From the NCBI RefSeq assembly GCF_900475595.1, contig NZ_LS483397.1:591001-655000 (forward strand): DNA of 64,000 nt, read 5' to 3'. Below are positions 1 to 64,000 of this stretch, one piece after another. This stretch comes from Streptococcus uberis (GTDB lineage Bacteria; Bacillota; Bacilli; Lactobacillales; Streptococcaceae). The notes below the pieces were generated by a model. The model worked only from the letters and a program-made list of their open reading frames with translations, did not search any database and was not told the origin of the DNA. Made by a program: the position numbers and the translations under genes. Position 1 is the stretch's first letter. Every line of letters begins with the position of its first letter.

Positions 1-302
1 TTTCACCTTTGATGGAAAAACTTGTTGAAGCCTACAAAAAAGAAAATCCAGATGTAACAATCGATATTACTTCAAATGGTTCATCAGCAGGTATCACAGC
101 TGCTAAAGAAAAAACAGCTGATATTGGTATGGTTTCTCGCGAGTTAACTCCTGAAGAAGGAAAAGACTTAAAACATGATGCGATTGCACTTGACGGTATT
201 GCAGTTGTTATTAATAAAGACAATTCAGCAGAAGAAGTTAAAATGCAAACAATCACTGATATCTTTACTGGCAAAGTAACAAGCTGGGATAAAGTTAAAT
301 AA
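1..302 (+). CDS. pstS: Phosphate ABC transporter substrate-binding protein PstS, C-terminal part
   Basis: The 5' end lies outside the window; the frame is open from base 3 and ends in TAA at 300-302. The visible ~99 residues hold the periplasmic-binding-protein signatures NGSSAGI, ADIGMVSREL and ALDGIAVVI, then a DIFTGK motif, and stop at SWDKVK. In classical PstS proteins the SREL/IFTGK block is in the middle and about 130 residues follow. Ending here agrees with the domain order I recall for the pneumococcal SP_2084-type PstS, where this block is C-terminal, so this is probably a complete C-terminus and not a truncation. It captures extracellular phosphate for the PstCAB permease encoded next. 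Confidence 0.9.
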   Translation, partial: SPLMEKLVEAYKKENPDVTIDITSNGSSAGITAAKEKTADIGMVSRELTPEEGKDLKHDAIALDGIAVVINKDNSAEEVKMQTITDIFTGKVTSWDKVK

Positions 303-314
303 GTCGATTAATTT

Positions 315-353
315 GTAAGGGGGACAACGGTCTCCCTTACTTTTCATTGTTTT
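315..353 (+). terminator. Attenuator-like hairpin between pstS and pstC
   Basis: An 11-bp stem (315-325 with 330-340, one G-T pair, AACG loop) is followed by a broken T-rich tract (341-353). It sits between the binding protein and the permease genes with no new promoter evident. It probably reduces read-through so that PstS is made in excess over PstCAB, as is common for ABC transporter operons; the hairpin could also protect the pstS 3' end. Confidence 0.7.
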
Positions 354-367
354 AGAAAGGAAAGCGT

Positions 368-1231
368 GTGAAAAAACAAGCTTTAAAAGAAGATATCTTT
401 AGGATTATATTCTTCCTTAGTGCCGCAACAGCAATTATTGCCATTCTATTGATTTGTGTTTTTATCTTTATGAATGGTCTTCCATTCATTGGTAAATATG
501 GAGTTAGTAATTTCCTTTTAGGACAAGATTGGTCACCATCAAATAAACCAGCAAGTTTTGGTATATTCCCAATGATCATGGGGTCCGTTTTAATTACTTT
601 AGGTGCCATTATCATTGGTGTACCTACAGGTATTTTTACTTCTGTCTTTATGGTTTATTATTGTCCTAAACAAATCTACCATTTTTTGAAATCTGCCATT
701 AACTTGATGGCAGCTATTCCATCAATTGTTTATGGATTTTTTGGTTTACAATTACTTGTACCGTGGATAAGGACATTTTCTGGAAATGGGATGAGCGTCT
801 TAACAGCATCTATTTTGTTAGGAATCATGATTCTTCCAACGATTATCAGTTTGTCAGAATCAGCAATTCGAACAGTTCCAAGTAGTTACTACTCAGGAAG
901 TTTGGCCTTGGGAGCAAGCCACGAACGTACTATTTTTAAAGTTATCGTTCCAGCTGCTAAATCAGGAATATTCTCTGCCATTATCTTAGGTGTAGGACGT
1001 GCCATCGGTGAAACAATGGCGGTTATCCTTGTTGCAGGAAATCAACCCTTATTACCAAGCGGACTCTTTGAAGGAACCAGAACGATGACAACAAATATTG
1101 TTTTGGAAATGGCTTATGCGTCTGGTCAACACCGTGAGGCATTAATTGCAACGTCAGCCGTTCTCTTCGTCTTTATCTTATTAATTAATGCTTGCTTTGC
1201 ATATGTGAAAGGAAAATCCGTTCATGAGTAA
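368..1231 (+). CDS. pstC: Phosphate ABC transporter permease PstC
   Basis: A 287-residue inner-membrane permease with about six hydrophobic helices, one half of the Pst channel. The EAA-type loop reads GVGRAIGETMAV near residues 205-220, typical of PstC. The start is GTG at 368, preceded by AGAAAGGA. It overlaps pstA by 8 bp, so translation is probably coupled. It pairs with PstA and is energised by PstB; the operon is normally induced by low phosphate, but the operon promoter is outside the window. Confidence 0.96.
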   Translation: MKKQALKEDIFRIIFFLSAATAIIAILLICVFIFMNGLPFIGKYGVSNFLLGQDWSPSNKPASFGIFPMIMGSVLITLGAIIIGVPTGIFTSVFMVYYCPKQIYHFLKSAINLMAAIPSIVYGFFGLQLLVPWIRTFSGNGMSVLTASILLGIMILPTIISLSESAIRTVPSSYYSGSLALGASHERTIFKVIVPAAKSGIFSAIILGVGRAIGETMAVILVAGNQPLLPSGLFEGTRTMTTNIVLEMAYASGQHREALIATSAVLFVFILLINACFAYVKGKSVHE

Positions 1232-2039
1232 ATATATTTTGAAAGGCTTGGTTTATCTTTTTTCATTATTAACTTTTGGGTCACTTTTCCTGATCATTGG
1301 TTTTATTCTCGTTAAAGGTTTACCAAATATCACCCCACAACTTTTCCAATGGCACTACACATCAGAAAATGTTTCTTTAATGCCAGCTATTATCTCAACC
1401 GTGATTTTGGTTTTTGGTTCATTATTGTTAGCTCTCCCAATTGGTGTTTTCGCAGGCTTTTACTTGGTCGAATATGCTAAAAAAGGGTCTATCTGGGTTA
1501 AAATGATGCGTATTGCTTCAGATACCTTATCTGGGATTCCATCAATTGTATTTGGTTTATTTGGGATGTTATTCTTTGTTGTTTTCCTTGGTTTCCAATA
1601 TTCATTACTATCAGGAATTTTAACTTCAGTTATTATGGTGCTACCTGTTATCATTCGTGCAACGGAAGAAGCCTTACTTGCAGTTAGTGATAGCATGCGT
1701 CAAGCAAGTTTTGGATTAGGTGCCGGAAAATTGAGAACAATTTTTAAAATTGTTCTTCCAGTAGCAATGCCTGGTATTTTGTCAGGTGTTATCCTAGCTA
1801 TTGGCCGTATTGTTGGAGAAACTGCAGCACTCATGTATACTTTAGGAACTTCTACCAACATGCCAACAAGTCTAATGGCCTCTGGGCGTTCATTGGCACT
1901 TCATATGTATATGTTATCTAGTGAGGGTCTCCACGTCAAAGAAGCTTATGCAACTGGCGTTATCCTAATTATTACTGTATTGATTATCAATTCTATTTCT
2001 AGCTTATTATCTCGTCGTCTTGTGAAAGGAGCATCCTAA
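1224..2039 (+). CDS. pstA: Phosphate ABC transporter permease PstA
   Basis: A 271-residue permease and the second half of the Pst channel. It has about six membrane segments and the conserved loop [12 protein letters not shown] near residues 190-202. The start ATG is inside the end of pstC, with AAAGGA upstream. The product forms the membrane heterodimer with PstC, and pstB follows one base after the stop codon. Confidence 0.96.
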
Positions 2040-2040
2040 A

Positions 2041-2793
2041 ATGGGAACTTTTTCCGTTAAAAACTTAGATTTATATTATGGGGACTTTAAAGCCCTTAAA
2101 AATGTTAATATTGAACTTCCTCAAGGGGAAATTACAGCTTTAATTGGTCCTTCAGGATGTGGGAAATCGACATTCTTAAAAACCTTAAATCGTATGAATG
2201 ATCTAGTTCCTGGATGCCGTATCGAAGGTGAGATTCTATTAGATGGTGACAATATTTATGACAAAAATATGAACCTTAACTCCCTTCGCAAACGTGTTGG
2301 AATGGTTTTCCAACAACCTAATCCATTTGCAATGTCTATTTATGACAATGTAGCCTATGGCCCAAGAACTCACGGTATTAAAGATAAAGCGCAATTGGAT
2401 GCTATTGTTGAAAAATCTTTAAAAGGCGCAGCTATTTGGGACGAAGTTAAAGATGACTTGAAAAAGAATGCTATGTCACTTTCAGGTGGACAACAACAAC
2501 GTATTTGTATTGCAAGGGCTTTAGCAGTAGAACCAGATGTCCTTTTAATGGATGAGCCAACTTCAGCGTTAGATCCTATTTCAACCTTAAAAATTGAAGA
2601 CTTGGTTCAAAAATTGAAAAAAGATTATACCATTATCATTGTGACACATAACATGCAACAAGCATCACGGATTTCAGACAAAACAGCATTTTTCTTAACA
2701 GGGGAAATTTGCGAGTTTGGCGATACCGTACAAATTTTCACCAACCCACTAGATAAACGGACAGAAGATTACATTTCTGGACGCTTCGGCTAA
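2041..2793 (+). CDS. pstB: Phosphate ABC transporter ATPase PstB
   Basis: A 250-residue ABC ATPase. Walker [10 protein letters not shown] (about residues 35-43), signature LSGGQQQR (about 146-153), Walker [12 protein letters not shown] (about 170-180) and the switch histidine in VTHNMQQ are all present. The length and the RxNPF loop are characteristic of PstB. It hydrolyses ATP to drive phosphate import through PstCA. It lies between pstA and phoU in a tight operon with an AAAGGAG ribosome binding site. Confidence 0.97.
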
Positions 2794-2807
2794 AGAAAGG
2801 ACAAGCC

Positions 2808-3461
2808 ATGAGAGATCAATTTGAATTAGAATTACAAGAGCTTGAGCAAAAGTTTTTAGAAATGGGCAGTGCCGTATTAGAATCAGCTTCTAAAGTACTA
2901 CTAGCTTTAGCAGCCAAAGATACAGATATGGCAGAATTAATCATCAAAGAAGACAAATTAATTAACCAAGCACAGCTTGATATTGAATTAACATGTGCTA
3001 ATCTTCTTGCTCTTCAACAACCACAGGTAACGGATTTAAGATTTGTACTGACAATCATGTCAGCTTGTTCTGACTTAGAGCGTATGGGTGACCATATGAC
3101 AGGAATTGCCAAAGCCATTTTAAACTTAAAAGAAATTGATACCCTTGATGTCATTGAAGAGCATATTCATGATGCAGGACAAAAAGCTTTGAAAATGATG
3201 TCTGACTTATTACTGGTTTTCCCTAAACGAAATGCTGATAAAGCTATTGCTATCGCAAATCAAGATGAAGCCATTGATCAACTTTACTATAGTATTTCAA
3301 AAGAAATTTTGACAGTAATGAAAGAACAAGAAACATCAGTTCGAAATGGTGCACAATACCTATACATGATGGGGCACATTGAACGATTCGGTGACTATAT
3401 CTCTAACATTTGTGAACGCATTGTTTACCTTGAAACTGGTGAACTAGTTGAATTGAATTAA
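2808..3461 (+). CDS. phoU: Phosphate-signalling protein PhoU
   Basis: A 217-residue all-helical protein made of two PhoU repeats. Each repeat carries a DLERMGDH/ERFGDY-type metal-binding motif (SDLERMGDHM near residue 85, HIERFGDYI near 188). PhoU links Pst transporter activity to the phosphate regulator and limits uptake when phosphate is plentiful. It is the last gene of the operon, 14 bases after pstB, and a strong terminator follows. Confidence 0.95.
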   Translation: MRDQFELELQELEQKFLEMGSAVLESASKVLLALAAKDTDMAELIIKEDKLINQAQLDIELTCANLLALQQPQVTDLRFVLTIMSACSDLERMGDHMTGIAKAILNLKEIDTLDVIEEHIHDAGQKALKMMSDLLLVFPKRNADKAIAIANQDEAIDQLYYSISKEILTVMKEQETSVRNGAQYLYMMGHIERFGDYISNICERIVYLETGELVELN

Positions 3462-3470
3462 GAACAAAAT

Positions 3471-3494
3471 CGCTCAGAGATGAGCGTTTTTTTT
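3471..3494 (+). terminator. Terminator of the pst operon
   Basis: A short GC-containing stem (CGCTCA 3471-3476 with TGAGCG 3481-3486, GAGA loop) is followed by eight T residues. Confidence 0.9.
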
Positions 3495-3569
3495 ATGGTA
3501 TTTTGTGTATTTTTCACCACTCATCTTTAATAAAGAATGGGATAACTTGGGCTTTTTAAGCGACTTTTA

Positions 3570-3590
3570 TGGTATAATATGAGTATTATG
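3570..3590 (+). promoter_or_regulatory. Extended -10 promoter abutting tex (leaderless)
   Basis: TGG-TATAAT (hexamer 3573-3578) predicts a transcript start near 3585. The second in-frame ATG is at 3588, so the mRNA would carry only ~3 untranslated bases. The first in-frame ATG (3579) would lie upstream of the transcript start. No Shine-Dalgarno sequence precedes either ATG. Confidence 0.65.
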
Positions 3591-5720
3591 GAAAATACAA
3601 CTATTGAAACAATTTCAAAGAATTTATCGATTTCTCAAAAACAAATCGAAGATGTTTTAAGCTTAACTGCTGAAGGGAACACGATTCCATTTATTGCTCG
3701 TTATCGTAAAGAAGTTACTGGAAATTTGGATGAAGTAACCATTAAAGCAATCATTGACCAAGAAAAGTCGCTCAACAATCTTAGAGAAAGACGAGAAACG
3801 ATTCTTTCGAAGATAGAGGAGCAAGGAAAATTAACAGATAGTCTAAGATTGGCTATTGAATCAGCAGAAAAATTAGCCGATTTAGAAGAGCTTTACTTAC
3901 CTTATAAAGAAAAAAGAAGAACAAAAGCAACTATTGCACGAGAAGCAGGGCTCTTTCCTTTAGCTCGACTTATCTTGCAAAATAAATCTAATCTAGTAAA
4001 GGAAGCTGAAGCATTTATTTCAGAAAGTTTCCCGACAGCTGAAAAAGCTTTGTCAGGAGCAGTAGATATACTGGTTGAAGCCATGTCAGAAGATGCCAAG
4101 TTGCGATCATGGACCTATAATGAAATTTGGAACTATTCTAATATTCTTTCTCAAGCCAAAGATTTAAGCTTAGATGATAAAAAGATTTTTCAAATCTATT
4201 ATGACTTTTCGGATAAAGTTAATAAAATGCAAGGCTATCGTACGTTAGCGTTAAATAGAGGTGAAAAGTTAGGTGTTTTAAAAGTGTCATTTGACCATCA
4301 TTTAGATAAAATGATGCGTTTTTATAGTGCACGATTTAAAGAAAAAAACGCCTATATCGAAGAAGTTGTTTCACAGACAGTCAAGAAAAAGATTGTTCCT
4401 GCAATGGAACGCCGTATTCGTTCTGAGTTAACGGAAGCAGCAGAAGATGGCGCCATTGCACTTTTCTCAGAAAACTTGAGAAATCTGTTATTGGTATCCC
4501 CTCTAAAAGGGAAAATGGTTTTAGGATTTGATCCTGCTTTCCGAACAGGAGCAAAATTAGCCGTTGTTGACCAAACCGGAAAATTGATGACAACTCATGT
4601 TATTTATCCGGTCCCACCAGCAAGTCAAACTAAGATCCAACTTGCCAAAAAAGAATTAGCAGAAATCATATCAAGTTATGATATTGAAATTATTGCCATT
4701 GGTAACGGTACGGCAAGTAGAGAAAGCGAAGCTTTTGTAGCAGACGTGTTAAAAGATTTTCCAAACACCTCCTATGTTATTGTCAACGAAAGCGGTGCTT
4801 CGGTCTATTCAGCATCTGAATTGGCAAGACATGAATTCCCAGAATTAACAGTTGAAAAACGATCAGCTATTTCAATTGCAAGACGACTCCAAGATCCTTT
4901 GGCTGAGCTGGTGAAAATAGATCCAAAGTCTATCGGTGTCGGACAATATCAACATGATGTGAGTCAAAAGAAATTATCTGAAAACCTTGATTTTGTTGTG
5001 GATACCGTTGTTAACCAAGTCGGTGTTAATATCAATACCGCTAGTGCCGTCTTACTAGAACATGTCTCAGGTCTTAATAAAACGATTTCTGAGAATATTG
5101 TGAAGTATAGGGAAGAAAATGGACGAATTCAAAGCCGAACAGAAATTAAAAAAGTCCCTCGTTTAGGAGAAAAAGCCTTTGAACAAGCGGCAGGTTTCTT
5201 AAGAATTCCAAATGGGAAGAATTTTTTAGATAATACAGGTGTTCACCCAGAATCTTATCCTGCAGTCAAAGAATTATTAAAACAACTAAACATTGAAGAA
5301 TTGGATGATCGTGCGAAAGTTGTCTTGAAATCTGTTCAAATCCCACAAATGGCAAATCAAATTGGTCTAGGTGAGGAAACACTCAAAGATATTATCAAGG
5401 ATTTGTTAAAACCAGGTAGAGACTTAAGGGATGATTTCCAAGCTCCTGTCCTACGTCAGGATATTTTAGATTTAAAAGATTTGGAAATTGGTCAAAAACT
5501 GGAAGGCACTGTTCGCAATGTTGTTGATTTCGGAGCTTTTGTTGATATCGGTGTACATGAAGATGGACTTATTCACATCTCAGAAATGAGTAAGACTTTT
5601 GTTAACCATCCAAGCCAGGTCCTTTCTGTGGGGGATTTGGTCACTGTTTGGGTCTCAAAAATCGATTTGGACAGACACAAAGTTAATTTGAGTTTATTAG
5701 CACCAAATGAATCTCACTGA
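3588..5720 (+). CDS. tex: Tex-family RNA-binding transcription accessory protein
   Basis: A 710-residue protein matching Tex throughout: an N-terminal helical Tex domain ([14 protein letters not shown] near residue 28), a YqgF/RNase H-like core ([10 protein letters not shown] near 310), helix-hairpin-helix repeats, and a C-terminal S1 domain ([16 protein letters not shown] near 636). Tex binds nucleic acid and affects transcription and, in pneumococcus, fitness. I chose the MENTT start because the -10 element overlaps the earlier ATG. The last codons overlap the SprT-like gene by 14 bp. Confidence 0.94.
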
Positions 5721-6150
5721 TTACGTCAATGAAGTTTCACTAGAAGACTTCGGTAAACCTTTTAAGCATCATGCTTATTGGAATAAGCGACTCAGAACAA
5801 CTGGAGGACGCTTTTTTCCTAAAGATGGACATCTAGATTTTAACCCCAAAATGTTTCAAGAATTTGGCCAAGAGACCTTTCGACGAATCGTTAGACATGA
5901 GCTTTGTCACTATCATCTCTACTTTGAAGGCAAAGGTTATCAGCATAAGGATCTAGACTTTAAAAGGTTATTAAAAGAAGTGGATGGACTTCGCTATGCA
6001 CCGAGAAGCACAAAAGAGCGGGGAAGCATTAACTATCGTTGCCAGAAATGTGGGCATTGCTATAAACGTCAACGGAGAATCAACCTACAAAAATATGTTT
6101 GTGGTTATTGCAGAGGACACTTAAAAGAAATAAATCAGTCGAAAGACTGA
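5707..6150 (+). CDS. SprT-like metalloprotease-fold protein
   Basis: 147 residues. A HELCHYH zinc-protease motif lies at about residues 64-70 and a C-terminal zinc ribbon with CQKC (about 111) and CGYC (about 132) follows. It belongs to the SprT-like family related to eukaryotic Spartan; the bacterial function is not established. The start lies within the end of tex with no clear ribosome binding site, which suggests translational coupling. Its stop codon lies inside the terminator stem. Confidence 0.88.
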
Positions 6151-6159
6151 TTTATTTTA
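6132..6159 (+). terminator. Terminator overlapping the SprT-like stop codon
   Basis: A perfect 9-bp stem (6132-6140 / 6145-6153) with a GAAA tetraloop, then a T-rich tail. The TGA stop (6148-6150) is in the 3' arm, so terminating ribosomes could influence folding. Confidence 0.85.
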
Positions 6160-6207
6160 CTATGTATGGGTCTATAATAATGATATTGAATAAAAGAGGA
6201 GAGTACC

Positions 6208-6483
6208 ATGGAAAGTAAGTTTTATAAACAAAGAAAAAACAGACTTTTAGCTGGTGTTGTTGCAGGTTTAGCAGATAAATATGGCTGGGATTTACCCCTA
6301 GCGCGTGTTTTCGCAGCCTTAGTCATTTATTTTTCAGGTTTTGGGGTTCTGATATATATCCTTTTAGCCATTTTTTTACCTTATAAAGAAGATTTAATCG
6401 CCAATAAAAATGGCAATGGGTCAAGACGTCGTAAAAATGCTGACGTCATTAATGACGACGAAGAAGATGGTTGGTTCTGGTGA
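6208..6483 (+). CDS. PspC-domain membrane protein
   Basis: 91 residues. An N-terminal PspC domain (KNRLLAGVVAGLADKYG, about residues 10-26) is followed by one or two hydrophobic segments (about 30-58) and a charged, Asp/Glu-rich tail ending in GWFW. PspC-type proteins are small envelope-stress proteins. A TATAAT lies at 6173-6178 and AGAGGAG precedes the ATG, so the gene has its own promoter and a terminator on each side: it is monocistronic. Confidence 0.88.
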   Translation: MESKFYKQRKNRLLAGVVAGLADKYGWDLPLARVFAALVIYFSGFGVLIYILLAIFLPYKEDLIANKNGNGSRRRKNADVINDDEEDGWFW

Positions 6484-6551
6484 GAGTATCACAAATTTCT
6501 TCTTTAATGGTAAACAGGACATTTAAAGAAGTGCTTTTAATACAAATGACT

Positions 6552-6590
6552 AGAATCCTTATTACTTGCAATAAGGATTCTTCTTTCTTT
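6552..6590 (+). terminator. Terminator after the PspC-domain gene
   Basis: An 11-bp perfect stem (6552-6562 / 6571-6581) with an 8-base loop, followed by a T/C-rich tract. Confidence 0.85.
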
Positions 6591-6669
6591 AGCTAGAAAA
6601 GCTTTATTTTAGATGTCTTTCTAACAGTTTACTTTGGATTATGTGTTATAATATGAAAAAGGAGAAAAT

Positions 6670-7602
6670 ATGACTGTTACGGTAAAAAAGCTCATTGAAC
6701 GATTAAAATTAGAGATTATTTATGCTAACGATCAATTGTTAGAAAAAGAAATTACAACATCAGACATCTCTCGTCCCGGACTTGAAATGACAGGTTATTT
6801 TGATTATTATTCCCCAGAACGGATTCAGTTATTCGGTATGAAAGAATGGTCATACATGACCAAAATGACTGCTCATAACCGTTATTCTGTTTTAAGAGAA
6901 ATGTTTAAAAAAGACACACCAGCTGTCATTGTTTCCAGAGATTTACCTATTCCAGAAGAAATGGTAAAAGCTGCTGAAGAAGAAGGCATTGCACTCTTAA
7001 GAAGTAAAATTTCCACAAGTCGACTTTCTGGAAGTATTTCCTATTATTTGGATGCTTTACTTGCTGAACGAACGAGTGTACATGGTGTCTTAATGGATAT
7101 TTATGGCATGGGAGTTCTCATTCAAGGGGACTCCGGTATTGGTAAAAGTGAAACAGGTTTAGAACTTGTGAAACGTGGGCATCGCTTAGTAGCAGACGAT
7201 CGCGTGGATGTCTATGCCAAAGATGAGGAAACGCTTTGGGGTGAACCGGCAGAAATATTACGGCATCTCCTTGAAATACGTGGAGTCGGCATTATAGATG
7301 TCATGTCTCTATACGGAGCAAGTGCCGTAAAAGATTCTTCTCAAGTCCAACTGGCAATCTACTTAGAAAATTTTGAAGCTGGAAAAGTCTTTGACCGTCT
7401 CGGAAATGGACATGAAGAAGTAGAATTTGCAGGAGTTAAAGTTCCTCGCATTCGTATCCCAGTTAAAACAGGACGAAATGTTTCAGTTGTTATTGAAGCA
7501 GCAGCAATGAATCATCGTGCTAAACAAATGGGGTTCGATGCTACTAAAACCTTTGAAGAACGCCTCACCAACCTCATAAGTAGAAATGAGGAGATGAAAT
7601 GA
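6670..7602 (+). CDS. hprK: HPr kinase/phosphorylase
   Basis: 310 residues, the usual length. The catalytic region shows His at about 138, the Walker A motif GDSGIGKS at about 153-160 followed by Glu, and the family signature [11 protein letters not shown] near 201-212. HprK phosphorylates and dephosphorylates HPr on Ser46, feeding CcpA catabolite control. A TATAAT lies at 6647-6652 and AAAAGGAG precedes the ATG. It opens a four-gene operon with lgt, overlapping it by 4 bp. Confidence 0.97.
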
Positions 7603-8378
7603 TAGATCCTGTTGCCATTCAGATTGGACCATTTGCTATCCATTGGTATGCCTTATGTATCATGACCGGCCTCGTTTTGGCAGTCTATCTTTCAAGTAAA
7701 GAAGCGCCACGAAAAAAAATGACAAGTGATGATGTCATTGATTTTATTATTATTGCTTTCCCAATTGCTATTGTTGGAGCGCGCCTTTACTATGTCATTT
7801 TTGAATGGTCCTACTATTCCAAACATTTAAATGAATTATTAGCCATTTGGAATGGAGGCATAGCGATTTATGGTGGTTTAATAACTGGTGCAATTGTCTT
7901 ATTCATTTATTGTTATTATAAGGTTTTGAACCCCATTCGTTTTCTAGATATTATTGCTCCAGGTCTTATGCTAGCCCAAGCAATTGGAAGATGGGGGAAT
8001 TTTATTAATCAGGAAGCTTATGGCCGAGTTGTTAAAGCATTGCCTTATTTACCAAGTTTTATTCAAAAACAAATGTTTATTGATGGTCATTATCGTATGC
8101 CAACCTTTTTATTCGAATCTGTCTGGAATATCATTGGTTTTACTATCATTTGTTATCTTAGACGTCAGAAGAAACTTTTATTAGAAGGTGAGGTATTGGC
8201 ATTTTATCTCATATGGTATGGTATTGGTCGATTTGTCATTGAAGGGATGCGAACAGATAGTCTGATCTTTATTGGACTTAGAGTTTCACAAATCGTTTCA
8301 ATTGTCTTAATTATCTTAGGTATTGTATTCGTCATTCTAAGACGACGCCAAAAGGGAATCCCTTATTATCAAGAATAA
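7599..8378 (+). CDS. lgt: Prolipoprotein diacylglyceryl transferase
   Basis: A 259-residue membrane enzyme with about seven transmembrane segments. The Lgt signature [13 protein letters not shown] lies at about residues 128-141. It transfers diacylglycerol from phosphatidylglycerol to the lipobox cysteine of prolipoproteins, including the OppA-like and DUF4430 lipoproteins in this window. The hprK-lgt pairing is the usual one in streptococci; the start overlaps the hprK stop. Confidence 0.97.
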
Positions 8379-8394
8379 GGAAAAGGAGAAATTT

Positions 8395-8796
8395 ATGGAT
8401 TTAGTCGGAATCTCACTTATTATTATTGCATTAGCCTTTGTGGCACTGGTTATCTTTTTGATTATCGTTTTGAAAAAAGTATCAGAAACTATTGATGAAA
8501 CGAAGAAAACGATCTCTATTTTAACAAGTGATGTCAATGTCACCTTATATCAAACGAATGAGATTTTAGCTAAAGCCAATGTATTAGTCGAAGATGTTAA
8601 TGGCAAAGTCTCAACGATAGATCCCTTATTTGTTGCTATTGCAGACTTATCTGAAAGTGTCTCTGATTTAAATGTACATGCTCGAGATTTGGGACAAAAA
8701 GCTCGCAATGCTTCAAGTAATGTATCTTCAGTTAGTAAAGCAGCAATTGTAGGTAAAGTTGCTTCCAAAATTTTTAATAAAAAAGGAGAAAAATAA
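8395..8796 (+). CDS. DUF948-family membrane-anchored protein
   Basis: 133 residues: one N-terminal transmembrane helix (about residues 4-27) followed by an extended, heptad-like helical region, typical of DUF948 (YtxG-like) proteins. The function is unknown. It has a good AAAAGGAG site and its stop overlaps the next start (TAATG), so it is co-translated with the YtxH-like gene. Confidence 0.85.
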   Translation: MDLVGISLIIIALAFVALVIFLIIVLKKVSETIDETKKTISILTSDVNVTLYQTNEILAKANVLVEDVNGKVSTIDPLFVAIADLSESVSDLNVHARDLGQKARNASSNVSSVSKAAIVGKVASKIFNKKGEK

Positions 8797-9308
8797 TGGG
8801 TAAATTATTGAAGTCATTAGTAATTGGTACGGCAACCGGCTTAGCAACAGCCTATTTCTTAAGTAGTGAAAAAGGTAAAGAAATCAAAGCAAGAGCTGAA
8901 AAAGCCTTCGAAGCTTATAAAGAAAATCCTGAAGAATATCATCAAATGGCAAAAGATAAAGGTCAGGAGTATAGCCATCTTGCTAAAGAAACATTCTATG
9001 ATTATAAGCAAAAATTTGAAAATGGTGATATAACGCCTGAGCAAGTTTTTGAAACGGTCAAAGAAAAAACAAACCAATTTGTGAAACAAGCTAGTCAAAC
9101 ATTTGCCGATAAATCTGAAAATACTTCTGAAACGGAAGTTAACCTATCAGAAGAGGATATTATCTTCGACTATACAGATCCAAAAGAAGATGTTCCAATT
9201 ATCAGCCAATCAGAATTGACAAGTACAGAGGAAAACTTGTCGTCGGAAATAAGCTCCAAATCAGAAGAAGTAAAATCAGAAACGAATGATTTAGACAATC
9301 ATTTTTAA
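8796..9308 (+). CDS. YtxH-domain protein
   Basis: 170 residues. The N-terminus has a short hydrophobic/glycine stretch (SLVIGTATGLATAYFL) typical of YtxH proteins. A lysine/glutamate-rich helix follows (to about residue 110), then an acidic Ser/Glu-rich tail. Function unknown; probably membrane-attached. It is the last gene of the hprK-lgt-DUF948-YtxH operon and ends at a bidirectional terminator. Confidence 0.82.
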   Translation: MGKLLKSLVIGTATGLATAYFLSSEKGKEIKARAEKAFEAYKENPEEYHQMAKDKGQEYSHLAKETFYDYKQKFENGDITPEQVFETVKEKTNQFVKQASQTFADKSENTSETEVNLSEEDIIFDYTDPKEDVPIISQSELTSTEENLSSEISSKSEEVKSETNDLDNHF

Positions 9309-9314
9309 ACATAA

Positions 9315-9344
9315 AAAAATACTGGAAATCTTTCCAGTATTTTT
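9315..9344. terminator. Bidirectional terminator
   Basis: A 14-bp perfect inverted repeat (9315-9328 / 9331-9344) with A and T runs on its arms. It serves the YtxH operon on the plus strand and the DUF3270-like gene on the minus strand. Confidence 0.88.
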
Positions 9345-9627
9345 ATGATAAGAATGAATGAACTGATTTAGAAATGAGTATTGTAATACCAAAACTCATC
9401 AGACTTGAAAATAGAAAGGCCCAAACAGGTGCAAAATTAATTGCGAGAAGGACGAATGCAAAGAAAACACTGACTAAACTAAAAATAGCAACACGAGCAA
9501 AGAAAAATAATTCTTGTAGTTTAGTACTCTCAAAATTGATTTCTTGAAAATCTTGGTATTTAGGTTCTTGTTCAAGATAACTATTGTTTTCTTCAAACTC
9601 ATAGTTTTTCTTCAATTGAGCTGGCAT
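9343..9627 (-). CDS. DUF3270-like small membrane protein
   Basis: 94 residues: a hydrophilic acidic N-terminus (about 1-38) and two hydrophobic helices (about 40-64 and 67-88). The pattern matches, from memory, the streptococcal DUF3270 family of unknown function. AGGAGAGG precedes the ATG. The gene is monocistronic and convergent with the YtxH operon. Confidence 0.7.
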   Translation of the reverse strand: MPAQLKKNYEFEENNSYLEQEPKYQDFQEINFESTKLQELFFFARVAIFSLVSVFFAFVLLAINFAPVWAFLFSSLMSFGITILISKSVHSFLS

Positions 9628-9765
9628 AGTCCTCTCCTTTCTATTGGGATACTAAATCATTCTAACATAAAAAAAAACTTTTGTCATCCTATTTTAAAAA
9701 AAGTGAAAAAATAAGCACAATTTCTCATTTTTTACAAGAAATGTGCTCCTAATATCCTGAAAATT

Positions 9766-9786
9766 TGATATAATATTGCAGATATG
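9766..9786 (+). promoter_or_regulatory. Extended -10 promoter abutting the first U32 gene (leaderless)
   Basis: TGA-TATAAT (hexamer 9769-9774) predicts a transcript start near 9781, three bases before the ATG at 9784. There is no Shine-Dalgarno sequence. The region upstream is AT-rich with no clear -35, as expected for an extended -10 promoter. Confidence 0.7.
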
Positions 9787-10710
9787 AATAAAATTATTAT
9801 AACCGCAACAGCTGAAAGCATTGAACAAGTTAAAAAGCTTTTAGCTATTGGCGTTGATCGCATTTACGTTGGGGAAGCAAACTATGGTTTGCGTTTACCT
9901 CATAACTTTTCAACTGATGAGTTGAAAGAAATCGCTCATTTAGTCCACGAAGCTGGAAAAGAGTTAACAGTTGCTTGTAATGCCCTGATGCATCAAGATA
10001 TGATGGATAATATCAAGCCTTTCTTAGAATTAATGAAGGAAATTCAAGTTGATTATCTTGTTGTAGGGGATGCGGGTCTTTTTTATGTCAATAAAAGGGA
10101 TGGCTATAACTTTAAACTCATTTATGATACTTCTGTTTTCGTAACATCAAGTAGACAAGTTAATTTTTGGGGGAAGCATGGTGCAGTTGAGACAGTATTA
10201 GCAAGAGAAATTCCATCTGCTGAATTATTTACTTTAGCTGAAAATTTAGAATTTCCAGCAGAAGTACTTGTTTACGGGGCATCAGTCATTCATCACTCTA
10301 AACGTCCACTTTTAGAAAATTATTACCATTTTACCCACATAGATGATGAAGTTACCCGTGAGAGAGGACTTTTCTTAGCGGAACCAGGTGATTCTGAAAG
10401 TCATTATTCCATCTATCAAGATAATCATGGAACACATATTTTCATGAATAATGATATTGATATGATGACCAAGTTAGATCAACTGTATGACCATGGTTTA
10501 TGCCATTGGAAGCTAGATGGTATCTATTGTCCAGGTGATGACTTCGTCGCCATCTGTCAATTATTTATGAAAGCTAAAGAAAGTCTTCTGTCAGATCAAT
10601 GGTCAAGTCAATTAGCTGATGATCTGAATCAAAAAGTCAAAGCCTTACATCCAAAAGGCAGAGGGTTAGATACTGGTTTTTACGAATTTGATCCGGATAC
10701 TGTAAAATAG
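9784..10710 (+). CDS. U32-family protein, TrhP1/YrrN-like (tRNA U34 hydroxylation)
   Basis: 308 residues of the peptidase U32 family: an N-terminal half-barrel (IGVDRIYVGEANYGLR near residue 24, LTVACNALMH near 60) and a C-terminal region ending in a YCPGDD segment. The length and pairing with a larger U32 gene match B. subtilis yrrN/yrrO (TrhP1/TrhP2), which act in prephenate-dependent 5-hydroxyuridine formation at tRNA position 34. Despite the family name, proteolysis is doubtful. Predicted leaderless. The second U32 gene lies 113 bases downstream. Confidence 0.85.
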   Translation: MNKIIITATAESIEQVKKLLAIGVDRIYVGEANYGLRLPHNFSTDELKEIAHLVHEAGKELTVACNALMHQDMMDNIKPFLELMKEIQVDYLVVGDAGLFYVNKRDGYNFKLIYDTSVFVTSSRQVNFWGKHGAVETVLAREIPSAELFTLAENLEFPAEVLVYGASVIHHSKRPLLENYYHFTHIDDEVTRERGLFLAEPGDSESHYSIYQDNHGTHIFMNNDIDMMTKLDQLYDHGLCHWKLDGIYCPGDDFVAICQLFMKAKESLLSDQWSSQLADDLNQKVKALHPKGRGLDTGFYEFDPDTVK

Positions 10711-10823
10711 AAGTTTAGACTGTTTGGTAGAAAAAGTTTTGCTATTTCAAGAGCTACCGACACTAATCATGAAATCCACTATCACTTTTTATCACACTAT
10801 CTTGAAAATAGAAAGAATAAAAA

Positions 10824-12116
10824 ATGTCACAATTAAAAAAACGACCTGAGGTTTTATCACCTGCAGGAACCCTTGAAAAACTAAAAGTTGCTATTGATTA
10901 CGGTGCTGATGCTGTCTTTGTTGGTGGTCAGGCCTATGGCTTAAGAAGCAGAGCAGGTAACTTCTCAATGGAAGAGTTACAAGAAGGCATTGATTATGCC
11001 CATGCTAGAAATGCAAAGGTCTATGTTGCTGCAAATATGGTTACCCACGAAGGAAATGAACTGGGAGCTGGCGAATGGTTCAGACAATTGCGTGATATGG
11101 GCTTGGATGCTGTCATTGTTTCTGACCCGGCATTGATTGTTATTTGTTCAACCGAAGCACCTGGTTTAGAGATTCATCTATCTACCCAAGCATCTTCTAC
11201 TAATTACGAAACCTTTGAATTTTGGAAAGAAATGGGCTTAACACGTGTCGTATTAGCTCGTGAAGTTAATATGGCTGAGTTGGCTGAAATTCGAAAACGG
11301 ACTCAAGTGGAAATTGAGGCTTTTGTCCATGGTGCCATGTGTATCTCTTATTCTGGTCGATGTGTCTTATCTAATCATATGAGTCACCGGGATGCCAATC
11401 GTGGGGGCTGTTCACAATCTTGCCGTTGGAAATATGACCTTTATGATATGCCTTTTGGAAGCGAGCGAAAATCCTTACAGGGTGAAATCCCTGAGGAGTA
11501 TTCGATGTCATCAGTTGATATGTGTATGATTGAACATATTCCAGACTTAATCGAAAACGGAGTGGATAGTTTAAAAATTGAAGGCCGTATGAAATCAATT
11601 CACTATGTTTCGACGGTTACCAACTGCTATAAAGCAGCTGTAGATGCCTATATGGAAAGTCCAGAGAAGTTTTATGCCATCAAAGATGATTTAATTGATG
11701 AACTTTGGAAAGTTGCACAAAGAGAACTAGCTACTGGTTTTTATTACGGAACACCAACTGAAAATGAACAACTCTTTGGTGCTCGTCGTAAAATTCCACA
11801 ATATAAATTTGTTGGCGAAGTTGTTGATTTTGATTCCTCAACGATGATTGCTACTGTGAGACAGCGTAATGTTATTCATGAAGGTGATCACATTGAATTC
11901 TATGGCCCAGGTTTCCGTCATTTTGAAACCATTGTGCAAGATTTACATGATGAAAATGGCAACAAGATTGACCGTGCACCAAACCCGATGGCACTTTTAA
12001 CCATTAAATTACCAAATTCTGTTAAAGCAGGCGATATGATACGTGCCCGAAAAGAAGGTCTAGTTAATTTATACCAAAAGGACGGTAAAAGTCGTACTGT
12101 GAGAGCCAAAGCTTAA
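10824..12116 (+). CDS. U32-family protein, TrhP2/YrrO-like (tRNA U34 hydroxylation)
   Basis: 430 residues. The U32 signature region EAFVHGAMCISYSGRCVLS near residues 165-185 holds conserved cysteines, and GGCSQSCRWKY near 192 adds two more, probably for an iron-sulfur cluster as in TrhP/RlhA proteins. A C-terminal beta-rich domain follows. Together with the preceding gene it is expected to modify U34 of tRNAs. The ribosome binding site is weak (AGAAAG), and no strong promoter is visible in the 113-base gap. Confidence 0.88.
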   Translation: MSQLKKRPEVLSPAGTLEKLKVAIDYGADAVFVGGQAYGLRSRAGNFSMEELQEGIDYAHARNAKVYVAANMVTHEGNELGAGEWFRQLRDMGLDAVIVSDPALIVICSTEAPGLEIHLSTQASSTNYETFEFWKEMGLTRVVLAREVNMAELAEIRKRTQVEIEAFVHGAMCISYSGRCVLSNHMSHRDANRGGCSQSCRWKYDLYDMPFGSERKSLQGEIPEEYSMSSVDMCMIEHIPDLIENGVDSLKIEGRMKSIHYVSTVTNCYKAAVDAYMESPEKFYAIKDDLIDELWKVAQRELATGFYYGTPTENEQLFGARRKIPQYKFVGEVVDFDSSTMIATVRQRNVIHEGDHIEFYGPGFRHFETIVQDLHDENGNKIDRAPNPMALLTIKLPNSVKAGDMIRARKEGLVNLYQKDGKSRTVRAKA

Positions 12117-12119
12117 TGG

Positions 12120-12206
12120 AAAAGCTCTAGATTTGTCGTGATTACTGAAGGTTTGAGGAAAGATCATACCTTAGGGAGTCATTTCAAATGCTAGAGCTTT
12201 TTTATG
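12120..12206 (+). ncRNA. Long composite hairpin ending in a terminator (possible structured 3' element)
   Basis: An outer 11-bp stem (12120-12130 / 12191-12201) ends in TTTTTT. About 60 bases between the arms fold into a second imperfect stem (about 12140-12153 / 12169-12183, with wobble pairs and a 15-base loop). This is much larger than needed for termination of the U32 gene. It may be a terminator with an inserted element or a small structured RNA. Termination itself is well supported; the RNA role is a guess. Confidence 0.5.
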
Positions 12207-12211
12207 GGATT

Positions 12212-12508
12212 TTATCTTTTGATAGGCAAAAGACTAATTTTTTGAATATCTTTTAGCTCGATAACTGTTGATAAATTTTTTGATTGATTATTTAAAATAA
12301 GTCTTCTTTTCTCTTTATCATAATGGACAATCTGTCCTGTGAAACTTTCAGAATTGGAGATAATATGTACTGGGGTTTGCTCTAATGTTGCTTTTGAAAT
12401 AGTAGCTATCATTTGATTAGAGTATAAGGAAATCGACTTTTTTTCAGTAGGAGAGTTTTCAATAAAATTCACTAAATGGATTTTAAAGTAATGTAACAGT
12501 GATTTCAT
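12212..12508 (-). CDS. Small protein, possibly YolD-like
   Basis: 98 residues from the ATG at 12508, chosen because GAGGAA lies 7 bases upstream; a longer TTG start would sit on that site. The second half (FTGQIVHYDKEKRRLIL, then ELKDIQKI) resembles the beta-rich core of YolD-like proteins, but the match is weak and by eye. No Y-family polymerase gene, the usual YolD partner, is adjacent. Function unknown. Confidence 0.6.
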   Translation of the reverse strand: MKSLLHYFKIHLVNFIENSPTEKKSISLYSNQMIATISKATLEQTPVHIISNSESFTGQIVHYDKEKRRLILNNQSKNLSTVIELKDIQKISLLPIKR

Positions 12509-12616
12509 GGCGCTATTCCTCAAAAATTGATAAAATGGTTTTATAGTATTTTACCTTAATCGTAAAAAAATGCAAAGAAAAATCATTTTTTCGAATAAAG
12601 AGATAAGGAGGATTAT

Positions 12617-12829
12617 ATGGCAGAATTTTCTTTTAAAATAGAAGAACATCTACTGACACTATCAGAGAGTGAAAAGGGATGGACCAAAGAGCTTAACCGC
12701 GTCTCATTTAATGGAGCAGAAGCGAAATGGGACATTCGCACTTGGAGCCCTGACCACACAAAAATGGGTAAAGGTATTACATTAACGAATGAAGAATTTG
12801 ATAAAATTGTAAAAGCTTTTAAAAATTAG
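12617..12829 (+). CDS. YdbC-like PC4-family ssDNA-binding protein
   Basis: 70 residues with the YdbC/DUF2128 pattern: alternating beta strands, the conserved WTKELNRVSFNG near residue 22 and WDIRTWSPDH near 39. It is the bacterial PC4 coactivator-like fold, which binds single-stranded nucleic acid; a role in transcription or repair is inferred. AAGGAGG precedes the ATG. Single gene with its own terminator. Confidence 0.85.
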   Translation: MAEFSFKIEEHLLTLSESEKGWTKELNRVSFNGAEAKWDIRTWSPDHTKMGKGITLTNEEFDKIVKAFKN

Positions 12830-12833
12830 GGAA

Positions 12834-12868
12834 AAAGCTACTGGTAAGAAAACTTATCAGTAGTTTTT
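12834..12868 (+). terminator. Terminator after the YdbC-like gene
   Basis: Imperfect stem of about 15 bp (12834-12847 / 12853-12866) closed by an AAAA loop and followed by T residues. Confidence 0.85.
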
Positions 12869-12919
12869 TATACTTTATTATACAAATAAAAATACAAGGT
12901 AAAAAATATTCTAAATAGT

Positions 12920-12948
12920 TTGACAATTTAAAAATCAAGTGATATGAT
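12920..12948 (+). promoter_or_regulatory. Sigma-A promoter of the OppA-like gene
   Basis: TTGACA at 12920-12925, a 17-base spacer, and TATGAT at 12943-12948: a near-consensus promoter. The predicted leader to the ATG at 13001 is about 46 bases. Confidence 0.85.
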
Positions 12949-13000
12949 TGATAGCATAACCTTATCCAAGAGGGTTTATAAAATTTTAGGAGAAGTCGTT

Positions 13001-14650
13001 ATGAAGAATTTGAAAAAATATTCTAGTTTAGGATTGTTGGTTATAAGTGCTACAACTTTGGTAGCCTGTGGAACAAAAAGTGCTTCTGGTAATAGTGAAT
13101 CGAGTGATGTTATTAACTGGTATACACCAACAGAAATCATTACCTTAGATGTTTCTAAAAATACGGACCGTTATTCAGCTATGGCTATTGGAAATTCTGG
13201 TAGTAATTTACTTCGCGTTGGCAAAAATGGTAAATTACAACCTGATCTTGCAACAAAAGTCGATATTTCAAAAGATGGCAAGACTTATACTGCAACACTC
13301 CGTGACGGACTAAAATGGTCAGATGGTAGTGATTTAACTGCTGATGATTTTGTTTACACATGGCAACGTATGGTGGATCCTAAAACAGCATCAGAATACG
13401 CCTATCTTACAACAGATGCTCATCTCTTAAATGCCGATAAGATTATTTCTGGACAAGAAACAGATTTGTCAAAACTTGGAGTAAAAGCTGAAGGGAATAA
13501 AGTTATTTTTACTTTAGAAACCCCTGCTCCACAATTTGAAAGCCTCCTTTCATTCTCTAATTTTGTTCCACAGAAGAAATCATTTGTTGAAAAAGAAGGT
13601 AAAAATTATGGAACAAACTCTGAAAAACTTCTTTATTCTGGACCCTATAAAGTTTCAAATTGGAATGGAACTAGCGGTAGTTTCAAACTTGTCAAAAATA
13701 AATACTACTGGGATGCTAAGAATGTAAAAACAAAAACTGTTAAGGTACAAGCTGTCAAAAAACCTGATACAGCGGTACAAATGTATAAACAAGGACAGCT
13801 TGACTTTGCTAATATCTCTGCTACATCAGCTATTTATAACGCCAATAAAAATAACAAAGATAATGTTAAGATTGCAGAAGCTCGAGCTGACTACCTTGTT
13901 TATAATGAAACAGGTAATGTAAAGGCATTAAGTAACCTTAAAATTCGTCAAGCCCTTAACCTAGCAACTGATCGGGAAGCTTTAGTCAAAGCAGCAGTTG
14001 ATACAGGTTCTAAAGCAGCAAAAACCTTGGTACCATATGGTCTTTCAACTTTATCAGATGGAACAGATTTAGCTGAACATACAGCTCAACCTTATACTTA
14101 CGACAAAGAAAAAGCGGCTAAGCTTTTTAAAGAAGGCCTTGCTGAACTTGGTACAGATAAATTAACGTTAACCCTCTTGGCTGACTCTGATAATCCAGCT
14201 AAAAAAGCAGCAGTTGACTACTTAAAAGAAGCATGGGAGAAAAACTTGCCAGGTTTCACTCTAGAAGAAAAATTTGTAACCTTTAAACAACGTTTAAAAG
14301 ATACATCAGAACAAAATTTTGATATTGCCTTTGTAAGTTGGGGTGGAGATTATCCAGAAGGATCCACATTCTATGGATTGTTCACATCAACATCAGACTA
14401 TAACTATGGAAAAATTAACAGTCCAGAATATGATGCAGCTTATCAAAAAGCTTTAACAACAGATGCACTTGATAAAGATGCAGCAGCTGATGATTATAAA
14501 GATGCTGAAAAAGCTTTATATGAAGGTGCTCACTATAGCCCACTTTATAATCTATCCAATGAAGGACTCCAAAATCCTAAAATCAAAGGCTTGGTTCGTA
14601 ATTCGACAGGACTTGATGTAGACTTCACGCATGCTTACAAAACAAAATAA
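13001..14650 (+). CDS. Orphan oligopeptide-binding lipoprotein (OppA/DppA family)
   Basis: 549 residues from the ATG at 13001, which has AGGAGA seven bases upstream. A lipoprotein signal peptide ends in the lipobox TLVAC-G (Cys near residue 23). The SBP_bac_5 fold is recognisable by LDVSKNTDRYS near 45, DDFVYTWQRM near 112 and IRQALNLATDREAL near 318. It binds peptides at the cell surface for an ABC importer. No permease or ATPase genes are adjacent, so it must share a transporter encoded elsewhere. Strong promoter and terminator: monocistronic. Confidence 0.92.
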   Translation: MKNLKKYSSLGLLVISATTLVACGTKSASGNSESSDVINWYTPTEIITLDVSKNTDRYSAMAIGNSGSNLLRVGKNGKLQPDLATKVDISKDGKTYTATLRDGLKWSDGSDLTADDFVYTWQRMVDPKTASEYAYLTTDAHLLNADKIISGQETDLSKLGVKAEGNKVIFTLETPAPQFESLLSFSNFVPQKKSFVEKEGKNYGTNSEKLLYSGPYKVSNWNGTSGSFKLVKNKYYWDAKNVKTKTVKVQAVKKPDTAVQMYKQGQLDFANISATSAIYNANKNNKDNVKIAEARADYLVYNETGNVKALSNLKIRQALNLATDREALVKAAVDTGSKAAKTLVPYGLSTLSDGTDLAEHTAQPYTYDKEKAAKLFKEGLAELGTDKLTLTLLADSDNPAKKAAVDYLKEAWEKNLPGFTLEEKFVTFKQRLKDTSEQNFDIAFVSWGGDYPEGSTFYGLFTSTSDYNYGKINSPEYDAAYQKALTTDALDKDAAADDYKDAEKALYEGAHYSPLYNLSNEGLQNPKIKGLVRNSTGLDVDFTHAYKTK

Positions 14651-14653
14651 GCC

Positions 14654-14690
14654 AAAAAATAACTCCTAAGGGAGTTATTTTTTATTTTTA
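14654..14690. terminator. Terminator of the OppA-like gene, overlapping a small reverse-strand gene
   Basis: Stem AAAAAATAACTCC (14654-14666) with GGAGTTATTTTTT (14671-14683), TAA loop, T-rich tail. The 3' arm coincides with the end of the small reverse-strand gene at 14675-14815. Confidence 0.85.
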
Positions 14691-14815
14691 TAATGGTCTG
14701 CTAAACCAATCAAAGCTAAAGCACACCCTAAAAAGATAAAAATGAATTTATGACTAAATAGGCCATATAGAATAAAAATAGCGGCTGATAGATAACTAAT
14801 GTGTTCCTTTTTCAT
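14675..14815 (-). CDS. Small hydrophobic protein (46 aa), too short for most annotation
   Basis: The reverse strand from ATG at 14815 encodes a 46-residue protein starting MKKEHISYLSAAIF. It has two closely spaced hydrophobic segments (about residues 7-20 and 23-39) and a basic tail HYKNKK. TAAGGAG lies upstream at good spacing, and a TGATACAAT extended -10-like sequence lies about 40 bases upstream. Family unknown; a small membrane protein is the best description. Confidence 0.65.
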   Translation of the reverse strand: MKKEHISYLSAAIFILYGLFSHKFIFIFLGCALALIGLADHYKNKK

Positions 14816-14872
14816 AGCTTGCTCCTTAACGAATTTTATTCTATTGTATCACAAAGCTCTCAAAATTTTCTT

Positions 14873-16000
14873 TTAGCAATCACAACGAACATGGCAACAC
14901 TCTAAATCATCTAGGAACATGTTATTCTTTTTAAACCAAGTTAGTATTTCTTGGTCAATCCTAATATTTTCACGCTTTGCGATTTCACAAATCAATGGTA
15001 CAAATCTTTGTCTAAATTTGTAAATGTAGCAAAAAATGGTATCTTTCTGTCTTAGACTTGGTCCAATTAAAAAGCAGTTTGATAGAATTGTTGATTCGTC
15101 TTTTTCGGATACTAATGGAAGTAGGTTTTTGTCGTAGTTAAAAATTTGCTGTCCGCCAATATCATGACAAGTGTTCAAAAATCCAGTGGCTAAAATAGGC
15201 TTGTGTTTACTTATTGCTGTTGATCCATCTGAAAATGTAACTTGATAACTATTGTTAAGTTCTTCAATAAGTCTAGCTTTCTTCTTTTCAGTTATGGTAA
15301 CACGATATTGAGGATTTGTTTGAATATGGTGTAATCTTTCCTTGGTAATGGGAGATAAGGAGATACTTGGATCGGGATGCCCCGCCTTTTGACCAAAGTC
15401 TTCAGTAAATAGGTGGACTTCATTGCCTAAATATGCTAGATGCGTCAGAGCATCACAAGCACTCTCATTTCCACCAATAATAATAAATGGATCATCGGAT
15501 TTTACATGAAAATGTTCAACATTACCATAATGAATGCCTAATTCAGCTCCCTTTATACCAGCTTGATTTGGGTTTTGAAACTCACCACTTGCTATTATGA
15601 GATAGGTTGCATTGTAAATTTCTTGATCACATTCAACACGAAAGTGGTTATTTTCCTTAGCGATACTTGTAACTAATGTTTTCAACTTAATAGGTAAGTC
15701 ATAATGAGAAGCTACTAATTGTAGATGTTGGGCATATTCCATTCCATTCAAATGTTCTTTCTTAAAGGAAAATGCAGGTGATGTATCAGCTATAACAGCA
15801 TTTAAATCAGGAAAACCGAAGCCGTTACTTGTAAATGATGGCGTAATAAATTGCGTTGTCTTAGGCCATTTCAGAAAGCTATCTCCAATTACTCCTTTTT
15901 CTAAAATCACAAAATCATCGATTCCACATTTTTTCAGACAAGCTCCGAAGCCAATTCCGGCAGCTCCTGCTCCAATAATTATAATCTTATAGTTTTCCAT
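14873..16000 (-). CDS. FAD/NAD(P)-binding oxidoreductase (CzcO/TrkA-like), AdcR-box controlled
   Basis: 375 residues from ATG at 16000, which has AAGGAGAAAG just upstream; a longer in-frame start at 16027 lacks one. The N-terminal dinucleotide-binding motif IIIIGAGAAGIGFG (about 5-18) and a second one, FIIIGGNESACDAL (about 180), fit flavoprotein monooxygenase-like enzymes often labelled CzcO. The C-terminus ends in a cysteine/histidine cluster (CCHVRCDC), which could bind metal. A TTAACCAGTTAA AdcR box lies upstream, so zinc-responsive expression is likely. Substrate unknown. Confidence 0.85.
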   Translation of the reverse strand: MENYKIIIIGAGAAGIGFGACLKKCGIDDFVILEKGVIGDSFLKWPKTTQFITPSFTSNGFGFPDLNAVIADTSPAFSFKKEHLNGMEYAQHLQLVASHYDLPIKLKTLVTSIAKENNHFRVECDQEIYNATYLIIASGEFQNPNQAGIKGAELGIHYGNVEHFHVKSDDPFIIIGGNESACDALTHLAYLGNEVHLFTEDFGQKAGHPDPSISLSPITKERLHHIQTNPQYRVTITEKKKARLIEELNNSYQVTFSDGSTAISKHKPILATGFLNTCHDIGGQQIFNYDKNLLPLVSEKDESTILSNCFLIGPSLRQKDTIFCYIYKFRQRFVPLICEIAKRENIRIDQEILTWFKKNNMFLDDLECCHVRCDC

Positions 16001-16030
16001 TTCTTTCTCCTTGACAAAAAGGTTCATGAC

Positions 16031-16059
16031 ATCATATACTTAACCAGTTAACTATATTA
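16031..16059 (-). promoter_or_regulatory. AdcR zinc box in the oxidoreductase/Amt divergent region
   Basis: TTAACCAGTTAA at 16040-16051 matches the streptococcal AdcR consensus TTAACYRGTTAA. It lies directly upstream of a TATGAT -10 (16036-16031 on the minus strand) for the oxidoreductase, within the likely promoter spacer. AdcR with zinc would block this promoter. It is 50 bases from the divergent amt start and may also influence that gene. Confidence 0.8.
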
Positions 16060-16100
16060 GTGTAACAAAATCAGATTTTTTTGTAAAGAAAGAGGTAGAG

Positions 16101-17129
16101 ATGTTTATTTGCATTTGTATATTAGTGATGTGGTTAATGATTTTTGGTGTAGCAAGTTACTATTTTGCTTCCTTGAATCCCAAGGTTGAAGAAAAAATCA
16201 TCTATCAATTTGTACTCATGATATTAATCAGTACTTTAACTTGGATTGCCCTTGTCTATAACCTTTGCCTTGGGGATGGAAATCCTTTCTCTTTTTTCCA
16301 AAAATCACCAGACCCTCATAGGATACTTGATCTTATTTTCCGACTGTGTTTTTGTTTGTACGCAGTAGTCATGCTATTTGGTTCTGTCATCGATCGTATA
16401 TCAAGTATGCGTTTAACAGCAATCGTAGTATTATGGATTTTATTCGTTTATGGTCCTTTGGTTTATCTCTTTTGGAATCCCAGAGGTATTTTAGCTATTT
16501 TGGGGGTAAAAGATTTTTCAGGTGGTATGGTTGTGCACCTCTCAGCAGGGCTTTCCAGTTTAATTTTAGCTAAAAAAATAGGGAAATCGCCCTATCATCA
16601 TCAAGGGCATGATAGAATCGAATGGCAATTTATCAGCATGGTGATGATTAGTCTAGGTTGGTTTGGATTTAATATGGGGCCAGCTGGTAGCTTGAATGAT
16701 GTTGCCATCAAGGCATTCTTAAATACCTTAATAGCCATTTGTTGTGGAGGTTTAACCTGGGCTTTATTAGATATGAGTTTGAAAAAAGTGCCTTCAGCAT
16801 CTGGATTACTCAACGGTATTTTGGTGGGCTTGGTATCAAGTACCGCTGGAGTTGGGTATCTTCAAACTATTGAGATGGCTGGTATCTGTACTTTTGCAGT
16901 ACTAGCAACTTATCTTGTCGCATTATGGTTTCAAGAAAAATCTGGTATCGATGATGTTGTAGACTCTTTTGTGATGAATGGTATAGGTGGTCTTACTGGC
17001 TCTTTATTAGTCATTGTCTGTGAACCAAAGGTTTTATTCGTTCAATTACTGGCACTTTTCATAACAATTATCTTGTCCACAGTGATGACAGTTTTAATCT
17101 GGTATCTGACACATATCGTGAAAAATTAA
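16101..17129 (+). CDS. Divergent ammonium transporter-family (Amt) protein
   Basis: 342 residues, shorter than the ~400 usual for Amt, with about ten hydrophobic helices. Family motifs are clear: KDFSGGMVVHLSAG (about 137-150), SLGWFGFNMGPAGS, and DDVVDSFVMNGIGGLTG (about 285-300). The first pore histidine is present (His146), but the second, normally in FGVHGVGG, is Asn293. No glnB/glnK gene is nearby. It may be a weakened or altered channel. AAAGAGG precedes the ATG; the gene is divergent from the AdcR-box oxidoreductase. Confidence 0.85.
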   Translation: MFICICILVMWLMIFGVASYYFASLNPKVEEKIIYQFVLMILISTLTWIALVYNLCLGDGNPFSFFQKSPDPHRILDLIFRLCFCLYAVVMLFGSVIDRISSMRLTAIVVLWILFVYGPLVYLFWNPRGILAILGVKDFSGGMVVHLSAGLSSLILAKKIGKSPYHHQGHDRIEWQFISMVMISLGWFGFNMGPAGSLNDVAIKAFLNTLIAICCGGLTWALLDMSLKKVPSASGLLNGILVGLVSSTAGVGYLQTIEMAGICTFAVLATYLVALWFQEKSGIDDVVDSFVMNGIGGLTGSLLVIVCEPKVLFVQLLALFITIILSTVMTVLIWYLTHIVKN

Positions 17130-17148
17130 TCAGTGGCAGTTAGATTGT

Positions 17149-18171
17149 CTAGAGATTCTGATAAGTGATTTTTTGACAGGTTAAACCCATTTGACTAGAG
17201 AAAGCAAGGAACGATTTTTCAATGTAGGCTTTTTCACTTTTATTGAATTCTGTTAATGATGACACTGAAAAGCTGATACTAGAAGTGCTTTTACGGAATG
17301 TCCATGTCGCTTGAAATTGACCTTCTTTTAAGATGATTGCAGCTATCTGACCAGCTTTTTTCCAAACCAAAGAATGGTATTTAGGGTCAATGATAATTTC
17401 TTTGTCATGATATGAAACGAGAAGTGGATCAAATTTCCCTAGAATAAGTAACTTAGGAAGACTTAACTGTTCATTAAGTTCATGATAATAGAAGATTTTA
17501 TTTTTATAAGTGATTTGTTGGAAATGGCTGAGATCAAAATGTCCAACTTCAGTCTTTGACATTCCCAAAAAATGACCTAAATCTGAGAGAGTAGCAGGCC
17601 CGTAAGCCTTAAAATAAGTATCGATAAGACTTTGTTTTTGACTAGCTATTATAGTTTCTTGATCCCAAAAAACCAATCGATCCTTAGCATCTATTGCCCA
17701 CTTATGATAAAGGTGACCTTGCCTTGAATGTAATAAAAACAGTGCACTCCATTGAAATAGGGTTTTACCTTTTTCGCCGAAGGCTTCTAAAATGGCTGTA
17801 CGAGAAAGTGGTTCTTGTAAGAGTTCTTCTAAAAGTGCACTGTGTTGGTCTAAGTCAATACCTTGATCGCTAAGAAACTTTTGTGGCCAAAGACTTTGTT
17901 TAGATAATAGCTGACAGATATTTTTCCAATCCTTATAATCATAAAAATGATAAGTTTGTCTTTGACCCCATGCCAAGATGCTAGTGTCAGCTAATTCTTT
18001 GAAAGCAAATGGATAGCTTTGTGGTAAACGATTGTAAATATTAAAAAGGGCATGGTTAATATATTGAGCTTGAATACCCAATGTTTTATGAAGAACATCA
18101 AGAGGTGAACTTAAGGGCTCGATGAGACCTTGATTGTATAAGCGATTGCATAAAATAATCTTTTGTGACAA
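17149..18171 (-). CDS. Winged-helix DNA glycosylase-like protein (AlkZ/YcaQ/AlkX superfamily)
   Basis: 340 residues from TTG at 18171, which has GGAAGGAAA upstream and a TATAAT at 18208-18203. The longer ATG frame begins inside the lysS terminator and is rejected. The motif GIQAQY near residue 31 is the QxQ motif of the HTH_42/AlkZ family, and HSRQGHLY near 145 is family-like. AlkZ and YcaQ excise alkylated or crosslinked bases; whether this paralogue is catalytic is unknown. Single gene, convergent with amt. Confidence 0.78.
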   Translation of the reverse strand: MSQKIILCNRLYNQGLIEPLSSPLDVLHKTLGIQAQYINHALFNIYNRLPQSYPFAFKELADTSILAWGQRQTYHFYDYKDWKNICQLLSKQSLWPQKFLSDQGIDLDQHSALLEELLQEPLSRTAILEAFGEKGKTLFQWSALFLLHSRQGHLYHKWAIDAKDRLVFWDQETIIASQKQSLIDTYFKAYGPATLSDLGHFLGMSKTEVGHFDLSHFQQITYKNKIFYYHELNEQLSLPKLLILGKFDPLLVSYHDKEIIIDPKYHSLVWKKAGQIAAIILKEGQFQATWTFRKSTSSISFSVSSLTEFNKSEKAYIEKSFLAFSSQMGLTCQKITYQNL

Positions 18172-18211
18172 TAAACTATTTCCTTCCGAATCAACTATGT
18201 TAATTATATCA

Positions 18212-18243
18212 AAAAAGCTATTCAAAAGATTGAATAGCTTTTT
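18212..18243 (-). terminator. Terminator of lysS
   Basis: A 14-bp perfect inverted repeat (18212-18225 / 18230-18243) with a 4-base loop, starting just past the lysS stop; T-run on the minus strand. Confidence 0.88.
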
Positions 18244-18245
18244 CT

Positions 18246-19805
<1,560 letters not shown>

Positions 19806-19914
19806 TTAAAAGCAATCAAAAGTGGAAAAATATGATGAAAAATGGTAGTTTGAAATGCTTTGTTAAAAATAGTATAATAACAAAGTATAAAAAATTAGAA
19901 AAGAAAAGAGACTC

Positions 19915-20817
19915 ATGATAACAGCTATTGTTTTTGATGTTGATGATACCATTTACGATCAACAAGCCCCTTATCGAATTGCCATGGAAAAATGTTTTCC
20001 AGAATTCGATATGTCTTTTATCAATCAAGCTTATATTCGTTTCAGACATTACTCGGATATTGGTTTTCCAAGAGTTATGGCCGGAGAGTGGACAACGGAT
20101 TATTTCCGATATTGGCGTTGTCGTGAGACTTTGCTTGAATTTGGTCACCCTGAAATTGATGAAGAGGCAGGAAAAGCATTTCAAGTTGTTTATGAGGATG
20201 AACTCCAAAATATTACCATGTTGGATGAAATGCGAATGACATTAGATTTCTTGAAATCAAAAGGTGTTCCAATGGGAATTATTACAAATGGTCCGACAGA
20301 ACATCAATTAAAAAAAGTCAAAAAACTAGGTCTTTATGACTATGTTGATCCCAAAAGGGTCATTGTTAGTCAAGCAACAGGTTTTCAAAAACCGGAAAAA
20401 GAAATTTTTAACTTAGCAGCTGAACAATTTGATATGAACCCTCAAACAACCCTTTATGTCGGCGATTCTTACGACAATGATATTATGGGGGCCTTTAATG
20501 GTGGTTGGCATTCTATGTGGTTTAATCATAGAGGAAGGACCTTGAGACCAGGAACAAAACCAGTATATGATGTGGCCATTGATAACTTTGAACAACTGTT
20601 TGGTGCTGTAAAAGTTTTATTTGATTTGCCTGATAATAAATTTATTTTTGACGTCAATGATAAGAAAAATCCAGTCCTTGAGATGGGCTTGAATAACGGA
20701 CTCATGATGGCTGCTGAGCGTCTTCTTGAGAGCAACATGAGTATTGATAAAGTTGTCATGCTTTTAAGACTGACAAAGGCCCAGGAAAAAGTCTTACGTA
20801 TGAAATACGCAAATTAA
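19915..20817 (+). CDS. HAD-superfamily hydrolase (YjjG-like)
   Basis: 300 residues. HAD motif I DVDDTIYD (about 8-15), motif II ITNGPTEHQ near 122, and motifs III/IV KPEKEIF and VGDSYDNDIMG near 165-190. A C-terminal extension of about 60 residues beyond the HAD domain (from about 240) contains repeated ML/LRLTKAQEKVLRM helices and has no function I recognise. Substrate unknown; pyrimidine nucleotide phosphatase activity is known for relatives. Weak AAAAGAGA ribosome binding site. Confidence 0.85.
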   Translation: MITAIVFDVDDTIYDQQAPYRIAMEKCFPEFDMSFINQAYIRFRHYSDIGFPRVMAGEWTTDYFRYWRCRETLLEFGHPEIDEEAGKAFQVVYEDELQNITMLDEMRMTLDFLKSKGVPMGIITNGPTEHQLKKVKKLGLYDYVDPKRVIVSQATGFQKPEKEIFNLAAEQFDMNPQTTLYVGDSYDNDIMGAFNGGWHSMWFNHRGRTLRPGTKPVYDVAIDNFEQLFGAVKVLFDLPDNKFIFDVNDKKNPVLEMGLNNGLMMAAERLLESNMSIDKVVMLLRLTKAQEKVLRMKYAN

Positions 20818-20851
20818 AAAAATCTTTAGAGTCTATCTAAAGATTTTTTTA
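20816..20851. terminator. Bidirectional terminator
   Basis: A 14-bp A/T-rich perfect stem (AAAAAATCTTTAGA / TCTAAAGATTTTTT) between two convergent genes, with T-runs on both strands. Confidence 0.88.
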
Positions 20852-21481
20852 ATGGATATTATCTTCCAAATAAGACTTATCGTTCCATAAAAGACAATCA
20901 AATTTTTGAAAGTCTTCTGTTTCTAAAATGGTTAAGCTAAGATTATCTAAACCACCTAATGCTCTTAAAAGAGCAGGTTCGAAACCTAATAATGATCGAA
21001 TGGTAGCAGTGAGGTTTGCGCCGTGTCCGACAATCAAGACATGTTCAAAAGGCTGATCTTTTAATGAATAAATAACATTTTTGACACGATTTGTCGTTTG
21101 ATAGATCGTTTCAGCATCAAATTGGCTCGCATTGAATTTAGCTAGGTTATGTCTAAATGCAGTCATTTGACTAGGGTATATTGCTGACATAGTCGCTATT
21201 TTAGCCCCTTCTAATTTTCCAAGATGCCATTCTCTCAATGCGCTTGAATAAGTGATTGGTAGAGAGAAATCTGCAGCTTCAGCCAGTAATTGAGCCGTGT
21301 CTTTTGCTCTTTTTAAATCACTTGAGTAAATAGCATCGAAGGGAATCTCTTTTAAACGATTTCCAAGAATTTTAATCTCATGTATGGATTCGTCTAATAA
21401 GGGAGAATCCCCATTGGAACCTTGAAAACGGCCTTCTAAATTCCATTGTGTTTTACCATGTCGTATAAAATACAGTTTCAT
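20849..21481 (-). CDS. Histidine phosphatase family protein (phosphoglycerate mutase-like)
   Basis: 210 residues from ATG at 21481. The catalytic RHG motif is in FIRHGKTQWN (about 6-15) and the second histidine in VGHGANL (about 150). Glu in REWHLGKLEG completes the acid-base set. The family includes cofactor-dependent phosphoglycerate mutases and broad phosphatases; length and divergence suggest a phosphatase. It is followed in the same direction upstream by the YccF and YbaK genes with short gaps, so probably one operon. Confidence 0.88.
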   Translation of the reverse strand: MKLYFIRHGKTQWNLEGRFQGSNGDSPLLDESIHEIKILGNRLKEIPFDAIYSSDLKRAKDTAQLLAEAADFSLPITYSSALREWHLGKLEGAKIATMSAIYPSQMTAFRHNLAKFNASQFDAETIYQTTNRVKNVIYSLKDQPFEHVLIVGHGANLTATIRSLLGFEPALLRALGGLDNLSLTILETEDFQKFDCLLWNDKSYLEDNIH

Positions 21482-21498
21482 CAATGATACTTTCCTTT

Positions 21499-21864
21499 CT
21501 ACTTAGAATAAATTTGAGATCCAAAAGGAAACAAGCTTATTTTAGCCAATTTAAGAGATTGCATAGCAAAGGGAATTCCGATAACAGTAACACATAAAAT
21601 GAAAGCAGACGTTAGATGAACAATGGCTAATTGCCATCCAAATACAAGAATCCATATGAGATTAAGAACTAAACTTGTTCCAGACTGTCCAATAAGTATT
21701 TCTTTTCCAAAAGGGAATAATCCAAAATTGGCTATTTTAAAACATTGTACTCCAATAGGAAAACCTACAATCGTCAGACAGAAAAGTAAACCGACCAGTG
21801 ACCATGACACCCATGCCCAGAGACCTGAACAAACAAACCAAATAGTATTTCCAATAAAACGCAT
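21499..21864 (-). CDS. YccF-domain inner membrane protein
   Basis: 121 residues with two YccF repeats: GLLFCLTIVGFPIGVQCFKIA (first 20: near residue 27) and a second FILCVTVIGIPFAMQSLKLA-type repeat near 88, each followed by LFPFG. About four hydrophobic segments. Function unknown; the duplicated LTIVGIP motif is diagnostic. It lies 3 bases after the YbaK gene and has TAAGGAG. Confidence 0.88.
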   Translation of the reverse strand: MRFIGNTIWFVCSGLWAWVSWSLVGLLFCLTIVGFPIGVQCFKIANFGLFPFGKEILIGQSGTSLVLNLIWILVFGWQLAIVHLTSAFILCVTVIGIPFAMQSLKLAKISLFPFGSQIYSK

Positions 21865-21867
21865 TGA

Positions 21868-22341
21868 TTACTCCTTAATATCAGCAAATTCTGCCTTAAC
21901 AAATTCAGCTAGTAGTTGACTATCAATTTTCAGAGATCTGCCAACTTCTCCAGCAGAAACAATCATTTCTTTCTTCTCGATTGCAGAAATGTCTATAAAA
22001 ATAGGATAGTTGTGTTTTTGTCTAATGCCAACAGGATTATTAGCACCATGAATGTAACCTGTTGTTTTTTGCAAGTCTTTTTGAGGAATCATGACGACTT
22101 TTTTATTGCCAGAAAGTTTGGCTAATTTTTTCTCAGAGAGATGTTCGGTGATTGGTAAAATGCCAATAACGGGTCCAGTTTTATCCCCTTTTAAGGCTAG
22201 GGTCTTAAAAATATCCGAGGATGACACATCAGTAGGAATCTCATTTTTTAATGCGTTTAGACTTAAACTTTCAAAGGGAATACTCTCTTTTTCTAAAATT
22301 TGTTCAACAAGTGTTTTCTTTAATTTTGTTTTTTTGGCCAT
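21868..22341 (-). CDS. ybaK: Cys-tRNA(Pro)/aminoacyl-tRNA deacylase YbaK/EbsC
   Basis: 157 residues. The YbaK fold is shown by the conserved lysine in FKTLALKGDK (about 44-53) and the GYIHGANNPVGIR segment (about 92-104). It hydrolyses cysteine misattached to tRNA-Pro. The gene is first in an apparent operon with YccF and the histidine phosphatase. Confidence 0.9.
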   Translation of the reverse strand: MAKKTKLKKTLVEQILEKESIPFESLSLNALKNEIPTDVSSSDIFKTLALKGDKTGPVIGILPITEHLSEKKLAKLSGNKKVVMIPQKDLQKTTGYIHGANNPVGIRQKHNYPIFIDISAIEKKEMIVSAGEVGRSLKIDSQLLAEFVKAEFADIKE

Positions 22342-22434
22342 TTGACTTTCCTAAATAATACATAAAAAATGGTATAATACCGTAATTATACCATTTTTTA
22401 TTGCTTCATTAAAGGTTAGTGTTTGAGAACAACC

Positions 22435-22983
22435 TTATTTCTCAAACAGTTTTGGCATTGCTTTGGCTAAGAGTATCATAACAACAATGGTTAAAATTGC
22501 TGACGGAATAATATAACTCATATTGTAAGTTAATGAATAAATCCAAACGGGAGTACCTTTTGGTGCATAGGATCCGTAAAAAATGATACCGGACAAGAAG
22601 TTACCGATGAAACGGAAGAATGCAGAAACTAGTGTAGCAAGGGAAATGAGTCCTATTAGTTTCTTAGAAGATGGAGTTTCTTTGATGGAAGCTGAAAACA
22701 TTCCAGCCAAGCCAATGCCTGCATAAGAAACAATATAGTCCAAGAATACCTGAGCAATATTTAGGAAATAGCCACCAAAGAATAACTGAATCAAGCCAAC
22801 TAATAATCCAGTTACAATTCCCTCAACAATTCCCCAACGGATGGCAACGATGATAATCGGTAACATAACTAAAGAAACAGAGCCGCCTTGTGGCATTGTA
22901 AACAAGACTAGCTTATCTAAGACAAGAGCTAATGCAGTCATGATAGCCATTTCAGTTAAAGATCGAAGATTAAATTGAGACAT
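22435..22983 (-). CDS. thiT: Thiamine ECF transporter S component ThiT
   Basis: 182 residues, about six transmembrane helices, with the ThiT pattern: N-terminal LTEMAIMTALALVLDKL, central VEGIVTGLLVGLIQLFFGG, and SYAGIGLAG. It binds thiamine and docks to a shared EcfAA'T module encoded elsewhere. The TPP riboswitch directly upstream makes the substrate assignment strong. AAAAGGAG precedes the ATG and lies in a hairpin. Confidence 0.93.
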   Translation of the reverse strand: MSQFNLRSLTEMAIMTALALVLDKLVLFTMPQGGSVSLVMLPIIIVAIRWGIVEGIVTGLLVGLIQLFFGGYFLNIAQVFLDYIVSYAGIGLAGMFSASIKETPSSKKLIGLISLATLVSAFFRFIGNFLSGIIFYGSYAPKGTPVWIYSLTYNMSYIIPSAILTIVVMILLAKAMPKLFEK

Positions 22984-22992
22984 ATAAAAAAA

Positions 22993-23014
22993 CTCCTTTT
23001 CTTCACAAAAAGAG
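22993..23014 (-). promoter_or_regulatory. Hairpin sequestering the thiT ribosome binding site
   Basis: On the minus strand an 8-bp helix pairs CTCTTTTT (23014-23007) with AAAAGGAG (23000-22993), with a GTGAAG loop. This would hide the Shine-Dalgarno sequence of thiT. It suggests that the TPP riboswitch acts on translation; no strong terminator lies between aptamer and start. Confidence 0.6.
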
Positions 23015-23049
23015 CCTGAAATTCAAGATGATAATGAATATCAAGATCA

Positions 23050-23124
23050 CAATCCCTACGCTTGTATTAACAAGATCAGGTATTTAGGATTTCGCAAATG
23101 CGATCTCAGCGGAAGCACTCCTTT
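23050..23124 (-). promoter_or_regulatory. TPP (THI-element) riboswitch upstream of thiT
   Basis: The minus-strand sequence contains the diagnostic CTGAGA (23108-23103), CCTGATCT (about 23081-23074), a TTAATAC segment, and AAGCGTAGGGA (about 23063-23053), in the right order and spacing. A 5' AGGAGTGC arm pairs with the 3' end. This is a standard TPP aptamer; ligand binding should turn thiT off. Confidence 0.95.
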
Positions 23125-23204
23125 GTGAAATATATTATTTTTACTTTGTTCATTATAATCGAGTTGAAAGTGTTTTGTCAAGGAAAGGCATTCTTTCAAT
23201 AAAA

Positions 23205-23222
23205 AAAGACCAAAAAGGTCTC
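23205..23222 (-). terminator. Terminator of the GH25 gene
   Basis: A 5-bp stem (23207-23211 / 23217-23221) followed by seven T on the minus strand; a short but typical U-rich terminator. Confidence 0.7.
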
Positions 23223-23224
23223 CT

Positions 23225-24067
23225 TTATTGTTTACCAAAAAGTTTTTCATAAGTTGATTTGGTATCTTTTGTAACAGCTATTTGATTTAAATCAAGTGGG
23301 TTGTTAAAACCTGGGAGGTAACCTTGTGAGGTATACTGATGTAAATCATAATCTAAATCAGTGTTTGGTGCCGCTTCATAGTAGCCTGAGTCACTTCCAT
23401 ATGTTGGAATCCAAATGGCGTCAAAGCCTTCAGTAGAAATTTTCTGTTCTTGCATAAAATAAGTGCCAATGTAAAGGCCAATGTTTTCAGCACCTAAGTG
23501 TTCTAATTCTTCTCGAAAGGCTTTTACACCTTTATTCATATCCTTCATGGTAGCCTCTTCAACGTCAATCCAATAAAATGTTGGATTGTAAGGAGAAGCA
23601 TTTTTATAAAAGGCACGTGCCTCAGCTCTCATTTCTTCTGAGCTTGATCCTAATGCGTAACTGTATACAGCAACAGGAACTTTTCGTTTTTGAAACTCTT
23701 TAATATGTGTTTTGAAAGATTTGTCAATACCGGTTGTATAAGCGGCATTATTTTTTGAAGTAATCTGGGAGCCACCAAAAACACGAACGATAGCACCCGA
23801 AATGTTTTTCGATAGGATATCGTAATCAATATCTCTTGGTAGTTGCCAACCAGAAACATCCACGATGGGATTTAAGATAAATTCTTCGGTATCCGTTGTA
23901 CTGGAAGGTTTTGTTTCTTCTTTGCTTGAAACTATTGGGACACTTGATTTTGCTATTTTGAGTTCCTTTTCTTTCAAATGATCTGAATGTGTTTTACCAA
24001 TAATTAATAAAAGAGCAAATAAGAGAAAAAAAACAAGTACAACAATTGGTTTAATTCTTCTTCTCAT
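23225..24067 (-). CDS. Membrane-anchored GH25 muramidase-like protein
   Basis: 280 residues. A basic N-terminus and a hydrophobic anchor (about 7-24) precede a Ser/Thr-rich linker (about 40-62) and a GH25 lysozyme domain (about 68-275). The catalytic acidic residues are visible in VDVSGWQ (about 69) and YWIDVEEAT (about 166). GH25 enzymes cleave N-acetylmuramic acid linkages of peptidoglycan. No cell-wall-binding repeats. TACAAT at 24080-24075 is only 7 bases before the ATG, so the gene looks leaderless. Confidence 0.88.
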   Translation of the reverse strand: MRRRIKPIVVLVFFLLFALLLIIGKTHSDHLKEKELKIAKSSVPIVSSKEETKPSSTTDTEEFILNPIVDVSGWQLPRDIDYDILSKNISGAIVRVFGGSQITSKNNAAYTTGIDKSFKTHIKEFQKRKVPVAVYSYALGSSSEEMRAEARAFYKNASPYNPTFYWIDVEEATMKDMNKGVKAFREELEHLGAENIGLYIGTYFMQEQKISTEGFDAIWIPTYGSDSGYYEAAPNTDLDYDLHQYTSQGYLPGFNNPLDLNQIAVTKDTKSTYEKLFGKQ

Positions 24068-24103
24068 TATTGTTATTGTACCCTAAACGGTTTAAAAAAT
24101 CAA
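24067..24103 (-). promoter_or_regulatory. Promoter abutting the GH25 start (leaderless)
   Basis: On the minus strand TTGATT (24103-24098), a 17-base spacer and TACAAT (24080-24075) predict a transcript start at about 24068, one base before the ATG. No Shine-Dalgarno sequence fits. Confidence 0.65.
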
Positions 24104-24394
24104 AAATTCCTAACTATATTCTTATATTGTCTTACATTTTAAGAACTAAAGGGTTCAATTTTTGATAATGGAATTTAAAAGGACATGAGTAAGCTTAACT
24201 TCCAATTCACTTGTTGCATTTTTATAAAAGTTTACCTCAAAACCATCACCATTTTTGACATTTTATTGTATTTTTTTTCGATTATCTTAATCTTGTGTTA
24301 AGATAATCTAATTTTACAGTCTTTTTAAATGAAATTTTGCTAGTCAAGCCATTCAAAATCTGTCATAATAGATAAAAAACGAGAAAGTATAGTT
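24068..24394. other. 327-base intergenic region with a perfect 11-bp dyad
   Basis: The left edge holds the GH25 promoter. A TTGACA at 24255-24260 is followed by a perfect inverted repeat GATTATCTTAA-N7-TTAAGATAATC (24280-24308) where the -10 should be. It could be an operator for the ECF S-component/DUF4430 genes or a hairpin. A TGT-CATAAT extended -10 (about 24359-24367) lies nearer the ECF start. No gene is evident here. Confidence 0.5.
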
Positions 24395-24898
24395 ATGTCC
24401 CTTAAACAGATAACCCGTATTTCCATACTGGCCGCTTTAGCTTTTGTTTTGCGGCTAACCTTTTCACACTTGCCAAATATTCAACCTGTAACGGCTATGT
24501 TTTTAGTATTAGCTATTTTAAGTTCTTATTATGAAGCTATCTTAGTCATGTCAGTCTGCATGCTGACCAGTTCCTTTTTATTAGGATTTGGTCCATGGGT
24601 TTTTTGGCAAATAACGACCTTTAGTTTTATTTTATTCTTATGGCACTATGTTCTTTATCCTCTATCAAAAAAAATGGGTAAACAGGCAATGCTATTTCAG
24701 TGCCTTTTTGCTGCTTTATTAGCATTGTTTTATGGCATTATCATTGATAGTTTCTTTACCATAATCTATCAAATGCCTTGGTGGAGCTATATTCTTGCTG
24801 GTATGCCATTTAACCTCATGCATGCCCTTTCTACCCTTCTTTTTTATCCAATTTTTATCATCATTTTTAGGAGGTTCGCCCATGGGAAACTATTTTAA
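24395..24898 (+). CDS. ECF transporter S component (cobalamin- or porphyrin-type candidate)
   Basis: 167 residues with about five or six hydrophobic helices, starting with a short basic SLKQITRIS segment typical of S components. The motif HLPNIQPVTA (about 24-33) occurs in a family that includes the cobalamin-type CbrT. It overlaps the next gene, a DUF4430 lipoprotein with a transcobalamin-like fold, by 17 bp. No EcfA/T genes are nearby, so it would use the shared module. The substrate is inferred only. Confidence 0.75.
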   Translation: MSLKQITRISILAALAFVLRLTFSHLPNIQPVTAMFLVLAILSSYYEAILVMSVCMLTSSFLLGFGPWVFWQITTFSFILFLWHYVLYPLSKKMGKQAMLFQCLFAALLALFYGIIIDSFFTIIYQMPWWSYILAGMPFNLMHALSTLLFYPIFIIIFRRFAHGKLF

Positions 24899-25265
24899 AT
24901 CACTTTGTCTTTTGCTTTTTAGCTTTTTATTAGTAGCTTGTTCGTCTTCAAATGGACAAAATACAAGTAAGCATCAAAAGCCTAATGATGGTTATGTGAG
25001 ACTTATAGTTAAGGAAGATACCAATACGATTGACGAAAAAGTCCCATTCCAAAAAGGGGATACTGTAATGGAAATTCTAAAGGAAAACTATAAAGTCAAA
25101 GAAGAAAAAGGGTTTATTAAAGCCATTGATAACTATCATCAAGATGAAAAGAAACAAGTGTATTGGTTTTTCAAAGTAAACGATAAGATGGCTTCAAAGG
25201 GAGCTGATGCACTCCAAGTAAAAAAGGGTGATGTCATATACTTTTATTTAGATAGCGTCAAGTAA
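24882..25265 (+). CDS. DUF4430 lipoprotein (transcobalamin-like)
   Basis: 127 residues from ATG at 24882, chosen because AGGAGG lies just upstream. The lipobox LLVAC-S puts the lipidated Cys near residue 19. The mature part is a DUF4430 domain (VPFQKGDTVMEILKENY near 58, VYWFFKVNDKMASKGAD near 93), related to the C-terminal domain of cobalamin carriers. It probably hands a ligand to the S component whose gene it overlaps. Confidence 0.82.
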   Translation: MGNYFKSLCLLLFSFLLVACSSSNGQNTSKHQKPNDGYVRLIVKEDTNTIDEKVPFQKGDTVMEILKENYKVKEEKGFIKAIDNYHQDEKKQVYWFFKVNDKMASKGADALQVKKGDVIYFYLDSVK

Positions 25266-25272
25266 TTGAAAC

Positions 25273-25315
25273 AAAAGCATCGTAAGGCTAATTCTGACGA
25301 TGCTTTTTATTTTAT
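25273..25315. terminator. Bidirectional terminator between the DUF4430 gene and pepF
   Basis: An 11-bp stem (25273-25283 / 25297-25307) followed by T-rich sequence on the plus strand; the A-rich 5' arm gives a T-run on the minus strand as well. Confidence 0.85.
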
Positions 25316-25326
25316 CAGGACAATTC

Positions 25327-27129
25327 TTAACTATTTTCAACAATCTCATTTGAATATGCAATGATTTGATTGACAGTATCATCAAGGAATTGAATGGTAT
25401 CTCTAAGTGGTTTTTCAGTTGAAATATCGGCTTTGATAAGTCGAGCAGTTTCAATAGGTGTTTTGCTTCCACCAGATTTGAGGAAGTCAAGCCAATCTTG
25501 GGCTCCGCTAGGAGATTGTTTTAAATTGAGATAGCCGACAGTAGAAATGACTAAGCCTGCGGAATAAGTATAGCTGTATAAGCCCATGTAATAATGTGCT
25601 TGTCTCATCCAAGTTAAGGCAGCATCGTCATCAATCTCAATAGCATCACCCCAAAATTCGGTCAATACTGACTTCATCAACTCATTTAGTTTTTCAGCTC
25701 CAAATGTCCCACCATCCTCAATTAACTGATAAACTTTTCTTTGGAAAGCTGCTTCTAACAGATGTGTTATGAAGTTATGGAAGTAGGTGTCTGTTAAGCG
25801 ATGCGCCAATGCAAAACGTTTTTGTCGGGCATCTTCAAACTGATTTTCCAAATAATCTGACAAGAGTAACTCATTAAAAGTAGAAGGGGCTTCGACATAA
25901 TAAGTTGACATGTGCGTGTTAAAGTAACTTTGATGATTATCGGAAAAGATAAACTGTCCTGAATGTCCAATTTCATGTATTAATGTGTAGACATCAGACA
26001 TGCGTCCTGTCCAACTCATAAGGATATAGGGATGAACTTTATAGGGATCTGCGGCATAACCTCCAGAATCTTTATGGTCATTCGCTGCAAAATCAACCCA
26101 CCGTTCTTTCTGATATCGGGCGATTTCTTTTTCATATTCTGCTCCGAGTGGAGCTACTGATTTCATGACCAAATCATAGGCATCCTCGTTAGAGACCTCA
26201 GGATTCAAGGCATTATCAATGTCAAGTTTCCAATCAGCAAAGGTCATCTTTTCCAAGTGATTTACTTTGGCCACATGTTTGAGGAATTTTTGAGCAATAG
26301 GACCAAATTCTGACATGATTAAATCAATTTGTCGATCAAAGAGAGATTTATCAACCTCTTGTTCGGCTAAAAGATAATCAAAAACAGAATCATAGCCACG
26401 TAAATCAGAAATCATTTTTTCAGCTTTTACTTTTGCAAGATAAGCTGCCGCTGCCGCATTTTGGTGAAGGCGAAGACCTTTTGAAAAGGAACGAAAAGCT
26501 TTTTCTCTAACAGCAGCGCTTTCATGATTTTGATAAAAATTTTCATAACTAACAAATGAGTTAGAATAGGTTTTTCCATCAACCTCAAAAGATTCCATTT
26601 TGAAATCACCAGCTCGCATCTTTGTATAAATATCATAAGGGGCATTTAAAACATCTCTAAAATGGCTTAAAACTTTTTCAATTTCAGGTGATAAGAGATG
26701 TTCTTTTTGAATTTTTGCTTGACGAATAAGTGCTGTAAAGTGATCATTCTTTTCAAGTTCATCTAAGATCTCGCTATCAGCTGATGCTAATGCAGTTTTA
26801 AAGAAGCTTAATGCGACATTTGCTTTTGTTAAAAAGTCATCACCAGCTTTAGCTATTTCTGCGAAGGTTTCATCAGAGAAATCTGTTGTTTGTGGCATGA
26901 ATGAGTATGTTTCGATATGACTCATTTGAATGTAAATCGGTTCAATCTCATATAATGCTCTCTCGTAATCTTCAAAGTGATGTAAGTGACCATCGTAATT
27001 TTTTTGAAATTCAAGAACATCATGTAAGGCTTTTTCAATAGCTCGTAAAAAGTCTTGGCGATCTTTATAAAGGGCACTTAAATCCCATAACTCTGTTTCC
27101 GGAAATTCAGACCGTTTTTTTAATTCCAT
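25327..27129 (-). CDS. pepF: Oligoendopeptidase F
   Basis: 600 residues, the usual length for this M3 metallopeptidase. The zinc motif HEIGH lies near residue 385, with the third ligand Glu in EAPSTFNELL about 28 residues later. The N-terminal helical domain (WDLSALYKD) is typical. It cleaves short oligopeptides in the cytoplasm. GAGG precedes the ATG. Confidence 0.95.
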   Translation of the reverse strand: MELKKRSEFPETELWDLSALYKDRQDFLRAIEKALHDVLEFQKNYDGHLHHFEDYERALYEIEPIYIQMSHIETYSFMPQTTDFSDETFAEIAKAGDDFLTKANVALSFFKTALASADSEILDELEKNDHFTALIRQAKIQKEHLLSPEIEKVLSHFRDVLNAPYDIYTKMRAGDFKMESFEVDGKTYSNSFVSYENFYQNHESAAVREKAFRSFSKGLRLHQNAAAAAYLAKVKAEKMISDLRGYDSVFDYLLAEQEVDKSLFDRQIDLIMSEFGPIAQKFLKHVAKVNHLEKMTFADWKLDIDNALNPEVSNEDAYDLVMKSVAPLGAEYEKEIARYQKERWVDFAANDHKDSGGYAADPYKVHPYILMSWTGRMSDVYTLIHEIGHSGQFIFSDNHQSYFNTHMSTYYVEAPSTFNELLLSDYLENQFEDARQKRFALAHRLTDTYFHNFITHLLEAAFQRKVYQLIEDGGTFGAEKLNELMKSVLTEFWGDAIEIDDDAALTWMRQAHYYMGLYSYTYSAGLVISTVGYLNLKQSPSGAQDWLDFLKSGGSKTPIETARLIKADISTEKPLRDTIQFLDDTVNQIIAYSNEIVENS

Positions 27130-27252
27130 TGTTTTACCTCGTCTATTTGATAGGTTTAGTATAACAAAAAAGTACTGTGTTGGCGAAAATCAGTGATAAA
27201 CAAACTTTTTTTAGTAAAAGAAATAAAAAATGATAAAGAAAACAAACATTTT

Positions 27253-27292
27253 GGGACTTGTCCCTTACAATTTTCAGAAAAAGTGGTATCAT
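27253..27292 (+). promoter_or_regulatory. ppc promoter with an upstream GGGAC dyad
   Basis: TTACAA (27265-27270), a 16-base spacer and TGG-TATCAT (27287-27292) form a plausible promoter. A perfect short dyad GGGACTTGTCCC (27253-27264) abuts the -35 and could be an operator. Confidence 0.55.
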
Positions 27293-27323
27293 TTTATTAA
27301 GTAACAGATAAGGAGTGAATGAT

Positions 27324-30032
27324 TTGGCTGTGAAAAAATTAGAGAGTAGTAGTAATCAGGCAATTATTGCTGAGGAAGTTGCGATTTTAAAAACTATTTT
27401 AGAAACAATCACCCGTGACATGGTTGGGGATGAGACCTTTTTAAAAATTGAGCAAATTGTAAAACTCTCAGAACAAGATGATTACATTCAACTTGAAAAA
27501 ATGATTGAATCCTTGACTGATGATGAGATGGTTATTATGTCTCGTTATTTTTCAATTTTGCCATTGCTGATCAATATCTCTGAAGATGTTGATTTAGCAT
27601 ATGAGATAAATTTTCAAAATAATAAAGGAATCAATTATCTTGGTAAATTGTCTCATACCATTGAAGAAGTTGCTTCCAAAGAAAATGCAAAGGACATTTT
27701 GGAGAACGTTACAGTCGTTCCTGTTTTAACAGCACACCCAACGCAAGTTCAACGCAAAACCGTTTTGGAATTAACTAATAAAATTCATGGCCTCTTAAGG
27801 CAGTATCGCGATGTCAAATCTGGCGTTATCAATGAAGAAAAATGGTTAGAAGAATTACGTCGTTACGTTGAAATCATCATGCAGACAGATATCATTCGTG
27901 AAAAGAAACTTAAAGTTAAAAATGAAATCACCAATGTTATGGCATATTATCATTCATCGATCATTCCAGCGGTTACTCGGTTAACACTTGCTTATAAAGA
28001 ATTAGCAAAAGAAAAAGGGCTTGAATTAGAAAATCCGAAACCGATTACAATGGGAATGTGGATTGGTGGCGATCGTGATGGAAATCCATTTGTAACAGCT
28101 GAAACGCTCCAATTATCTGCTTCAATTCAGAGTCAGGTAATCATTGAATACTATTTAGAAAAGTTATCTAAATTATACCGTTCATTGTCATTATCTTCTC
28201 GTTTTTCAAAAACCAGCAAAGCTCTGGACGACTTAGCGGCACTATCAAGTGATACTTCGATATATAGGGAACACGAACCTTATCGCAAAGCTTTCCACTA
28301 TATTCAGTCAAAAATGTCAAATACTTTAACCAGTATCAAAGAGAATGCATCACATGATAAACAGCCTTCTGATATCTATGAGACAGCAGAAGACTTCAAA
28401 AAAGACTTGTTGATTATTAAAGATTCTCTTGTTCAAAATGGCGAAGGAACACTTATCTCGGGAGATTTTTCAGACTTACTCCAAGCTGTTGATGTTTTTG
28501 GTTTCTTCCTAGCAAGTATTGATATGAGACAGGATTCAAGTGTTCAAGAGGCTTGTGTGGCTGAATTGCTTAAATCGGCAAATATTGTGGACGATTATAG
28601 TGCATTAAACGAAACTGAAAAATGTCAAATACTTCTTAAGGAACTCGAAGAAGACCCCCGTATACTTTCAGCAACCGCTGTTGAAAAATCAGAATTACTA
28701 GAAAAAGAATTAGCAATCTATAAAGCAGCTCGTTATCTTAAAGATAAATTGGGTGAAGATGTTATTAAACAGCATATCATTTCACATACTGAAAGTGTTT
28801 CGGATATGTTTGAGTTGGCAATTATGCTTAAAGAAGTGGGGCTTTTGGATAAACATATGGCGCGTGTTCAGATTGTACCACTCTTTGAAACGATTGAGGA
28901 TTTGGACAATTCAAATGCCATTATGACAGAGTACTTGAGTTATGATATTGTCAAAAATTGGATTGCATCTAATCACAACTATCAAGAAATTATGTTAGGC
29001 TATTCCGATAGTAATAAAGATGGAGGCTATTTAGCTTCGGGGTGGACTTTATACAAAGCGCAAAATGAACTGACCGAAATTGGATCAAAAAATGGAATCA
29101 AAATTACTTTCTTCCATGGTAGAGGTGGTACGGTTGGACGTGGTGGAGGTCCATCATATGATGCCATTACATCACAACCATTTGGTTCAATAAAAGATAA
29201 AATTCGTCTAACAGAACAAGGCGAAATCATTGAGAATAAATTTGGAAATAAAGACGCCGCTTACTATAATTTGGAAATGCTTATTTCAGCGTCTATTAAT
29301 AGAATGGTGTCTAGAATGTTGACTAATCCAAATGAAATTGATGGCTTTAGAGAAACTATGGAAGGTATTGTTTCCTATAGTAATAAAGTATACCGTGATT
29401 TAGTTTTTGACAATCCAAACTTTTATGATTATTTCTTTGAAGCTAGTCCGATTAAAGAAGTTTCTAGTTTAAATATTGGGTCAAGACCAGCGGCTCGTAA
29501 AACCATAACTGAAATCACAGGTTTAAGAGCCATCCCTTGGGTATTCTCATGGTCTCAAAACAGGATAATGTTCCCTGGTTGGTATGGTGTAGGATCTGCT
29601 TTTAAAGATTTTATTGATAAAGAAGAAGGTAATTTAGCTAAGCTTCAACACATGTATAAAACTTGGCCATTTTTCCACTCCCTTTTATCAAATGTCGATA
29701 TGGTGCTTTCTAAGTCTAACATGAATATTGCTTATCAATATGCTCAACTTGCAAATACTCAAGAAGTCAAAGATATTTACTATATTCTTTTGGATGAATG
29801 GCAATTGACTAAAAATATGATTTTAGCAATTGAAAATCATGATGAGCTATTGGAAGACCATCCTTCATTGAAACATAGTTTGGAATTTAGATTACCTTAT
29901 TTCAATATCTTAAATTATATTCAAATTGAGTTGATAAAACGCCTAAGACAAAACCAATTAGGTGAAGGATACGAAAAATTAATCCATACAACAATCAATG
30001 GAATTGCTACTGGATTACGTAATTCTGGTTAA
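27324..30032 (+). CDS. ppc: Phosphoenolpyruvate carboxylase
   Basis: 902 residues from TTG at 27324. AAGGAG (27310-27315) is 8 bases upstream, whereas the longer GTG start (27315) overlaps that site. The catalytic regions are present: [12 protein letters not shown] (about 134-145) and [15 protein letters not shown] (about 597-611). The enzyme makes oxaloacetate from PEP and bicarbonate, feeding aspartate synthesis in streptococci with an incomplete TCA cycle. ftsW follows after a terminator. Confidence 0.96.
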
Positions 30033-30040
30033 TGTGTAGA

Positions 30041-30082
30041 GAGGAGAAGGGGCTTAAACCCATCTCCTTTTCTCTTTTTTTT
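30041..30082 (+). terminator. Terminator between ppc and ftsW
   Basis: A purine/pyrimidine stem (GGAGA / TCTCC plus GGG / CCC, about 30043-30067) with an interior mismatch, followed by CTCTTTTTTTT. Confidence 0.8.
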
Positions 30083-30135
30083 AAAAGTGAAAGATGGTAT
30101 AATGCTAAAAGATTATCTCGAAAATAGGGGAAAAT

Positions 30136-31410
30136 ATGAAAATAGAAAAAAAGCATTTGTTGAATTATTCTATTTTAGTACCGTATTTAATTCTGACGGT
30201 TATAGGATTAATTATTGTCTATTCCACAACAAGTGCTACTTTAATTCAAAATCAGCTAAATCCATTTAAATCGGTAATGACTCAAGGTGCCTTTGGTATC
30301 GTTAGTTTAGTTGCCATGTTTTTTATTTATAAGTTAAAATTAGATTTTTTGAGAAATAAAAAACTCCTGACATACGCTATGGTTTTTGAGGGCATTTTGC
30401 TATTAATCTCACGATTTTTTACACCAACAGTAAATGGAGCTCATGGTTGGATTGTTATGGGACCAATTAGTATTCAACCTGCTGAATATTTAAAAGTCAT
30501 CATCGTTTGGTTTCTAGCAAGCAATTTCGCTCTTAAACAAGAAGAGATTGCTCGATATGACTACCAAACCCTGACTAGGAGAACTTGGTGGCCTAAATCT
30601 TGGAGTGATTTATACGACTGGCGAGTAGGTGCTCTTGTTTTAGTTGGACTTGTTGCCATCCAACCAGATTTAGGAAATGCTGTTATTATTGTCTTAACTG
30701 GGGTCCATGTTTTTTCTGCTTCAGGGATAGGCTATCGCTGGTATGCAGCTTTACTTGGTATTATTTTTTTGATTTCAACAACAATATTAGGTTCTATTAA
30801 AATCATCGGTGTTAAAACAGTGGCAAAAGTCCCCGTTTTTGGGTATGTTGCTAAACGTTTTAGTGCCTTCTATAATCCATTTGTTGACTTATCAGATTCA
30901 GGACATCAGTTAGCTCACTCTTATTACGCTATGAGTAATGGGGGGTGGTTTGGTGTTGGCTTAGGGAATTCCATTGAAAAAAGAGGCTACCTTCCAGAAG
31001 CTCAAACCGATTTTGTCTTTTCAATTGTTATTGAAGAATTAGGACTTATTGGAGCAGGCTTAATTTTAGCTTTAGTATTCTTTTTGATTTTAAGAATTTT
31101 AAATGTTGGCATCAAAGCCAAAAAACCATTTAATGCCATGATGGCTTTAGGCATCGGTAGTATGATGTTAATGCAAGTTTTTGTTAATATTGGCGGTATT
31201 TCTGGTTTAATTCCGTCAACTGGTGTGACATTCCCTTTCTTATCTCAAGGGGGAAATAGCTTATTAGTTCTTTCAGTTGCTATTGGCTTTGTCCTAAATA
31301 TTGATGCCAATGAAAAACGTGAAGAAATTCTAAAAGAAGCAGAGCTAACCTATCGCAAAACAGTTAGAACTGAAAATGACAAAATTGTTGATATTAGTCA
31401 ATTTAAATAA
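30136..31410 (+). CDS. ftsW: Septal peptidoglycan polymerase FtsW
   Basis: 424 residues, SEDS family, about ten membrane helices. Diagnostic segments are PAEYLKVIIVW near 115, QPDLGNAVI near 175, and GGISGLIPSTGVTFPFLSQGG (a shorter core, PSTGVTFPFLSQGG, near 356). It polymerises lipid II glycan strands at the septum with a class B PBP. TGG-TATAAT (30098-30103) gives it its own promoter, and AGGGGA precedes the ATG. Confidence 0.95.
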   Translation: MKIEKKHLLNYSILVPYLILTVIGLIIVYSTTSATLIQNQLNPFKSVMTQGAFGIVSLVAMFFIYKLKLDFLRNKKLLTYAMVFEGILLLISRFFTPTVNGAHGWIVMGPISIQPAEYLKVIIVWFLASNFALKQEEIARYDYQTLTRRTWWPKSWSDLYDWRVGALVLVGLVAIQPDLGNAVIIVLTGVHVFSASGIGYRWYAALLGIIFLISTTILGSIKIIGVKTVAKVPVFGYVAKRFSAFYNPFVDLSDSGHQLAHSYYAMSNGGWFGVGLGNSIEKRGYLPEAQTDFVFSIVIEELGLIGAGLILALVFFLILRILNVGIKAKKPFNAMMALGIGSMMLMQVFVNIGGISGLIPSTGVTFPFLSQGGNSLLVLSVAIGFVLNIDANEKREEILKEAELTYRKTVRTENDKIVDISQFK

Positions 31411-31450
31411 AAACTCCCTTTATTTGAAAATTTAGGGAGTTTTCTCTTTT
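31410..31450 (+). terminator. Terminator of ftsW
   Basis: A 10-bp stem AAAACTCCCT (31410-31419) / AGGGAGTTTT (31434-31443) with a 14-base loop and a T/C-rich tail. Confidence 0.83.
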
Positions 31451-31521
31451 TCCAACTCAAAAAAGATAAGGAAAGAAATCTTGAATGTAAAAATAAAGAA
31501 AGGGCAAAAAGCATAAAATAC

Positions 31522-31549
31522 TTGCAATTTCCCTATAATTTGCTACAAT
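31522..31549 (+). promoter_or_regulatory. tuf promoter
   Basis: TTGCAA (31522-31527), a 16-base spacer and TGC-TACAAT (31544-31549). A second TATAAT (31534-31539) lies inside the spacer. The leader before the tuf ATG is about 66 bases. Confidence 0.8.
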
Positions 31550-31621
31550 AGTAAGGTAAAGTTAGACTGTATTGCCTACCGTCTATCTATAAAATATATT
31601 TTATTGGAGGCTTTTCCCAAA

Positions 31622-32818
31622 ATGGCAAAAGAAAAATACGATCGTAGTAAACCCCACGTTAACATTGGTACAATTGGACACGTTGACCACGGTAAAACTA
31701 CTTTGACAGCTGCAATTACAACTGTACTTGCTCGTCGCTTACCAACTTCAGTTAACCAACCAAAAGATTACGCTTCTATCGATGCTGCTCCAGAAGAGCG
31801 CGAACGCGGAATCACTATCAACACTGCACACGTTGAGTACGAAACTGAAACTCGTCACTATGCCCACATTGATGCCCCAGGACACGCGGACTATGTTAAA
31901 AACATGATCACTGGTGCTGCCCAAATGGACGGAGCTATCCTTGTTGTTGCATCAACTGATGGACCAATGCCACAAACTCGTGAGCACATCCTTCTTTCAC
32001 GCCAAGTTGGTGTTAAACACCTTATCGTTTTCATGAACAAAATCGACCTTGTTGACGATGAAGAATTGCTTGAATTAGTTGAAATGGAAATCCGTGACCT
32101 TCTTTCAGAATACGATTTCCCAGGTGATGACCTACCAGTTATCCAAGGTTCAGCTCTTAAAGCTCTTGAAGGTGATTCTAAATACGAAGACATCATCATG
32201 GAATTGATGAAAACTGTTGATGAGTATATTCCAGAACCAGAACGTGATACAGACAAACCATTACTTCTTCCAGTCGAAGACGTATTCTCAATCACAGGTC
32301 GTGGTACTGTAGCTTCAGGACGTATCGATCGTGGTACTGTTCGTGTCAACGACGAAATTGAAATCGTTGGTATCAAAGAAGAAACTAAAAAAGCAGTTGT
32401 TACTGGTGTTGAAATGTTCCGTAAACAACTTGACGAAGGTCTTGCAGGAGATAACGTAGGTATCCTTCTTCGTGGTGTTCAACGTGACGAAATCGAACGT
32501 GGACAAGTTATTGCTAAACCAGGTTCAATCAACCCACACACTAAATTCAAAGGTGAAGTTTACATCCTTTCTAAAGATGAAGGTGGACGTCATACTCCAT
32601 TCTTCAACAACTACCGTCCTCAATTCTATTTCCGTACAACTGACGTAACAGGTTCAATCGAACTTCCAGCTGGTACTGAAATGGTAATGCCTGGTGATAA
32701 CGTGACAATCAGCGTTGAGTTGATCCACCCAATCGCCGTTGAACAAGGTACTACTTTCTCAATCCGTGAAGGTGGACGTACTGTTGGTTCAGGTATTGTT
32801 TCAGAAATCGAAGCTTAA
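31622..32818 (+). CDS. tuf: Translation elongation factor Tu
   Basis: 398 residues from ATG at 31622 ([10 protein letters not shown]), with GGAGG at 31606-31610. GTPase motifs G1 GHVDHGKT (about 19-26), G3 DAPGH and G4 NKID are intact. It delivers aminoacyl-tRNA to the ribosome. Codon use is strongly biased to preferred codons (GGT, CGT, AAC, ATC), unlike its neighbours, as expected for a very highly expressed gene. It has its own promoter and terminator. Confidence 0.99.
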
Positions 32819-32867
32819 TTTTAATTAAGTTCCCAGATTAACAATTAGGGTCAGACAACTCAATTGT

Positions 32868-32897
32868 AAAAGCCTCCTATTTGGAGGCTTTTTTATT
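32868..32897 (+). terminator. Terminator of tuf
   Basis: A 10-bp stem AAAAGCCTCC / GGAGGCTTTT with a TATTT loop and TTTTTT tail. Confidence 0.92.
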
Positions 32898-33078
32898 TAT
32901 ATGAATTGATATTTTGTTTCCATTTTGCAATTATTTTTGTCTATTCTCTAGGGAAATGTTTTCTGAAATTATCACAAAATTTGTGAAAATTATCCCAAAA
33001 AACTGGACATTTTCTTTTATTAGATGTAAAAATGTGATAAAATAATAATTGTAAATAAAAAAAGAAGAGGTATGTGAA

Positions 33079-33837
33079 ATGTCACGTAAACCATTTATTG
33101 CTGGTAACTGGAAAATGAACAAAAACCCTGAAGAAGCTAGAGCTTTCATTGAAGCTGTTGTTTCAAAATTACCTTCATCAGAGTTAGTTGAAGCTGGAAT
33201 TGCTGCACCTGCTCTTGATCTTTCAACAGTTCTTGAAGCTGCAAAAGGTTCTGATCTTAAAATTGCTGCTCAAAATGCTTATTTTGAAAATGCTGGAGCT
33301 TTTACAGGTGAAAATAGTCCTAAAGTTCTTGCTGAAATGGGAACAGATTATGTTGTTATTGGTCATTCAGAACGTCGTGATTACTTCCATGAAACTGATG
33401 AAGACATCAATAAAAAAGCTAAAGCTATCTTTGCAAACGGTTTAACACCTATTATTTGTTGTGGTGAATCATTAGAAACATACGAAGCTGGTAAAGCGGT
33501 AGAGTTTGTGGGAGCTCAAGTTTCTGCAGCATTAGCTGGTTTAACAGAAGAACAAGTTTCTTCTCTTGTTATTGCATATGAGCCAATCTGGGCAATCGGA
33601 ACTGGTAAATCTGCAACTCAAGATGATGCACAAAACATGTGTAAAGCAGTTCGTGATGTTGTAGCTGCTGACTTTGGTCAAACAGTTGCTGATAAAGTAC
33701 GTGTTCAATATGGTGGTTCTGTTAAACCTGAAAACGTTGCTTCATATATGTCATGTCCAGATGTTGACGGTGCTTTAGTTGGTGGAGCATCACTTGAAGC
33801 AGATAGCTTCTTAGCATTACTTGACTTTGTTAAATAA
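33079..33837 (+). CDS. tpiA: Triosephosphate isomerase
   Basis: 252 residues. GNWKMNK (about 9-15), GHSERR (His near 96) and [14 protein letters not shown] (Glu near 169) are the substrate-binding and catalytic motifs. It interconverts dihydroxyacetone phosphate and glyceraldehyde-3-phosphate in glycolysis. AGAAGAGG precedes the ATG; monocistronic with a terminator. Confidence 0.98.
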
Positions 33838-33847
33838 TAGATTTTAA

Positions 33848-33877
33848 GGTTCCAGAATTTTTCTGGAATCTTTTTTT
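33848..33877 (+). terminator. Terminator of tpiA
   Basis: An 8-bp stem TTCCAGAA / TTCTGGAA with a TTT loop, followed by seven T. Confidence 0.88.
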
Positions 33878-33888
33878 ACTCTTATGCA

Positions 33889-33918
33889 AAAAACCAAGTG
33901 CTTAAGCACTTGGTTTTT
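33889..33918. terminator. Terminator of the murM-murN operon
   Basis: A perfect 13-bp palindrome (33889-33901 / 33906-33918) with a TTAA loop and A/T-run arms, just past the murN stop on the minus strand. Confidence 0.88.
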
Positions 33919-33920
33919 GA

Positions 33921-35153
33921 TTAGTATCGATTGAGTAATTTTTTGATAGAGGAGAGAAGTTTATGTTTGAATGGTTTAGGATAATACATAAATGCTCCTA
34001 GGTTTCGTTCCACGTGACCATTGAAATTTTGTTTAAAACCAAGGACACCATCACTTCCATCAAAAACACCTGAAATTCCTAATAAATTATAACGCTTAAT
34101 ACCTTGTGAGATAGCCTTAATCATAACATGTTCTTGGAGAACTGCTGGTGCGTAGAATTTGTTAAATTCTGGGTAAGAACCACTAAAGAAGTAGACTGCT
34201 TCTTGCTTTGTGAAGATGAATACAGAACCAGCTAAGATAACATCTTGATCATTGTATTTTTCAATGAAATGATTTGCTTCTTCTTTGCGAATCTCAAAGG
34301 TTTGGTATTGGCTAGAGAATTCTTTGTGTTGATTTCTTTTTTTCTCGGAATTAGGATTAACTTCCAAATCCTTTTCCAGTTTATCAATTTTAGCTTTTAT
34401 TTTAGCTTGATCTTTTTCCAAGTTAGCATAATACTCTTTAAAATTTAAAGTTGCTACTAAGAATTCAGCTTTGTCCTTAAAACTATCAAATAAAAATTCG
34501 TAATACTCTAGAGGTTTATCATTATAATCTCGTCGATCAGAAGTAGCAGAAGTAATGTCCTTAAACAGATCGAGTTCATCACGTTTTAATTGACGAATAC
34601 TGATTCCAAATGTTTTAGCTTTTTTGACCAGTGGTTTTCCTTTTTTACTAAAGGAATTGAGCAATTGACTTTCTGTCAAACCTTCAAGATTTTTAATATA
34701 ATGCCAATCGGCTTCCTCAAAACCTGTCGTTAACCCTTCATAAGTGAAGTTTGCATCTGTAAAATAAGGTATTAATTCTTCATGAGTTTCAGAAATTGGC
34801 TTTCCATGGTCGTCATATTGTTGATAAATAAAATAAGGTTTAACTTTTAATTCAATAACCTTATTTTGTTTAGCATACTCTGTTAACCCAACAAGAAATT
34901 CTTTTAAATAGGACGTTTCATGATAAATAGGTCCATAATGGATTTCCATGTGTAGTCCACCTGCAACTGCAGTACTAAATGTTACTGCAGCAACCTGAAT
35001 CGTATCTTTTTGATCTTTAAATCCGACCAATTGGGTTTGGTAACCCCTTTTATGTAGCAAATCTCTCATAGAAAGAGATTGTTCAAAAAAACGGTGATCA
35101 ACTGATTCAGAAAAGGTTTCAAATTCTAAATCATTTAATATTACAAAAGGCAT
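33921..35153 (-). CDS. murN: FemAB-family aminoacyltransferase, MurN-like
   Basis: 410 residues, FemX/FemAB fold with two GNAT-like domains interrupted by a coiled-coil arm (about 230-285, Lys/Glu-rich). Such enzymes add amino acids from aminoacyl-tRNA to the lysine of lipid II to build the interpeptide bridge. Its ATG overlaps the stop of the upstream homologue (TAATG), with AAGGAG upstream. As the second of the pair it most likely adds the second residue (MurN role), by analogy with pneumococcus. Confidence 0.88.
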   Translation of the reverse strand: MPFVILNDLEFETFSESVDHRFFEQSLSMRDLLHKRGYQTQLVGFKDQKDTIQVAAVTFSTAVAGGLHMEIHYGPIYHETSYLKEFLVGLTEYAKQNKVIELKVKPYFIYQQYDDHGKPISETHEELIPYFTDANFTYEGLTTGFEEADWHYIKNLEGLTESQLLNSFSKKGKPLVKKAKTFGISIRQLKRDELDLFKDITSATSDRRDYNDKPLEYYEFLFDSFKDKAEFLVATLNFKEYYANLEKDQAKIKAKIDKLEKDLEVNPNSEKKRNQHKEFSSQYQTFEIRKEEANHFIEKYNDQDVILAGSVFIFTKQEAVYFFSGSYPEFNKFYAPAVLQEHVMIKAISQGIKRYNLLGISGVFDGSDGVLGFKQNFNGHVERNLGAFMYYPKPFKHKLLSSIKKLLNRY

Positions 35154-36376
35154 TAGTGTTTACTCCTTAATTGTTTGCGTAAATTATAGGCTAACATCGC
35201 TGGTCTGTATAGAAGACTAACGGGTATGTTAAATTCACCTGCAAATTCTTCAATTTGTGGATTTAATTTGGATTTAAAATGGTAAAGACCGCCATCTAAT
35301 TGATTTTCAATCCCTCCCATGTTTTGCCACAAACAACCTCGTTGAAAAGCTTCAGTTGCTGTTTCGAACCAAGTTAATAAGGGTGCCTGATATTGCTTAA
35401 ATTCCTCATCCATTCCAGCATATAGATTTTCTGACGTTTTTCCGAAAATAAGTGTTAAAGTTGCTGCTAATGGTACAAGTGTTGAACCAGCATTCATTTT
35501 ATCGCTTAAGAAATCTAATTCCTGTTGAATTCTTGAAATGGCACTGGCTGTTTCTTTTTTCTTGCCTTCTTTTGTTTTTTCGTTAAATTTTGATTGGTTG
35601 GTCAACAACTCAGAAAGTTGCTGTTCTAATAACTGATGGCGTTCAGCTAAGTTGAGGCGTGACATTGTAATATAGGAATCTTCAGGATATGTTTCCATTA
35701 ATTTTTGATAATAGTCGAGACCACGCAGGTGAATATTTTTACGTTCCTCTGTTTTTTTCATTAATTGTGCAAAGGATTCTAGTAATTCTTGACCGCCTAT
35801 GATGGTCTCAATACCCTTATTTTGTGCTGTTCGAATAGCTTGCTTGGTTTTCTTAGGTAAGGTTTGCAAGCTAAATTGATTCGCATAAATGTTTGCCTGT
35901 AATCGGGGTTGAATCGTTTGCGCAATATCTTTTGTTCTACCAGACCATTCAACACCTCGTTTTTTTAAAAATTCAATAGCTGAAAGTGTAATATCAATTT
36001 CTTCAATTTCATTGTTTATCTCAGAAATCGAAAACTGTTTGAGGAAAAGACTTGGATCACATTTAATAAAAAGTGCCTTTTGTTTCTTTCCATACTTTTT
36101 TAAGGATTCCAGAACAAAATCGACTAATTCAAAATCTGAATAATCCATAATTGGACCACGAGGAATATAGATTAAACTTTTACCAAGAGGTAATTTTTTG
36201 ATGAGAAGAGTAGTAGATGCGACCAGTGTTTTATTATCATAAAACCCAATGATTTCATGGTCCCAATTGTCTTTTATAGTTGCCCATTTTGAACTTTGTA
36301 AAAGATTGCATTTGGGATTAGCTAAAACAAATGCATCATGTTCTTTTTCTGAAATTCCAATTTTATAGGTATACAT
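35153..36376 (-). CDS. murM: FemAB-family aminoacyltransferase, MurM-like
   Basis: 407 residues from ATG at 36376, which overlaps the upstream HAD stop as TAATG; a longer GTG start five codons earlier is possible. It shows FemAB features (LIYIPRGPIMDY near 90, a helical arm about 240-295, LYAGMDEEFKQYQAPL near 330). It is expected to add the first bridge residue to lipid II. Part of the operon HAD-murM-murN. Confidence 0.86.
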   Translation of the reverse strand: MYTYKIGISEKEHDAFVLANPKCNLLQSSKWATIKDNWDHEIIGFYDNKTLVASTTLLIKKLPLGKSLIYIPRGPIMDYSDFELVDFVLESLKKYGKKQKALFIKCDPSLFLKQFSISEINNEIEEIDITLSAIEFLKKRGVEWSGRTKDIAQTIQPRLQANIYANQFSLQTLPKKTKQAIRTAQNKGIETIIGGQELLESFAQLMKKTEERKNIHLRGLDYYQKLMETYPEDSYITMSRLNLAERHQLLEQQLSELLTNQSKFNEKTKEGKKKETASAISRIQQELDFLSDKMNAGSTLVPLAATLTLIFGKTSENLYAGMDEEFKQYQAPLLTWFETATEAFQRGCLWQNMGGIENQLDGGLYHFKSKLNPQIEEFAGEFNIPVSLLYRPAMLAYNLRKQLRSKH

Positions 36377-37185
36377 TAGTCTAAAACCCACTGACGTAAT
36401 GCATAAGCTACGCCACTTTCATTATTTGATTTGGTAATGTATTTTGCTATTTTTTTTAATTCAGGAACACCATTTTCCATGACAACAGGATTTCCAACAA
36501 CTTCTAACATAGCTCTATCATTTTCAGCATCTCCGATTGCCATAGTTTGTGACATGTCTAAACCTAATTTTTCGGCAAGATGGATGATGGCATTTCCTTT
36601 TGAAACGGTTTTATTGGTAAATTCTAAGTAGAAGGGGGTTGATTTGACGATATTATATTTGTCATGAAATTCTTGTGGAATGTCTTGGATAGCGCGATCC
36701 AAAATTTCTGGTTCGTCAATCATCATTATTTTAACAATTTCTTTATCTACCATTTCTTCTGGGGTTCTGTAAAAAATAGGCATATTAACGAGAGTTGATT
36801 CATGCACAGTATATTTACCAATATTTCTATTAGCTGTATATATTCCTTCTTTAGTAATAGCATGCATGTGCACATTTAATTTTCGACTTAAAAACTCAAT
36901 ATCCAAATAATCTTCGTATGTCATGGTCTCTTTGACAATTTCTTCTCCGGTTTGTGCATCTTGGACTAAGCCACCATTAAAAGTAATGACATAATCTCCC
37001 TGATGGTTAAGATTTAGGTCATCTAATAGTTGAGTAACACCTGCAATTGGGCGGCCAGTAGCAATGACAACATGAACCTCTTGTTTTTTGGCATCTTGCA
37101 CTGCTTCAAATACCTGATCAGTAATTTTTCGGTCATCAGTAATTAATGTGCCATCGATATCAACAGCAACGAGTTTGATAGACAT
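36376..37185 (-). CDS. Cof-type HAD-IIB phosphatase (YidA-like)
   Basis: 269 residues from ATG at 37185, which has AAGGAG upstream; a longer upstream frame has no ribosome binding site. Motif I VDIDGTLIT (about 7-15), GRPIAGV near 47, and motif IV GDAENDRAML near 218 define the Cof/HAD-IIB class with a large C2B cap. Sugar-phosphate phosphatase activity is typical. First gene of the mur operon; the link to wall synthesis is only positional. Confidence 0.9.
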   Translation of the reverse strand: MSIKLVAVDIDGTLITDDRKITDQVFEAVQDAKKQEVHVVIATGRPIAGVTQLLDDLNLNHQGDYVITFNGGLVQDAQTGEEIVKETMTYEDYLDIEFLSRKLNVHMHAITKEGIYTANRNIGKYTVHESTLVNMPIFYRTPEEMVDKEIVKIMMIDEPEILDRAIQDIPQEFHDKYNIVKSTPFYLEFTNKTVSKGNAIIHLAEKLGLDMSQTMAIGDAENDRAMLEVVGNPVVMENGVPELKKIAKYITKSNNESGVAYALRQWVLD

Positions 37186-37321
37186 GAAAATCTCCTTATA
37201 AATTATCCTATTAGTTAACATTAAAAAATATCTATCCTCTATCATACTAAAAAAGCTCTTATTTGTCATGAAATCTAATGGATATTTACATTAAGCCAGA
37301 CTGAAAACGATTTAAAATAAA

Positions 37322-37347
37322 AAGAAGGAATATAAAATACCCTTCTT
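37322..37347 (-). terminator. Terminator of the HD-hydrolase gene
   Basis: A 7-bp stem (37322-37328 / 37341-37347) overlapping the stop codon, with a T-run on the minus strand. A cre-like TGAAAACGATTTAA (37302-37315) lies beyond it but is not near a plausible start. Confidence 0.65.
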
Positions 37348-38647
37348 AATTTGGAAAATGAAAATGTTCATTTTGAATATAGGAAACAAATTCTTCTTTA
37401 TAACCTGCAAATAAGTCATCAGCTATCAACATTTCTTTTGGGAAATAGAAACGGCGGTCTCCATAGGTAGTACCTGTCAAAGTTTTTACAATTGGGGATA
37501 AATGGGAAAGCTCCGCACGGCTACCATCTTTCTGAATCATTTCAATTTGTGTTCTTGGATTTTTGGTTTCAGGACGGTAGACGTCGTAAGGTAAATCAAA
37601 GTTAACATGTATTCCAGTATAATAATCAGGATTAAAACCGACGGCTTCTACCAGTTCTCTAAGATGGTCTAATTTGCCTTCAGTATGCTCATCGAATGTG
37701 ACAGATTTAAGAATTTTACGATTGATAAAACGGCTGGCCAAATCAGATAAAATGTGATCGTCACTTGAAATCCAGGTTTGGAAGTATGTGTTGAGGACAC
37801 CGTCATCTAAAAACAAATAGTCATTTAAAGTAAATTGATTTTTTAAAAAGGGGATTAGTGACGGTGCCGTTTTGCAAATATAGTCAGGATTTTTTTCATA
37901 CATCCGTTTTGCTCGTTTTAACAGATTTTGAAGGGTTAGTTCGACACCACGACTTGCCGGATGAAAATACACTTGCATATACATTTGGAATCGGCTAACA
38001 ATATAATCTTCTACAGCATGCATGCCATTTTTCTCAAAGACGATTCCATTTTCAACTGGCCTAATGACACGTAAAATGCGCATTAAATCAAATTGCCCAT
38101 AATTAGCTGCAGAAAAATAAGAATCTCGCAATAAATAGTCCATCCGGTCACAATCTATTTGACTAGAAATCAATTGGACAACTTGTTTATTAGGATAGCT
38201 ATGATTGATGACACTAGCTACTTTATCAGGAAAATCAGGTGCAACACGGCTTAAGATTTGATTAATTTCAGTTTCTGGATTTGTAATAATTTCTTGAGTT
38301 ATGGCTTCATGGTCTGTTTGAAATAATTTTTCAAAGGTATGAGAATAGGCACCATGACCAATATCGTGAAGTAATCCAGCAGTCATGGTAAGAAGCGATT
38401 CTTCCTTATCCCATACTTGAGGATATTTTTCCTCAAAAATCTCTGTAACTCGTCGAGCAATTTCATAGACACCTAGACAGTGTGAAAAACGACTATGCTC
38501 AGCTCCATGAAAAGTGAAGGCAGTAGTCGGAACTTGTTTAATTCGTCTTAAGCGTTGAAATTCTTTGGCGTTAACCAAGTCGTAAATAACCTGATGGTTG
38601 ATATGGATGTAATTGTGAACAGGGTCACGGAAAACTTTTTCGTTCAT
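37346..38647 (-). CDS. HD-domain dNTP triphosphohydrolase-like protein
   Basis: 433 residues, related to YwfO and SAMHD1-type dNTPases. The HD metal site is visible: HSRFSHCLG (about 51-59), LLHDIGHGAYSH (about 92-103), and a later DRMDYLLRD (about 165-173). N-terminal FRDPVHNYI is diagnostic. It probably degrades dNTPs. The -10 TATAAT (38659-38654) lies so close to the ATG that the predicted transcript starts on the start codon. Confidence 0.9.
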   Translation of the reverse strand: MNEKVFRDPVHNYIHINHQVIYDLVNAKEFQRLRRIKQVPTTAFTFHGAEHSRFSHCLGVYEIARRVTEIFEEKYPQVWDKEESLLTMTAGLLHDIGHGAYSHTFEKLFQTDHEAITQEIITNPETEINQILSRVAPDFPDKVASVINHSYPNKQVVQLISSQIDCDRMDYLLRDSYFSAANYGQFDLMRILRVIRPVENGIVFEKNGMHAVEDYIVSRFQMYMQVYFHPASRGVELTLQNLLKRAKRMYEKNPDYICKTAPSLIPFLKNQFTLNDYLFLDDGVLNTYFQTWISSDDHILSDLASRFINRKILKSVTFDEHTEGKLDHLRELVEAVGFNPDYYTGIHVNFDLPYDVYRPETKNPRTQIEMIQKDGSRAELSHLSPIVKTLTGTTYGDRRFYFPKEMLIADDLFAGYKEEFVSYIQNEHFHFPN

Positions 38648-38662
38648 ATATATATTATATCA
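38645..38662 (-). promoter_or_regulatory. Extended -10 promoter abutting the HD-hydrolase start (leaderless)
   Basis: Minus-strand TGA-TATAAT (38662-38654), then six bases, then ATG at 38647. The predicted +1 is the A of the ATG. No Shine-Dalgarno sequence. Confidence 0.7.
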
Positions 38663-38727
38663 AAAATTGATAAAATAAGGATAAATTGGTAGAATGTACA
38701 AGGTAACAGGAATGGAACGGAGCACAT

Positions 38728-39126
38728 ATGAAAATAGAAATAACAAATGAAATTAGTTCAGATGGTCAACTTGAGAAAATAAAGGAAGTAAGAGACTGTC
38801 AGGTATATGAAAAAGGTGATTTTAGCTATCTGCTATATTATAATGATGAAAATGAAAAAGTAATCATTAAGAGTAACCAGTCTCAAATGATGATGACTCG
38901 ATTTTCCAAGCCCAAAACCATCATGACTTTTATCGCTGGTCAACCCCAATCTTTTGTTATTCCTACACCACTTGGTTTACAACAATTTCAAATTGACACT
39001 CATGATTATGACTTTAATCTTAATGATAGAACGATTACATTAAACTATTGTTTACTACAGGCGGATGGGAAAGAAACATTTGCAACTTATCGTCTAGAAA
39101 TAAAATGGTATTCCGATGAACAATAA
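38728..39126 (+). CDS. DUF1934 (YwiB-like) protein
   Basis: 132 residues, beta-rich, with the DUF1934 pattern: charged N-terminus, YLLYYNDENEKV near 37, and MTRFSKPKTIMTF near 57. The fold is lipocalin/calycin-like; function unknown. ACGGAG precedes the ATG. Its 3' end overlaps the start of a broken cation-transporter gene by 11 bp. Confidence 0.82.
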   Translation: MKIEITNEISSDGQLEKIKEVRDCQVYEKGDFSYLLYYNDENEKVIIKSNQSQMMMTRFSKPKTIMTFIAGQPQSFVIPTPLGLQQFQIDTHDYDFNLNDRTITLNYCLLQADGKETFATYRLEIKWYSDEQ

Positions 39127-39717
39127 GGAACATGAAGGAGTGGCTAGCGCCATTCTTGCTTAATCTCAAATATTTTAGTGGCCCTTTCTAAATTAGTTGC
39201 CTACCTTTTTTTGGGATCCGTAGCTATGATGAACGAATCCATTCATAGTTTAGTTGACTGTGGTAATCAATTATTACTTCTAATTGGGGACAAAAAAGCT
39301 AGGGAATTAGCTTCTAAGAGTCCCCCTTTTGGTGAAGCAAGAGCTAAGTATTTCTATTCCACCATTGCTGCCATGATGCTTTACTTTGGTGGTGGTGTAC
39401 TGGTAATTATGGAAGCCATGAAAAACTCTTTGAGCCAGAACATGCAATTAGCAATTTTGCCTTAATAATTGCTGTCCTCATCTCTGGGATGCTTGTAGAA
39501 AGTGCCAGTTTAAGTGGAGCGTCTTATTGATTTAAACACGATTCATTTAAGTGCCACAGATGTGATGGTTACTGCAAAAATCGAAATGGATTCCCCATTT
39601 TTAACAGAGGCGACCTCTGTCATTAATCAGCTTGAATCTGAAATGAGAAATGCTTTACCCGAATACAAACTTTATATCTATATCGAAATGGATACTTATA
39701 CAGATAGTTATGAATAA
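39116..39717 (+). pseudogene. Cation diffusion facilitator (CDF) transporter, decayed
   Basis: Recognisable CDF fragments lie in three frames. An N-terminal piece (39116-39163, ending EGVASAILA-stop) is followed by a shifted frame from about 39178 with FLGSVAMMNESIHSLVD. A one-base loss near 39418 shifts again to HAISNFALIIAVLISGMLVES (core ISNFALIIAVLISGM). At about 39512-39522 the sequence jumps straight to VERLIDLNTIHLSATDVMV, the start of the C-terminal domain, so the later membrane helices are deleted. The remnant ends at 39717. At least three independent lesions make it nonfunctional. The parent exported a divalent metal. Confidence 0.9.
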
Positions 39718-39771
39718 CAATTATTGAATTAGAAATGAAAACTAATCCTTGTTTTTTTAATGTTTTTTTTC

Positions 39772-39777
39772 TATAAT
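39772..39777 (+). promoter_or_regulatory. -10 element of the mgtA riboswitch transcript
   Basis: TATAAT at 39772-39777 sits 12 bases before the aptamer, predicting a start near 39784. Confidence 0.75.
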
Positions 39778-39788
39778 AATAACTATAT

Positions 39789-39878
39789 CAAGGGAGTAGC
39801 AGACGGGTTTACCCGTGATTGTATCGTCACTACGGAATTTCGATTTCCGGTGCAATCTGAAACAGCGAGACTTGTTTA
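39789..39878 (+). promoter_or_regulatory. yybP-ykoY (Mn2+) riboswitch upstream of mgtA
   Basis: AAGGGAGTAGC (39790-39800), a small GACGGGTTTACCCGT hairpin, TCGTCACTACGG, a CCGG-containing second arm and AGCGAGACTTG (39864-39874) occur in the order of the yybP-ykoY family. These RNAs bind Mn2+ in a cross-helix site. The pneumococcal mgtA gene is controlled by the same class. Confidence 0.92.
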
Positions 39879-39900
39879 ACTAAATTAAACAGGTCTTTTT
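39868..39900 (+). terminator. Riboswitch-controlled terminator of mgtA
   Basis: A 12-bp stem (39868-39879 / 39885-39896, one wobble) and five T. Its 5' arm shares AGACTTG with the aptamer's closing helix, so Mn2+ binding should block termination and switch mgtA on. Confidence 0.88.
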
Positions 39901-39934
39901 ATATCCTTTTAAAAGGCCAGGGAGGATGGAGAAT

Positions 39935-42619
39935 TTGTCAAAAGAACAAAGTAAAAAAGTGTATTACACACAATCCGAAGAGACTGTACTTGAAGAATTA
40001 CAATCAAGTCAAGACGGTCTTTCAACCAGTGAAGCCAAAAGCCGTTTAGACCAATATGGTCGTAACGAGCTTGATGAGGGCGAAAAAAGAAGCCTATTCA
40101 TGAAGTTTCTTGATCAGTTCAAGGATTTAATGATTATTATCTTGATCGTTGCAGCTGTGCTTTCAGTTATCACTGAAGGAACTGAAGGGATGACAGATGC
40201 TATAATCATCTTAGCTGTTGTTGTTCTTAATGCGGCATTTGGTGTTTACCAGGAAGGCCAAGCAGAAGCAGCTATTGAAGCTTTAAAGTCAATGTCCAGC
40301 CCGCTAGCGCGTGTTCGTCGTGATGGACATGTGATCGAGCTTGATTCCAAAGAATTAGTTCCCGGTGATATCGTTCTTTTAGAAGCTGGAGACGTTGTAC
40401 CAGCTGATATGCGTCTTCTTGAAGCTAACTCATTGAAAATTGAAGAGGCAGCTTTAACTGGTGAATCTGTTCCAGTTGAAAAAGATCTTTCAGCAACTGT
40501 GGCAGAAGATGCTGGTATCGGTGACCGTGTCAATATGGGGTACCAAAACTCAAACGTTACCTATGGACGTGGTATGGGTGTTGTCACAAATACTGGTATG
40601 TATACTGAAGTTGGTCATATTGCTGGGATGTTAGCAAATGCTGATGAAACAGATACGCCACTTAAACAAAATTTAGACCACCTGTCTAAAATTTTAACTT
40701 ACTTGATTTTAGTTATTGCAGCCGTTACATTTGCAGTTGGTGTTTTCGTTCGTGGACAACATCCATTAGAAGGTTTAATGACATCGGTAGCCCTTGCCGT
40801 TGCAGCTATTCCTGAAGGTTTACCAGCGATTGTAACAGTAGTTCTTTCATTAGGAACTCAAGTATTAGCAAAACGTAATGCTATTATCCGTAAGTTACCA
40901 GCAGTAGAAACCCTTGGTTCAACTGAAATTATCGCATCTGATAAAACTGGTACCCTTACCATGAATCAGATGACTGTTGAAAAAATTTATACTAATGGCC
41001 AGTTGCAATCAGCTGGATCTGATATTGATTTTTCAAACAGCACTCTTCGCGTCATGAACTTTGCTAATGATACGAAAATTGATCAATCTGGTAAATTGAT
41101 TGGTGACCCAACTGAAACAGCTTTAGTCCAATATGGTTTAGATCATGGATTCGATGTGCGTGATATCTTAGTTAATGAACCACGTGTCGCTGAATTACCT
41201 TTTGATTCTGACCGTAAATTGATGGCAACTATTCATAAAGAAGCTGATGCTAAATATTTTGTTGCCGTTAAAGGTGCGCCTGATCAACTCTTAAAACGTG
41301 TGACTCAAATTGAAGATAATGGAACTATCCGCCCAATTACTGAGGCTGATAAAACTGCTATCTTGGATATGAATAAATCATTGGCAAAACAAGCCCTTCG
41401 TGTCTTGATGATGGCTTATAAATATGTTGATACTATACCAACTCTTGATAGTGAAACAGTTGAAGCTGAGTTAATTTTCTCAGGTCTTGTCGGTATGATT
41501 GACCCAGAACGTCCTGAGGCAGCGCAAGCTGTGAAAGTAGCTAAAGAAGCTGGTATTCGTCCAATCATGATTACTGGTGATCACCAAGATACTGCGGAAG
41601 CCATTGCCAAACGTTTAGGCATCATTGATGAAACTGATAACGAGGATCATGTTTTTACTGGTGCAGAACTCAATGAGATTTCAGATGAAGAGTTCCAAAA
41701 AGTCTTCAAGCAATACTCCGTTTATGCGCGTGTATCTCCTGAGCATAAAGTTCGTATTGTTAAGGCTTGGCAAAATGAAGGTAAAGTGGTTGCCATGACT
41801 GGTGATGGTGTAAATGATGCACCGTCTCTTAAGACAGCTGATATCGGTATTGGTATGGGTATCACTGGTACAGAAGTATCTAAAGGTGCTTCTGATATGG
41901 TACTTGCAGATGACAACTTTGCAACAATCATTGTTGCTGTTGAAGAAGGACGTAAAGTCTTCTCAAATATCCAAAAAACAATTCAATACTTGCTTTCAGC
42001 AAATATGGCTGAGGTCTTCACTATTTTCCTTGCAACTTTATTTGGTTGGGATGTATTGCAACCGGTTCACTTGCTTTGGATTAACTTGGTAACAGATACT
42101 CTTCCAGCTATCGCTTTAGGTGTAGAACCTGCTGAGCCAGGTGTTATGAGTCATAAACCTCGTGGTCGTAAGTCTAGTTTCTTTGATGGCGGTGTTAAAG
42201 AAGCTATCCTTTACCAGGGTGCTTTCCAAACCATGCTTGTTTTAGGCGTTTATGCTTTCGCACTTAAGTTCCCAGAACATTCAACTTATAAAGAGATTCA
42301 TGCGGATGCCTTGACTATGGCATATGTAACCTTAGGATTAATCCAATTGGTACATGCATATAATGTTAAGTCAGTTTATCAATCCATGTTTAAAGTTGGA
42401 CTCTTTAAAAATAAATTGTTCAACTATTCCATTCCAGTTGCTTTCATTATGTTAATGATAACTGTAGTAGTTCCTGGTTTCAATAAATTCTTCCATGTGG
42501 CACATTTAAGTGCTAGCCAATGGCTAGTTGTCATTGTTGGCAGCTTACTCATGGTAGTATTAGTTGAGCTTGTGAAAGCTGTACAACGTGCTATGGGCAT
42601 GGATGAAAAAGCTATTTAA
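39935..42619 (+). CDS. mgtA: P-type cation-transporting ATPase MgtA/PacL-like (Mn2+/Ca2+ efflux)
   Basis: 894 residues from TTG at 39935 (MSKEQSKK); GGAGG lies 9 bases upstream, whereas the ATG at 39926 directly abuts it. Actuator TGES, phosphorylation motif DKTGTLT (Asp near 335), TGDGVNDAP (about 622) and the ion-site AAIPEGLPAIV (about 288) are intact. It is close to the pneumococcal MgtA as I recall it. The Mn2+ riboswitch and homology indicate a manganese/calcium exporter that protects against Mn excess. Confidence 0.93.
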   Translation: MSKEQSKKVYYTQSEETVLEELQSSQDGLSTSEAKSRLDQYGRNELDEGEKRSLFMKFLDQFKDLMIIILIVAAVLSVITEGTEGMTDAIIILAVVVLNAAFGVYQEGQAEAAIEALKSMSSPLARVRRDGHVIELDSKELVPGDIVLLEAGDVVPADMRLLEANSLKIEEAALTGESVPVEKDLSATVAEDAGIGDRVNMGYQNSNVTYGRGMGVVTNTGMYTEVGHIAGMLANADETDTPLKQNLDHLSKILTYLILVIAAVTFAVGVFVRGQHPLEGLMTSVALAVAAIPEGLPAIVTVVLSLGTQVLAKRNAIIRKLPAVETLGSTEIIASDKTGTLTMNQMTVEKIYTNGQLQSAGSDIDFSNSTLRVMNFANDTKIDQSGKLIGDPTETALVQYGLDHGFDVRDILVNEPRVAELPFDSDRKLMATIHKEADAKYFVAVKGAPDQLLKRVTQIEDNGTIRPITEADKTAILDMNKSLAKQALRVLMMAYKYVDTIPTLDSETVEAELIFSGLVGMIDPERPEAAQAVKVAKEAGIRPIMITGDHQDTAEAIAKRLGIIDETDNEDHVFTGAELNEISDEEFQKVFKQYSVYARVSPEHKVRIVKAWQNEGKVVAMTGDGVNDAPSLKTADIGIGMGITGTEVSKGASDMVLADDNFATIIVAVEEGRKVFSNIQKTIQYLLSANMAEVFTIFLATLFGWDVLQPVHLLWINLVTDTLPAIALGVEPAEPGVMSHKPRGRKSSFFDGGVKEAILYQGAFQTMLVLGVYAFALKFPEHSTYKEIHADALTMAYVTLGLIQLVHAYNVKSVYQSMFKVGLFKNKLFNYSIPVAFIMLMITVVVPGFNKFFHVAHLSASQWLVVIVGSLLMVVLVELVKAVQRAMGMDEKAI

Positions 42620-42630
42620 CAAACCAAAAA

Positions 42631-42662
42631 AAAACGATTCTATAGTGTAGAATCGTTTTTTA
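42631..42662. terminator. Bidirectional terminator after mgtA
   Basis: A 12-bp perfect stem (42631-42642 / 42648-42659), TAGTG loop and T-run, between mgtA and a convergent gene. Confidence 0.9.
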
Positions 42663-43034
42663 TTCTTTTATAAATCGATAACTTGGTAATAATGCAATTG
42701 GAATAATAGAAAATCCTAAAAAGGTGTTGATGAGACTTGTTGAAGGTAATGTTTTTTTGAAAAAATAGATAAAGAAAAAATAAATGAGTATGTAAGCCCA
42801 TCGGATCGTTAGCGTAATATAATTGCGCTTTATGATAATATGGTCACCGTTTGAGACTTTAATATTTGGGTAATCAAGAAATTGATAGGAAAGTAAAGTC
42901 ATATTATTTGGAATGTCGAGTGCAATGGTTTCTTTATTTCCTACTTCAGCAACATACTTTTTATTTAAGCGAATAGCTAATTTTGGACTAAATGTCGTCA
43001 TTACTCTCGCTTGACATGTAATTGTAATTGACAT
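42660..43034 (-). CDS. Small membrane protein with a PEGA-like N-terminus
   Basis: 124 residues from ATG at 43034, which has GGAGGT upstream. The first ~75 residues are beta-rich with the pattern of PEGA/DUF2846-like domains (LAIRLNKKYVAEVGNKETIALDI split as LAIRLNKKYVAEVG then ALDIPNN). Two hydrophobic helices follow (about 78-95 and 98-118). I do not recognise the family. Single gene, convergent with mgtA. Confidence 0.65.
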   Translation of the reverse strand: MSITITCQARVMTTFSPKLAIRLNKKYVAEVGNKETIALDIPNNMTLLSYQFLDYPNIKVSNGDHIIIKRNYITLTIRWAYILIYFFFIYFFKKTLPSTSLINTFLGFSIIPIALLPSYRFIKE

Positions 43035-43147
43035 AAGCACCTCCGAAAACGATTACTATGGTATTATAGCATTTTTTGAACCTCTTAGCCTTATTTCCTC
43101 AAGAACTTGTGGTAAACTATTAGTAGAAATGGATTGAGGAGATCGGC

Positions 43148-43882
43148 ATGACAGTCATTTTTGCCCATAGAGGGAGTAAGTGTAATCGCCCTGAGAACAC
43201 TCTAGCAGCTTTTAAGGAGGCTATCAGAGTTGGCGCAGACGGGATTGAATTAGATGTCCATAGAACATTGGATCATGAGTTAGTCGTTATACATGATGAA
43301 ACTGTTGATCGCACAACAAATGGTTATGGCTTAGTAAGGGAATTGACCTTAAGTCAGATAAAGGAACTAGATGCGGGTTCTTGGTTTTCCCCTGTTTATT
43401 TTGAAGAAAAAATACCAACTTTAAAAGAAGTCTTAGACTTTCTGGTTTTGGAGAAGTTTGACGGGACTTTAAATATTGAAATCAAAACGGATAAATACCA
43501 TTACCCCAATATTGAAGCAGATATTGCTTCTATAATGCATTCCAGACCTTGGCCATTTAAATATCTTTATTGTAGTTTTAATTTTCGCAGTCTCAAATTA
43601 ATGGAGACATGTGATCCAGGCATTGAGTTGGCATTTCTCATGAAAACAAACCCATTCCAAATCTGGTTAGGACGAAAGTCAGCTTTTGTTGGTGCCATTC
43701 ATCCTAATAAATTATGGGTATTTAATGCTAAAAATAAATTGAACACCATCGGAAAATCCATAAGACCTTGGACACTTAACAAAGAAAAGCAGATTGAGCA
43801 GGCTTTTCAATTAGGTTTAGCTGGTTTTATGACGGATAATCCTGAGTTAGCCATGACAGTTAAAAATCGTTTAGAAATATAA
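43148..43882 (+). CDS. Glycerophosphodiester phosphodiesterase
   Basis: 244 residues. The GDPD core is complete: AHRGSKCNRPENT (about 6-18), GADGIELDVHRT (about 29-40) and VVIHDETVDRTTNG (about 46-59). It hydrolyses glycerophosphodiesters to glycerol-3-phosphate and an alcohol. No signal peptide is seen, so it is cytoplasmic. ATTGAGGAG precedes the ATG. Confidence 0.92.
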   Translation: MTVIFAHRGSKCNRPENTLAAFKEAIRVGADGIELDVHRTLDHELVVIHDETVDRTTNGYGLVRELTLSQIKELDAGSWFSPVYFEEKIPTLKEVLDFLVLEKFDGTLNIEIKTDKYHYPNIEADIASIMHSRPWPFKYLYCSFNFRSLKLMETCDPGIELAFLMKTNPFQIWLGRKSAFVGAIHPNKLWVFNAKNKLNTIGKSIRPWTLNKEKQIEQAFQLGLAGFMTDNPELAMTVKNRLEI

Positions 43883-43914
43883 ATACAAGGATAAAAATCC
43901 TTGTATTTTTTTGT
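43881..43914 (+). terminator. Terminator after the GDPD gene
   Basis: A perfect A/T-rich stem AATACAAGGAT / ATCCTTGTATT with an AAA loop and seven T. Confidence 0.88.
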
Positions 43915-43930
43915 ATCTATTTCTAAAAAT

Positions 43931-44794
43931 TCAATAATCAATAATGGTCATGGCTAGACGAAATTCTTGAGATAATAAGTCTTTTTTATAGTTTTGGAAG
44001 GATTCTCGATTTTTAATGGCTGTGTATAATTGATTTGGTTTTCTTCTTGAGCTATCAATCAAATCTTTTTGACTTTTAATAAAGTCAGCAGTTAGTTGCC
44101 ATTCTTTTTGATACCCTAAAGGTTTTGAGTGATAGCAAATAGTGTCTATTTGTCTTGCTTGCATGCGACGATGGTTATGACCAAAGACAACATCTGTGAC
44201 TGGATACTGTTCAAAGATGTCATGAAATTTGTGGCTACCTAAAAAGGCATTAAAGGGTTTAAACTTTGGATGTGTTAGTAAGAAATCACGATGGGGTACA
44301 AAATGCATGGAGACTATGATTCTTTGAAAAGTGGATTCTGACAGTTTTTGGTCTAGTTTTTGACAGATGCTAGCTGTTAAAGAGGGATCCTCTTCCAGTC
44401 GTCTCAGTCTCCGGTCGAACCAGAATTGTTGCTTAAAAGCTCGATTTTGAGCGAAGCTTTTCTCCGGGAAAAAACTATAGTCATACCAACCATGAAAGCT
44501 TAATAATAGCGTTTCTTTTGATAAAAGTGTTTCCTGAAAATCAAGCTCTTGAATTGTTTTTTCGGATAAGCCCAGCATGTCATGATTACCCAAGTTGAAA
44601 GTCAGGGGGATGTCTTTCTCTATAGCCTTAATGAAAGGAAGACTGAGTCCTATAAAATCATTTGAAATATCTCCAGCAAGGTGGAGATGATCAATTTTTT
44701 CCTCTTTAAGAATTTGTATGAGCAAATCTTGCTCTTCTTCTTGAATGTGGTTGAGATCAATATGTAAGTCACTCATAACAGCTAATTTTTTCAT
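43931..44794 (-). CDS. Calcineurin-like metallophosphoesterase
   Basis: 287 residues. The metallophosphoesterase motifs are SDLHID (about 8-13), LAGDISND (about 39-46), LGNHDM (about 68-73) and FGHNHRR (about 208-214). Substrate unknown; the C-terminal ~60 residues are an added basic region. The predicted transcript start is the A of the ATG (TGA-TAAAAT at 44809-44801), so it looks leaderless. Convergent with the GDPD gene. Confidence 0.86.
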   Translation of the reverse strand: MKKLAVMSDLHIDLNHIQEEEQDLLIQILKEEKIDHLHLAGDISNDFIGLSLPFIKAIEKDIPLTFNLGNHDMLGLSEKTIQELDFQETLLSKETLLLSFHGWYDYSFFPEKSFAQNRAFKQQFWFDRRLRRLEEDPSLTASICQKLDQKLSESTFQRIIVSMHFVPHRDFLLTHPKFKPFNAFLGSHKFHDIFEQYPVTDVVFGHNHRRMQARQIDTICYHSKPLGYQKEWQLTADFIKSQKDLIDSSRRKPNQLYTAIKNRESFQNYKKDLLSQEFRLAMTIIDY

Positions 44795-44825
44795 AAATCT
44801 ATTTTATCAAAAAAGTTTTTGTCAA
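44792..44825 (-). promoter_or_regulatory. Extended -10 promoter abutting the metallophosphoesterase start (leaderless)
   Basis: Minus-strand TGA-TAAAAT (44809-44801), six bases, ATG at 44794. A TTGACA (44825-44820) lies upstream but only 13 bases away, so the extended -10 probably dominates. Confidence 0.6.
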
Positions 44826-44861
44826 ACCATTATGATAGAATAGGTGGTAGGAGGTATCTCA

Positions 44862-45497
44862 ATGATTAAAGGTATTATTTTTGATATGGACGGTGTTCTT
44901 TTTGATACAGAACCTTTCTATTTTAAACGGAGAGAAACATTTCTAGGAATAAAAGGCATTTCGATTCAAGATAAGTCTCCGAAGGATTTTATTGGTGGGC
45001 ATATGGAACAAGTATGGAAAGAAATTCTGGGTCAAGAATTGGACCAAGAGTCTGCCAATATTTTTCTTGAAGACTATAATGCCTATAAACTCGACCATAA
45101 GGCTCCCTATCCTGACTTGATTTTTCCAGAAGTCAATGAAACGTTAATGCGTTTAAGAGATAAAGGCTTGAAATTGGCTCTGGCTTCTAATAGTAATAAA
45201 GAGGATGTTCTAAGTGCCTTAGATCAATGCCAACTTAAGGACTATTTTTCAGTTATTTTAGCACGTGAAGATGTGCTTTCACCAAAACCAAACCCTGAAA
45301 TATATGAAAAGGCTCATGAGTTACTCAGTCTCGAGAAAGATTCTTTGGTGGTCATCGAAGATAGTGAGAAAGGCATTCAAGCGGGTAAAGCTGCAGGTTT
45401 GACGGTTTGGGCGATTAAGGATTACCGTTATGACATTAATCAAGAACAAGCTGATCGCTTAATTGATCATTTAGGGGACATTTTGGAATCTCTCTAA
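44862..45497 (+). CDS. HAD-superfamily hydrolase, beta-phosphoglucomutase-like
   Basis: 211 residues from ATG at 44862, with AGGAGG seven bases upstream and TATGAT at 44833-44838. Motif I DMDGVLFDTEP (about 8-18), motif II ASNSNKED near 107, motif III KPNPEIY near 143, motif IV IEDSEKGIQAG near 165. The DGVLFDTEP form is shared by phosphatases and beta-PGM-type mutases; substrate not determined. Confidence 0.88.
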   Translation: MIKGIIFDMDGVLFDTEPFYFKRRETFLGIKGISIQDKSPKDFIGGHMEQVWKEILGQELDQESANIFLEDYNAYKLDHKAPYPDLIFPEVNETLMRLRDKGLKLALASNSNKEDVLSALDQCQLKDYFSVILAREDVLSPKPNPEIYEKAHELLSLEKDSLVVIEDSEKGIQAGKAAGLTVWAIKDYRYDINQEQADRLIDHLGDILESL

Positions 45498-45552
45498 GCT
45501 TTTTAATCTCAAATCATTTTAGCAGTTTTAAGATGCTAATCTAATGTCACTT

Positions 45553-45573
45553 AAACTCCGATAGGAGTTTTTG
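45553..45573 (+). terminator. Terminator before fbp
   Basis: AAACTCC (45553-45559) / GGAGTTT (45564-45570), GATA loop, T-rich tail. Confidence 0.8.
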
Positions 45574-45679
45574 TTTACGCTTTCATATTTTTGCTAGCCT
45601 TTTTTTAAAATTAGTTTTAAAATGACAAAGGAGATAGTGTTTCCCATTTGTCATAATGAAAGGAAGAAAAATAATCATC

Positions 45680-47596
45680 ATGTCACAGTATTTTAGTCTT
45701 TTAAAAGAGAAATTTCCTACGAAATCCTCCCTCCTTACGGAAATGATAAATTTAGATGCCATTTGTCATTTACCAAAAGGGACGGAGTATTTTTTAAGTG
45801 ATTTACATGGAGAATACCAAGCTTTTGACTATTTACTTAGAAATGCTTCAGGTTCAATCAAGAAGAAATTGCAAGAATGTTTTCCTGAAAAAGCTTCTGA
45901 AGACATTGACAAACTGTGTCAGTATATTTATTATCCTTCTGAAAAAATTGCTGCCCAGCAAGAAACTCTAGGAGAAAAGGCTCTCCAAGAAGAATTGTCT
46001 TTCTATCTTCCAGATCTCATTCAGTTTGTTAAATACACGGGGAGTAAATACACCCGTTCGAAAGTTCGAAAAATGTTACCGGCTGATTATGCCTATATTA
46101 TGGAGGAACTATTGACTGAGGAGCAGCCTGATAAGAATAAACATTTTTATTATCAAGCTATTCTTGCCAAAGTCATTGAATTGGAGCAATTAGACAATCT
46201 TTTTGTCGCTTTTGCTCAGCTGATACAAAAGCTTTCAATTGATCATTTGCATATTGTTGGTGATATTTTTGACCGTGGGAAATACCCTGACTTCATTTTA
46301 GAGAAATTAAGATCCTTTCGAAATATTGATATCCAATGGGGAAACCATGACATCACTTGGATTGGGGCTATTTCTGGTTCCTATATTTGTATGATTAATG
46401 TGATTAGAATTGCCGCGCGCTATAATAGCATTGATTTAATTGAAGACCGTTATGGTATTAATTTGCGTCGACTCATAGAATATAGCCAAAGTCATTTTCA
46501 AGAAGAAGATGTTTTTAATCCCATTTTGGATGGAGAGGAAATTGCTGATAGTGAAAGAATGGTTTTGAATCAATTGCAACAAGCGACAGCACTCCTGCAA
46601 TTTAAATTGGAGCATCAATTGATTAAAAGACGGCCTTGTTTTGGGATGGAGGCTGGTCTTCTATTTTCAAAAATAGATACAGAAAATCAGACGATTACCA
46701 TTGGTGACATAACATACCCCTTACAATCATTTCCATTTGAGATGATGGATTGGGACAAACCCGACAGTTTAACAGAGGAAGAAGAAGCTCTTTTGAAAGG
46801 ATTAATGTATCGATTTCAGAATTCTACTCTCTTAAAAGAGCATGTTGACTTTTTGATTGAAAAAGGAGGCATGTATCATATTTCCAATAACCATCTCTTG
46901 TTTCATGGTTGTATGCCGATGCATTCAAATGGTGATTTTAAATCCATGGTTTTTGGAAAACAAGCTTATTCTGGCAGAGCTTTGCTTGATTTTTTTGAAG
47001 AGCAGGTTTTGGAGTCCTACAAGAATCCAGATAGTCATGAAGATTTTCAAACTGATATTTTCTGGTATCTGTGGTGTGGTGAAGTGTCCTCACTTTTTGG
47101 CAAAGATCGGATGACGACCTTTGAACGTTATTATATTGCAGATAAAAAGAGTCATGTGGAACATAAAAACCCCTACTATAAGTTAAGGGAAAATGAAGAA
47201 ATTTGTTTGAGGATTTTGGAAGAGTTTGGATTAGATAAGTCCGCCCATATTGTTAATGGTCATACGCCGGTTAAAGAAAAAGGTGGGGAGCTGCCCATCA
47301 AAGCCAATGGTCGAATGATCATTATTGATGGTGGTTTGGCCAAAGGCTATCAAAAAACAACTGGTATTGCTGGTTATACCTTGATTTCCAATTCCTATGG
47401 TTTGGAGTTGGTGGCCCATAAGCCCTTTTCATCTGTTCAAGATGTTCTTGAAGGAAAATGCGACATCATTTTTATCAAACGATTGGTTGAAATTGTCGAA
47501 AACCGGACACTGGTGAAAGAAACAGATAATGGTCAGTTGCTTTTAAAAGAAATTGCCGATCTGGAATACCTTTATCACCATTTTGATCAATTTTGA
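45680..47596 (+). CDS. fbp: Fructose-1,6-bisphosphatase, class III
   Basis: 638 residues from ATG at 45680 (MSQYFSLL); the earlier ATG at 45656 overlaps a CATAAT -10-like element. Class III (Firmicutes) motifs are clear: [19 protein letters not shown] (core [13 protein letters not shown] near 35), VGDIFDRG near 193, WGNHDI near 215 and [10 protein letters not shown] near 531. It dephosphorylates fructose-1,6-bisphosphate for gluconeogenesis. The start is less certain than the identity. Confidence 0.93.
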
Positions 47597-47661
47597 TGTC
47601 TTTTAGAAAAACTTTTTGTTACTACAATTTAATAATTGTTACAAGAAGTAATTCCTTAGTC

Positions 47662-47699
47662 TTGAAGTCTTTATATTTTTCATTTATGATAGTAACATG
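47662..47699 (+). promoter_or_regulatory. Promoter abutting queG (leaderless)
   Basis: TTGAAG (47662-47667), an exact 17-base spacer, TATGAT (47685-47690), six bases, ATG at 47697. The predicted +1 is the A of the ATG, and there is no Shine-Dalgarno sequence. This is the clearest leaderless case. Confidence 0.75.
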
Positions 47700-48815
47700 G
47701 ACATTAAGGCAGAAATTATAAGATTAGCCCATGAGATAGGCATTTCAAAAATTGGTTTTACAACAGCAGACGATTTTTCCTATTTGGAAAAATCGTTGCG
47801 TTTAGCGGTCGAAGAAGGTCGTAACTCAGGTTTTGAACACAAAGTGATTGAGGAGCGCATTCAACCCAAGCTTTCACTGTCATCAGCTAAAACCATTATT
47901 TCCATTGCAGTAGCCTATCCACATAAATTACCCATTAGTCCTCAAAAAACCGCCTTTAAACGAGGGAAAATTACTCCTAATTCTTGGGGGAATGATTACC
48001 ACCATGTTTTGCAAGAGAAAATGCAACAACTGGCTGAGGGAATAGAGATATTAACCCAAGATTTTGAATACAAAGGCATGGTTGATACGGGTGCTTTGGT
48101 GGACACTGCCGTAGCAAGGCGAGCCGGCATCGGATTTATTGGAAAAAATGGTCTGGTAATCTCTAAAGAATTTGGTTCCTACATGTACCTAGGAGAATTA
48201 ATTACCAATCTGGAAATCGAGCCTGATCAACCAGTAGATTATGATTGCGGAGATTGTAGGCGCTGTTTAGATGCTTGTCCAACCTCTTGCTTGATTGGTG
48301 ATGGCACCATGAATGCCAAACGGTGTTTGTCCTTTCAAACGCAAGATAAAGGCATGATGGATTTAGAATTCCGAAAAAAAATAAAAACGGTGATCTATGG
48401 TTGTGACATTTGTCAGATTTGTTGCCCTTATAATAAGGGCATTTCAAATCCTCTGGCAAGTGCCATTGATCCTGATTTGGCTATGCCAGAATTGATTCCG
48501 TTTTTAGAATTGTCCAATAAAAGTTTTAAGGAAAAATTTGGTCACATAGCGGCTGCTTGGCGTGGGAAAAATATTTTGCAACGAAATGCTATTATAGCAT
48601 TGGCAAATGGCCATGATCGAACTGCTATTGTTAAGTTGATGGAAATTATTGATAAGAATAATAATCCCATTCATACAGCGACAGCCATCTGGGCACTTGG
48701 TGAAATTGTCAAAAAACCTGATCAAGCCATGCTTGATTTTGTGCTCAGCATTAAGCCAAAGGAAGATGAGAGTCAAAAAGAATTGGAATTACTTTTGGCA
48801 AAATGGCAATTATAA
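47697..48815 (+). CDS. queG: Epoxyqueuosine reductase QueG
   Basis: 372 residues. Two ferredoxin-like 4Fe-4S motifs are present: CGDCRRCLDACPTSCL (about 183-198) and CDICQICCPYNKG (about 238-250). An N-terminal cobalamin-binding reductase domain precedes them and a HEAT-like C-terminus (AIIALANGHDRTAI) follows. It performs the last step of queuosine synthesis on tRNA (GUN anticodons). It needs cobalamin, which may connect to the ECF/DUF4430 genes. Confidence 0.93.
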   Translation: MDIKAEIIRLAHEIGISKIGFTTADDFSYLEKSLRLAVEEGRNSGFEHKVIEERIQPKLSLSSAKTIISIAVAYPHKLPISPQKTAFKRGKITPNSWGNDYHHVLQEKMQQLAEGIEILTQDFEYKGMVDTGALVDTAVARRAGIGFIGKNGLVISKEFGSYMYLGELITNLEIEPDQPVDYDCGDCRRCLDACPTSCLIGDGTMNAKRCLSFQTQDKGMMDLEFRKKIKTVIYGCDICQICCPYNKGISNPLASAIDPDLAMPELIPFLELSNKSFKEKFGHIAAAWRGKNILQRNAIIALANGHDRTAIVKLMEIIDKNNNPIHTATAIWALGEIVKKPDQAMLDFVLSIKPKEDESQKELELLLAKWQL

Positions 48816-48863
48816 AGGCAATGTGATAAAATAGGAAAGATTAAAGGATGAAGAGGTAAGTTC

Positions 48864-49965
48864 ATGGAAGTGGCAGAAATTCGCCAAAAAATAGTAGAAA
48901 ATAAAGAGAAGTTGACTAGCTTCAGGAGGTCTCTTTGACTTAGATGGTCTTGAAGAAGAGATTGCGCTTTTAGAAAATAAGATGACGGAGCCAGATTTTT
49001 GGAATGACAATATTGCGGCTCAAAAAACGTCTCAAGAACTCAATACGCTTAAATCAACTTTTGAAACCTTCCACGATATGCTAGAGTTGTCGGATGAAAC
49101 AGAACTCTATTTGGAAATGTTAGCTGAAGATGAGTCAATAAAAGAAGAGTTAGAAGAAGCCCTTGTCAAGTTAGAACAGATTTTATCCCAGTATGAGATG
49201 ACCTTGCTCCTTTCGGAGCCTTATGATCATAACAACGCTATTTTGGAAATTCACCCTGGCTCAGGGGGTACGGAGGCTCAGGACTGGGCTGATATGCTTT
49301 TTCGAATGTATACGCGTTTTGGAAATGCCAAAGGATTCAAGGTTGAAACCTTGGATTACCAAGCGGGTGATGAAGCGGGTATTAAGTCTGTGACCTTATC
49401 ATTTGAAGGACCAAATGCATATGGTTTTTTAAAATCAGAAATGGGCGTTCACCGTCTGGTTCGTATTTCGCCTTTTGATTCAGCTAAACGTCGGCATACC
49501 TCTTTTACATCAGTGGAAGTTATGCCAGAATTAGATGATACTATTGAGGTTGATATTCGAGATGATGATATTAAAATGGATACCTTCCGATCAGGTGGTG
49601 CAGGTGGACAAAATGTCAACAAGGTATCAACAGGTGTTCGTTTAACACATATTCCAACTGGGATTGTTGTTGCTTCTACAGTTGATAGAACCCAATATGG
49701 TAACCGTGATCGTGCCATGAAAATGTTACAAGCCAAGCTGTATCAACTAGAACAAGAGAAAAAAGCTGAAGAAGTTAACGCATTGAAAGGTGATAAAAAA
49801 GAAATCACTTGGGGAAGTCAGATTCGCTCTTATGTCTTTACACCATACACGATGGTAAAAGACCACCGTACTAATTTTGAGGTGGCCCAAGTGGACAAAG
49901 TCATGGATGGGGAAATTGATGGTTTCATTGATGCTTATCTTAAATGGCGAATGGGTGATGACTAA
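48864..49965 (+). CDS. prfB: Peptide chain release factor 2, programmed +1 frameshift
   Basis: The ATG at 48864 opens a 24-codon frame ending in CTT TGA (48933-48938). An AGGAGG six bases before the slip site and the CTTTGAC heptamer give the classical RF2 autoregulatory +1 shift. Translation resumes at GAC 48937 and ends at 49965, for 366 residues. The SPF tripeptide (RISPFDS) for UGA recognition and the catalytic GGQ ([12 protein letters not shown]) are present. GAAGAGG precedes the ATG. Confidence 0.97.
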
Positions 49966-50011
49966 GTCTCGACTTCCATTAGAATGAAAATGAATAAGAA
50001 AGAAGAACAAA

Positions 50012-50704
50012 ATGGCATTAATTGAAATGAAAGGTGTTACCAAAAAATACCGTCGATCAACAACAGCCTTGAGAGATATCAATTTTACAGTCAATCAAGG
50101 AGAATTTGTCTATTTGGTTGGTCCGTCAGGAGCTGGTAAATCAAGTTTGATTAAATTACTTTATCGCGAGGAACAAGTAACATCAGGTTCACTATTTGTT
50201 GGTGAATTTAATTTAACAAAACTTAAAGGAAAACATGTTCCTATTTTACGCCGTAATATTGGTGTTGTTTTCCAAGATTATAAATTACTTCCAAAGAAAA
50301 CGGTTTTTGAAAATGTAGCTTATGCTATGGAAGTTATTGGTGAGAAACGTCGTCATATCAAAAAACGTGTGCCTGAGGTTTTGGAACTAGTTGGCTTAAA
50401 ACATAAAATGAGATCATTCCCAGATCAGCTTTCGGGTGGTGAGCAACAACGTGTGGCCATTGCTAGAGCGATTGTCAATAATCCAAAACTATTAATTGCT
50501 GATGAGCCAACAGGAAATTTAGATCCTGAAATTTCATGGGAAATTATGCAGTTATTAGAAAGAATTAATGTTCAAGGGACAACCATTTTAATGGCAACAC
50601 ATAATAGTCATATCGTTAACTCTCTACGTCATCGAGTGATTGCTATTGAAGACGGACGTATTGTCCGTGATGAAGAGGAAGGAGAGTACGGTTACGATGA
50701 TTAG
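50012..50704 (+). CDS. ftsE: Cell division ATP-binding protein FtsE
   Basis: 230 residues. Walker A GPSGAGKSS (about 36-44), signature LSGGEQQR (about 137-144), Walker B LLIADEPTGNLD (about 157-168). FtsE with FtsX activates peptidoglycan hydrolases (PcsB in streptococci) at the septum. It overlaps ftsX by 8 bp, and prfB is just upstream as is usual in streptococci. The ribosome binding site AGAAAGAAG is weak. Confidence 0.97.
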   Translation: MALIEMKGVTKKYRRSTTALRDINFTVNQGEFVYLVGPSGAGKSSLIKLLYREEQVTSGSLFVGEFNLTKLKGKHVPILRRNIGVVFQDYKLLPKKTVFENVAYAMEVIGEKRRHIKKRVPEVLELVGLKHKMRSFPDQLSGGEQQRVAIARAIVNNPKLLIADEPTGNLDPEISWEIMQLLERINVQGTTILMATHNSHIVNSLRHRVIAIEDGRIVRDEEEGEYGYDD

Positions 50705-51626
50705 AAATTTTTTCCGTCATATTTGGGAATCTATTAAGAATCTCAAACGAAATATTTGGATGACAATTGCGGCAGTAAGTTCGGTTGCGATTACCTTAAC
50801 ATTAGTTGGTATTTTTGCAGCAACTTTATTAAATATTGACCGTGTTGCATCTGGTGTACAAAATAATATTCGAATCAATACCTATCTACCCGTTGACTCG
50901 ACTGATACTGCGAAAGTGGTTCAGACAGTTGAAGGTAAACAAGTTGATAACGAAAAATACCATAAGATATACGATAATATTAAAAAAATCAAGGGAGTTG
51001 ATAAAATCATCTTTTCAAGTAAAGATGAGCAGTTGAAAAAACTCCAAGATACTATGGGAGATGTCTGGAAAATGTACGACCAAGACACCAACCCTTTACA
51101 AGATATTTATATTGTTGAAACAGAAGAGCCGTCTCAGGTCAAACAAGTTAGCAAAGCCATTAAATCGCTTGATGGTGTTGAAGATGTCGACTACGGAGGT
51201 ATAAATTCCGATAAGCTCTTTAAATTCTCATCATTTATTAAGACATGGGGATTAGCAGGTACAGGTCTATTACTCTTAGTTGCGGTGTTCTTGATTTCCA
51301 ATACCATTCGAATGACCATTATGAGTCGTCAAAGAGATATTGAAATCATGCGATTGGTAGGAGCAAAAAATTCTTATATTCGTGGTCCTTTCTTCTTTGA
51401 AGGCGCTTGGGTTGGTTTCTTAGGTGCTATCATCCCTTCTTTAATTATTTATTATCTTTATGAGTATGCTTACCGTCAATTTACCCCACAATTACAATTA
51501 AATGGTTTATCCATGTATCCAGTTAACTATTATTTGTATATATTAATTGCTGTATTATTTATTATTGGTATTATCATTGGTTCGTTGGGGTCAGTTTTAT
51601 CCATGAGACGGTATTTGAAGTTTTAA
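50697..51626 (+). CDS. ftsX: Cell division membrane protein FtsX
   Basis: 309 residues from ATG at 50697 (MIRNFFRH), with GAAGGAGAG upstream inside ftsE. There are four membrane helices: one near 22-44, a large extracellular loop (about 45-175), then three C-terminal helices. The loop contacts PcsB-type hydrolases in streptococci. It is followed by the tandem structured repeats. Confidence 0.96.
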   Translation: MIRNFFRHIWESIKNLKRNIWMTIAAVSSVAITLTLVGIFAATLLNIDRVASGVQNNIRINTYLPVDSTDTAKVVQTVEGKQVDNEKYHKIYDNIKKIKGVDKIIFSSKDEQLKKLQDTMGDVWKMYDQDTNPLQDIYIVETEEPSQVKQVSKAIKSLDGVEDVDYGGINSDKLFKFSSFIKTWGLAGTGLLLLVAVFLISNTIRMTIMSRQRDIEIMRLVGAKNSYIRGPFFFEGAWVGFLGAIIPSLIIYYLYEYAYRQFTPQLQLNGLSMYPVNYYLYILIAVLFIIGIIIGSLGSVLSMRRYLKF

Positions 51627-51628
51627 CT

Positions 51629-51751
51629 TAGCAAGTTTATCTAATGATTGAAAATCATTGATAAACTACGGAAGCCGCTATGAGCGGTCTTCCTAGCTAA
51701 CTTACTAAGTCCGTTTTCAAAATAATATCGATTTTGAAAACTCCCTGTCGT
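51629..51751 (+). ncRNA. Structured repeat copy A (candidate small RNA)
   Basis: About 123 nt folding into three successive hairpins. H1: GTTTATC-T-AATGATT / AATCATT-GATAAAC (14 bp, one bulge). H2: GGAAGCCGCT / AGCGG-T-CTTCC (10 bp, one bulge). H3: 11 bp GTTTTCAAAAT / ATTTTGAAAAC with an AATATCG loop (51713-51741). A near copy lies 208 bases downstream, and a terminator follows. No family recognised. It could be a 3' element of the ftsX mRNA or a separate RNA. Confidence 0.6.
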
Positions 51752-51776
51752 AACTGTAAGAAATAGGGTGATTACA

Positions 51777-51816
51777 AAAAAGAGGATTTCTAAGTTTATT
51801 AGAATTCCTCTTTTAT
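51777..51816 (+). terminator. Terminator after repeat A
   Basis: A 16-bp stem (51777-51792 / 51799-51814) with a loop of about 6 bases and T-rich 3' arm. It also terminates prfB-ftsE-ftsX read-through. Confidence 0.85.
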
Positions 51817-51836
51817 GATGTCAATTCTTAATCGTA

Positions 51837-51960
51837 TAGCAAATTTATCTAATGATTGAAAATCATTGATAAACTACGGACTCCGCTATAAGGCGGTAAT
51901 CCTAGCTCACTTACTAAGTTGCCAAACCAAATGGAATCGATTTGGCTTGTCAACTGTCGT
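51837..51960 (+). ncRNA. Structured repeat copy B (candidate small RNA)
   Basis: About 124 nt. The first 44 bases match copy A with one difference. H2 and H3 keep their positions but differ in sequence: H3 is TTGCCAAACCAAAT / ATTTGGCTTGTCAA, pairing with two mismatches where copy A has an unrelated but complementary pair of arms. The ATCG in the H3 loop, CCTAGCT, ACTTACTAAGT and CTGTCGT are conserved single-stranded blocks. Stem covariation against conserved loops argues for selected RNA structure. Confidence 0.62.
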
Positions 51961-51969
51961 TGTTGTTTT

Positions 51970-52000
51970 AGAAGAGACTAGAGGGTCTTTTCTTTTTTTT
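51970..52000 (+). terminator. Terminator after repeat B
   Basis: A 9-bp stem (51970-51978 / 51985-51993, one wobble), TAGAGG loop, then eight T. It is 9 bases after repeat B, so the transcript would end here. Confidence 0.85.
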
Positions 52001-52040
52001 AGAGTATTCTATAGCTTAAATCGTTTGAATTTTATAGATA

Positions 52041-52074
52041 AAAGAGAAGACAATGGCATTGTCTTCTCTTTGCT
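52041..52074. terminator. Terminator of the MBL-fold gene
   Basis: A 13-bp perfect stem AAGAGAAGACAAT / ATTGTCTTCTCTT with a GGC loop, at the 3' end of the minus-strand MBL gene. Confidence 0.85.
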
Positions 52075-52710
52075 TTATTTTAGGAAAGGATTCACATTTT
52101 TCTCGTGTCCGATGCTTGTTTTTTGTCCATGTCCTGGGTAAACAGTGAAAGGATTTGGCAAGGTGAAAAGTTGATTCTTAATGGAATCTATTAGTTGTTG
52201 GTAATTGCCTGTTGGTAGGTCATACCTTCCGATGCTTTCTTTAAAGAGGGCATCACCGGAGAAAATGACTTCTTCTTTATTAAAAATGATGGAAACACCA
52301 CCAATGGAGTGCCCTGGTGTTTCTCTAACAGCAAAGGTAAAACCTCCAATATGATAGTCTTTCTGATATTGAAACAGATTTTCAGCAGGAGTAGTGATGA
52401 TATCTGGAATATCATTGTGTCTGATATGTCCCGAGAGATTATCCTTAGGGCTATACAACCAAGATGCTTCTTTGCTAGAAACATAGACAGGTGGATTTTC
52501 AAATGTTTTTCGAACAAGGTCTAGGCTCATGATATGGTCATAATGCGTATGTGTTAATAAGATCGCAGAAACAGGTTTCTTTTCGTCTTGAATCGTTTTT
52601 AAGATTTTCTTTGCATTGCTTCCTGGATCGATAACAATGACAGATTCCTGATTAACAAGAATATAAGTATTTTCGCTGGCAATATCATTTAAAATAGTTA
52701 TTATTTTCAT
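52075..52710 (-). CDS. MBL-fold hydrolase (glyoxalase II-like)
   Basis: 211 residues from ATG at 52710 (MKIITIL). The metallo-beta-lactamase motif is THTHYDH (about 61-67), with PGHSIGG near 132, FSGDALF near 150 and YPGHG near 193. The set fits YcbL/GloB-like thioester hydrolases. The ribosome binding site is weak (CGAAG). Monocistronic. Confidence 0.88.
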   Translation of the reverse strand: MKIITILNDIASENTYILVNQESVIVIDPGSNAKKILKTIQDEKKPVSAILLTHTHYDHIMSLDLVRKTFENPPVYVSSKEASWLYSPKDNLSGHIRHNDIPDIITTPAENLFQYQKDYHIGGFTFAVRETPGHSIGGVSIIFNKEEVIFSGDALFKESIGRYDLPTGNYQQLIDSIKNQLFTLPNPFTVYPGHGQKTSIGHEKNVNPFLK

Positions 52711-52778
52711 AGCTTCGAAATAAAAATTCTTTCTAGAATCCACACATGAATGAGATTGTGACGATTCAAATTGGTTTA

Positions 52779-53588
52779 TTAATTAAAGAGATGTTTTAAA
52801 AAATTAGGAAAATAGCTTGCCCAGACACTTTCCGTGTGGTGTGCATTTGCAATAATATGAAAGTCTATTTGGTCAATTGGTAGACCTTGTTTAATCAGGA
52901 GGTTGTAATAATTTAAACTATTAGTAATATACAATTGATTTTTTTCAGAACCGCCCCTTTCTCCAACAGGGTCTCCTTCATTGGTACCAACTTGGATAAA
53001 AACAGATATATCCTGAGGCAAGGGATGATGACTACAAAATTCTAAAAATGCTTCTTCATTAATCCAAGATGCCATTGAAAAAATACCGATACCTCCAAAG
53101 ACATTTGGGTATGCACTAGCCATGTACGCAGTAATTAGCCCCCCCATTGAAGAACCTGCTAAAAATGTATTTTTGACATCTGCTTTAGTTCGGTAATGCT
53201 CATCAATAAATGGTTTGAGCTGATTGATGAACCATTGAGCATATGCTTTCCCATCACCTTTATAACTTGGATGGTTAAGATGCAAGACATTCTTTACCGG
53301 CCATGGTGCATATTCAGGGACCCGAAAGGCTTCTGCATGATCAATGCCTACAACTATCATTGGAGGAAAATCAGGGTTTGTTAAACTATCGATAACTCCC
53401 CAGGACTTTCCTGAATAGGATTCATGATCGAAAAAAAGATTTTGTCCATCATGCATATAAAGAACAGGGTAGTTAGCATGTGGTTGGTCGTGATACTCTG
53501 TGGGTAAAAGTACTCTGATACGACGTTTTTCATCAGCATAGGGCAATGCTAAAAAGTGTGTTTCTATCAAAAGATTTTGACCTTTCAT
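52779..53588 (-). CDS. Alpha/beta-hydrolase esterase (EsteraseD/YbbA-type)
   Basis: 269 residues. The nucleophile elbow GSSMGG lies near 144-149, the oxyanion region YMHDGQN near 44-50, and the catalytic histidine is probably in NAHHTES near 250. The family includes S-formylglutathione hydrolase-like and siderophore or acyl esterases; substrate unknown. AAAGGAAAAGGA precedes the ATG. Confidence 0.85.
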   Translation of the reverse strand: MKGQNLLIETHFLALPYADEKRRIRVLLPTEYHDQPHANYPVLYMHDGQNLFFDHESYSGKSWGVIDSLTNPDFPPMIVVGIDHAEAFRVPEYAPWPVKNVLHLNHPSYKGDGKAYAQWFINQLKPFIDEHYRTKADVKNTFLAGSSMGGLITAYMASAYPNVFGGIGIFSMASWINEEAFLEFCSHHPLPQDISVFIQVGTNEGDPVGERGGSEKNQLYITNSLNYYNLLIKQGLPIDQIDFHIIANAHHTESVWASYFPNFLKHLFN

Positions 53589-53724
53589 TTCTAACCAATC
53601 CTTTTCCTTTTATCAGCAACATTATAACATGTTCAAGAGAATATTGGTAACATCTTAGGAAGTGAATTTTGAGGAAAGAGTAACTTTTTAAGGCGTTCCA
53701 AGGAAATCATTGTCTATCAAAAAA

Positions 53725-53745
53725 TGGTATAATATTGTTACTATG
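53725..53745 (+). promoter_or_regulatory. Extended -10 promoter abutting dinG (leaderless)
   Basis: TGG-TATAAT (53725-53733) predicts a transcript start near 53740, three bases before the ATG at 53743. There is no Shine-Dalgarno sequence. An upstream in-frame start at 53710 would precede the promoter. Confidence 0.7.
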
Positions 53746-56205
53746 ATCAAGGAATTCGAAAAAAAATATGCCGTCATTGATTTAGAGGCGACAAATGCTG
53801 GTTCAACAGCTAGTATCATTCAAGTTGGAATTGTTATCTTACAAGGAGGGGAAATAAGAGAAACCTTCCAAACAGATGTCAATCCGCATGAGCCTTTATC
53901 TGAACATATTAAATCACTTACTGGTATTAGTGATGAGCAACTTTCTAAAGCACCAGATTTTTCTCAAGTAGCTAAAACAATTTACGATTTGATTCATGAT
54001 TGTATTTTTGTGGCTCATAATGTCAAATTTGATGCAAATCTTTTAGCAGAATCTCTTTTTTTTGAGGGGTTCGAATTAAGAACAGCCAGAATTGACACCG
54101 TAGAATTGGCACAAGTGTTCTATCCAACTTTTGAAAAATACAATCTATCTGTTTTATCAAGTGAATTGGGTCTGGACTTGTCTGATGCTCACACAGCAAT
54201 AGCTGATGCTATCGCGACAGCCAAGTTATTTCTCAAATTACAAGAAAAAATAAGTCAGATCCCTTTAGAAACCTTAGAAGGCTTAGCCGATTTATCAGAT
54301 AATCTGATTTTTGAAACGGGGCAGATGATTAGGGATGCCTTAATAGAGGCAAAACCATATGATGAAAGAATTTACGAAAAGGTTAATCATATTGTCCTTC
54401 GAAGAAGAGAGCAAGTTCATACGCCATTAAAATTATCACAAGATTTTGCCATTAATACTGCTCTTTTAGGTTTGGACAATAGACCTTTGCAGAATGATTT
54501 TGCCCATCTGGTTGAATCACATTTTACGGATCAGAGAGCCAGCTTTATCCAAGCTCAAGCGGGAATTGGTAAAAGTTACGGCTATCTTCTACCCTTAATT
54601 GCTAGGGCAGAGGACAAGCAAATTCTCATTAGCGTCCCCACAAAAATACTCCAAGACCAAATGATGGCTAAGGAGCTAAAAAGCATTGAGGAAGCCTTTC
54701 ATGTTGATTGTCATTCGATTAAAGGGCCGGCTAACTATATCAAGCTAGACCGTTTTTATCAAAGTCTTCAAAAGGTCGATGACAACCGTTTGGTAAATCG
54801 GTATAAAATGCAACTTCTTGTTTGGCTCTTGGAAACGAAGACTGGTGATCTCGATGAAATCAAACAAAAACAACGATTTGCTGCCTATTTTGAAATGATA
54901 AATCATGATGGTGATTTGCTTCTGACTTCACCTTTTTCTTCTTATGATTTTTGGCAACGGAGTTATGAAAAAGCAAAGCGAGCTAGTGTATTATTAACCA
55001 ATCATGCTTATTTTTTACATCGTGTCGAGGATGATAAGGCTTTCGCTAAGGGAAAAATTGTGGTCTTTGATGAAGCTCAAAACTTAATCATCCAACTAGA
55101 TCAGTTAGCGCGTAAGCAACTTAATCTAACACAGTTTTTACAGGACTTACAAGGTCATATTGAAGCTTCACCAAGTCTCCTACAAAAACGCTTATTAGAA
55201 GGTCTGTCTTTTGAATTAGAAGAAATGGCTAACCATTTTTATTTGGGAAAGGAAAAGGAAGCCAAACATGACCAGATTGAGAGAATTCAAAAAATACTCT
55301 CGGAATTAGATTCTAGTTTATTTCAAGAGATAAGGGATATTTTCAGATATGAAGATGGAGATTATTGGATTAGTAGTGAAAAAAATGACGAAAAACGCTT
55401 TACCTATTTAAATAGCAGTAGTAAACAGTTTACAGATTTTAAACAGTTTTTACCAGATACCCTTAAAACCTATTTTATTTCAGCTACTCTACACATAAGT
55501 TCTCAAGTCACTTTAGCACAACTATTGGGTTATGAAGATTATCTTTTTGCCACTATTGCCAAAGAAAAGTCACAGCAACAATTGGTGATTTTAGACAAAG
55601 ATATGCCCCAAATTAATCAAATAGATGACGAGACCTATGCTTATGAAATTGCTGAGCGTTTAGCCAGATTACTTGTGCTTCAAAAACCGATTCTCGTGCT
55701 ATTTAATTCCCGAAAACATATGTTAATGGTATCTGACTTATTAGATCAGTCACACATTTCTCATCTCACACAAGAAAAAAATGGGACAGCTTATAATGTC
55801 AAAAAACGTTTTGATCGTGGTGAACAAAAACTGCTACTTGGCATGGGATCTTTCTGGGAAGGTGTTGATTTTTTCCATGCTGATCGTATGATTGAGGTCA
55901 TCACTCGTCTTCCTTTTGATAATCCGCAAGACTTATTTGTAAAACGGATGAATACCTATTTAATTGATCAAGGCAAAAAACCCTTTAATGACTATTTCTT
56001 GCCAATGACCCTCTTAAAATTAAAACAGGCTATTGGTCGCACCATGAGAAGGGAAAATCAGAAGTCTGCGGTCCTGATTTTAGATAATCGTATTCTGACG
56101 CAACATTATGGACAATTTATCTATGATAGTCTGCATGAAGAATTTCTGACAACTTACGAAAATTTTGACAATTCTATGGTTGAAATGAGCCAATTTCTGA
56201 TATAA
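53743..56205 (+). CDS. dinG: DinG-type helicase with DEDDh exonuclease domain
   Basis: 820 residues from ATG at 53743. The N-terminal exonuclease (VIDLEATN near 9, VAHNVKFD near 89, later SDAHTAIADA) is fused to an XPD/DinG helicase (Walker A AGIGKSYG near 276, FDEAQN near 441, SATLHIS near 578, AIGRTMRRE near 762). The Firmicutes fusion lacks the Fe-S cysteines of E. coli DinG, and no cysteine cluster is visible here. Role in DNA repair inferred. Predicted leaderless. Confidence 0.93.
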   Translation: MIKEFEKKYAVIDLEATNAGSTASIIQVGIVILQGGEIRETFQTDVNPHEPLSEHIKSLTGISDEQLSKAPDFSQVAKTIYDLIHDCIFVAHNVKFDANLLAESLFFEGFELRTARIDTVELAQVFYPTFEKYNLSVLSSELGLDLSDAHTAIADAIATAKLFLKLQEKISQIPLETLEGLADLSDNLIFETGQMIRDALIEAKPYDERIYEKVNHIVLRRREQVHTPLKLSQDFAINTALLGLDNRPLQNDFAHLVESHFTDQRASFIQAQAGIGKSYGYLLPLIARAEDKQILISVPTKILQDQMMAKELKSIEEAFHVDCHSIKGPANYIKLDRFYQSLQKVDDNRLVNRYKMQLLVWLLETKTGDLDEIKQKQRFAAYFEMINHDGDLLLTSPFSSYDFWQRSYEKAKRASVLLTNHAYFLHRVEDDKAFAKGKIVVFDEAQNLIIQLDQLARKQLNLTQFLQDLQGHIEASPSLLQKRLLEGLSFELEEMANHFYLGKEKEAKHDQIERIQKILSELDSSLFQEIRDIFRYEDGDYWISSEKNDEKRFTYLNSSSKQFTDFKQFLPDTLKTYFISATLHISSQVTLAQLLGYEDYLFATIAKEKSQQQLVILDKDMPQINQIDDETYAYEIAERLARLLVLQKPILVLFNSRKHMLMVSDLLDQSHISHLTQEKNGTAYNVKKRFDRGEQKLLLGMGSFWEGVDFFHADRMIEVITRLPFDNPQDLFVKRMNTYLIDQGKKPFNDYFLPMTLLKLKQAIGRTMRRENQKSAVLILDNRILTQHYGQFIYDSLHEEFLTTYENFDNSMVEMSQFLI

Positions 56206-56374
56206 TGGAAAGGATAACACTTCTGTAAAAATCTTTATCAATAAGGGATAAGTTACCTGATAGTGTCCGTATCAAAAAGTGTTACCAATAGAAATGAAGC
56301 AATGGATTCACAGTTCATATCATTTATGACTCAGAGCTTAAAGATAGTTTTGTGAGTGAAATGAAGGAGAAGGA

Positions 56375-57580
56375 ATGACAAAGTTATCTAAACGTGTTTT
56401 AGAAATGAATGAAAGTATCACTCAAGCAGCAGGTGCTCGTGCGAAGGCCTTAAAAGCGGAAGGACGTGATATTTTAAGTTTGACTTTAGGTGAACCTGAT
56501 TTTGTGACACCCAAAAATATTTGTCAAAAAGCTATTTCATCCATCGAAAATGGGAAAGCAAGTTTTTATACGATTGCTAGTGGGATGCCTGAGTTAAAAA
56601 AAGCTATTGCCACCTATATGGAAAATTATTATGGTTATTCTGTTACAAATAACCACATTTTAGCAGCAACGGGTGCAAAGTTTGTGCTCTATGCTTTTTT
56701 TATGGCCGTTTTGAATCCTGAAGATGAGGTTATTATTCCGACTCCTTATTGGGTTTCCTATGCAGATCAAGTTGAAATGGCTGAAGGTGTTCCTGTTTTT
56801 GTTGACTGTCAAGAATCAAATCATTTTAAGGTTACAGTTGAGCAGTTAGAAACAGCTCGTACTGAGAAGACCAAAGTTCTCTTAATCAATTCCCCCTCAA
56901 ATCCAACTGGTATGATATATGAAAAAGAAGAATTACAAGCAATTGGAGACTGGGCTGTTGAGCATGATATCCTGATTCTGGCTGATGATATATATGGTCG
57001 CTTGGTTTATAATGGGAATCATTTCACACCAATCTCAAGTTTATCAGAAAGTATCCGCAATCAAACCATCACTGTTAATGGGGTTGCTAAAACCTATTCA
57101 ATGACAGGTTGGCGCGTGGGATTTGCTGTTGGTAACCCAGAAATCATTTCAGCAATGTCCAAAATTATTGGTCAAACAACCTCTAATTTAACCACTGCTG
57201 CTCAATATGCTGCCATTGAAGCTTTTACTGGAGATCAAAGTGCAGTGGAGGAAATGCGACTTGCTTTTGAAGAACGCTTAAATACGATTTATCCATTGCT
57301 AAACCAAGTCCCTGGTTTTAATGCTGTTAAACCACAAGGAGCATTTTATCTATTTCCAAATGTCTCTAATGCTATGGAAATGACTGGTTTTACAGATGTT
57401 ACAGCTTTTACAGATGCTATTTTAGAAGAGGTTGGTGTGGCAATGGTAACAGGAGCAGGCTTTGGCTCCCCTCAAAATATCCGTTTAAGTTATGCAACTG
57501 ATATGGAAACCTTAAAAGAAGCTATTCGTCGATTAAATGCTTTTATGGATAAACACACATTGGATAGCTTTAAAAAATAA
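56375..57580 (+). CDS. Pyridoxal-phosphate aspartate aminotransferase-type enzyme
   Basis: 401 residues, class I aminotransferase. The PLP lysine is in GVAKTYSMTGWRVG (Lys near 237), with NSPSNPTG near 175 and DDIYGRL near 204. Firmicutes aspartate aminotransferase (AspB/AspC) normally sits beside asnS, as here, supporting aspartate-oxaloacetate exchange. AAGGAGAAGG precedes the ATG. The 169-base gap after dinG shows only a weak AACACTT / AAGTGTT pairing. Confidence 0.9.
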   Translation: MTKLSKRVLEMNESITQAAGARAKALKAEGRDILSLTLGEPDFVTPKNICQKAISSIENGKASFYTIASGMPELKKAIATYMENYYGYSVTNNHILAATGAKFVLYAFFMAVLNPEDEVIIPTPYWVSYADQVEMAEGVPVFVDCQESNHFKVTVEQLETARTEKTKVLLINSPSNPTGMIYEKEELQAIGDWAVEHDILILADDIYGRLVYNGNHFTPISSLSESIRNQTITVNGVAKTYSMTGWRVGFAVGNPEIISAMSKIIGQTTSNLTTAAQYAAIEAFTGDQSAVEEMRLAFEERLNTIYPLLNQVPGFNAVKPQGAFYLFPNVSNAMEMTGFTDVTAFTDAILEEVGVAMVTGAGFGSPQNIRLSYATDMETLKEAIRRLNAFMDKHTLDSFKK

Positions 57581-57599
57581 AATATAGAAAAGAGAGAAT

Positions 57600-58946
57600 A
57601 TGTCTACTGAATTAATTGCAATCAAAAACGTTAACAAACATGTTGGTGAGGAAATTACCATTGGTGCCTGGGTTGCCAATAAATCAGGGAAAGGTAAATT
57701 AGCCTTCTTACAATTACGTGATGGGACTGCCTTTTTCCAAGCTGTTGCCTTTAAACCAAATTTTATTGAAAAGTTTGGTGAAGAAGTTGGAGCAGAAAAA
57801 TTTGATACTATCAAACGCTTAAGTCAAGAAACATCTGTTAAAGTAAGCGGAATTGTCAAGGAAGATGATCGTTCAAAATTTGGTTACGAATTGGATATCA
57901 CAGACTTGGAAGTTATCGGTGAATCAGTAGAATATCCTATTACACCAAAAGAACACGGAACGGATTTCTTGATGGACAATCGTCATCTGTGGTTACGTTC
58001 GCGCAAACAAATGGCTATCATGCAAATTCGTAATGCCATTATTTACGCTACTTATGAATTCTTTGATCAAAACGGCTTTATTAAGTTTGATAGCCCAATT
58101 TTATCGGGTAATGCAGCAGAAGATTCGACTGAGCTCTTTGAAACGGATTATTTTGGAACACCGGCTTATTTAAGTCAATCCGGTCAATTGTATCTTGAAG
58201 CTGGAGCTATGGCTTTAGGTCGTGTATTTGACTTTGGTCCTGTTTTTAGAGCTGAAAAATCAAAAACCCGTCGTCATTTGACAGAATTTTGGATGATGGA
58301 TGCTGAATATTCCTTCTTAAATCATGACGAATCCTTGGACCTTCAAGAAGCTTATGTTAAAGCTTTAATCCAAGGGGTTATTGATCGCGCCCCTCAAGCA
58401 CTTGAGATTTTAGAACGTGATGTCGATGCTCTCAAACGTTATATTGCAGAACCATTTAAACGCGTTTCTTATGATGATGCGATTTCACTTCTACAAGAAC
58501 ATGAAGCTGATGAAGATACTGATTATGAACATTTAGAACACGGCGATGATTTCGGTTCTCCGCACGAAACATGGATTTCAAATTATTTTGGAGTACCAAC
58601 ATTTGTCGTTAATTATCCAGCAAGCTTTAAAGCCTTCTATATGAAGCCAGTACCTGGAAATCCTGAACGTGTTTTATGTGCCGATTTACTTGCACCAGAA
58701 GGTTACGGCGAAATTATTGGTGGTTCTATGCGTGAAGATGATTACGAAGCACTTTCTGCAAAAATGGATGCTTTAGGTATGGATAAATCTGAATACGAAT
58801 TTTATCTTGATTTACGTAAATACGGCTCTGTTCCACATGGTGGATTTGGAATTGGTATTGAACGTATGGTAACATTTGTTGCGGGAACAAAACATATTCG
58901 TGAAGCTATTCCATTCCCACGTATGTTACACCGTATTAAACCATAA
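57600..58946 (+). CDS. asnS: Asparaginyl-tRNA synthetase
   Basis: 448 residues. N-terminal OB-fold ([19 protein letters not shown], core [12 protein letters not shown] near 22), class II motif 2 ([17 protein letters not shown], core [11 protein letters not shown] near 216), motif 3 ([10 protein letters not shown] near 418). It charges tRNA-Asn. It lies 19 bases after the aminotransferase, probably the same operon. Confidence 0.96.
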
Positions 58947-59040
58947 TCAGAATTGAAGCAGGCCTTTTCATCCAATCCAGCCATTCAGGTTTTCAACTTC
59001 TCCTAATACAGTCAGAAAATCAAAGTGAATGAAATAAGCC

Positions 59041-59068
59041 AAAATACCTATTTTTATAGGTATTTTCT
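59041..59068 (+). terminator. Terminator after asnS
   Basis: An 11-bp stem AAAATACCTAT / ATAGGTATTTT with a TTTT loop and T/C tail, about 95 bases past the asnS stop. Confidence 0.82.
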
Positions 59069-59211
59069 TCATTATAGATAGGGTTTATTGAAATCTTTAG
59101 GCCTTGAACGTTGATAAAAAGAAAGTTCTTTTCAAAATAAGACCGTTTTTGACAAGCTTTCTAAGACATCATTTTTATATGATATAATGAAATTAAGAAA
59201 GGGGTCGAAAA

Positions 59212-60102
59212 ATGTCACAAAAAAAAATTGATCTTGTTATCGTTACAGGGATGAGTGGAGCAGGTAAGACAGTTGCTATCCAATCTTTCGAAGATTTGGG
59301 TTATTTTACCATTGATAATATGCCTCCAACTTTAGTTCCAAAATTTTTAGAAATTATTGAACAAAATAATGATAATAAGCGTGTTGCACTAGTTGTGGAT
59401 ATGCGAAGTCGTACTTTCTTTAAGGAAATTACCCTTATTCTAGATCAGATTGAACAAAATTTTGCTATTGATTTTAGAATACTTTTCTTAGATGCAACAG
59501 ATAATGAACTTGTATCACGTTATAAAGAAACCAGAAGAAGCCACCCGCTCGCTGCTGATGGTCGAGTGATGGATGGTATCAAGTTAGAGCGGGAATTATT
59601 AGCTCCCCTTAAGAGTATGAGTCAAAATGTTGTCGATACATCAGATTTAACACCAAGACAACTCAGACAAGTTATCACTGAACAATTTTCAAGTGATTCT
59701 AATTCAGTATCGTTCCGAGTTGAAGTGATGAGTTTTGGCTTTAAATATGGAATACCTCTAGATGCCGATTTGGTTTTTGATGTCCGTTTCCTACCAAATC
59801 CTTATTATCTTCCTGAATTGAGGGAAAAAACAGGATTGGATCAGGAAGTCTATGATTATGTGATGAAGTATCAGGAATCAAATGATTTTTACAAACACTT
59901 GGTGGAACTGATTTTACCAATTCTGCCAGGTTACCAAAAAGAAGGAAAGTCCTTACTAACCATTGCAATTGGTTGTACAGGAGGACAACATCGAAGCGTA
60001 GCTTTTGCCCATAGACTAGCCGAAACTGTTAAGAAAGATTGGCCTGTCAATGAAAGCCATCGCGATAAAGACAAACGTAAGGAAACTGTAAATCGATCAT
60101 GA
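59212..60102 (+). CDS. rapZ: RNase adapter protein RapZ/YvcJ
   Basis: 296 residues. Walker A GMSGAGKT (about 13-20), a second GTPase-like region DMRSR near 63, and the C-terminal CTGGQHRSV motif near 252. B. subtilis YvcJ hydrolyses nucleotides; E. coli RapZ guides RNase E to small RNAs. TGA-TATAAT (59180-59188) serves as promoter and AAAGGGG precedes the ATG. It overlaps yvcK by 4 bp. Confidence 0.95.
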
Positions 60103-61076
60103 AAAAACCCAAAATGACCGTAATAGGTGGTGGTACGGGTATTCCCGTTATCTTAAAAAGTTTACGCAATGAAGCCGTTGATATCACAGCAGTGGTCACT
60201 GTTGCTGATGATGGAGGTTCTTCTGGAGAAATTCGAAATGCCATGCAAGTGACACCTCCTGGTGATCTTCGTAATGTGCTTTTAGCAATGAGTGACATGC
60301 CGAGATTTTATGAAGAAGTTTTTCAATACCGTTTTAATGAAAATGATGGTGTTTTGGCGGGGCATCCCCTGGGAAACCTAATTATTGCTGGCATTTCAGA
60401 AATGCAAAATTCTACTTATAACGCCATCCAAATTTTAACCAAATTTTTCCATATTACAGGTCGTGTTTATCCCTCAAGTGAGCAAGCTTTGACCTTACAT
60501 GCAGTCTTTCAAGATGGCCATGAAGTAACAGGTGAGAGTCATATCGCTGAATATTCAGGTATGATTGACCATGTCTATGTGACCAATACCTATAATGATG
60601 AAAAACCCAAAGCTAGTCGAAAAGTGGTTGACGCTATTCTTGAAAGTGACATGATTGTGCTAGGTCCTGGTTCACTTTTCACCTCAATATTGCCAAATTT
60701 AGTGATTCCAGAAATTAATGAAGCGCTTAGAACGACTAAAGCAGAGGTTGTCTACATTTGCAACATCATGACACAACATGGTGAAACAGAACACTTTTCT
60801 GATGCTGATCACCTCGCTGTATTAAATAAACATTTGGGGCAAGACCTAATCGATACAGTCTTAGTTAATATTGAACAGGTCCCTAAAGCTTATATGAACA
60901 GTAACAAATTCGATGAATATTTGGTCCAAGTTGAGCATGATTTTCAGGGCTTGCGCAATGAGGCTAAAAAAATCATTTCCTCCAATTTCTTACGTTTGGA
61001 AAATGGCGGAGCTTTTCATGATGGTGATTTAGTTGTAGAAGAATTGATGAACTTAGTAAGGGAAAGACAGTTATGA
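60099..61076 (+). CDS. yvcK: Gluconeogenesis factor YvcK/CofD-like
   Basis: 325 residues, with [15 protein letters not shown] near 7-21, [10 protein letters not shown] near 41-50 and [12 protein letters not shown] near 57-68. This family resembles 2-phospho-lactate transferase CofD, binds UDP-sugars and supports wall synthesis on gluconeogenic carbon sources. It overlaps rapZ and whiA by 4 bp each. Confidence 0.95.
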
Positions 61077-61984
61077 GTTTCACGACAAAGGTTAAAGAGG
61101 AATTAATCCATCAATCCACAACTGATAAGAAAGAACTATCTGCTATTATCAAACTTTCTGGAAGTTTAAGCTTAAATCAACAAGCTCTAACCCTTGCTAT
61201 TACAACGGAAAATGCGAAAATAGCACGCTATATCTATTCTCTTTTTGAAAGTTATTACGCGATTCAACCCGAGATTAAATATCACCAGAAGACAAATCTT
61301 AAGAAAAATCGTGTCTACACCGTTTTGATTAACCAAATGGTGGATAAGATTCTATCTGATTTAAAGCTGGCAGATTCATTTTTTGGACTTGAGACAGGTA
61401 TTGAGTCGGAAGTGTTAACAGATGATGAACTTGGCAGATTTTATTTAAAAGGTGCATTTTTGGCATCTGGCACTGTAAGAGATCCAGAATCTGGAAAATA
61501 CCAATTGGAAATTTATTCTGTCTATCTTGACCATGCACAAGATTTAGCTAAATTACTTCATAAGTTTATGCTTGATGCCAAGACAATTGAGCATAAAAGT
61601 GGCGCAATAACCTATCTTCAGAAAGCTGAGGATATTATGGACTTTCTCATTGTTATTGGAGCAATGGAGAGTAAAGATGCTTTTGAATCTGTAAAACTTT
61701 TACGAGAAGCACGTAATGATATTAATAGAGCTAATAATGCTGAAACAGCAAATATCGCCAAAACAATCAAGGCAAGCATGAAAACCATCAACAATATTGT
61801 AAAAATCATGGAAACTGTTGGTCTCGAAAGTTTGCCCATTGAATTACAACAAATTGCTCAAATGCGTATTAATCATCCGGATTATTCTATTCAGGATATT
61901 GCGGATCATTTAGAGTTTCCCTTATCAAAGAGTGGCGTTAATCACCGCTTACGAAAACTCAATAAAATTGCAGATGATTTGTAA
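61073..61984 (+). CDS. whiA: DNA-binding protein WhiA
   Basis: 303 residues. A degenerate LAGLIDADG domain ([17 protein letters not shown], core [12 protein letters not shown] near 127) is joined to a C-terminal helix-turn-helix ([18 protein letters not shown], core [13 protein letters not shown] near 280). WhiA affects cell division in Firmicutes. It ends the rapZ-yvcK-whiA operon; pepD follows 62 bases later. Confidence 0.95.
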
Positions 61985-62046
61985 CAACTATGATGACCTC
62001 ATAAGGCTATAGAAAAATAAATAGAAAAAGGATAGGAGAATATCAA

Positions 62047-63444
62047 ATGGGTTGCACTACTATACTAGTTGGAAAAAAAGCTTCTTACGATGGCTCAACC
62101 TTGGTTGCTCGTACGGAAGACTCTGCGAATGGTGATTTCACGCCCAAAAAAATGGCATTAATGACAGCGGAAAACCATCCTAAACAGTATCAATCCGTCT
62201 TGTCAACTTTTTCAATTGACTTACCAGATAATCCTTATACCTATACCTCTGTCCCAGATGCTCTAGGTAAAGATGGTATTTGGGGAGAGGCCGGTGTTAA
62301 CGAAAAAAATGTTGCAATGAGTGCAACTGAAACCATCACAAGTAATCCTAGAGTCTTAGGGGCGGATCCTCTGGTTGAATCTGGAATTGGGGAAGAAGAT
62401 ATGTTTACCTTGGTCTTACCTTATATTTCTACGGCTCGAGAAGGTGTTTTACGGCTAGGTCAATTACTAGCTCAATATGGAACCTATGAATCAAATGGTA
62501 TTGCTTTTTCGGATAAAGATGAGATTTGGTGGCTAGAGACAATTGGTGGTCAACATTGGATTGCTCGAAAAGTTCCTGATGATGCTTATGTGACGAATCC
62601 AAATCAGTTAGGAATGGATCATTTTGAGTTCAATAACCCAGAAGAATTTTTATGTTCTGATGATTTAAAAGACTTTATCGTCAAATACCATCTTGATTTA
62701 ACTTATAGTAATCAGCATTTTAATCCTCGCTATGCTTTTGGAAGTCAAAGAGACAAAGATCGTCACTACAATACCCCAAGAGCTTGGATGATGCAAAAAT
62801 TCCTAAATCCAGAAGTTGAGCAAGACCCAAGAAGTTTTGATATACCCTGGTGTCGAAAACCATACCGAAAAGTGACAATAGAAGACATTAAATATGTTTT
62901 AAGTAGTCATTATCAAGATACACCATATGATCCCTATGGACCTGAAGGAAATGCTGTCAGTCAAAAGACTTTCAGAACAATTGGAATCAATAGAACAAGT
63001 CAATTATCTATTTTACAGATTAGACCAAATCTACCAGAAGCGATTAGGGCTATCCATTGGTTAGCCTTTGGCTCAATGCCATTTAATACTATGGTTCCAT
63101 TTTTCACACAAGTGACGACTTTCCCGGATTATGTTACAAATACTGAGGAAGATGTTTCGACCAATAATTTCTACTGGGTAAACCGTCTGATTGCTGCCAT
63201 TGCAGATCCTCATTTCAAACATCATGAGTCAGATATTGAAAATTACATGGAAAAGACTATGGCTCAGGGACATTTTATGTTGCATCAGGTTGAAGAGGCT
63301 GTCTTAAACAATGAGCATATTGACTTGACTCAAAAAAATCAAGAAATGTGTGATTACATTCAAGTGGAAACTCAAAAATTGTTAAACAAAGTCTTATTTG
63401 ATGCTAGTAATTTAATGACCAATCGTTTCGGTTCTAGTGACTAA
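62047..63444 (+). CDS. pepD: C69-family dipeptidase PepD
   Basis: 465 residues, Ntn-hydrolase type. The N-terminus MGCTT places the putative nucleophile Cys at residue 3, with no propeptide to remove except the Met-Gly. VARTEDS (about 22-28) and [13 protein letters not shown] near 83-95 are family features. It cleaves dipeptides in the cytoplasm. AGGAGAA precedes the ATG. Confidence 0.93.
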
Positions 63445-63448
63445 TTAT

Positions 63449-63491
63449 AAAAGTATAATTTAACTAAACTTGGTTAAATTATACTTTTTTT
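63449..63491 (+). terminator. Terminator of pepD
   Basis: A perfect 16-bp stem (63449-63464 / 63473-63488) with an 8-base loop and T-run. It separates pepD from the zinc-controlled adcA. Confidence 0.9.
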
Positions 63492-63511
63492 GATGCTAGA
63501 AACAAAAAAAC

Positions 63512-63565
63512 TTGCAAAAAAATATCAGTGTGGTATACTTAACCAGTGAACTGTTAACCGGTTAA
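63512..63565 (+). promoter_or_regulatory. adcA promoter with tandem AdcR boxes
   Basis: TTGCAA (63512-63517), a 16-base spacer, TGG-TATACT (63534-63539). Just downstream are TTAACCAGTGAA (63539-63550, one mismatch to consensus) and the perfect palindrome TTAACCGGTTAA (63554-63565). Zinc-loaded AdcR should bind here and block transcription. Confidence 0.92.
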
Positions 63566-63579
63566 TAAAAGGAGGCATT

Positions 63580-64000
63580 ATGAAGAAAAAAACACTTGTC
63601 ATGATGGGATTGGCAGGACTAGTAGTAGGCGGTCAACTCTATCAAGCCAAAGCAGTTTTAGCAGACCAAGAAAAACTCAAAGTGGTAACCACTTTTTATC
63701 CTGTTTATGAATTTACAAAAGGTGTGGTAGGTAAAGAGGGAGATGTTTCCATGCTGATGAAGGCTGGAACTGAGCCACATGACTTTGAACCCTCAACAAA
63801 AGACATTAAAAAAATACAAGATTCACAAGCCTTTATTTATATGGATGACAACATGGAAACTTGGATTCCAGAAGTGAAAAAAGCTATTAAGTCGAAAAAA
63901 GTAGCCTATATTGAAGGTACTGGCGACATGATATTAGCAGCTGGAACGGAAGAAGGTCACGATCATGAAGGAGAAGATGACCATCATCATGATGGTGAAG
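63580..64000 (+). CDS. adcA: Zinc ABC transporter substrate-binding protein AdcA, N-terminal part
   Basis: 140 residues visible; the gene continues beyond the window. A signal peptide of about 28 residues ends near AKAVLA and has no lipobox cysteine, as I recall for S. pyogenes AdcA, so surface anchoring is not by a classical lipid. The ZnuA-like start VVTTFYPVYEFTKGV, AGTEPHDFEPS with the first zinc His (about 67), and a His/Asp/Glu-rich loop (GHDHEGEDDHHHDGE, about 126-140) are present. GGAGG precedes the ATG. Imports zinc under AdcR control. Confidence 0.95.
   Translation, partial: MKKKTLVMMGLAGLVVGGQLYQAKAVLADQEKLKVVTTFYPVYEFTKGVVGKEGDVSMLMKAGTEPHDFEPSTKDIKKIQDSQAFIYMDDNMETWIPEVKKAIKSKKVAYIEGTGDMILAAGTEEGHDHEGEDDHHHDGE

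Follow-up and report, generated by a model that had tools for sequence, protein, structure and literature searches.

The window, that is, the whole 64-kb stretch of Streptococcus chromosome analysed here, contains two related repeats, copies A and B, between ftsX on the plus strand and a convergent gene on the minus strand coding for a metallo-beta-lactamase-fold protein. Within the window, they are the sole matches to the covariance model of the family described below (E <= 0.001). Much of what an earlier note had described was confirmed: there are indeed two copies, whose first 44 bases contain a single difference, the blocks CCTAGCT, ACTTACTAAGT and CTGTCG are common to both, the hairpin it had counted as the third (here P4) is paired in A and B despite different arms, and its second hairpin (here P3) keeps the GGA...TCC frame. 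Over the whole units, 102 of 133 alignment columns are identical. The features of the locus are as follows.

51624..51627, plus strand: left-flank YAAN (TAAC), formed by the ftsX stop codon TAA and one further base (from the sequence, the open reading frame ending at 51626, and from the same placement at other loci)
51628..51750, plus strand: copy A, a complete family unit from TTAGC to GTCG (covariance model match, 121.6 bits)
51628..51632, plus strand: 5′ strand of P1, TTAGC (hand-drawn structure; helix 1, 94.0% of cells paired)
51634..51667, plus strand: P2 hairpin with one bulged T (helix 2, 86.0% of cells paired)
51670..51693, plus strand: P3 hairpin with loop TATGA (helix 3, 94.1% of cells paired)
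51696..51700, plus strand: 3′ strand of P1, GCTAA (hand-drawn structure)
51701..51708, plus strand: single-stranded CTTACTAA, its first 7 bases invariant across 17 aligned units
51713..51741, plus strand: P4 hairpin with loop AATATCG (helix 4, 93.6% of cells paired)
51747..51754, plus strand: unit end GTCG followed by the right-flank YAAN, TAAC (sequence and alignment of units)
51775..51817, plus strand: hairpin behind copy A with a T-poor tail, a weak intrinsic terminator or none (fold; not called in the scan)
51836..51959, plus strand: copy B, a family unit whose P1 is decayed and whose left side lacks YAAN (covariance model, 89.2 bits)
51970..52001, plus strand: intrinsic terminator behind copy B, stem 51970-51993 and T run (terminator scan)

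Copy A begins directly after its TAAC left flank. Both copies fold better than their shuffled counterparts, with a z of -6.6 for copy A (none of 200 shuffles as good) and of -3.4 for copy B (one of 200). A fourth helix had been overlooked in the earlier note: TTAGC (51628-51632) pairs with GCTAA (51696-51700) and closes a three-way junction, which is intact in copy A and decayed in copy B. The claim that each copy is followed by its own terminator stands for copy B, where one was called, and fails for copy A, where the hairpin has a T-poor tail and was not called (the stretch from 51770 to 51822 folds at -18.2 kcal/mol). Beyond the terminator of copy B, a strong terminator-like hairpin of 14 pairs (52041-52071) lies between the two convergent genes. 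The scan for promoter-like sites found none on the plus strand between 51008 and 52675 and, in the stretch as a whole, fewer than in shuffles (9 vs 12.0). A weak promoter-like site (9 of 12) lies on the minus strand inside copy A, at 51722-51751.

The family unit, of about 120 nt, consists of a three-way junction formed by P1, P2 and P3, followed by CTTACTA, the hairpin P4 and GTCG. Searching with copy A by blastn gave matches in 51 of 197 genomes sampled from the genus, and 17 members taken from these matches, A and B included, were aligned (alignment A2; an eighteenth, L032, was left out). On this alignment a structure was drawn by hand, with P1 closing the junction with P2 and P3, then CTTACTAA, P4 and GTCG. 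Of its 645 cells, 91.2% are paired, falling to 41-42% when the pairing is slid by one column. Changes at both sides are observed in 35 of the 38 pairs and amount to 201 cells vs 58.9 +- 6.8 after shuffling, a massive covariation that bears out the earlier claim and whose distance from every control is large, even if the structure was drawn on the same sequences and the shuffles ignore relatedness. An additional pairing of TTAC with GTAA around P4 was not counted as a helix, as variants ending in GTCGCAA break it on this strand. No known RNA family had been recognised previously, and Rfam 15 agrees: there is no relevant match at E values up to 5 between 50000 and 54000, and none at the gathering score in eight family loci.

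The family extends well beyond this genome, confinement to which the earlier note had counted as an argument against its own proposal. With the covariance model R1 (E <= 0.001, the best 12 candidates scored per genome), it is present in 255 of 284 Streptococcus genomes. Copies were counted by scoring the best 150 candidates per genome. By this count, the present genome has 12 units, falling into 8 sites, S. sobrinus (G098) has 126 and 124 in two runs and another genome, G036, has 114, while 16 others, selected since most had reached 12 of 12 candidates, have 13-22 each. Of a further 18 Streptococcus genomes that were rescored, mostly ones with no earlier match, 17 have no copies and one (G175) has a single copy. 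Among the 17 are G015, G018, G005, G012 and G004, which gave the next-best ftsX matches in one sample; G193, from outside that sample, does have a unit behind ftsX (L003). Sampling the order gave matches in 26 of 198 genomes, 25 of them Streptococcus and one of another genus, and sampling the class Bacilli gave matches in 16 of 299 genomes and 1 of 118 genera, none outside Streptococcus. The one match from another genus of the order (L156, G422:C1:580063-580186, minus strand) is single and weak (E 6e-6), its ends read GTAAC| and GTCG|CAAC, and it is possibly a transferred or an older member of the family. Using the 332-bp stretch from A to B as the query against its own genome returned only that stretch, where the covariance model finds 12 units, and no match to the repeats was obtained in phage and plasmid collections.

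Where the units start is far from arbitrary. Among 142 distinct units, from loci chosen by match score and hence not a random sample, 47 lie inside arrays. A stricter count took 83 first units and sense open reading frames of at least 100 codons; in 47 of the 83, the start is no more than 4 nt away from the stop of a sense gene. In 37 of these the unit follows the stop codon plus one base, in 8 the stop codon lies inside P1 (as in AAC|TAG at grpE), and one each is at 0 and at -8. None of the other first units begins 5-17 nt behind a stop codon, 1 does so at 18 nt, 3 at 21-100 nt and 11 at 101-300 nt; 21 of the 83 have no sense stop within 300 nt. At the other end, an antisense stop within 20 nt of the 3′ end is seen in 0 of 53 units with no further unit downstream. 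When YAA[CGT] sites in a stretch of about 63 nt are taken as equally likely targets, 49 of 51 units are at a stop vs an expected 14.5 (both strands) or 25.7 (sense only), the 49 sites not being independent, as they belong to 15 upstream genes by protein clustering. Read by eye from their C-termini, these genes are nrdE, grpE, prfC, dnaK, groEL, parE, argS, obg, ftsX, ruvA, pheS, purF, corA, a PTS IIB gene and one for an ATPase subunit. In this genome, the sites at stops are those behind nrdE, parE, purF, obg, corA and ftsX, and the two that are not at stops lie before metK and at 313695. Part of this sharpness could stem from selection against units inserted elsewhere. No target motif beyond YAAN was established from the last codons of the upstream genes.

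Many other units lie in BOX-like surroundings; GTGTTCAAC and TACTTTCTAAC are examples of their left flanks. Facing units, arranged around module-like inserts, were seen in those loci of S. sobrinus that were read. Over one 1.8-kb stretch, G036 matches S. sobrinus at 92% identity; of 20 loci fetched from it, 8 (L252, L255, L256 and L260-L264) begin with TACTCAAT(A/G)AAAATC, the first base being A in L252 and L261; six of these eight have the right end GATTTT(T/C)GAAGAGTA. We take these left and right ends to be the BOX signature. For copies A and B, by contrast, no such end was found: none of 27 end-like matches falls within the window.

A YAAN tetranucleotide is present at both sides in 49 of 146 distinct units. 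The left and right YAAN are the same in 24 of these, vs 16.6 expected (p 0.003 in a permutation that leaves relatedness uncontrolled), and the position of the Y agrees in 41. The sequences are thus compatible with a possible four-base target duplication. Among 14 grpE sequences the left and right YAAN differ in several, so the insertions at this gene are not recent. In tandem arrays, the next unit sits behind the GTCG of the preceding one. Two arrays stand out: behind obg, L126 (G213:C36:19400-23000) holds at 1467-1975 three near-identical tandem units of equal score, spaced by 198 bp, and is a possible variable-number repeat locus, and behind nrdE of this genome, L115 (G000:C1:1262700-1266100) holds three at 1475-1853, of which the second and third are nearly identical and have no normal P1/P2.

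The occupancy of individual sites varies between species. At prfC, where 24 of 25 fetched Streptococcus loci have a readable gene end, a unit is found at the same place in 10, and in the remaining 14 the gene is followed directly by a terminator, by a BOX-like repeat or by some other sequence. Close relatives may also have different units behind the same stop codon, with a unit identity of 0.61 at a third-position identity of 0.94 for groEL, of 0.69 at 0.92 for prfC and of 0.57 at 0.82 for nrdE; other orthologous pairs retain 0.96-1.00. Additionally, there are mosaics in which P1-P3 of one subtype are joined at CTTACTA to the P4 of another (L131 behind groEL and L146 behind prfC). At ftsX, L003 is 0.86 identical to copy A and differs mainly in P2, and single compensated pair changes are observed in the P4 of L218 and L219. 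Such in-place replacements and mosaics indicate that the sites persist while their sequence is exchanged. In L168 (S. suis HN129), a long insert interrupts the P2 region at about 2180-2370, and the orthologous S. suis loci L175 and L180 are uninterrupted.

Between grpE and dnaK, for 14 distinct sequences from 21 loci tried, the 118-nt unit is 98.9% identical vs 86.7% for the last 300 nt of grpE and 66.1% for the third codon positions of this gene. The value for the unit is biased upwards because the loci were obtained through BLAST plus an exact pattern and only units with one start sequence were kept. Downstream, identity amounts to 85.3% over the adjoining 40 nt and to 64.8% over the 80 that follow, and the edges of conservation coincide with those of the unit. 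Conservation of the unit thus far exceeds that of its flanks, which suggests that it has a function at this place. Three grpE loci (L009, L012 and L097) hold another subtype. In two papers on pneumococcal small RNAs, neither grpE nor dnaK is mentioned in the available part of PMC2887815, nor grpE in that of PMC6212727, which means little because PMC2887815 excluded regions internal to operons as well as BOX and RUP repeats.

The strong covariation raises the question of the level, DNA or RNA, at which pairing is maintained. Pair types were counted in 57 members, obtained by thinning the 100 best of alignment A3 to less than 90% identity. P1, P3 and P4 together have 1315 Watson-Crick, 15 G-U and 12 A-C cells; with P2, which was counted apart because a bulge misaligns its inner pairs, the numbers are 1868, 56 and 40. 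The 80 best rows of A3 were also folded, without thinning; in the minimum-energy structures, G-U makes up 51 of 3119 pairs (1.6%), compared with 3.9% on the other strand and 12.8% in mononucleotide shuffles. The RNase P RNAs of the genus, of which 25 were folded, have 354 G-U among 2741 pairs (12.9%), and 9.2% on the other strand. According to the part of PMC8794818 available to us, the common view is that RNA helices change by way of G-U, and neither strand of the family helices does so. As G-U is as rare as A-C and the helices are nearly pure Watson-Crick, the counts suggest that pairing is kept at the DNA level, an argument from the base composition of the helices, not from transcripts. Such upkeep would most simply come from a need for DNA hairpins, from the correction of palindromes via template switching or from the exchange of modules. 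The family may therefore serve as a warning: where pairing appears to be maintained on DNA, covariation, however strong, is not in itself a sign of a functional RNA.

We consider A and B to be same-orientation copies of a short BOX-like DNA repeat, mobile but not autonomous, that occurs almost throughout Streptococcus, and we assign this reading a probability of about 0.7; on this evidence, the repeats are palindromic DNA, most likely mobile, rather than two small RNAs. This reading is favoured by a distribution that is nearly genus-wide and patchy, by the many copies, by the nearly pure Watson-Crick pairing with G-U as rare as A-C, by the sharp placement at stops, by a prfC site filled in 10 of 24 loci, by the exchange of modules and by the BOX-like composites of S. 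sobrinus and G036. There is also a published parallel, as 36 pneumococcal BOX repeats encode the stop codon of a gene according to the available part of PMC3049150. Against it, we count the weak evidence of target duplication (24 identical vs 16.6), the conservation at grpE-dnaK, the lack of BOX-like ends at A and B and a Y1 transposase that does not track with the units (see below); no autonomous parent, helper enzyme, transposition event or near-identical pair of empty and filled sites was found in this analysis.

What the units conserve is a set of DNA palindromes (the three-way junction, CTTACTA and the fourth hairpin) ending in GTCG, and many units have a YAAN tetranucleotide on either side. 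Where the surroundings are not BOX-like, the left YAAN is mostly the TAA stop of a conserved gene that is in sense orientation. The gene is thereby kept whole, with the unit forming the beginning of its mRNA 3′ end; insertions at stop codons may be tolerated because the gene is left intact. An enzyme that handles folded single-stranded DNA would place the unit at YAAN, and arrays would grow by further insertion behind GTCG. P2, or P1-P3 relative to P4, is swapped between units, with the sequence turning over and the pairing persisting. A side effect on mRNA 3′ ends is possible, in that the hairpins may protect transcripts or separate them from one another, a role that has been suggested for REP and BOX repeats. 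More tentative, and on balance doubtful, is an elaborate version in which an enzyme directs integration to sense stop codons through the folded single strand of the unit and a YAAN target, with units re-inserted or replaced throughout the genus at nrdE, grpE, dnaK, groEL and prfC, and fixed as part of the 3′ end at grpE-dnaK.

Three other explanations have to be weighed against mobility. Unlikely, in our opinion, is a cis-acting element of mRNA 3′ ends or intercistronic regions, selected as RNA, that would stabilise or process the message behind the stop codon, for instance in grpE-dnaK. Its sense orientation at stop codons and its strong folding (z -6.6 and -3.4) would be expected of such an element, as would the 98.9% identity at grpE-dnaK vs 66.1% at grpE third positions (14 sequences, a sample biased upwards), but it is difficult to reconcile with the near absence of G-U on both strands, with replacement units only 57-69% identical between close relatives at prfC, nrdE and groEL, and with a prfC site that is empty in 14 of 24 species. 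We find it quite improbable that the units are old, immobile palindromes of gene 3′ ends whose pairing is kept by template-switch mutation or gene conversion, with no transposition. Template switching can both create and mend stems, as described in the available part of PMC8794818, and the two arms do change together, either as blocks (P2 of the ftsX units) or as single compensated pairs (P4 of L218/L219); however, the conserved loops and CTTACTA, the 114-126 copies in two species and the sites filled or empty among species would be left unexplained. Template switching or gene conversion may nevertheless be how pairing is maintained.

The proposal of the earlier note, a duplicated, trans-acting small RNA or riboregulator, is the one we can scarcely credit. 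The structure and the terminator behind copy B speak for it, but the scan revealed no promoter-like site on the plus strand near the units, Rfam contains no match, and the number of copies (124-126 in S. sobrinus), their start at stop codons and the BOX-like composites are those of a mobile repeat. It was abandoned mainly because G-U is nearly absent on both strands: a structured regulatory RNA would be expected to tolerate G-U in the helices of its transcribed strand, and the family contains hardly any (1.6% vs 12.9% in RNase P RNA).

The mobile repeat proposed here resembles several known systems. Integron attC sites are folded single-stranded sites beside a gene's stop codon, with AAC at the boundary, and the family is likewise folded beside a stop codon with AAC at the boundary; unlike attC, it has four helices and is flanked by direct YAAN repeats, not by inverted core sites, and no cassettes were seen. 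Non-autonomous elements derived from IS200/IS605 have folded single-strand ends with a bulged base and insert beside a fixed tetranucleotide, and the family is also folded, has a bulged base and lies next to a fixed tetranucleotide. No Y1 transposase, however, is resident in this genome or in three others that bear copies (G126, G297 and G148), and no arrangement of such ends with a gene was seen. Of 18 genomes with copies, 14 have the enzyme, as do 10 of 17 without them, which is no clear link, and a resident Y1 transposase was rejected as the helper; it is not needed, and past mobilisation by one is possible.

We know of no explanation of what moves BOX-like repeats or why they lie at gene 3′ ends. 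The question becomes testable with a unit that occurs almost throughout the genus, whose fold is clear and whose boundaries are sharp, which follows a simple rule of stop codon and sense orientation, and which is present in some species and absent from others. REP sequences tagged with GTAG or CGTC (PMC3733652, in the part available) are, like the family, palindromic and extragenic, with a fixed unpaired tetranucleotide at one end, and those tagged with CGTC have no known transposase according to the same part. By contrast, they measure 20-40 bp, whereas the family has about 120 nt and four helices, its tag is GTCG (CGAC on the other strand), and Streptococcus is not among the phyla named in that part of the source; the family thus lies outside the REPs as recognised by a GTAG/CGTC tag and a palindrome of 20-40 bp.

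The titles and abstracts found in searches of open-licence literature described neither the fold of the family nor a stop-codon rule for it. The available part of PMC3049150 (Croucher et al., 2011) likewise contained no solo form, four-helix fold, comparable range or exact stop-codon placement. BOX-type repeats are described there as nearly confined to S. pneumoniae, S. mitis and S. suis, whereas the family is nearly genus-wide, and copies A and B, unlike BOX elements, stand alone with no BOX-like ends. Kinship to the pneumococcal BOX-PCR primer sequence was rejected, as it had no match in 264 loci, either exact or with up to 3 substitutions. According to the same source, however, the BOX-type elements of S. 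suis have boxE (mean 115 nt) and boxF (133 nt) as their outer modules, and the family has their size, is streptococcal, modular and folded, lies at gene 3′ ends, sometimes supplies the stop codon and, in G036, occurs inside composites with BOX-like ends. The earlier statement that no known insertion element is involved is consequently doubtful: BOX is the closest family, and, on a comparison by name, order and mean length, description rather than sequence, the units are perhaps the boxE/boxF modules of S. suis.
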